Of a stretch of 22,353 nt of DNA, positions 1 to 22,353 are shown in pieces; the first letter of the stretch is position 1; every line of letters starts with the position of its first letter. The DNA is from a virus: IMG/VR virus record IMGVR_UViG_3300040960_001967, positions 1-22,353 of that record; one strand, given 5' to 3'. The notes below the pieces were generated by a model that saw nothing but the letters and a program-made list of their open reading frames with translations, made no database searches and was not told the DNA's origin. Both the position numbers and the translations under genes were made by a program.

Positions 1-195
1 TTTAATAAGTTCTTGATACTTGTCAATTTCTCTTTCCCATAACTCTCTATCGTACCATCTGCCATTACCATTTTTAACTTCAGCAGTAGCTAAAGGACCT
101 TCTACAATTGGGTTACCAGAAGGAGCTCTCATACCCTCATGCAACTGCATAGGGGACACCTGGAATGGAATAGTTTCGATGAGTACTTGTTTCAT
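1..195 (-). CDS. Prohead core protease, gp21-like (partial, 5' part only)
   Basis: This is the N-terminal 65 codons of a gene running off the left edge. The peptide begins MKQVLIETIPFQ and contains NGNGRWYDRELWEREIDKY. In T4-like gp21 proteases the first conserved segment is similar, of the form NxNGRxYpxxvlexEvxkY. In T4, gp21 is the serine-type protease of the prohead core; it cleaves scaffold, capsid and internal proteins after L/I-x-E. The ATG overlaps the TAA of the preceding gene by one base (TAATG), which fixes the start. The position downstream of the portal matches the T4 order 20-67-68-21. The catalytic residues lie outside the window, so the assignment rests on the N-terminal motif and synteny. 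Confidence 0.72.
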   Translation of the reverse strand, partial: MKQVLIETIPFQVSPMQLHEGMRAPSGNPIVEGPLATAEVKNGNGRWYDRELWEREIDKYQELIK

Positions 196-758
196 TATTT
201 TTTCTTATCTAAGTCACCGTAACCACTTGCTTTAAATTTTCCTTTAGGAGCTTTAGGTTCATTAGACATTTCTAAACCAATTCCTTTAACTCCAAACATA
301 CCATTTTTAGCATAATAGTTAACATCTTTAGCCATATTCTTAGCTACAATAGCTTTTAACTCTTCAACTGTTTTTTTAGCGTTTTTAGGATCACCCATTT
401 CAGCTAAATAACCTATCAAGAAAGACTGACCATAAAGATTATCAATATTTTTCTTATCTTTATAATCGTAGTTTTTAGTTTCTAAGTCAATTAATTCTTT
501 TTCAGTTTCTTTGTTATTAGCTTTTACTTCAGCTTCGAAAATTTTAAACCAATCATGAGCAGTTTTACTATTATTGACTGCTACTTTATTTGAGTTTTCA
601 GAAATAATACTTTTGCCTTTTAAGATAGATACAGTTTGATCAAATGTATTATGTACTGTCACAAACTCAGGAAATTGGTTCATGGCTTGTTTTAAGAAGA
701 AATTTTTGTCTCCTTTTCCTTCTTTAATTAAATTATATTGTTGTTGTAAAGTTGCCAT
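195..758 (-). CDS. Likely prohead core/internal head protein, 187 aa, gp67/68-position
   Basis: The protein is Lys- and Glu-rich and apparently helical, with no membrane segment. It starts MATLQQQYNLIKEGKGDK. Residues 11-14 (IKE-G) are a good match to the T4 prohead protease site L/I-x-E before A/G. The segment from about residue 14 to 54 (GDKNFFLKQA, FPEF, ILKGKSIISE) recalls a domain I remember as frequent in environmental T4-like phages. It sits directly before the protease gene, where T4 has core genes 67 and 68, so a core or scaffold role is plausible, though no homology to gp67 or gp68 is visible. An AATATTTATTAA element lies four bases upstream of the ATG. The function is inferred from position and cleavage motif only. 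Confidence 0.6.
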   Translation of the reverse strand: MATLQQQYNLIKEGKGDKNFFLKQAMNQFPEFVTVHNTFDQTVSILKGKSIISENSNKVAVNNSKTAHDWFKIFEAEVKANNKETEKELIDLETKNYDYKDKKNIDNLYGQSFLIGYLAEMGDPKNAKKTVEELKAIVAKNMAKDVNYYAKNGMFGVKGIGLEMSNEPKAPKGKFKASGYGDLDKKK

Positions 759-761
759 ATG

Positions 762-774
762 TTAATAAATATTA
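762..774 (-). promoter_or_regulatory. Upstream element TAATATTTATTAA
   Basis: On the coding strand this reads TAATATTTATTAACATATG, ending three bases before the start codon of the 187-residue gene. It is the most divergent of six similar elements in the window; the others read ATATTTATAA. It may be a promoter, with leaderless or very short-leader transcripts, or an mRNA-level element. Confidence 0.4.
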
Positions 775-780
775 TGGTTT

Positions 781-1137
781 TTAGATAGATATTTCTATTG
801 GTGGAACAGCTCCTACTCCTCTTAATCTTAAAGTATTTGCTGGTATGTCATCTGCAGGAACAAAAGTTAAAGTTGTGTTTCCTGGAGGGACTACAACTGC
901 TGCTATATAATCACTTTGTATTAAACCAAATTGATCCGCGTCTAACGTAAATGAACCTGATGTATTGGTAGGTGCATTACTGTCATAAAGGCCAGCGTTA
1001 TTAGGTACAGTTTCTAAGGTAAAGTAACTTGTAGTAGATAATGGATTATCAACAACAAAATCTAAAGTTGTACCAGCACTAACGGTTGACGTTATTGTAG
1101 CATTACTTTGGGTTACTGATACGTTTACTGTAGCCAT
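781..1137 (-). CDS. Beta-rich Ser/Thr/Asn-rich small protein, possible head decoration
   Basis: This 118-residue protein is unlike its Lys/Glu-rich neighbours. It is rich in Thr, Ser, Asn, Val and Pro, with alternating hydrophobic and polar residues typical of a beta-sandwich (for example NVSVTQSNATITSTVSAGTT at the N terminus). It has no Cys and very few charged residues. Its ATG overlaps the stop of the preceding gene by one base (TAATG), so it is translationally coupled within the portal-to-protease block. A capsid decoration or fibre-like structural role fits composition and place, but I recognise no family. No signal peptide or membrane segment is visible. It lacks an N-terminal L/I-x-E leader, so it does not look like an internal head protein. 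Confidence 0.6.
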   Translation of the reverse strand: MATVNVSVTQSNATITSTVSAGTTLDFVVDNPLSTTSYFTLETVPNNAGLYDSNAPTNTSGSFTLDADQFGLIQSDYIAAVVVPPGNTTLTFVPADDIPANTLRLRGVGAVPPIEISI

Positions 1138-2048
1138 TAGTCTTTAAATAATTCTATTAAATCGTCTAAATATTCTTTAGCTAAATCTGTTCCATATACA
1201 ACTGCAAATGAATCTGGTTTTTGTTTGTAGTAATCCATAGTTTTATGTTTTGCTTGTTGCATTAATTTAACTAAAATATTTAATTTTCTTTCTATTTCAT
1301 CAAATGCTAATAATCTACCTCCAACCCATTTTTGATTTGATGGTTTATTTATACTAGCATCTTTTAAATAAGATTCAACATCTGTATCCTCCCAAAGTTT
1401 TTTAACTTCAATACCTTTAGCTGCTTTATTTAATTTATTTTTATCAACTAATTTGTATTTAAAAGCAGTAACATATAAGTTATTTTCAACACCTTCAGGA
1501 CCTGCTTTAGGACCAGGACCTAAATCTGCTCCAGGACCTTCTTCTATTTTTTTAACTTTTTTACCAAAAGCATATTTGGTGGCATAATTAGCACCTTCTG
1601 TTCCTGATGTAAATCCTGAACCAGTACCTGTCATACTCATTTCATCTAATAAATTTTTAATTTGAACATACTGTTCAGGATACTCTTTTCTAATATGAGT
1701 TCTAAATTTATTAAATACATCTCTAGCATTTTGAGCTAATACTGCTAAAGTAGGATCTGCTTTACCATCTGCTGTCTTAGACAAGTCAGTTAATGCTTTA
1801 ACTGCTTCAGACATTTCTCTTAGAGCATCTCCGAAATTAGCTAATTTTATAATTTGATGATTTATTTGACCTGTTTCACTGTCAGCATCAACTGTTTTAA
1901 AGTAAGTACTTAATGTATCATTAAAGAAGTCATTTTTATAGTCAATTTTACCATAACGTCTTTCAATCCTATCTAATAATTCAGGATCAACGTCTTTAGG
2001 TTTAATTACACCGTCTGCTTCTTTTAATTTGTACTTATACTTAGCCAT
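1137..2048 (-). CDS. Conserved T4-like phage protein, 303 aa, between portal and protease
   Basis: The protein begins MAKYKYKLKEADGVI. Residues 8-11 (LKE-A) match the prohead-protease consensus, so the first ten residues may be removed. The body is helical and charged. Around residues 139-162 it carries a Gly/Ser/Thr-rich stretch, MSMTGTGSGFTSGTEGANYA followed by TKYAFGKK. I recall this 'TGG..F..G.G..YATP.AF' pattern in several proteins of environmental T4-like phages. The start overlaps the end of the upstream gene by 8 bases. By position it may be a core or scaffold component, but that is inference; no enzyme motif or membrane segment is visible. Confidence 0.65.
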   Translation of the reverse strand: MAKYKYKLKEADGVIKPKDVDPELLDRIERRYGKIDYKNDFFNDTLSTYFKTVDADSETGQINHQIIKLANFGDALREMSEAVKALTDLSKTADGKADPTLAVLAQNARDVFNKFRTHIRKEYPEQYVQIKNLLDEMSMTGTGSGFTSGTEGANYATKYAFGKKVKKIEEGPGADLGPGPKAGPEGVENNLYVTAFKYKLVDKNKLNKAAKGIEVKKLWEDTDVESYLKDASINKPSNQKWVGGRLLAFDEIERKLNILVKLMQQAKHKTMDYYKQKPDSFAVVYGTDLAKEYLDDLIELFKD

Positions 2049-2898
2049 GTAATGTAGTTAATTCTTCTAACAATTCAAAGTATTGTAACAAATTAACTAA
2101 ATCATTATTACCAACATTGGCTGTTTTATTTAATGGAGAAAGTAAGTTAGCTACTTCATTTAATTTAATCTGAACAGCTTTATCAGTGACTTTTTTAGAT
2201 AATTTATTTATTTCTTCTTTAATTTCTCCAACTTTACCGTTGTAAAATTCTCTTAATTTTGGAGTTGAATCAACTGAGTTGATGAATTCTTTTAAAACTA
2301 CTTTTTGATTATCATTCAACGATTCATATTTACCATTGAATTTTTCTAACATTACTTTGTAAGTTAAAATTCTTAAGTCTTTATCATATGATTTAAACTC
2401 TTCTAATAAATCATCTTCTACTTTAGATTTAGTAATGTTTTTAGAAGTTAAATGCTCTAAAAGAGACATTTTGTTATCTATAATTTGGTCTGGATTAGAT
2501 AAGTTTTCACTATTATAGATTTCTAATAAAGTATATAAAGAAGCAAATACTTTATAGTTAGGTAATTTAGTTTTGAAAAATTCTTCTAAATTGTAATGTT
2601 TTTGAATTTCACTAATTAAATTATACTTTTGTCTCTTTAAAGCGCCTCTGTTAAGGTCTTTAGAAGATTCAACAACGGTATTAATAATAATTTCGGCTTT
2701 GCCTTCAGTGATATTCTTATGTTTGGAAAGAGTTTCATATAATTTGTACTCTCTTCCTAATTCGGTTTTTACAAAGTATTTTTTAAGAATACCAGCTGCC
2801 TTAGAATCCTTACCAGATAAAGTGTCAGCGGTAATTTGTCTTACTAAAAGCTCAAATAAAAGGCCAGTATTCTTATACTTAGAATGTTTAATATTCAT
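2041..2898 (-). CDS. Conserved T4-like phage protein, 285 aa, downstream of portal
   Basis: The protein is helical and rich in Lys, Leu, Asn and Glu, starting MNIKHSKYKNTGLLFELLVR. I recall this N-terminal motif (HSKYKNTGLLFELLVRQIT) from many uncultured marine T4-like phages, always of unknown function. The C-terminal half is predicted to be coiled or helical (EINKLSKKVTDKAVQIKLNE). There are no transmembrane segments and no catalytic motif. It lies just after the portal gene with an ATATTTATAA element in the 33-base gap, so it may start a transcript or translation unit. A head-assembly role is inferred from synteny. Confidence 0.65.
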   Translation of the reverse strand: MNIKHSKYKNTGLLFELLVRQITADTLSGKDSKAAGILKKYFVKTELGREYKLYETLSKHKNITEGKAEIIINTVVESSKDLNRGALKRQKYNLISEIQKHYNLEEFFKTKLPNYKVFASLYTLLEIYNSENLSNPDQIIDNKMSLLEHLTSKNITKSKVEDDLLEEFKSYDKDLRILTYKVMLEKFNGKYESLNDNQKVVLKEFINSVDSTPKLREFYNGKVGEIKEEINKLSKKVTDKAVQIKLNEVANLLSPLNKTANVGNNDLVNLLQYFELLEELTTLHG

Positions 2899-2910
2899 TC
2901 TTGAGGTTTT

Positions 2911-2922
2911 GTTATAAATATA
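2911..2922 (-). promoter_or_regulatory. Upstream element TATATTTATAAC
   Basis: The coding strand reads TATATTTATAAC in the 33-base gap between the portal stop and the 285-residue gene. It contains the shared core ATATTTATAA. The plus strand at the same place reads TATAAATA, the T4 late promoter core, but that points away from the gene. The spacing to the ATG is 12 bases. Confidence 0.45.
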
Positions 2923-2931
2923 TAAGGATTT

Positions 2932-4818
2932 TTACTTCTTTAATCTACTTTCATCTAATAAAGAAGTTTTTTCTTTATCTTTATTAAATACTAATTCTTT
3001 ATCTAATATTTCTAATAATGTTTTATTTTTCGCTTTTATTTCTAAAGCTAACGGAGAAACATCTTTTTTAGGCCTACCATAACCTTCTTGATCATCATTT
3101 TTGGCCGCGTCTCTACCTAATCTATCTTTACCAAGTGGATCATTTTGTGTACCAATAAATGAAGCTTTTTCTTTAGGTCTACCTAAAGTAGCTTTTTCAT
3201 TATAACCATCCGGTACATTATCTGAATTGTCTTGGTATCTTCCTCTACCATATAATGAGGCTAAGTCATGTGGTGTACCATATGATTTGCCTGTTTCAGT
3301 TGGGTCATTTCCTTCATTTTCAATTTGAGCTAACCTAAACTTACGTTTTTGGTCTTGAGCAATTAAGTCTCTCATTTCCTCATATTGGTCTTGGCTGAAG
3401 TGGAAAATATTTTCATAAATCCAATCAGATGAAATTAAATTACTTTCTAACATAGAAGTAGCTAATGTCATTTTTTCATTCATTAAAGCAATTCTTTCTT
3501 GATCATAAATGATAGAAGGAGTTGTTAAGGATAATTCAAAATTAGTTAAATTATCAGCTGTATAACCTTGAGTATATAAATGAACTAAAGCAATTTTGTA
3601 TAATTCAGATAATATAATTCTTTGGATTTTATCAATTGTACGAGCGAAACGAATATCTTCAGCTGCTAATGTTGCTTTACCTTGTAAGTTTTCATCGTAA
3701 CCCATATATGCTTTAGGTACCTTTAAGGCAGCAAATAATTTATCTCTTAAGTAAGTAACGTCTGCTATACCATCATAATTTAAACCAGGTTGTGTTTCAA
3801 TTTTAGTTGATTGGTCATTACCTCTAACTGGAATATAAAAATCTTCCATAAGGTTTTGCATGTTGTATTTTAAGTTATATTCACCAGTTTGATTATCCAT
3901 TAATGGAGTACGTTTCATAGTGGTGATAGTTTTCTGCATGAAGTTTTCTACTTCATTTGGTGGAATAGAACCAACGTTAATATAGAAAACACGTCTATCT
4001 GGTGAACGAGAGATTCTATGAATTAACATAGCATCTTCCATTAAAGCATATTGTTTATATATTCTACGAGCAGGCTCAATATATGCTCTACCATAAGGCA
4101 AATAGTTAACATCTGTCATTAGACGGAAGTGAGCCATTTCATAGTTTTGGAAAACAATTTGATTTTGTTCTTTAATTTGGGCCTGTGTTTCAGGTACACC
4201 ATAATATCCTGAACTGCCTCCAATATTTCCATCTGGAGAGTATACAAATCTTACAGCGTTTGGGTGTTCTGGATCGTAATTTTCTTGTCTTTCAATGTTA
4301 TATGCTTGATAAGGAATAACATTAAATACTCCATATTTTTCAGCGATTTCTAATTTTAAGAAAAAGTCTCCATACTTACACATTTGACGAATCCAAGACC
4401 AAAGATTAAATTCAATGTTTAATACATCATAAAACAAATTATAAAGTATTTGTTGAATATCATCATCACTTGATCTAATTTGTAATACCTCTCCCATCTC
4501 ATTTTTCAATGTAGCCTCTTCAGCTATAATATCAAGAGCAGAAGCAATAATTGCGTCATTATCCATTACATCATAGTCTGAATAAATAAAGGTTCTAAGA
4601 TATTGGTAGTTAACACTTAGCTGTTGACCAAAAAGTGATGTTGAGTTAGGTGAGTAAATCCTGTTGTATCTATCTAACAAGGAATTAGTAGCTATATCAC
4701 CTGATCTTTGAATGCTATCTACGTCTAAAACTTTTAATTCATTTCCTCCAGTGTTACGAATGATAACATCTGTTGAAAATAGTCGTTGTAAACGTTTAAA
4801 TAAACTAGTATCTGCCAT
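2932..4818 (-). CDS. 20: Portal vertex protein, gp20-like
   Basis: This 628-residue protein forms the dodecameric ring through which DNA enters and leaves the head. T4-type portal features are present: LFGQQLSVNYQYLRTFIYSD near residue 65, DNDAIIASALDIIAEEAT near 87, and the clip and stem segment AYMGYDENLQGKATLAAEDI followed by FARTIDKIQRIILSELYKI around residues 370-410. T4 gp20 is 524 residues, so this version is about 100 longer. The excess is a charged C-terminal tail (about 520-628) with repeated GR-P-K elements (LGRPKEKA, YGRPKKDV) and Asp/Lys-rich linkers. It follows the terminase gene directly; T4 genes 18 and 19 are absent from between them. Family assignment is secure; the tail's role is unknown. 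Confidence 0.95.
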   Translation of the reverse strand: MADTSLFKRLQRLFSTDVIIRNTGGNELKVLDVDSIQRSGDIATNSLLDRYNRIYSPNSTSLFGQQLSVNYQYLRTFIYSDYDVMDNDAIIASALDIIAEEATLKNEMGEVLQIRSSDDDIQQILYNLFYDVLNIEFNLWSWIRQMCKYGDFFLKLEIAEKYGVFNVIPYQAYNIERQENYDPEHPNAVRFVYSPDGNIGGSSGYYGVPETQAQIKEQNQIVFQNYEMAHFRLMTDVNYLPYGRAYIEPARRIYKQYALMEDAMLIHRISRSPDRRVFYINVGSIPPNEVENFMQKTITTMKRTPLMDNQTGEYNLKYNMQNLMEDFYIPVRGNDQSTKIETQPGLNYDGIADVTYLRDKLFAALKVPKAYMGYDENLQGKATLAAEDIRFARTIDKIQRIILSELYKIALVHLYTQGYTADNLTNFELSLTTPSIIYDQERIALMNEKMTLATSMLESNLISSDWIYENIFHFSQDQYEEMRDLIAQDQKRKFRLAQIENEGNDPTETGKSYGTPHDLASLYGRGRYQDNSDNVPDGYNEKATLGRPKEKASFIGTQNDPLGKDRLGRDAAKNDDQEGYGRPKKDVSPLALEIKAKNKTLLEILDKELVFNKDKEKTSLLDESRLKK

Positions 4819-4827
4819 AAGAATATA

Positions 4828-4839
4828 TTATAAATATTA
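4828..4839 (-). promoter_or_regulatory. Upstream element TAATATTTATAA
   Basis: The coding strand reads TAATATTTATAA, whose first three bases are the terminase stop codon. It ends 9 bases before the portal ATG. It matches the elements at 7414-7425 and 11556-11567 closely, and is nearly its own reverse complement. Confidence 0.5.
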
Positions 4840-6411
4840 TAGAAGCCAATTAATGTTTTCTTCTCCATCCCTAGTTGGCATAGAGTAAGGATTAGCTACA
4901 TTATTGGATCCATACGCTCCTTTAAATGGAGTAGTTCCTTTTGAAAAATTACCTAATGCTGCTCTTGTCATGTCTTGAGAATGTTGTTGAAATTTAAGTG
5001 ACGTGTCTCGTAGGAACATACCGATCCCAAATGACATAACCAAGTCATCATTATATCCTGTTTGAGCTTCTGGGCGTCCATTTCTCCAAATAAACACTTT
5101 CATTTCCTCTAACAAACGTTTTGAACGGATTGTTACTGATCTATCACCAACATATTCTCTAAACTTATTTACAACTAATGGTCTTGTTCTTAAAGACATT
5201 GTAAACCCAGGAGTCATATCTGAATTGCCTTCAAATACTCTCAAATAAGATTCTGCTGTTAATTGGTCTGATTTAGGTGAGTGGTATAAGTTTCTATATC
5301 CTCTTTCAATAATCGCATCAAGTGTAGCCCAACCAATTGAAGCATTTTCTACCACTAACATAGCATTATTATATTCAGTAGCTAAGCCTGTAAGAAAATA
5401 ACCATATTCTTTAGGTGGTAATTGTCCTTTATATTCAGCTACTTGTGTATTAGTTGCTATATCAATTACATGACAAGCAGAAGAGTCTTTACCATCACCT
5501 CTGGCTACGTCAGCTACTATCATATAGTCTCTACTATAATCTGCTGGTTCCCATATCCAAAGATTTTGGTCTGTTCCTCTTCTTTCTAAAGGATCTTTAA
5601 CTGTTGTTTCTTTAACAAATTCAATCCATTCAGGATAAAAAACGGTTTCACCAGATGTACTAAAGTCACAGTCACACTCTTGAGCTGCTAATCTAGGATC
5701 ACCTAGTAATTCATCTTGTCGTTTTCTCCAATCCTCATTTCTTTCCGGATGTACATACCAAGGGAGCTTGATAGGTAAAAAGTCGTTTTCTGCTGCTTCC
5801 GCTGACACCCATGTCTTGTGAAACCAATTTCCAGTTCCATACGGTGTTGAAAGTACTATTGCTCCACCACCCGTGGCTAATGTTTGTTGTGCTGATGCCC
5901 ATATTTCTCCAATTTGATCAATAAATGCTGCCTCATCCACTATCAGTAATGAAACGGCTTCTGATCGACCGGCATCACTACTTGCGGAAGTGGCTTTAAT
6001 TTGTGAACCATTACTTAGTCGTAATGATAATTTATTATTTTCATCTGCTGGTATTTTTAACCATGAAGGTAAGTTATCATACATAAACTTAACCTTTGTA
6101 ACCATGTTACGAGCAGTTTCTTGCTTTGTAGCTATACAAAGTACATTTTTATCTTTATGAAATAACATTAACCAAAGTGAGTAACCTGCGGCTAATGTTG
6201 AAATACCTAACTGTCTAGATTTTAAAACAATTGAATATGGGTGGTCCCTAAATAAACGTAATGTTTTTTCTTGAAAAGGATATAAATTAAATAATACTCT
6301 ACCACGTTGTGGGTGTTGAATATTACAATATTTTCTCATAAAGTGTGCTGGGTCTTGAACACACCTTACATATTCTTCTCTGATTATTTGTTTTAAATCG
6401 GGTTGACTCAT
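4837..6411 (-). CDS. 17: Terminase large subunit, gp17-like (packaging ATPase/nuclease)
   Basis: This is the packaging motor and headful nuclease. The ATG at 6411 overlaps the preceding stop as ATGA; an in-frame ATG 48 bases upstream would run into the spanin-like gene, so I use 6411 (524 residues). The ATPase domain shows an adenine-type Q (YPFQ, about 45), a Walker A region KSRQLGIST (64-72), Walker B LLIVDEAAF (155-163, D159/E160) and the coupling motif STPYGTG (188-194). The RNase H-like nuclease domain shows MIVADVARGDGKD (D301), VVEN (E355) and YNDD (D455/D456). T4 has SRQLGKTT; here the usual Lys is Ile and a Lys precedes the loop (K64), as in variant P-loops. T4 gp17 is 610 residues, so this is a compact form. 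Confidence 0.96.
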   Translation of the reverse strand: MSQPDLKQIIREEYVRCVQDPAHFMRKYCNIQHPQRGRVLFNLYPFQEKTLRLFRDHPYSIVLKSRQLGISTLAAGYSLWLMLFHKDKNVLCIATKQETARNMVTKVKFMYDNLPSWLKIPADENNKLSLRLSNGSQIKATSASSDAGRSEAVSLLIVDEAAFIDQIGEIWASAQQTLATGGGAIVLSTPYGTGNWFHKTWVSAEAAENDFLPIKLPWYVHPERNEDWRKRQDELLGDPRLAAQECDCDFSTSGETVFYPEWIEFVKETTVKDPLERRGTDQNLWIWEPADYSRDYMIVADVARGDGKDSSACHVIDIATNTQVAEYKGQLPPKEYGYFLTGLATEYNNAMLVVENASIGWATLDAIIERGYRNLYHSPKSDQLTAESYLRVFEGNSDMTPGFTMSLRTRPLVVNKFREYVGDRSVTIRSKRLLEEMKVFIWRNGRPEAQTGYNDDLVMSFGIGMFLRDTSLKFQQHSQDMTRAALGNFSKGTTPFKGAYGSNNVANPYSMPTRDGEENINWLL

Positions 6412-6818
6412 ATTAAGAGTATAAGGAAGACAATAGTATTTAACCCAGTAATTAACCAAGCTGCCTTAGCGCTTCCTTTATAATGTTCTATTTCTTTATT
6501 TTTAATTTCAATAATACTATCTTTATAACCCATTACCTCTTCATAGTTTTGTTCATTAGCTTTAAAAATATCAACTTGAGATACTAAGTTAAAAATAGTT
6601 GACTCTTGATCTACAATAATACTATCTTGTAAACGAATAGAGTCTCTAGCCACTTCAATTTCATTCCTACAATTATTATAGGACACTTTCATTAACATAG
6701 CATTTTTTAAAGCTCTAACAGGAACTAAAACTGTTGAATCAGTCGTAGTCGAAAGCTGCTGTGAACTCGCTGATGATATTGTCATTAGACATATTAGAAA
6801 TACGAGTATGTTCTTCAT
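6408..6818 (-). CDS. Spanin-like or other lysis-associated membrane protein, 136 aa
   Basis: The protein has a short basic start and hydrophobic core (MKNILVFLICLMTISSASSQ), a signal peptide or anchor. A long polar helical or coiled-coil middle with repeated D-S-I units follows (ARDSIRLQDSIIVDQ, GYKDSIIEIKNKEIEHY). A C-terminal hydrophobic segment, AAWLITGLNTIVFLILLI (119-136), ends the protein. This topology resembles a one-protein spanin, which spans the periplasm. The only Cys near the N terminus (LIC) is not in a good lipobox. I start at the internal ATG at 6818 because it begins the signal peptide; the longer reading from 6860 adds a charged, out-of-place extension. It overlaps the upstream spanin-like gene by 80 bases in another frame, as Rz/Rz1 pairs do. 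Confidence 0.6.
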   Translation of the reverse strand: MKNILVFLICLMTISSASSQQLSTTTDSTVLVPVRALKNAMLMKVSYNNCRNEIEVARDSIRLQDSIIVDQESTIFNLVSQVDIFKANEQNYEEVMGYKDSIIEIKNKEIEHYKGSAKAAWLITGLNTIVFLILLI

Positions 6819-7086
6819 TGTATTTTTTTCTATAAGTTTCTGCTTTTTTAGAAACTTCATTTAACTTGCCTTTATTAATTGCTACCATTGAATCTAAAAC
6901 TAGTTTGGCTGATGTTAAAGAGTCAATTTTAATTTTATTTAATCCTATTTCAATCTGTAAGGAGTCAATTTTAGCTTGATATTCTTTTTCTTTATCTGAG
7001 ATTTTAGAATTGCTATACATAAAAAGGAGCCATAGCAAACCTATTGCTCCCCATACAATAACCCCTTGTAAAATATATTTTTTCAT
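6739..7086 (-). CDS. Inner-membrane spanin-like protein (Rz-type), 115 aa
   Basis: An N-terminal transmembrane segment, about residues 5-24 (ILQGVIVWGAIGLLWLLFMY), is followed by a charged coiled-coil domain (KEKEYQAKIDSLQIEIGLNK, KIDSLTSAKLVLDSMVAINK, KAETYRKKYNEEHTRI). This N-in, C-out layout and length suit an i-spanin, which together with an outer partner fuses the inner and outer membranes at lysis of Gram-negative hosts. The 3' end overlaps the next, signal-bearing gene by 80 bases in a different frame, the classic i-/o-spanin arrangement. No endolysin or clear holin is visible nearby, so the lysis role rests on topology and overlap alone. Confidence 0.6.
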   Translation of the reverse strand: MKKYILQGVIVWGAIGLLWLLFMYSNSKISDKEKEYQAKIDSLQIEIGLNKIKIDSLTSAKLVLDSMVAINKGKLNEVSKKAETYRKKYNEEHTRISNMSNDNIISEFTAAFDYD

Positions 7087-7087
7087 T

Positions 7088-7411
7088 TTATCCTACTAAT
7101 CCACCAGTATCAATTTTAACGTCTCTTTCTTTAAACGCTTTAACTAATTCTGGTTTCTTAATAAATTGTTTTAGGGCAGCCATTTTTTTATCTTTGGCTT
7201 CTCCTTTTTCCATTGCTTTAATTTTTTTAACTAAGTTTTTTAGTCTTTCTTTAAAATCTTCAAATTCAGAGTTTGTAACTTTAAACTTAGAAGGTGCGCC
7301 TTTTACTTTTTCAGCATCAAGTTCTGCTTTTGTAGGTTCTCTATCTTCCTCTTCAGATAAAATTTCTACAATATATTCTTTAATTTCAGATTTTAACTCA
7401 GATAATTTCAT
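7088..7411 (-). CDS. Helical protein with capsid-targeting-like N-terminal leader, 107 aa
   Basis: The leader MKLSELKSEIKEYIVEILSE (residues 1-20) is an amphipathic helix ending in L-S-E, the form of T4 internal-protein leaders cut by the prohead protease. The rest is Lys/Glu-rich and helical (FEDFKERLKNLVKKIKAMEK, KKMAALKQFIKKPELVKAF) with no Cys. I chose the second of two in-frame ATGs (ATGACCATG). The junction TAATATTTATGACCATG aligns base for base with the one at 11551-11567, where only the second ATG exists. A small DNA-associated internal head protein is plausible. No family is recognised. Confidence 0.65.
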   Translation of the reverse strand: MKLSELKSEIKEYIVEILSEEEDREPTKAELDAEKVKGAPSKFKVTNSEFEDFKERLKNLVKKIKAMEKGEAKDKKMAALKQFIKKPELVKAFKERDVKIDTGGLVG

Positions 7412-7413
7412 GG

Positions 7414-7425
7414 TCATAAATATTA
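7414..7425 (-). promoter_or_regulatory. Upstream element TAATATTTATGA
   Basis: The coding strand reads TAATATTTATGACCATG. The first TAA is the stop codon of the P-loop gene. The junction is nearly identical to that at 11551-11567 (TAATATTTATAACCATG), and the upstream proteins at both places end in IFG. This places the element two bases from the chosen ATG. Confidence 0.45.
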
Positions 7426-7953
7426 CCCAAATATTGTTTTTTTCATTTGTTCAATACGTTCCTCAGTAGTACCTGATAATGTTGTAAGATTTTTAATACG
7501 ATGTTTATTTCTTTGTAAATGTAAACCAATAGTAAAATCAATTAAGTTTCTATATTCTAAATCAGTTTCTCTAACACCATTATCTTCCATTTCAACTCCT
7601 ACAGGAGAAACATAAAACAAATAATCATATTCATGTAACAAATTTCTAGCTAAACCACAAAACGCTTCAGCCTCATAATAATTAATTGACTTAGCAGCTT
7701 TAGTAAATGACATAACATCAATTACAGTTCTATCTGTAATAATGTTTTCATTCATTAATTCAGCAGCACGTTCAGCTAGAAATACAATTTGACCTTTAAC
7801 AGTTGAATCAGTGTTTAATGGAATACCTAAATCACGCAAATACTTTGAACGTTCAGTAGCAAAATTATAATCTTTAAATTCAGGTAATTCCTTTAAAGCA
7901 TTTACTAATGTAGTTTTACCTACACTCATTGTTCCACATAAACCTATTTTCAT
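7423..7953 (-). CDS. AAA/NadR-like P-loop ATP-binding protein, 177 aa
   Basis: Walker A is GTMSVGKTT at residues 7-15, directly after the first beta strand (MKIGLC). A second motif, ITDRTVIDVMSF (72-83), matches the Walker B and DRxxxD region of the AAA_28/NadR kinase-like family (compare TDRSPIDxLAY). LYFYV-type strands and an Arg-rich C-terminal segment (LHLQRNKHRIKN) follow. Such proteins phosphorylate small metabolites or nucleosides; the substrate here cannot be told. I take the start at 7953, where TAATATG follows the upstream stop, because it places the P-loop at the N terminus. The longer reading from 8013 overlaps the upstream gene. It is probably co-transcribed with the FAD dehydrogenase and MORN-like genes. 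Confidence 0.8.
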   Translation of the reverse strand: MKIGLCGTMSVGKTTLVNALKELPEFKDYNFATERSKYLRDLGIPLNTDSTVKGQIVFLAERAAELMNENIITDRTVIDVMSFTKAAKSINYYEAEAFCGLARNLLHEYDYLFYVSPVGVEMEDNGVRETDLEYRNLIDFTIGLHLQRNKHRIKNLTTLSGTTEERIEQMKKTIFG

Positions 7954-7954
7954 A

Positions 7955-8200
7955 TTAGTTTCTATTTTGTCCTGCTTGACCCATAGCTGTTTTATACCAA
8001 GGCAAACCTTCACGATTACGACGAGCTTCTTTCCAGCCTTCTTCAGTATATTTTATTCCATGAAGATAATATTCTCTTTTACGATTATCTCCTTCAGGTA
8101 ATAATGCTGGTCCTTCCCAATTATGTAACTTACCATCAAAAACATAAGCAATAGTTCCATCTGCTTTCTTAAGTTTTTTAGTTTGTTGATACTTTGTCAT
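7955..8200 (-). CDS. Small MORN-like (YwqK-type) repeat protein, 81 aa
   Basis: The protein has a Lys-rich start (MTKYQQTKKLKKADGTIAYV) and then DGKLHNWEGPALLPEGDN and EYYLHGIKYTEEGWKEARR. This is the 'DGKLHNEDGPA....G..EYYLNGKLHTEEEW' pattern of MORN-like/YwqK repeats, which I recall in many large phages. A Gln/Asn-rich tail ends the protein. An upstream in-frame ATG at 8296 lies inside the FAD dehydrogenase gene. The ATG at 8200 leaves a normal intergenic gap of 37 bases, so I use it. The function of these repeats in phages is not established; no catalytic residues or membrane segment are visible. Confidence 0.65.
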   Translation of the reverse strand: MTKYQQTKKLKKADGTIAYVFDGKLHNWEGPALLPEGDNRKREYYLHGIKYTEEGWKEARRNREGLPWYKTAMGQAGQNRN

Positions 8201-8237
8201 GCTATTAATATAATATCTTTTTTTGAATTTTCCAAAC

Positions 8238-9617
8238 TTATCTAAAATGTACCATATCTCCGGTGTGGTTGTCCCATTCATCTGCCCAATGGTCAACTGG
8301 TTTGGTAAATTTTTCTACTGCTAAAATACCTTGAGCACCAGAAACTGTAATACCACGAGCTGATAGAGCATCACCTACAAAGTGAACATTTGGATAATCA
8401 ATTAAAGCTAAATCACTATCATAAACAAGTGGCTCAGGTGACAAATATTTAACTTCAGGAATATAAATGCCCCAATCATCTCCTAATGTTGGGAATACTT
8501 TCTTCATATCCTCAATAAAATCATCAATGTATTCAAAATAACCTTTAAATGTTTTTCTAATATCATTCAATTCTTCTAAACCAATTTGAAATGCTTCTAC
8601 TTCAGCACCTTCAGATGTTTGTGATACTGTACGAGTTGGAGAATAATATAAACCTTTACCTTTAATTTGACATTTATTAACTACATTACGTGACCATTCA
8701 AATGGGTTACTAATACCGTTAATCTCCATCAATATACCAAAGTTAGTCATGTCATTACGATATGCTTTATCTTTTTTAGCATGGCCGTTATAACTGTTAT
8801 CTCCATAAGTTTTTTCTACAGCAACATAAGCGGCATTATTATTAGTACAGAATGAACGAAGTGAAACTCCTTTATCTTCAAACTTACGATACAATTTAAA
8901 GTCATAACTAACATCAATTAGTTTTTGGAAGTGTTTTTGTGGTGCCTCAAATCGTACTCCAATTTGTACTGATTTTGGTTCTGTTTCTAGATGGTATTCA
9001 TCTTGTAATTCTTGAGCAAAGTCAATACCTGATTTACCTACTCCAAAGATTAATTCATCATATTCCATAGCACCTTCACTAAATTCATTTTTATAAGTGA
9101 AATGTACTAGGCGAGACTCAAAATCAATCTTAAATACTTTTTCATTCCAAATAAAGTTAACACCTTTACTAACTAAGTAATCATACCAATTTTTACCAAT
9201 TTCGTGTAGGTAATCTGTACCAACATGCCATACCGGAAATAAACGAAGTCCAAAATATGGTTTAATAAAATCTGGTTCAGCGTCTGGATTTGAACATTGT
9301 ACTTCCTCTGGTTTGGGATGGAAACGTTTAAAGTTATTAATTACTTCATCCATTAAAGCCATTGCTTTTTTCTCACCAACATACTTAGACAATTGACCTC
9401 CAATTGCTGTATGGTAAGTAAGTTTTCCATCACTCCAACCACCAGCACCCAAAAAGCCAGTCATTACTTCTTCAGGTTTCCTTTTATAAGGATCATTACC
9501 CATATCAATAATGGTAATGTCTTTTCCAGGATAACCATTGTCAACTAATTTGGTAGCAGCATTGACACCTGCTACACCTGCTCCTACAATTACAATTTTC
9601 TTTGCCATATTTAACAT
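8238..9617 (-). CDS. FAD-dependent dehydrogenase (COG2509-like), auxiliary metabolic gene
   Basis: A Rossmann dinucleotide-binding fold begins at once: KKIVIVGAGVAGVNAATKL, with GAGVAG at residues 12-17. It is followed by FLGAGGWSDGKLTYHTAIGG (about 54-73), corresponding to the 'GxGxxSDGKL' segment of uncharacterised FAD-dependent dehydrogenases. The C-terminal FAD-binding motif VHFVGDALSARGITVSGAQG lies at about 410-430. The length (456-459) is normal for the family, so the protein looks intact. The reaction is unknown. The start is either ATG at 9617 (MLNMAKK) or 9608 (MAKK). An intrinsic terminator lies just upstream, so this gene probably heads its own transcript with the two genes after it. 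It is an unusual metabolic gene among structural genes. Confidence 0.85.
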   Translation of the reverse strand: MLNMAKKIVIVGAGVAGVNAATKLVDNGYPGKDITIIDMGNDPYKRKPEEVMTGFLGAGGWSDGKLTYHTAIGGQLSKYVGEKKAMALMDEVINNFKRFHPKPEEVQCSNPDAEPDFIKPYFGLRLFPVWHVGTDYLHEIGKNWYDYLVSKGVNFIWNEKVFKIDFESRLVHFTYKNEFSEGAMEYDELIFGVGKSGIDFAQELQDEYHLETEPKSVQIGVRFEAPQKHFQKLIDVSYDFKLYRKFEDKGVSLRSFCTNNNAAYVAVEKTYGDNSYNGHAKKDKAYRNDMTNFGILMEINGISNPFEWSRNVVNKCQIKGKGLYYSPTRTVSQTSEGAEVEAFQIGLEELNDIRKTFKGYFEYIDDFIEDMKKVFPTLGDDWGIYIPEVKYLSPEPLVYDSDLALIDYPNVHFVGDALSARGITVSGAQGILAVEKFTKPVDHWADEWDNHTGDMVHFR

Positions 9618-9639
9618 TTTAATATATCATTCCTTACTT

Positions 9640-9680
9640 AAAAAACCAAACTAAAAATGGCACCTCTTTTGGGGGTGCCA
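9640..9680 (-). terminator. Rho-independent terminator
   Basis: On the coding strand, TGGCACCCC pairs with GAGGTGCCA (arms within 9658-9680; nine pairs including one G-T, five-base loop), followed at once by TTTTTAGTTTGG and TTTTTT (9640-9657). It ends the transcript of the cupin-like gene and separates it from the FAD dehydrogenase gene. It is the only clear intrinsic terminator I see in the window. Confidence 0.85.
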
Positions 9681-9729
9681 CAGCTACCATAATTTTTATC
9701 CCTTACGGGCGACTGGCTATGAATCAGTC
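9681..9729 (-). other. Structured 3' untranslated region with two small hairpins
   Basis: Just upstream of the terminator the RNA can form GACTG/CAGTC (arms at 9725-9729 and 9711-9715) and a three-pair CCC-GTAA-GGG hairpin (9700-9709) with a GNRA-type loop. The first stem begins at the stop codon of the cupin-like gene. It may protect the mRNA 3' end; its role is unknown, and stems this short can arise by chance. Confidence 0.35.
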
Positions 9730-9993
9730 TTTATGTATTTTTAATTTAAGTGTTCCTTTTCCTTTCCAAACACGATGCCATTCATGTCTTAATATACATA
9801 TTGACATATTTGGTTCTAGTTCCCAAGGAAGATCATTATCTAATTGAATTTGCCATCCTTCTCCTGCTTCAAGAACTTCAACTATTCTATCTTCATTATC
9901 ACGATGCCATAAAAGTTCTATAGGGTCGATATTTTCATCAAATTCTCTTATAACATAAGAATTAGTGACTTCTATATCTTTGTAGGGTCTCAT
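9724..9993 (-). CDS. Small cupin-like phage protein, 89 aa
   Basis: The sequence runs IREFDENIDPIELLWHRDNE, DRIVEVLEAGEGWQIQLDNDLP, then a buried strand and HEWHRVWKGKGTLKLKIHKD. This matches a small protein I recall in T4-like phages ('WHRD..DR.V.VLEG.GWK.QFDNELP......H.HR...G.G.L.LKI'), with the length and His positions of a minimal cupin-type beta barrel. H35 and the C-terminal H-x2-H could bind metal. The start at 9993 overlaps the upstream stop as ATGA, which I prefer to the ATG 15 bases further upstream. It is the last gene before the terminator. The biochemical role is unknown. Confidence 0.7.
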   Translation of the reverse strand: MRPYKDIEVTNSYVIREFDENIDPIELLWHRDNEDRIVEVLEAGEGWQIQLDNDLPWELEPNMSICILRHEWHRVWKGKGTLKLKIHKD

Positions 9994-10256
9994 TTTGTTT
10001 TGCCCCAAGTTTTACCTTTACCTTTTGATTTACATTGAGATGGGGTAGGGCGACAAGATGGGTATTTAGCTCTTTTTTCACCTTTTTTTCTACCACATGC
10101 CTTACATTTTAATCTACCTGTTTTTTTATCTTTTCTACAAGTATTACAATCTACCCATCCTCCTTCTTTACCAGAAGTTCCTTGGCGTTTAAACCATTTA
10201 TGAAGACTTTCGTCTTCTTTAATCATTTCTAAAATTATGTCAGTTAATTTTATCAT
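9990..10256 (-). CDS. Basic Cys-rich small protein (DUF5872-like) with leader, 88 aa
   Basis: An N-terminal amphipathic leader, MIKLTDIILEMIKE (1-14), ends in I-K-E, the prohead-protease consensus. The remainder is strongly basic with six Cys at 37, 40, 51, 54, 68 and 75 (CNTC, CKAC, SCRP, QC), which could bind zinc. The layout W..KQ.WVD......G.L..CGRKKGEKR.KYP.CRPT..QC..K recalls DUF5872-type phage proteins. It overlaps its upstream (10253) and downstream (9993) neighbours as ATGA, so the three are translationally coupled. A packaged nucleic-acid-binding protein is my inference; the family function is unknown. Confidence 0.72.
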   Translation of the reverse strand: MIKLTDIILEMIKEDESLHKWFKRQGTSGKEGGWVDCNTCRKDKKTGRLKCKACGRKKGEKRAKYPSCRPTPSQCKSKGKGKTWGKTK

Positions 10257-10417
10257 TTTATACCTTTCCAGATATCTCCTCTACGACATCTAACTACAGC
10301 GCCTGATTTATAAGCTGATGGTTTTTTAAATTTACGGTCAGCAATACGTAAACATCTATCTCGCTTTACTTTTTTTTCAGCGAGTATTTCTTTAACTAAG
10401 TTTTTTAAATTATCCAT
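10253..10417 (-). CDS. 54-aa basic protein with leader and paired-Cys motif
   Basis: The reading frame is short but well supported. Its ATG at 10417 overlaps the upstream TAA by one base (TAATG), its TGA overlaps the next ATG by four (ATGA), and nothing else fills the gap. The leader MDNLKNLVKEILAE (1-14) ends in L-A-E. The body, DRCLRIADRKFKKPSAYKSG followed by AVVRCRRG, is the 'C.RIA..K...PSAY.SGA.VKCRK' motif that I recall at the ends of many T4-like phage proteins. Here it is almost a free-standing domain. Two Cys (22 and 44) and about one third basic residues suggest nucleic-acid binding. The function is unknown. Confidence 0.75.
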   Translation of the reverse strand: MDNLKNLVKEILAEKKVKRDRCLRIADRKFKKPSAYKSGAVVRCRRGDIWKGIK

Positions 10418-11553
10418 TACCAAAATCCTGAGAAGTTAGACTTTAATCCTAACAGCTTAGCATATCTTGGTAAACGACAGCTCCAATAAGAAGCTTTAGT
10501 TTTATCTTTCTTTTGAGCACAATTATGACGTTTAGCAAAAGCTTGACGTGCTTTAGGATTATTAATTTTTGCTTTTAATCCACCTGAACCGAAACGAACC
10601 GTTTTAATTTTCTTAGTTTTAGGGTCTTTAACATATACTTTATATGCTTTGCCTCCAGATGAGTCACGCATTGGTTTACCTAAAGGTTTATTTTTTTCTT
10701 CATTTAAAGCACTTAACTCACCTCTAATTTCTTCCCAGTCAGCAATTGAACCATCTTTAATATAATCAATAGCTGCTTTTAAACTTGGAAAACCTAAATC
10801 TTTAAAATGATTTTTTAATTTTTCAATAGCATCCTTTACACCAGCTGATTTTAGACTAATTTCATCTAAAGCATTTACCTTTTTATAAACAACAAATGGT
10901 TCATTACCATATCCATATTTAAGTTCTGCCTCAACTCCAGCGTTCATGCTATTAATCATTTCAACTGTTTCCTCAGCAAACTGATTTGCTTTATAAAATA
11001 AATTTTTAATATTTGAGGATTGTCCAGGTTTTGAATTAAACTTCTGTACTAATTCTCCTTTATCATATCCTACTCCACCTATATTAACTACATTACGATC
11101 TGAATTGTAATAAATGGATAAGTTTCTAGGGTTGTCAGCTGTTTTAATTAAATGGATAAGTTCCATATAATTAACATCTATATTTTCTTGTATAGGAAAA
11201 TCTAAAGGAACTTTAGTACCATCTTCTAATATACCAAACTCACCAATATGAGTTTCAGTTAACATTTCTAAGTCATCACCTTGAGCATCAAGTATTCCTC
11301 TAACATATAACGCTCTAGCTTCAGACCATAAATTAAAATAATTTTCAGAACCAGCACGGTAAACATTTTCAGTTAGTGGTTTCTTTTTGTTTATATGGTA
11401 AGCTAATCCCTCGGACAATATTTCGCGTGGGGCTAAGTTTTCGTTTATTAAAGGCGATTTATTACATTTTTCTGAGGCTTTACAACCACAGTTACAGTCA
11501 CTAATTACTTTTTTAGCTATAAGGGCTTCTGTTATGACTTTTTTAAGGTTCAT
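10417..11553 (-). CDS. 378-aa protein: multi-site propeptide plus basic C-terminal domain
   Basis: The N terminus MNLKKVITEALIAKK is a leader with I-T-E before Ala (7-9). Further L/I-x-E sites follow at 36-38 (INE), 47-49 (LSE, then Gly) and 60-62 (LTE), so the first 62 residues could be cut several times. Cys 20, 22, 24 and 30 (CNCGCKASEKC) form a cluster. The middle is an unrecognised alpha/beta region (YYNSDRNVVNIGGVGYDKGE, LKNHFKDLGFPSLKAAIDYI). The C-terminal 90 residues (KAYKVYVKDPKTKKIKTVRF, NPKARQAFAKRHNC, ASYWSCRLPRYAK) match a small basic domain I recall across T4-like phages. It heads a run of three leader-plus-Cys genes and follows an upstream TAATATTTATAA element. Confidence 0.75.
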   Translation of the reverse strand: MNLKKVITEALIAKKVISDCNCGCKASEKCNKSPLINENLAPREILSEGLAYHINKKKPLTENVYRAGSENYFNLWSEARALYVRGILDAQGDDLEMLTETHIGEFGILEDGTKVPLDFPIQENIDVNYMELIHLIKTADNPRNLSIYYNSDRNVVNIGGVGYDKGELVQKFNSKPGQSSNIKNLFYKANQFAEETVEMINSMNAGVEAELKYGYGNEPFVVYKKVNALDEISLKSAGVKDAIEKLKNHFKDLGFPSLKAAIDYIKDGSIADWEEIRGELSALNEEKNKPLGKPMRDSSGGKAYKVYVKDPKTKKIKTVRFGSGGLKAKINNPKARQAFAKRHNCAQKKDKTKASYWSCRLPRYAKLLGLKSNFSGFW

Positions 11554-11555
11554 GG

Positions 11556-11567
11556 TTATAAATATTA
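11556..11567 (-). promoter_or_regulatory. Upstream element TAATATTTATAA
   Basis: The coding strand reads TAATATTTATAACCATG; the TAA is the stop of the nuclease-like gene. It is the best match to the shared element and nearly duplicates the junction at 7411-7425. It is two bases from the start codon. Confidence 0.5.
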
Positions 11568-12551
11568 TCCGAATATTTTAGCAAAATTAAGTACTAAAGC
11601 ACTTTGTTTAGCTGAAAAACTACTTAAAAGATCTTCTGAGGTTCTGAGTTTATTTAAATCAATACTATAAAATATTACTTTTCCTGATTTATCTAAATCT
11701 ACAAAAAATCCTCCATCTCCTGGTTTTCTACCTAATTTAGCATCTAATAATTTAAAAACCATTTCCATAGCTGCATCTTTAGAAGTATCAGGATTATCTA
11801 ATTCTTTATTTATATAATCAAGATTATCTTTTAATGTTTTAAAAATAGGATACTTAGCAGCTAAACCACCTAAATCATCTATTTTTTCTAACTCTAACAC
11901 TTGATCAAAGGCTGGAATTAAATCTTCACCTTTAAAATTGGTAGGATTAATAGTTCTAGCTAAATCACCTCCACCTAAGGCTTTACTTAAAGCGTTAATA
12001 CCTAAAACAACACTTAAAAGAGCTAAATTATCTTTGTCAGCTCCAAATCTTCCTATAGGGATTACAGGTTTACCATATGCTTTAACCTCAACACCTACTC
12101 CATCAAAGTATAAATCAGGATCATCTCCTTCTCTACCTTCTTCAACATTTACTCCACTATTTGAAAAATTATAAAGCCAATATAAAGCAATTTCACCATT
12201 ACCTACACCTTTAGTTTCACCTTCTTCTTCACCTTTTTTAGGTGGAGCTATATTATATAATTTCTCCCAAACATCTTTATCATCTTCTTTTACCTGGATA
12301 GAAAAAGTAGATCCTCCTTTGCCTGGGAATTCATATTTGTTTTTTGATCTAGGTACTTCATCAACACCTAATGCTTTTTTAATAGTTGTATCATATACTT
12401 CAGAACCTTCTTTAATTAAAGAAACTTCTTCTTTAGTATACTCTTCTACTAATCTTTTTAATAATAAAACGTCCTCAGGACTATTCATATCAGGATAGCC
12501 TTTAGGGAACTTATACGAAACTTGATTTAAAAATTTATCTAATATATCCAT
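11565..12551 (-). CDS. PD-(D/E)XK nuclease-like protein, 328 aa
   Basis: A candidate nuclease site runs GVGNGEIALYWLY (E120), DDPDLYFDG (D146) and VGVEVKAYGK (E155-x-K157). This is the E...PD...ExK arrangement of restriction-endonuclease-like folds. The flanking residues are similar to a conserved T4-like phage protein I recall ('GKGEVALYWL...NPDL..DG.GVEVKSY'). The rest is mainly helical, and the C terminus (SAKQSALVLNFAKIFG) is hydrophobic. An IKE-G site at 46-49 suggests possible prohead processing. The ATG overlaps the upstream TAA (TAATG). DNA processing during packaging or attack on host DNA are both possible; activity is inferred from motifs only. Confidence 0.7.
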   Translation of the reverse strand: MDILDKFLNQVSYKFPKGYPDMNSPEDVLLLKRLVEEYTKEEVSLIKEGSEVYDTTIKKALGVDEVPRSKNKYEFPGKGGSTFSIQVKEDDKDVWEKLYNIAPPKKGEEEGETKGVGNGEIALYWLYNFSNSGVNVEEGREGDDPDLYFDGVGVEVKAYGKPVIPIGRFGADKDNLALLSVVLGINALSKALGGGDLARTINPTNFKGEDLIPAFDQVLELEKIDDLGGLAAKYPIFKTLKDNLDYINKELDNPDTSKDAAMEMVFKLLDAKLGRKPGDGGFFVDLDKSGKVIFYSIDLNKLRTSEDLLSSFSAKQSALVLNFAKIFG

Positions 12552-12874
12552 TACTTGAATTTAGCGTCTATTAAACCTTTAAGGTTTTGTTTATTTACTC
12601 CTTTAATATCTTGCATATAACCTAAAAGTACTGAAAAGAATTCAGGTACTTCATTTGCGTTATTAATATTTCCTATTAATTTTTTAAATTGAGCATTATT
12701 ACGAATGAAGTTAGCTGCTTGTTTAGCATCACCTGTTTTAATACCATCAAGGTTAGGTAATTCGGTTTCTTCTTCACTTAAAGGATCATACATTGAATTT
12801 TCATCTTCAATGTCTACATTCATTTCTTTAAGAATTGAAGTTCTAATCATTTCTTTTAACTTTGATTTTTTCAT
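12551..12874 (-). CDS. Acidic helical protein with capsid-targeting-like leader, 107 aa
   Basis: The leader MKKSKLKEMIRTSILKEM is one of the clearest in the window: a basic amphipathic helix ending L-K-E (15-17). An acidic linker follows (VDIEDENSMYDPLSEEETEL), then a compact helical domain (AKQAANFIRNNAQFKKLIGN, VPEFFSVLLGYMQDIKG). There are no Cys and no catalytic motif. It overlaps the next gene as TAATG and starts five bases after the previous stop, so it is part of the same unit. By analogy with T4 internal proteins it may be packaged in the head. Confidence 0.7.
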   Translation of the reverse strand: MKKSKLKEMIRTSILKEMNVDIEDENSMYDPLSEEETELPNLDGIKTGDAKQAANFIRNNAQFKKLIGNINNANEVPEFFSVLLGYMQDIKGVNKQNLKGLIDAKFK

Positions 12875-12879
12875 TTTAA

Positions 12880-13377
12880 TTATGCTTCAGGTTCTGGAGT
12901 TTCTTCTGGGACTTCAGTGGCTGGCTCCTCTGGTGCTGCTGACGGCTCTTCACCTGTCTCGGTGGCTCCTGCCTCACCTGTTGCCTCGGTTGCTTCTGTC
13001 TGTTGACCATAAGATAATATTCTTGCTATAGATTGAATAGCTTGTTCTTCTTCTCCTATATTAGCTAAGTAATATTTTTTACCTTCAACTGTAGCTACCC
13101 AACTTCTAGGGGTATACATTAAGAAGAAATATTCTCCATTACCTAAAATTATTCTAAATGTTGTTGGTTTTGGAGCAACCCACTGTATATCAACTATAAA
13201 CAATTCATATTGATCTGTTAACAAATCAATAATTATTTCTTTTAAACTTGGAAATTTTTCTAAAACTGGAAATTTAGGGGCGTCTAAGGAAACAGTATCG
13301 TCAGCAGCTAAATAATCCGGTTTACGGATTTGCCTAACAACTACTTTAATTTTTTCTCTTAGTTCGTCTCTAGTCAT
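12880..13377 (-). CDS. 165-aa protein with helical leader and Pro/Glu/Ala/Thr tail
   Basis: MTRDELREKIKVVVRQIRK (1-19) resembles the leaders of neighbouring genes but lacks the terminal Glu, so it may not be cleaved. Residues 35-120 look like a single alpha/beta domain (YELFIVDIQWVAPK, FRIILGNGEYFFLMYTP, KKYYLANIGEEEQAIQSIAR). The last 40 residues are low-complexity Glu/Thr/Ala/Pro (EATEATGEAGATETGEEPSA and onward) and are encoded by noticeably G+C-richer DNA (12895-13010) than the surroundings. The start overlaps the upstream stop as TAATG. No family recognised. Confidence 0.65.
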   Translation of the reverse strand: MTRDELREKIKVVVRQIRKPDYLAADDTVSLDAPKFPVLEKFPSLKEIIIDLLTDQYELFIVDIQWVAPKPTTFRIILGNGEYFFLMYTPRSWVATVEGKKYYLANIGEEEQAIQSIARILSYGQQTEATEATGEAGATETGEEPSAAPEEPATEVPEETPEPEA

Positions 13378-14648
13378 TATTTAGATTTTAATTGTTTAGC
13401 TATTCTTTCTGCGAGTGATGAACCACAAGATCCTTCATGTACTTTACCACATGATTCACATACTTCATCTTTACCTTCATCAATAGCTTTAATATCTTGA
13501 GCTACGTCTGCCATAGCATCAATTTGAGGTTCTTTTAACTCAAAATCAAGATAATGTTTAGCACCTACTAAACATTCTTTAGCTTTAATAATTTTTGCTT
13601 GCCACCAATGAGGAAAATCAACCTCACCTGGACCTTCAAACTGGTCTACCATCTGGTATAATTCCATAGCATATTTTCCAATACGATAAAGGTCAGCTTT
13701 AAGCATGTGTGGTTCATTATCTGTATGTCCAATATCTAAATCTTCTTGCATCATTTCTTCATCACCCTCTTCTTCGTCACCATATTCTTCAATTTCATCT
13801 ACAATTGAAGCTAATGTGGTATCGTATCTGTTTGAGCTAGAACCCAAATCAAAAGCACCATATGCTTCTCCTTTATTAAGGAAAGATGGGAAGTTTTGAG
13901 CAATAATATCTCTGGCTTGGTCTCCTAATGTTTGAAGTTCATCTAAGATGTTTTGTAACTCCATAAGAGCTTCCATTTTATCTCCGCTCATTTCTTTTAT
14001 CATTGCTGCTCGTCTTTCAATTTCATCTTTAGACATATACTCATTTCCTGAACCTTGTCCTGAAAGTTTAGCAATAGCGGCATCTATTTTATTAAGCATA
14101 CCACCATATCTGTTTGCGATTGGCCCACCTTCAGGTTCTGCTTCTTGTTCCATATCACGCATTAATTCAGCACGGCGTATTTTTAGAGCTTTAATTTTAG
14201 AAGCATTTTTAACTGCTGCGTAATTAGGATTAATAAATTTTTTAGGTTTTTCTTCTTCCTTTTCTCTAGCTGCTATTTTTTCTCTAGCTGCTCTGAATAA
14301 GCGAAGTGCTGAGTCATTAGCGCCTATATTTTCTTTTACTTTATCAATAATTCTTTTTTGTAATTCATCAGGTAGATTTTTTTGTTTACCTGTTAAATTA
14401 GGATTATCATCATACTTATCAGTAAAAGTAGCCTCTTTAGTTAAAGAGGATTTAATTAATTCTCTAAGTTTTTCTTTGTTCATTGCTTCTGCTTGTTTTT
14501 TTGCTATATTGGTAGCACGACCATACATAACTGCTTCAGCGTCCTTACCATAACGTTTTACTAAGGACTTTTTTTGTTTTTTAAGGTCTTTAATAACCTC
14601 TTCTCTTTTATTGAGTTCGGCTTTGGTAAGTTCGCGTTCGTTGAGCAT
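13377..14648 (-). CDS. Large acidic T4-like phage protein with internal leader and C-terminal Cys motif, 423 aa
   Basis: Three parts are visible. Residues 1-55 (RELTKAELNKREEVIKDLKK, LVKRYGKDAEAVMYGRAT) form a basic helical module I recall at either end of many T4-like phage proteins. Residues 56-73 (MNKEKLRELIKSSLTKEA) are a leader-like helix starting at an internal Met. Residues about 305-372 (HTDNEPHMLKADLYRIGKYA, GEVDFPHWWQAKIIKAKE) match a conserved segment of environmental T4-like phages. The C terminus ends in a CESC...H...C cluster (397-408) that could bind zinc. An acidic spacer (EEYGDEEEGDEEMMQEDL) precedes the conserved segment. It is likely structural or packaged; the function is unknown. 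Confidence 0.7.
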   Translation of the reverse strand: MLNERELTKAELNKREEVIKDLKKQKKSLVKRYGKDAEAVMYGRATNIAKKQAEAMNKEKLRELIKSSLTKEATFTDKYDDNPNLTGKQKNLPDELQKRIIDKVKENIGANDSALRLFRAAREKIAAREKEEEKPKKFINPNYAAVKNASKIKALKIRRAELMRDMEQEAEPEGGPIANRYGGMLNKIDAAIAKLSGQGSGNEYMSKDEIERRAAMIKEMSGDKMEALMELQNILDELQTLGDQARDIIAQNFPSFLNKGEAYGAFDLGSSSNRYDTTLASIVDEIEEYGDEEEGDEEMMQEDLDIGHTDNEPHMLKADLYRIGKYAMELYQMVDQFEGPGEVDFPHWWQAKIIKAKECLVGAKHYLDFELKEPQIDAMADVAQDIKAIDEGKDEVCESCGKVHEGSCGSSLAERIAKQLKSK

Positions 14649-14654
14649 TTTATT

Positions 14655-15044
14655 TTATTGAGTTATGTATTTTACATATATTAAATCTTTCCCTGCAACT
14701 TTAATAGGCATAGGATCGTTACCATCTTCACTTTCAAAAGGGGTTAAAAATCCGGATTCAATATCCTTTATATGCTCCATACCTATAGGGCCAATATGAT
14801 CAATATGTTCAGGTCTTCTAAATGAGTATGTAGCATAGCCTATTGTTATACTAGGGTCACCATCACCATCAAATTCAAATTTTAAATCTGCAGTGTCTGT
14901 TGGTTCTTCTTCGATTTGATTTAAAACTTCACCCATATTTTGTTGAAGGAAGTTCAATAAACCTTTATCATTTAAAGGTTCACCTTTTTGGGCTTCAAAT
15001 AGCCTACCTTCTGTAAGGTATTTTTTTAAGTCAAAGTTATCCAT
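14655..15044 (-). CDS. 129-aa protein with leader ending L-T-E
   Basis: The N terminus MDNFDLKKYLTEGRLFEA has two candidate processing sites, LTE before Gly (10-13) and LFE before Ala (15-18). The 'NF.LKKYL.EGKL' form is one I recall at the start of many T4-like phage proteins. The remaining domain is acidic and beta-rich (TADLKFEFDGDGDPSITIGY, ATYSFRRPEHI, VAGKDLIYVKYIT) with no Cys. It is preceded by repeated AAAATA units, and the ATG of the next gene lies six bases after its stop. No function is recognised; a packaged internal protein is inferred from the leader. Confidence 0.68.
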   Translation of the reverse strand: MDNFDLKKYLTEGRLFEAQKGEPLNDKGLLNFLQQNMGEVLNQIEEEPTDTADLKFEFDGDGDPSITIGYATYSFRRPEHIDHIGPIGMEHIKDIESGFLTPFESEDGNDPMPIKVAGKDLIYVKYITQ

Positions 15045-15055
15045 TTTATTTTATT

Positions 15056-15226
15056 TTATTTTTTATCTTCAGCAACTGAGGCTTGACGATATTCGGTAAT
15101 CATTTTCTTGATCTCACCTAATGCTTTACGAGCACGTCCGTGAGCAGCTTTAGATTTACCAGCATGTTCAGCTTTAAACGTTTCGTATAAAGCGTCAATT
15201 TTGTCAAATAATTCTTGTGTGTTCAT
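15056..15226 (-). CDS. Histone H1-like protein, Hc1 type, 56 aa
   Basis: This short gene fills the gap between its neighbours and reads MNTQELFDKIDALYETFKAE, HAGKSKAAHGRARKALGEIK, KMITEYRQASVAEDKK. The Lys/Arg/Ala-rich helical pair with 'K.AA..RARKAL.E..K...EYR..S' matches the small Hc1-type histone H1-like proteins of Bacteroidota, chlamydiae and some of their phages, which bind and compact DNA. The length is typical. It has no L/I-x-E leader. The start is preceded by AAATAAAATAT without a Shine-Dalgarno sequence. Lying among candidate internal head proteins, it could condense phage DNA in the head or act on host DNA on entry; either role is inference. Confidence 0.78.
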   Translation of the reverse strand: MNTQELFDKIDALYETFKAEHAGKSKAAHGRARKALGEIKKMITEYRQASVAEDKK

Positions 15227-15231
15227 ATATT

Positions 15232-16392
15232 TTATTTTAAAATTTTCTTTAACATTGGGAATACAGACTCATTTAAATCTTCTTTAACAACGTGTTGACG
15301 GGTAAAGAATGTTAATGAGTTACCAATTTGTTTTTGTAATTTTTCATCACCTAACTTTTTAGCTGCTTCCATAGCTGCTTCTAAGTTGTCTTGAACTTCT
15401 TTTTCAACACCAGTTAAGTCAGCATCAGCGTTTTGAGATACACTAATACCACCATCATCTGATGGGGTTGGTTCTTCAACGTCTACGTCTACTTCTTCAG
15501 TGTCTGTTACTTCTTCTTCGTCTTCAGCTTCTCTTAGAGAACTATAATCTTCTAAATCATACATTTGGATAATGTGCCCTAAATTAGCTATAGCTTCATC
15601 TGTATCCATAGCGGAAATCAATTCTTGGAGGAATTGGGAATCATCCATATTGTCTCTTATCAAATCAAACATTTTCCAAACTCTTGGATTGTTTGTTTCA
15701 TTTATTTTTTCAGATTCTCTCATAGCCATATCCCAAGCACCACTTTCCATTTCATCTGGTTCGTCTTTTGGATTCATCTCAGATAAAATCATTTCTTTAA
15801 TTTTGGCTTTGAATTCTGATACTTTCATTTTATTTGTTGTACCTTCTTCTAATTCTTCCTCATCATCATATTCCTCATCATCACCATATTGGTCTTCCCA
15901 AGAATAACCATAATCATCATCATCTTCCTCTTCTTCAGGAGTATACCAAGATTGGTCTGGGTCATTTTCTGCTTCTTGAGTAAAGTCATGGGTTTTATAA
16001 TTAAACGTATTTGGTTCAGCAACTAAAGCAGGAAATAATACTGGTCCACCATTTTTTGGTTCTAGTTCACCAAAAGCTAATTTAATACCAATACCTCTTA
16101 ACTCTTTAAAAGTACCACCCAATTCATAAGCATCATCTTTTGTGTAGCCATTCATTTCAGCTACTAAATCGTAGTAGTCTTTACCACCAAATTCACCATA
16201 TCCACTATACTCTTTTTCATAATAATATTTACCTTTATTATCAAACATGTATACAGGGATTGTATTTTCTTTTTCTGAACCAATTTGTTGTTCCGTGTCT
16301 TGTGTCATCCAAGAAAATTGACCTTCATTCAATGAAGTATGAAAGGTAGCTTTATTTTCTTTTACAGCTTTTCTATAGTCAAAGTTTGCCAT
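15232..16392 (-). CDS. 386-aa acidic protein, apparent fusion of two leader-bearing modules
   Basis: Module one starts MANFDYRKAVKENKATFHTS, has LNE before Gly at 21-24, and continues with an alpha/beta region (YMFDNKGKYYYEKEYSGYGE, RGIGIKLAFGELEPKNGGP). A very acidic linker follows (about 152-185). Module two begins at Met189 with MKVSEFKAKIKEMILSEM, a textbook leader ending L-S-E (203-205), then helical segments, another acidic stretch after LREA (about 286-315) and a final helical domain (VEKEVQDNLEAAMEAAKKLG, SLTFFTRQHVVKEDLNESVF). An internal leader looks like two separate genes joined in frame, or a polyprotein cut by the prohead protease. No catalytic motif is recognised. Confidence 0.7.
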   Translation of the reverse strand: MANFDYRKAVKENKATFHTSLNEGQFSWMTQDTEQQIGSEKENTIPVYMFDNKGKYYYEKEYSGYGEFGGKDYYDLVAEMNGYTKDDAYELGGTFKELRGIGIKLAFGELEPKNGGPVLFPALVAEPNTFNYKTHDFTQEAENDPDQSWYTPEEEEDDDDYGYSWEDQYGDDEEYDDEEELEEGTTNKMKVSEFKAKIKEMILSEMNPKDEPDEMESGAWDMAMRESEKINETNNPRVWKMFDLIRDNMDDSQFLQELISAMDTDEAIANLGHIIQMYDLEDYSSLREAEDEEEVTDTEEVDVDVEEPTPSDDGGISVSQNADADLTGVEKEVQDNLEAAMEAAKKLGDEKLQKQIGNSLTFFTRQHVVKEDLNESVFPMLKKILK

Positions 16393-16407
16393 TGTGTTAA
16401 ATATATG

Positions 16408-16421
16408 TTATAAATATGTTA
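16408..16421 (-). promoter_or_regulatory. Upstream element TAACATATTTATAA
   Basis: The coding strand reads TAACATATTTATAAC, starting with the stop codon of the 600-residue gene, followed by a second A/T run (ATATATTTAACACA) before the ATG at 16392. It contains the shared core ATATTTATAA; the plus strand holds TATAAATA. Confidence 0.45.
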
Positions 16422-18221
16422 TTTTTTTAATCTATTAAATACTCGTTGTTTTATTTCTTCTAAACCTCTTTCACGACGTAACTGTTCTTCATCGTGTTCT
16501 ATTTGATTACGAGTTACCTCATCTATAAATACACGTTTAAAGTCAGCAAAGCTGTAAATTGGTTCATTGTATAATTCAATTGTTTCGTCTTCAACATTAA
16601 TACGGATATCGGCTGTTTGGTAACCTAAATCGAGGATTAAGGTATTGTAATTTTTACCAATTGCTGTTCCGCCAGTAATTCTAGCACCTACTTTTTCAGC
16701 CCAACCTGCTACTGTGTTCACTAAACGAGAAACACCTCTTCTTTTAGCAAAGTCTTTAATGTTTGAAGGAACAAAAGCTTCTTCTAGTTCACCTTTTCTT
16801 TTACCAAAGGTATCGTGAACTAGTTTATCTAATTTTGTATGGAATTCTGTTTCTTCCTCTTTTGTAGCTTCATCCATTGATGTCTTTACAACACCTCCAA
16901 GATTATATCTGAATATAATATCGTCAAAGTTTTTATACCATTTATCATCTTTGTTTACTGGTTTGTAAACTGCTTTAAATGGTTTATATGGGTTACCTGA
17001 CATTTCATATTTAACACCTAATTGTTGTAATTGAATTTGGATAGCTTTAATATGTTTGTTAACATTAGCTACTGGTTTATTTTCTTCTAAACCAAACATT
17101 GCTTTTTCTCTAGCAATTTCTGTATCTACAGGATTAAGTATAGCTGCTTGTTTTTTAGTTTTAGCTTTATAGGCATGTTTTTTATTTAATGCACGTAATT
17201 TAGCAGCATCAAAGAATTCATCGTTATCATCATCGCCAGAATTATCAGTACGAGATAAATTTTTAAGTGCTTGAGAGCGTTTATGTAATTCTTTAGCTGC
17301 TTCTTTATCTTTAGTGTTTTTAACGTAGGTGGCTAATTCTTGGTTTGTATAGTCTGTAAATGATTTTTTCATGTTTTCGTCTAAGCCAGCAAAATAGGCT
17401 TTTAATTTTTGTTGTAAGGCATCAGCTTCTTTAACGTCTAATCCCTTCATTATATCTTTAAATTTGTCTAATATAGCTCTATATTCAGTATCAATATCTT
17501 CATCTTCATTTAAGCTAGCAATTGAGTCCATAGGAGGCATTCCAGCATCATATCTCATTTTATCAATGTCCATTTTAGCTTTAGCTCTTTTTAAGACATC
17601 TAAATCAACCTCTTTGTCCATAATTGGTTCCATAAGAGTAATGTTATAATCATCTAAATAAAGATCAGCCTCTCCACTATCCATAAAGTCAGATAATTTA
17701 TCTCCAGGGAAATAATCTTCTAAATCATTTAAAAGATTAGCCCAATCAGATTCCATATCTTCGAAATCCATTTCAATAGTTTTTCCAGCGTATTTTCTAA
17801 ATACAGCATCTACTGGATCTCCAAATTCCATTTCGTTTACTGATTCTTCCATTTCAGGTTGTCTTCCAGGTAGTCCAAATAAAACATAATCTAATTTTTT
17901 ACTATCAAATTCGTCTTTTAGTTCTTGATATTCTGAACTAGCCATTGGTATACCTTTTACTTTTTGTACATGGTCGTACCAATCTTCAATTCTAAATACT
18001 CTAAAATGGTGACGTCCCATATCAAAATAGATATCTTCTCCTTTTAAATTCTTAGCAGTGTATTTACCTCCTGGTAAAGACCAGTCTAGTTTTAAAGTAT
18101 CAGGTTGTATTTTATCTCCATAAAATTTCTGGATAGCTTCCTCAGCACCCATCATAGCTTCATTTATTTCTTCTTTTAATGGTTTAGAAAAGAATTCTTG
18201 TATTTTTTTAAGATCTTCCAT
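16419..18221 (-). CDS. Large T4-like phage protein with leader and several L/I-x-E sites, 600 aa
   Basis: I start at the ATG at 18221 because it gives the leader MEDLKKIQEFFSKPLKEEIN-EA, with LKE (15-17) and INE before Ala (19-22). An in-frame ATG at 18278 adds a Lys/Leu/Pro stretch that is only the shadow of the overlapping 56-residue gene. Segments include GGKYTAKNLKGEDIYFDMGR (51-70), a long central helical region, a basic stretch (KHAYKAKTKKQAAI) and a C-terminal domain FVPSNIKDFAKRRGVSRLVN plus AEKVGARITGGTAIGKNYNT (about 483-527). I recall the last in many T4-like phage proteins. Further sites LNE (237-239), LEE-N (378-380) and LEE-A (479-481) sit at apparent domain edges. No enzyme motif is evident. 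Confidence 0.7.
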   Translation of the reverse strand: MEDLKKIQEFFSKPLKEEINEAMMGAEEAIQKFYGDKIQPDTLKLDWSLPGGKYTAKNLKGEDIYFDMGRHHFRVFRIEDWYDHVQKVKGIPMASSEYQELKDEFDSKKLDYVLFGLPGRQPEMEESVNEMEFGDPVDAVFRKYAGKTIEMDFEDMESDWANLLNDLEDYFPGDKLSDFMDSGEADLYLDDYNITLMEPIMDKEVDLDVLKRAKAKMDIDKMRYDAGMPPMDSIASLNEDEDIDTEYRAILDKFKDIMKGLDVKEADALQQKLKAYFAGLDENMKKSFTDYTNQELATYVKNTKDKEAAKELHKRSQALKNLSRTDNSGDDDNDEFFDAAKLRALNKKHAYKAKTKKQAAILNPVDTEIAREKAMFGLEENKPVANVNKHIKAIQIQLQQLGVKYEMSGNPYKPFKAVYKPVNKDDKWYKNFDDIIFRYNLGGVVKTSMDEATKEEETEFHTKLDKLVHDTFGKRKGELEEAFVPSNIKDFAKRRGVSRLVNTVAGWAEKVGARITGGTAIGKNYNTLILDLGYQTADIRINVEDETIELYNEPIYSFADFKRVFIDEVTRNQIEHDEEQLRRERGLEEIKQRVFNRLKK

Positions 18222-18378
18222 TTGTTTTTTTCTTAGGGGCAGGTTTAGGGGTAATTTTTTCTTCTTTAGGTTGTTCAATAGGAGTTTCTTCAGCTTTAAC
18301 TTCTGGTTGAGGTTCAGGAGTAACTTGATTTATAGTTACGTCTCTGGTCATTTGGGCCATTGTTATGAACTTTCTCAT
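18208..18378 (-). CDS. Small Pro/Glu/Lys-rich peptide, 56 aa
   Basis: The frame reads MRKFITMAQMTRDVTINQVT, then PEPQPEVKAEETPIEQPKEE and KITPKPAPKKKTNGRS. It is low-complexity and probably disordered, acidic and then strongly basic at the end. The ATG comes one base after the upstream stop (TAATATG, the same junction form as at 7951-7957), and the stop overlaps the next gene by 14 bases. A second in-frame ATG at 18360 is possible. It fills an otherwise empty gap in a tightly packed operon, which favours a real gene. The function is unknown; a linker, decoration or DNA-contacting peptide is possible. Confidence 0.55.
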   Translation of the reverse strand: MRKFITMAQMTRDVTINQVTPEPQPEVKAEETPIEQPKEEKITPKPAPKKKTNGRS

Positions 18379-18379
18379 A

Positions 18380-18991
18380 TTATTTTTTAGCGTTTAAATA
18401 TCCATCAAGCAGCGTACCTATTACACCTGCTTTCTGTCGTATAAATATCCATTCTTCCTTGGTTAATTTATGAGCTCTAGAGTAGTCTACACAAACAACA
18501 CCAATAAAACGATCATGTAAGTCCTGTAAAGCAATTAAATAATAAGATTGTGAACCGTAAGGATCAGCAAATGATTTTAAACCATAATCTTCTCCATCTT
18601 TATCAGGGACAGCTATTTCACCTTTTCTATAAAGTTCAGCCATTGCTTTTGGAAACAATGATACAGGAACATTTTGAAAATTTTGTTGAAGAGGAGTTAT
18701 ACCAGGGGCTAACTTCTCATAGAAAATTGAAAATTTCTGAATTGATTTACCTGTAGGATAAAAATGACCCCCGTTATGGAATTGTGCCGCCCACACTCTA
18801 TCACAAACAAGTTCATCTGAAATGATTTCAAGTTGTTCATCTACTAAGGTATTTATTTCAATTGCCTCATTAACTGGATTGGTTGGTGTGGATGAATCAA
18901 ATTTCTTTTTAGCCCAAGCAACAGCTATTGGTCCAAATACTGCTGTAATTAAAGCTACAGCGATTGTAGTTAACATGGTGATTAGTTCCAT
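18380..18991 (-). CDS. Membrane-anchored GAF-like domain protein, 203 aa
   Basis: A single N-terminal membrane segment (MLTTIAVALITAVFGPIAVA, about 6-27) is followed by a basic flank (WAKKKFD) and a linker. A globular domain follows, with DRVWAAQFHNGGHFYPTG, FSIFYEKLAPGI, YYLIALQDLHDRFIGVVCVD and EEWIFIRQKAGVIGTLLDGY. The strand pattern and the 'FIGVVCVDY' core resemble GAF/PAS-like sensor folds, and I recall the 'VWAAQFHNGGHFYPTGKS' segment in T4-like phages. There is no visible catalytic motif. Its start overlaps the zinc-finger gene stop (TAATG). It could be a holin-like or signalling protein; the topology (cytoplasmic or periplasmic domain) cannot be settled from sequence. Confidence 0.65.
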   Translation of the reverse strand: MELITMLTTIAVALITAVFGPIAVAWAKKKFDSSTPTNPVNEAIEINTLVDEQLEIISDELVCDRVWAAQFHNGGHFYPTGKSIQKFSIFYEKLAPGITPLQQNFQNVPVSLFPKAMAELYRKGEIAVPDKDGEDYGLKSFADPYGSQSYYLIALQDLHDRFIGVVCVDYSRAHKLTKEEWIFIRQKAGVIGTLLDGYLNAKK

Positions 18992-19560
18992 TATTTTCTT
19001 TGTTTTTTAAGGTATTCTAGTGCTTCTTCTTTATATTTTAATAATTGATCTTTACCAGAACCATCCCATTTTTCAACATCACCCATTTCAGTGATAAATT
19101 GACCTTTGGAGTTAATCATTTCTTCAAACCAAAGTTCAAAGTCTTTGGTCATACCGTCAATCTGATCATTGACAACTTGTTTTTCTACTTCTTCTAATTT
19201 GCCTGTTTTTCTTAATTCTGCCTCATAATTAATTTGGCAGTCAAAACAATGTCCGTACATTACATACCACCTTTTATCTAAGTGAGGTTTCATTGTACGA
19301 GAACAAGTAGGGCAAAAAACAGGTAATACAATACCTTCTTTTGCCTTATCTAATTTAGTTATATTTTGTTTTAAACCATTTTTGATGGTCCATGTACGAC
19401 CATCTTCTTCCCATATATCACCTTCTGAATGAAATTCTTTAGGTTTACTATAACCAATTCCTACAGTAGACTTATCCCCATACTTGCCTTGAACCAAGTT
19501 ACGGAGACGTTGGACGTCTTTCTGTTTGAATTCTTTTTTTAAAACTGAATTGTTTTTCAT
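18991..19560 (-). CDS. Zinc-finger protein conserved in T4-like phages, 189 aa
   Basis: Two CxxC knuckles, CPTC (83-86) and CFDC (105-108, with H104 adjacent), are separated by a basic hairpin (SRTMKPHLDKRWYVMYGH), forming a four-Cys zinc ribbon. The N-terminal region (FKQKDVQRLRNLVQGKYGDK) and WEEDGRTWTIKNGLKQNITK match a conserved phage protein I have seen in marine T4-like genomes. The C-terminal third is helical (FELWFEEMINSKGQFITEMG, LLKYKEEALEYLKKQRK). The ATG directly follows the upstream TAA (TAAATG). Zinc binding is well supported; the partner and function are unknown. Confidence 0.75.
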   Translation of the reverse strand: MKNNSVLKKEFKQKDVQRLRNLVQGKYGDKSTVGIGYSKPKEFHSEGDIWEEDGRTWTIKNGLKQNITKLDKAKEGIVLPVFCPTCSRTMKPHLDKRWYVMYGHCFDCQINYEAELRKTGKLEEVEKQVVNDQIDGMTKDFELWFEEMINSKGQFITEMGDVEKWDGSGKDQLLKYKEEALEYLKKQRK

Positions 19561-19878
19561 TTATTTTAATACATCCTTAAGGATGCTTGTTAATTTTAAT
19601 TCTTTAACTGCTTTTAAAGTTGGTTTATCTTTTAAGACTACTTTTACTTTGTTACGAGTAGCAGCATCTTTAATTTTAGAGGCAATGGCTGCTGCTGAGC
19701 TATCTTTGGTTTTAACATCAATAACTATTTTACCTTCAACACCATCTTTAATGTCTAATTTAGCATCAGGGTAATCATTTTTCCAGTCTTTAGCAAGTTT
19801 TTCTTTAACTTCTTTAGCTGTTTCTTTAGCCTTATCTCCTGATAATACTAATCTTTTGTATGTAATTGGTTCTGCCAT
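19561..19878 (-). CDS. Small Lys-rich alpha/beta protein, 105 aa
   Basis: About a fifth of residues are Lys. Alternating helices and strands are visible: KAKETAKEVKEKLAKDWKND, AKLDIKDGVEGKIVIDVKTK, AAAIASKIKDAATRNKVKVV and ELKLTSILKDVLK. The pattern suggests a single small alpha/beta domain. There is no L/I-x-E leader, Cys or membrane segment. Both ends are coupled to neighbours (TAATG at 19878, TAAATG at 19560). Unrecognised family; the basic charge would fit nucleic-acid binding, but this is inference. Confidence 0.65.
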   Translation of the reverse strand: MAEPITYKRLVLSGDKAKETAKEVKEKLAKDWKNDYPDAKLDIKDGVEGKIVIDVKTKDSSAAAIASKIKDAATRNKVKVVLKDKPTLKAVKELKLTSILKDVLK

Positions 19879-20420
19879 TATAATCCTATATTTTGTAATT
19901 GTTCAATTGTGTTAGCGGCACTTGTATGTAAAATACCTATACCACCTTTTGATCTCCATTGTTCGATGTTATCAGGACGATCATCGATAAGTATTTTATC
20001 TCTTCCAGAATAATTTTGTTTTTTGGAAGCAGACGCTAAAATTAATTTAGTGCCTGGAATATTATTTTTAACCCATAAACGTTTTCCTAAACGTGATTCA
20101 TTTTGTCTGGAAGGAGCGGATAGTAATGTTGGGTTGAATGGGGCAATAAAATCCCATAATTCTTTACCATCCTTCATCCAAGGAATACCTACCCAAAACT
20201 TAACACCGTTTTCTTCATCAATAAAGTTCCAAAACTTTTCTGTACCATACTTAGTACTATATTGACTTGGAGAAAGATGTTCAGGGTTTAAAGAAGTAAA
20301 GCGCTTATCAAAGTCACAAAGTACGCCATCCATGTCACAATAGATTTTGTATCTTGGTTCTTCAGCTTGTTCTTCTTCTCTAAGCTGTTTATATACATCT
20401 GTTAATTTTAATTTATACAT
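19878..20420 (-). CDS. HAD-superfamily 5'-nucleotidase-like phosphatase with leader, 180 aa
   Basis: Motif I is YCDMDGVLCDFD (27-38; nucleophile D29, acid D31). Motif II lies at LLSAPSR (S101), a basic residue suits motif III (about K113), and motif IV is KILIDDRPDN (142-151, DD). The layout is like 5'(3')-deoxyribonucleotidases and phage HAD phosphatases. Before the domain there is a leader, MYKLKLTDVYKQLREEEQAE, with LRE at 13-15, which a housekeeping phosphatase would not need. The start overlaps the upstream gene by 8 bases. The activity is likely dephosphorylation of nucleotides or nucleic-acid ends; the substrate is unknown. The leader raises the possibility of packaging in the head. 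Confidence 0.85.
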   Translation of the reverse strand: MYKLKLTDVYKQLREEEQAEEPRYKIYCDMDGVLCDFDKRFTSLNPEHLSPSQYSTKYGTEKFWNFIDEENGVKFWVGIPWMKDGKELWDFIAPFNPTLLSAPSRQNESRLGKRLWVKNNIPGTKLILASASKKQNYSGRDKILIDDRPDNIEQWRSKGGIGILHTSAANTIEQLQNIGL

Positions 20421-22353
20421 TTTTTATACTATCCTCCCAATTACGTAACATTATATTACCTTTTTCATAAGCTTCTCTTTCAATCTTATCTAAATCACCA
20501 TCTTCATTTGTATTGGTTGTACCAATATTTCCTAACGCACCATTTAAGTTTTGTTCATGGTGAATCATTTCATGGGCGAAAGAGCGTAAAACGTCTTTTG
20601 GGTGCCTTCCAAAGGTGTAAAGAGTAATTGATTTCTCATTTGGATCGTAATAAGCTGTTCTGCCCAAAAGACGAGACGCATTTTCTTTATCGTCCGATAT
20701 AACCTTAATTTTAGGCAATGGTGTAATATTCATTCCATTGTCTTTCATAAATACAGCTAAAGATAAGAAAGCTTCTTTGGGATTCCAATCCTCTTTGAAA
20801 ACTTCTTCAACAAATTGTTTAGCATATTCATTTAAACCAAATGGATCTTTATCTTCATTTAATGGTAAAGATAAAACTTTTGCTCTTTTTCTCCATAAGT
20901 CTAAAATATCTGGTCTGTCTTTTTTGGCCACTCTTGCTTTATCAAAATAATCATTAATTACATCTATAAAAGGTGTTTTTGTTTTTTTAGCTTTCAAGTA
21001 CATACCTTGAAGCATAGCATCTACCTCTTGTTCTAATTTATAGTAATCTGATTTAGGTAAGAATTTTAACTTGATTAAGTTTCTTAGTAATTCATCATCA
21101 GCCATTTCTTTAGAGGCAATAACGTTAGTACCTTGTTGAGTCATGTGTTCTATCTCGTGTCTAACAACATCAATCAAATCCATATAAATGTCTTCCCATT
21201 TTTGAGGTAAGTCTCTTGGGTCAACTTGAAATCTAACTTCTAAATAAGCTGTTGGTTTTCTTAATGGGTCAGCTCCACCATCAACTTTATATAATCCAGA
21301 TTTGGTTTCTTTAACTCTTAAATCAGCTGATACTTCAAACTTAATTGGTTGACCTTTTGAGTTAGTTGTGATATAATCTTCATTAAACTCTAATTTACCA
21401 TTTGAACCATCAAATTGAGATTTCCAATCCTCCATAATATCTCTAACAACATTTCTAGTTAAAGAATCATAACGACCTTCATTTAATGTTAAAGCAGCAT
21501 TATTAGGTAAAATAGCTGTTATATTATCATCTGATTGTCTAAATGTTGTTCCTGGAAATGCTTTAGAGATAAATGCTCTGTATAAATTATCTCTTTGAGT
21601 TCCAAAACTTTCTTCACTTGATTTTTTAGATGGAGAATAAATAATGGCTTCGGCTCTAGCTTTTTTAGTATATTTTTTAACTATATTTGCTATAGTAGCC
21701 ATTACTCTATACATCTCACCTTTATTAACTACTATTTTAGCTGAGGAACCTTCAGCACCTTTAGGTTTAGCTGTGAATTCTATTTCTAAAGCAGGACGAG
21801 ATTCCATTTGTCCTTCAGGAAAATAAACTGTTGATTTAATATCTACATCATATTGGGTTTCACTGTCTGTTATAAAACGAGTATAAACCCAATAACCTTC
21901 GGCATCTACTTCTTCCCATTTGTATGGTTTAAGATTTGCTTCGCCTACTTCATTTAAGTTTTCTAAACTTAAAGCTTCCCAAGGAATAACACCTCTGTAT
22001 TCTAAAGTATCTCCTTCATTATCTTGAACGTTTTGATCTATAAATAATTTAGATTTATCTAATTTATTAGTATCAACTTTTAATATGATGATATTGTCTA
22101 ACCAACTTTCAGGAACCATTTCTGATTCTTCAGCATATGATTCTGCTACATAAGGATCTAAAGCCAAATAAACATATCCTGGAATTGAATCCTCCCATGC
22201 TTTTTTACTGGATGAGGTGTCTAATCCTACTTCTTTTATTTTTTTAAGTAATGGTTTGTAAGTAGCGTGGTAAAGATATGGAGGTACATTTTCAACTTCT
22301 ACTTCAAATACTAACTTTGGATTTGTTGTTTCAAAATCATCCTTTCGCATAAT
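20413..22353 (-). CDS. Multidomain protein: ART-like domain plus two zinc metalloprotease sites (start may lie outside)
   Basis: The first ATG in the window is at 22350, but the frame is open to the edge, so the true start may be upstream (645 residues from that Met). Residues 25-75 (YLYHATYKPLLKKIKEVGLD and VYLALDPYVAESYAEE) resemble ADP-ribosyltransferase/KptA-like domains. Residues 170-285 are a conserved phage segment (NKGEMYRVMATIANIVKK, AIIYSPSKKS, NLYRAF). Residues 292-495 hold zincin site one, HEIEH (398-402) with candidate third ligands in LEQEVDAM (439-446). Residues 509-645 hold site two, HEMIHHE (593-599) with IEREAY (623-628). LNE sites at 289-291 (then Gly), 497-499 and 506-508 lie exactly between domains. 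T4 Alt is a packaged ART, which makes an injected effector plausible. Confidence 0.8.
   Translation of the reverse strand: MMRKDDFETTNPKLVFEVEVENVPPYLYHATYKPLLKKIKEVGLDTSSSKKAWEDSIPGYVYLALDPYVAESYAEESEMVPESWLDNIIILKVDTNKLDKSKLFIDQNVQDNEGDTLEYRGVIPWEALSLENLNEVGEANLKPYKWEEVDAEGYWVYTRFITDSETQYDVDIKSTVYFPEGQMESRPALEIEFTAKPKGAEGSSAKIVVNKGEMYRVMATIANIVKKYTKKARAEAIIYSPSKKSSEESFGTQRDNLYRAFISKAFPGTTFRQSDDNITAILPNNAALTLNEGRYDSLTRNVVRDIMEDWKSQFDGSNGKLEFNEDYITTNSKGQPIKFEVSADLRVKETKSGLYKVDGGADPLRKPTAYLEVRFQVDPRDLPQKWEDIYMDLIDVVRHEIEHMTQQGTNVIASKEMADDELLRNLIKLKFLPKSDYYKLEQEVDAMLQGMYLKAKKTKTPFIDVINDYFDKARVAKKDRPDILDLWRKRAKVLSLPLNEDKDPFGLNEYAKQFVEEVFKEDWNPKEAFLSLAVFMKDNGMNITPLPKIKVISDDKENASRLLGRTAYYDPNEKSITLYTFGRHPKDVLRSFAHEMIHHEQNLNGALGNIGTTNTNEDGDLDKIEREAYEKGNIMLRNWEDSIKNV

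Follow-up and report, generated by a model that had tools for sequence, protein, structure and literature searches.

Internal leaders in two proteins of a T4-like phage: a probable fused head polyprotein and a probably uncut helix

Why should a peptide that looks like an N-terminal leader, initial Met included, lie in the interior of a protein? The window analysed here, the whole 22,353-base stretch of an IMG/VR virus record whose main genes lie on the minus strand, raises this question twice. A first-pass annotation placed such leaders at residues 189-206 of a 386-aa ORF (MKVSEFKAKIKEMILSEM, starting with Met189, behind a strongly acidic linker) and at residues 56-73 of a 423-aa ORF (MNKEKLRELIKSSLTKEA, starting with Met56), and it offered joined genes, internal translation starts or prohead-protease polyproteins as explanations. 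Both positions are correct, and the linker holds 21 Asp or Glu among 36 residues (152-187). The internal leaders are confirmed as real and non-random, yet they are two different things. We consider it quite probable from the sequence comparisons that the 386-aa protein joins head-cargo modules, each with its own capsid-targeting leader, into a polyprotein for the prohead protease, and that the helix of the 423-aa protein is probably left uncut (Table 1).

Table 1. Positions of the genes, modules and putative leaders in the window (a slash marks a predicted cut or a module boundary)
Feature	Position	Strand	Basis or remark
First 65 aa of gp21, the S77 prohead protease	1..195	-	L085 protein comparison
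gp20, portal	2932-4818	-	PF07230, 3.6e-69
gp17, T4-like terminase	4837-6459	-	
107-aa gene, starts with same leader type	12551..12874	-	fused homologue in L006
165-aa gene	12880..13377	-	homologue within Flavobacterium phage immuto gp079
423-aa protein with internal leader-like helix	13377..14648	-	
B3 module, residues 303-385 (DLDIGHTDNEP...), after MMQE302	13494..13742	-	E at P1 in 43/46 contexts
B2 module, about residues 105-200, LMRDMEQEAEPEGG	14049..14336	-	mobile among genes
Leader-like helix, residues 56-72, MNKEKLRELIKSSLTKE	14433..14483	-	no canonical cut motif, P3 = Thr
Met56 codon	14481-14483	-	
B1 module, residues 1-55 (RELTKAE...RYGKDAEAVMYGRATNIAKK)	14484..14648	-	
386-aa probable fused head polyprotein: leader I, putative cargo A1, acidic linker, leader II, A2	15232..16392	-	
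C-terminal tail SVFPMLKKILK after DLNE375	15235..15267	-	replaces relatives' scaffold-like R.QKLAGIIK tail
A2 module, residues 206-386	15235..15777	-	separate gene in relatives
Leader II, residues 189-205, MKVSEFKAKIKEMILSE, predicted cut after E205	15778..15828	-	profile and relatives
Met189 codon	15826-15828	-	
Acidic linker, residues 152-188, ending ..GTTNK right before Met189	15829..15939	-	
A1 module, residues 24-151 (GQFSW...)	15940..16323	-	stand-alone M/GxFSW gene in bacterial genomes, other phages
Leader I, residues 1-23, MANFDYRKAVKENKATFHTSLNE, ending SLNE/GQFSW	16324..16392	-	class I leaders on many genes

Its genes, among them gp17, gp20 and the beginning of gp21, the S77 prohead protease, place the window in a T4-like phage; four small genes also lie on its minus strand. 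The partial gp21 is 95% identical over its 65 residues to an L085 protein with the same start place, and this L085 counterpart is a Peptidase_S77 (PF03420, 2.2e-28) with a core protein and Gp23 downstream. It also matches gp070 of phage immuto, itself a Peptidase_S77 (E 8.9e-35). The features of T4-type prohead maturation are present in the group: an S77 prohead protease gene adjoins gp20 and gp23, putative substrates carry [LI]xE/ sites, and the predicted capsid propeptide ends in one. The group's capsid proteins have QLVxE at about residue 60 in 28 of 29 cases, which parallels SFLTE65/A of T4 gp23. A single named relative turned up for the 423-aa protein, Flavobacterium phage immuto, so the host of the window phage is probably a Bacteroidota. 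The phage group is marine or aquatic.

Many genes of the cluster are headed by leaders of class I (M.NFDLKKYLxEG.L.E), class II (M[KT]xSELKxxIKxxILxE) or the type MxDLKKIQEFFSKPLxE; a further type, FKRMQKLAGIITE, occurs in other contigs. Residues 1-23 of the 386-aa protein are a class I leader, short, N-terminal, ending at a cleavage motif and common to unrelated cargoes. A class II profile was built from the N-termini of other gene families only (64 leaders, 21 clusters), with the Met column omitted, and its top internal matches were the leaders of the 386-aa and 423-aa proteins (p <= 0.0005 by shuffling). Their scores, 13.0 and 17.5, were equalled in 0 and 1 of 2000 shuffles, respectively. 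Charged proteins often contain short amphipathic helices, and these could be ordinary long proteins in which a chance helix happens to begin with Met. We regard this as extremely improbable against the shuffle tests, the conservation over about 118 distinct relatives and the separate genes that start at the same residue. What looked like another internal leader, in L078:8977, was an ORF artefact: that gene really begins at Met21, where it overlaps the end of the gene before it.

The second half of the 386-aa protein, A2, is a gene of its own in some relatives. We collected 50 distinct relatives by way of the neighbouring gene, a fair sample with respect to the leader Met; in 9 of them A2 is its own gene starting at Met, in 10 it is internal with Met and in about 29 internal without Met. 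Separate A2 genes begin MKKSELKEMI, with 12 distinct ones in the larger set of about 118 distinct relatives (L004, L016, L033, L036, L055, L058, L061, L067, L070, L072, L224 and L226); one scan of relatives had the leader Met in its pattern, which inflated its count of internal-Met forms. The forms without Met begin with a class I leader, and in two of them, L068 (YKIKVSELKAKIKE) and L069 (KKTTKSELKAEIKE), the internal leader is one residue away from the Met forms, with Ile or Thr at the Met place. Since many relatives keep the leader without its Met, it persists as a peptide and not as a start site. Of 79 internal contexts in the 386 family, 78 have [LIVMF]xE at the leader's end; the figure for random 10-aa windows is 23%. 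In a concatenated tree the fused L003 is sister to the separate L004, inside a separate-gene clade; as to polarity, only L003, within this clade, points to later fusion or module replacement.

Alternatively, ribosomes may also start at Met189 and Met56 and make short products of the same genes. This is possible in principle, because internal starts are annotated in T4 genes 21 and 17, and the short T4 gp21 has been called essential (PMC9026906). The hexamer AATAAA lies directly before the ATG in 27% of internal leaders, against 4.0% for gene starts and 0.2% for other internal ATGs; Met189 has it, as its only start-like feature. We read this AATAAA as a trace of a former upstream region, or else E/NK may be a cleavage context. 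A start-context model (held-out AUC 0.936, though biased against any start within a coding region) scored Met189 at -4.75 and Met56 at -9.63; relative to ordinary internal ATGs these are the 49th and 12.5th percentiles, and relative to true starts the 3rd and 0. The late-promoter-like TATTTATA is often upstream of separate A2 genes and absent upstream of internal forms; none was found before internal-leader ATGs. Apart from the AATAAA, neither a start-like upstream context nor a conserved start codon accompanies the internal leaders. Since both codons look like any ordinary ATG within a gene, and the Met is absent from most relatives, internal initiation is unsupported, and we judge this suggestion of the first-pass annotation very unlikely.

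The first half, A1 (GQFSWMTQDT...GYGEFGGKDYY), is found following leaders of class I and of other types, midway through long proteins or at their end, and alone. A first scan with the pattern [TN]EGQFSW gave 31 of 31, a count biased at P1 and P2 and hence unused. Rescanning with boundary-free patterns gave 32 distinct contexts: 30 with [LIVMF]xE directly before the module and two that are genes starting M/GFFSW. In bacterial genomes, mostly of Bacteroidota, Met lies directly before GxFSW in 10 of 11 copies, and in nine of these 10 it opens a small stand-alone ORF. A1 is a separate gene in L172, L263, L277 and L287, and starts M/GxFSW in L375, L378 and the bacterial genomes; from such stand-alone relatives the Met would be removed before Gly. 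That the A1 boundary is Met when the module is its own gene, and a protease motif in the place of Met when something precedes it, is the strongest evidence suggesting cleavage at the joint.

Both halves of the 386-aa protein are known, then, as separate genes whose ends fall at the joint, and because the motif also stands at the joints we read the protein as a fused head polyprotein. The joining of genes that the first-pass annotation had envisaged is upheld here, with 12 second-half genes starting at Met, but not for the 423-aa protein, for which no relative among about 60 distinct ones starts at Met56.

A fusion could also remain uncut, its internal leader serving as an extra core-binding helix that raises scaffold avidity. 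Leader II is amphipathic and lies apart from the predicted folded parts, which is compatible with such a helix: in a low-confidence AlphaFold model of the 386-aa protein (pTM 0.30), the leader (191-205) lies within a low-confidence stretch (127-218) between two better-predicted parts. Against an uncut fusion in the 386 family stand the almost invariant motif at the leader's end and the [LIV]xE carried by module joints across families, and we consider this reading unlikely; the 423-aa protein is the case that favours it. The motif is short, and the 386-aa protein has 17 [LIVMF]xE triplets, some within the predicted A1 fold. Neither protein had an above-cut-off match in Pfam, PHROG, NCBIfam or PADLOC. 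For A1, a PDB profile search gave weak, chance-level matches only; the 386-aa model had no fold match at E <= 0.001, and tblastn of A1 or the 386-aa protein against named phages found none.

Joints in other proteins carry the motif as well. Of 46 contexts of the DLDLGH module, 43 have E at P1 and 34 have [h]xE; the corresponding counts are 13 of 13 for GLKYH, 5 of 5 for AYVPSN and 0 of 15 for an interior landmark, LMRDMEQ. BLAST breakpoints show a 1.85-2.07-fold enrichment of [h]xE, with [h]xD at 0.95-0.99, [h]E at 1.07-1.16 and [h]xK not enriched, although this enrichment may in part reflect alignments that stop at conserved residues, and [h]xxE is likewise raised (1.26-1.47). Neighbouring genes of the window are fused elsewhere. 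The 107-aa gene aligns over its full length (71%) with a 317-aa L006 protein at residues 227-317, where the homologue follows another module at the joint ENK/MRKSELKNLIRERILKE, and in immuto gp079 the homologue of the 165-aa gene is fused behind an internal leader. The NK before internal Met resembles a translated AATAAA upstream region, or E/NK may be a favoured cleavage context; we do not use it as proof.

The 423-aa protein tells a different story. Most relatives with B1 have the helix at one set position behind it, and none of about 60 distinct relatives starts at Met56. The [LIVMF]xE end that is kept in the 386 family is absent from many 423-family leaders: the window has TKE, many relatives end QNPKKAD or similar, and many leaders continue into NPKKADLNKDGKLSDYE, with no E motif. 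The doubt that the first-pass annotation attached to Thr70, in place of Leu or Ile at P3, was thus justified, and this Thr argues against a cut there. AlphaFold predicts a single helix, residues 26-73, with confidence falling along it. The missing start at Met56, the frequent absence of the motif and the continuation of the N-terminal module into the helix lead us to regard residues 56-72 as probably an uncut core-binding or structural helix in a long-fixed architecture. Processing of this protein is likelier at MMQE302/DLDIGH. The prohead-protease polyprotein that had been proposed for both proteins is accordingly supported by the sequence of the 386-aa protein, with its motifs at the joints and an S77 protease in the group, and not by the 423-aa helix, for which E302 is the better candidate.

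We propose that leader I and leader II of the 386-aa protein would bind the prohead core, and that after assembly the S77 protease gp21 would cut after [LIV]xE, at E23, at E205 and probably also at E375; the products would be A1 (24-205) and A2 (206-375). A cut at SLNE/GQFSW would give A1 the same N-terminus as its stand-alone relatives. The fusion may have arisen by gene joining at the leader, with the leader peptide retained even after loss of Met. The separate genes, the leader kept without Met, the joint motif and the group's protease can be read from the genomes; the predicted cleavage, core binding and head packaging build on them, and the presumed capsid localisation on leader type, gene neighbourhood and analogy.

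The closest analogy is with the capsid-targeting sequences of T4 IPII and IPIII, likewise short leaders that end in [LI]xE/, head many unrelated cargoes and are removed by the S77 protease gp21. Their MKTYQEFIAE/A resembles L270 MKTTFKEFVGE/ALITE/GQFSW. In T4 the leaders measure 10-19 residues and occur at N-termini only (PMC9026906), whereas the window phage has a second leader inside a fused protein, several coexisting leader types and joints marked by the cut motif. In phiKZ and SPN3US, long head propeptides undergo multiple cuts after E during maturation by an S80-type protease (PMC10052503, PMC5694885); the protease family and motif differ, and no fusion of separately encoded cargo genes is known there. 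An N-terminal signal sends P1 DarB into the head (PMC9024508), but the Dar proteins have no common consensus and no multi-module polyprotein with internal leaders. We found no literature on prohead-protease polyproteins in such phages.

In T4, single proteins are known to bear the capsid-targeting leader as a tag at their N-terminus; here the leader appears as a movable joint in polyproteins, and the many natural fusions and separations indicate where the head protease should cut. This offers a sequence-based route to head-delivered cargo in a large, almost unannotated aquatic phage group, and points to a natural design by which one capsid could be loaded with several proteins. A broader reading, plausible though somewhat short of an even chance, is that cargo loading is open: stand-alone bacterial or phage proteins would be captured between leaders and [LIV]xE sites, several leaders would import one product, and the protease would free cargos with native N-termini for the next host.

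The T4 core proteins gp22, gp67 and gp68, which gp21 cuts into small peptides, also have several [LIVM]xE sites per protein and acidic regions. No sequence match between them and the 386-aa protein was found (no Pfam or PHROG match), and in the 386-aa protein, unlike in these, the sites delimit swappable modules. Some A2 proteins do end in a C-terminal R.QKLAGIK tail, as does the group's core protein.

The peptide R[WMF]QKLAGI(I)K forms the C-terminal tail of nearly all gp22-like core proteins of this phage group and of some proteins carrying A2, the module that follows the second leader in the fused 386-aa head polyprotein. An N-terminal version of it, FKRMQKLAGIITE, is found in other genes. 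We suggest that it may be a common peptide that binds shell or core.

Within the locus set, TATTTATA lies no more than 40 bases upstream in 13.6% of gene starts, compared to essentially 0 of 5519 internal ATGs. It is a likely late promoter of this phage group. Whether the 619-aa ORF really begins at its TTG is doubtful; an ATG at 18221 gives 600 aa beginning MEDLKKIQEFFSKPLKEE, a leader as in the relatives.

A1, the module behind the first leader of the polyprotein, also occurs on its own as a small protein of about 117-147 aa (M|GxFSW...GYGVFGGKDYYELLAEMNG), for which no known family was found. This form is carried by genomes of Bacteroidota, by a few further MAGs and by other phages. In relatives of the 423-aa protein (L004, L005, L007, L010), EF-hand/dockerin-like loops (DLNKDGKLSDYE, DLTGDGKVTKADI) are repeatedly seen as modules behind the leader helix.

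Two small genes that overlap each other are a possible spanin pair: one has a membrane segment at its N-terminus, the other a signal-peptide-like start. A 5'-nucleotidase-like enzyme (NT5C, PF06941, 5.9e-6) is possibly carried in the head; it too has an N-terminal leader-like segment, MYKLKLTDVYKQLRE|EE.

Positions of the features in the window and in related loci
Feature	Window	Other loci
R[WMF]QKLAGI(I)K tail (in the window, site of the replaced tail)	15235-15267	L085:6727-8100; immuto P0005; L007; L016; L003
TATTTATA, upstream of genes	195, 2041, 2932, 10417, 15232	
619-aa ORF	16419-18278	
Stand-alone A1		L375:2980-3405; L378; L379-L389
Overlapping small genes	6408-6860, 6739-7086	
NT5C-like enzyme	19878-20420
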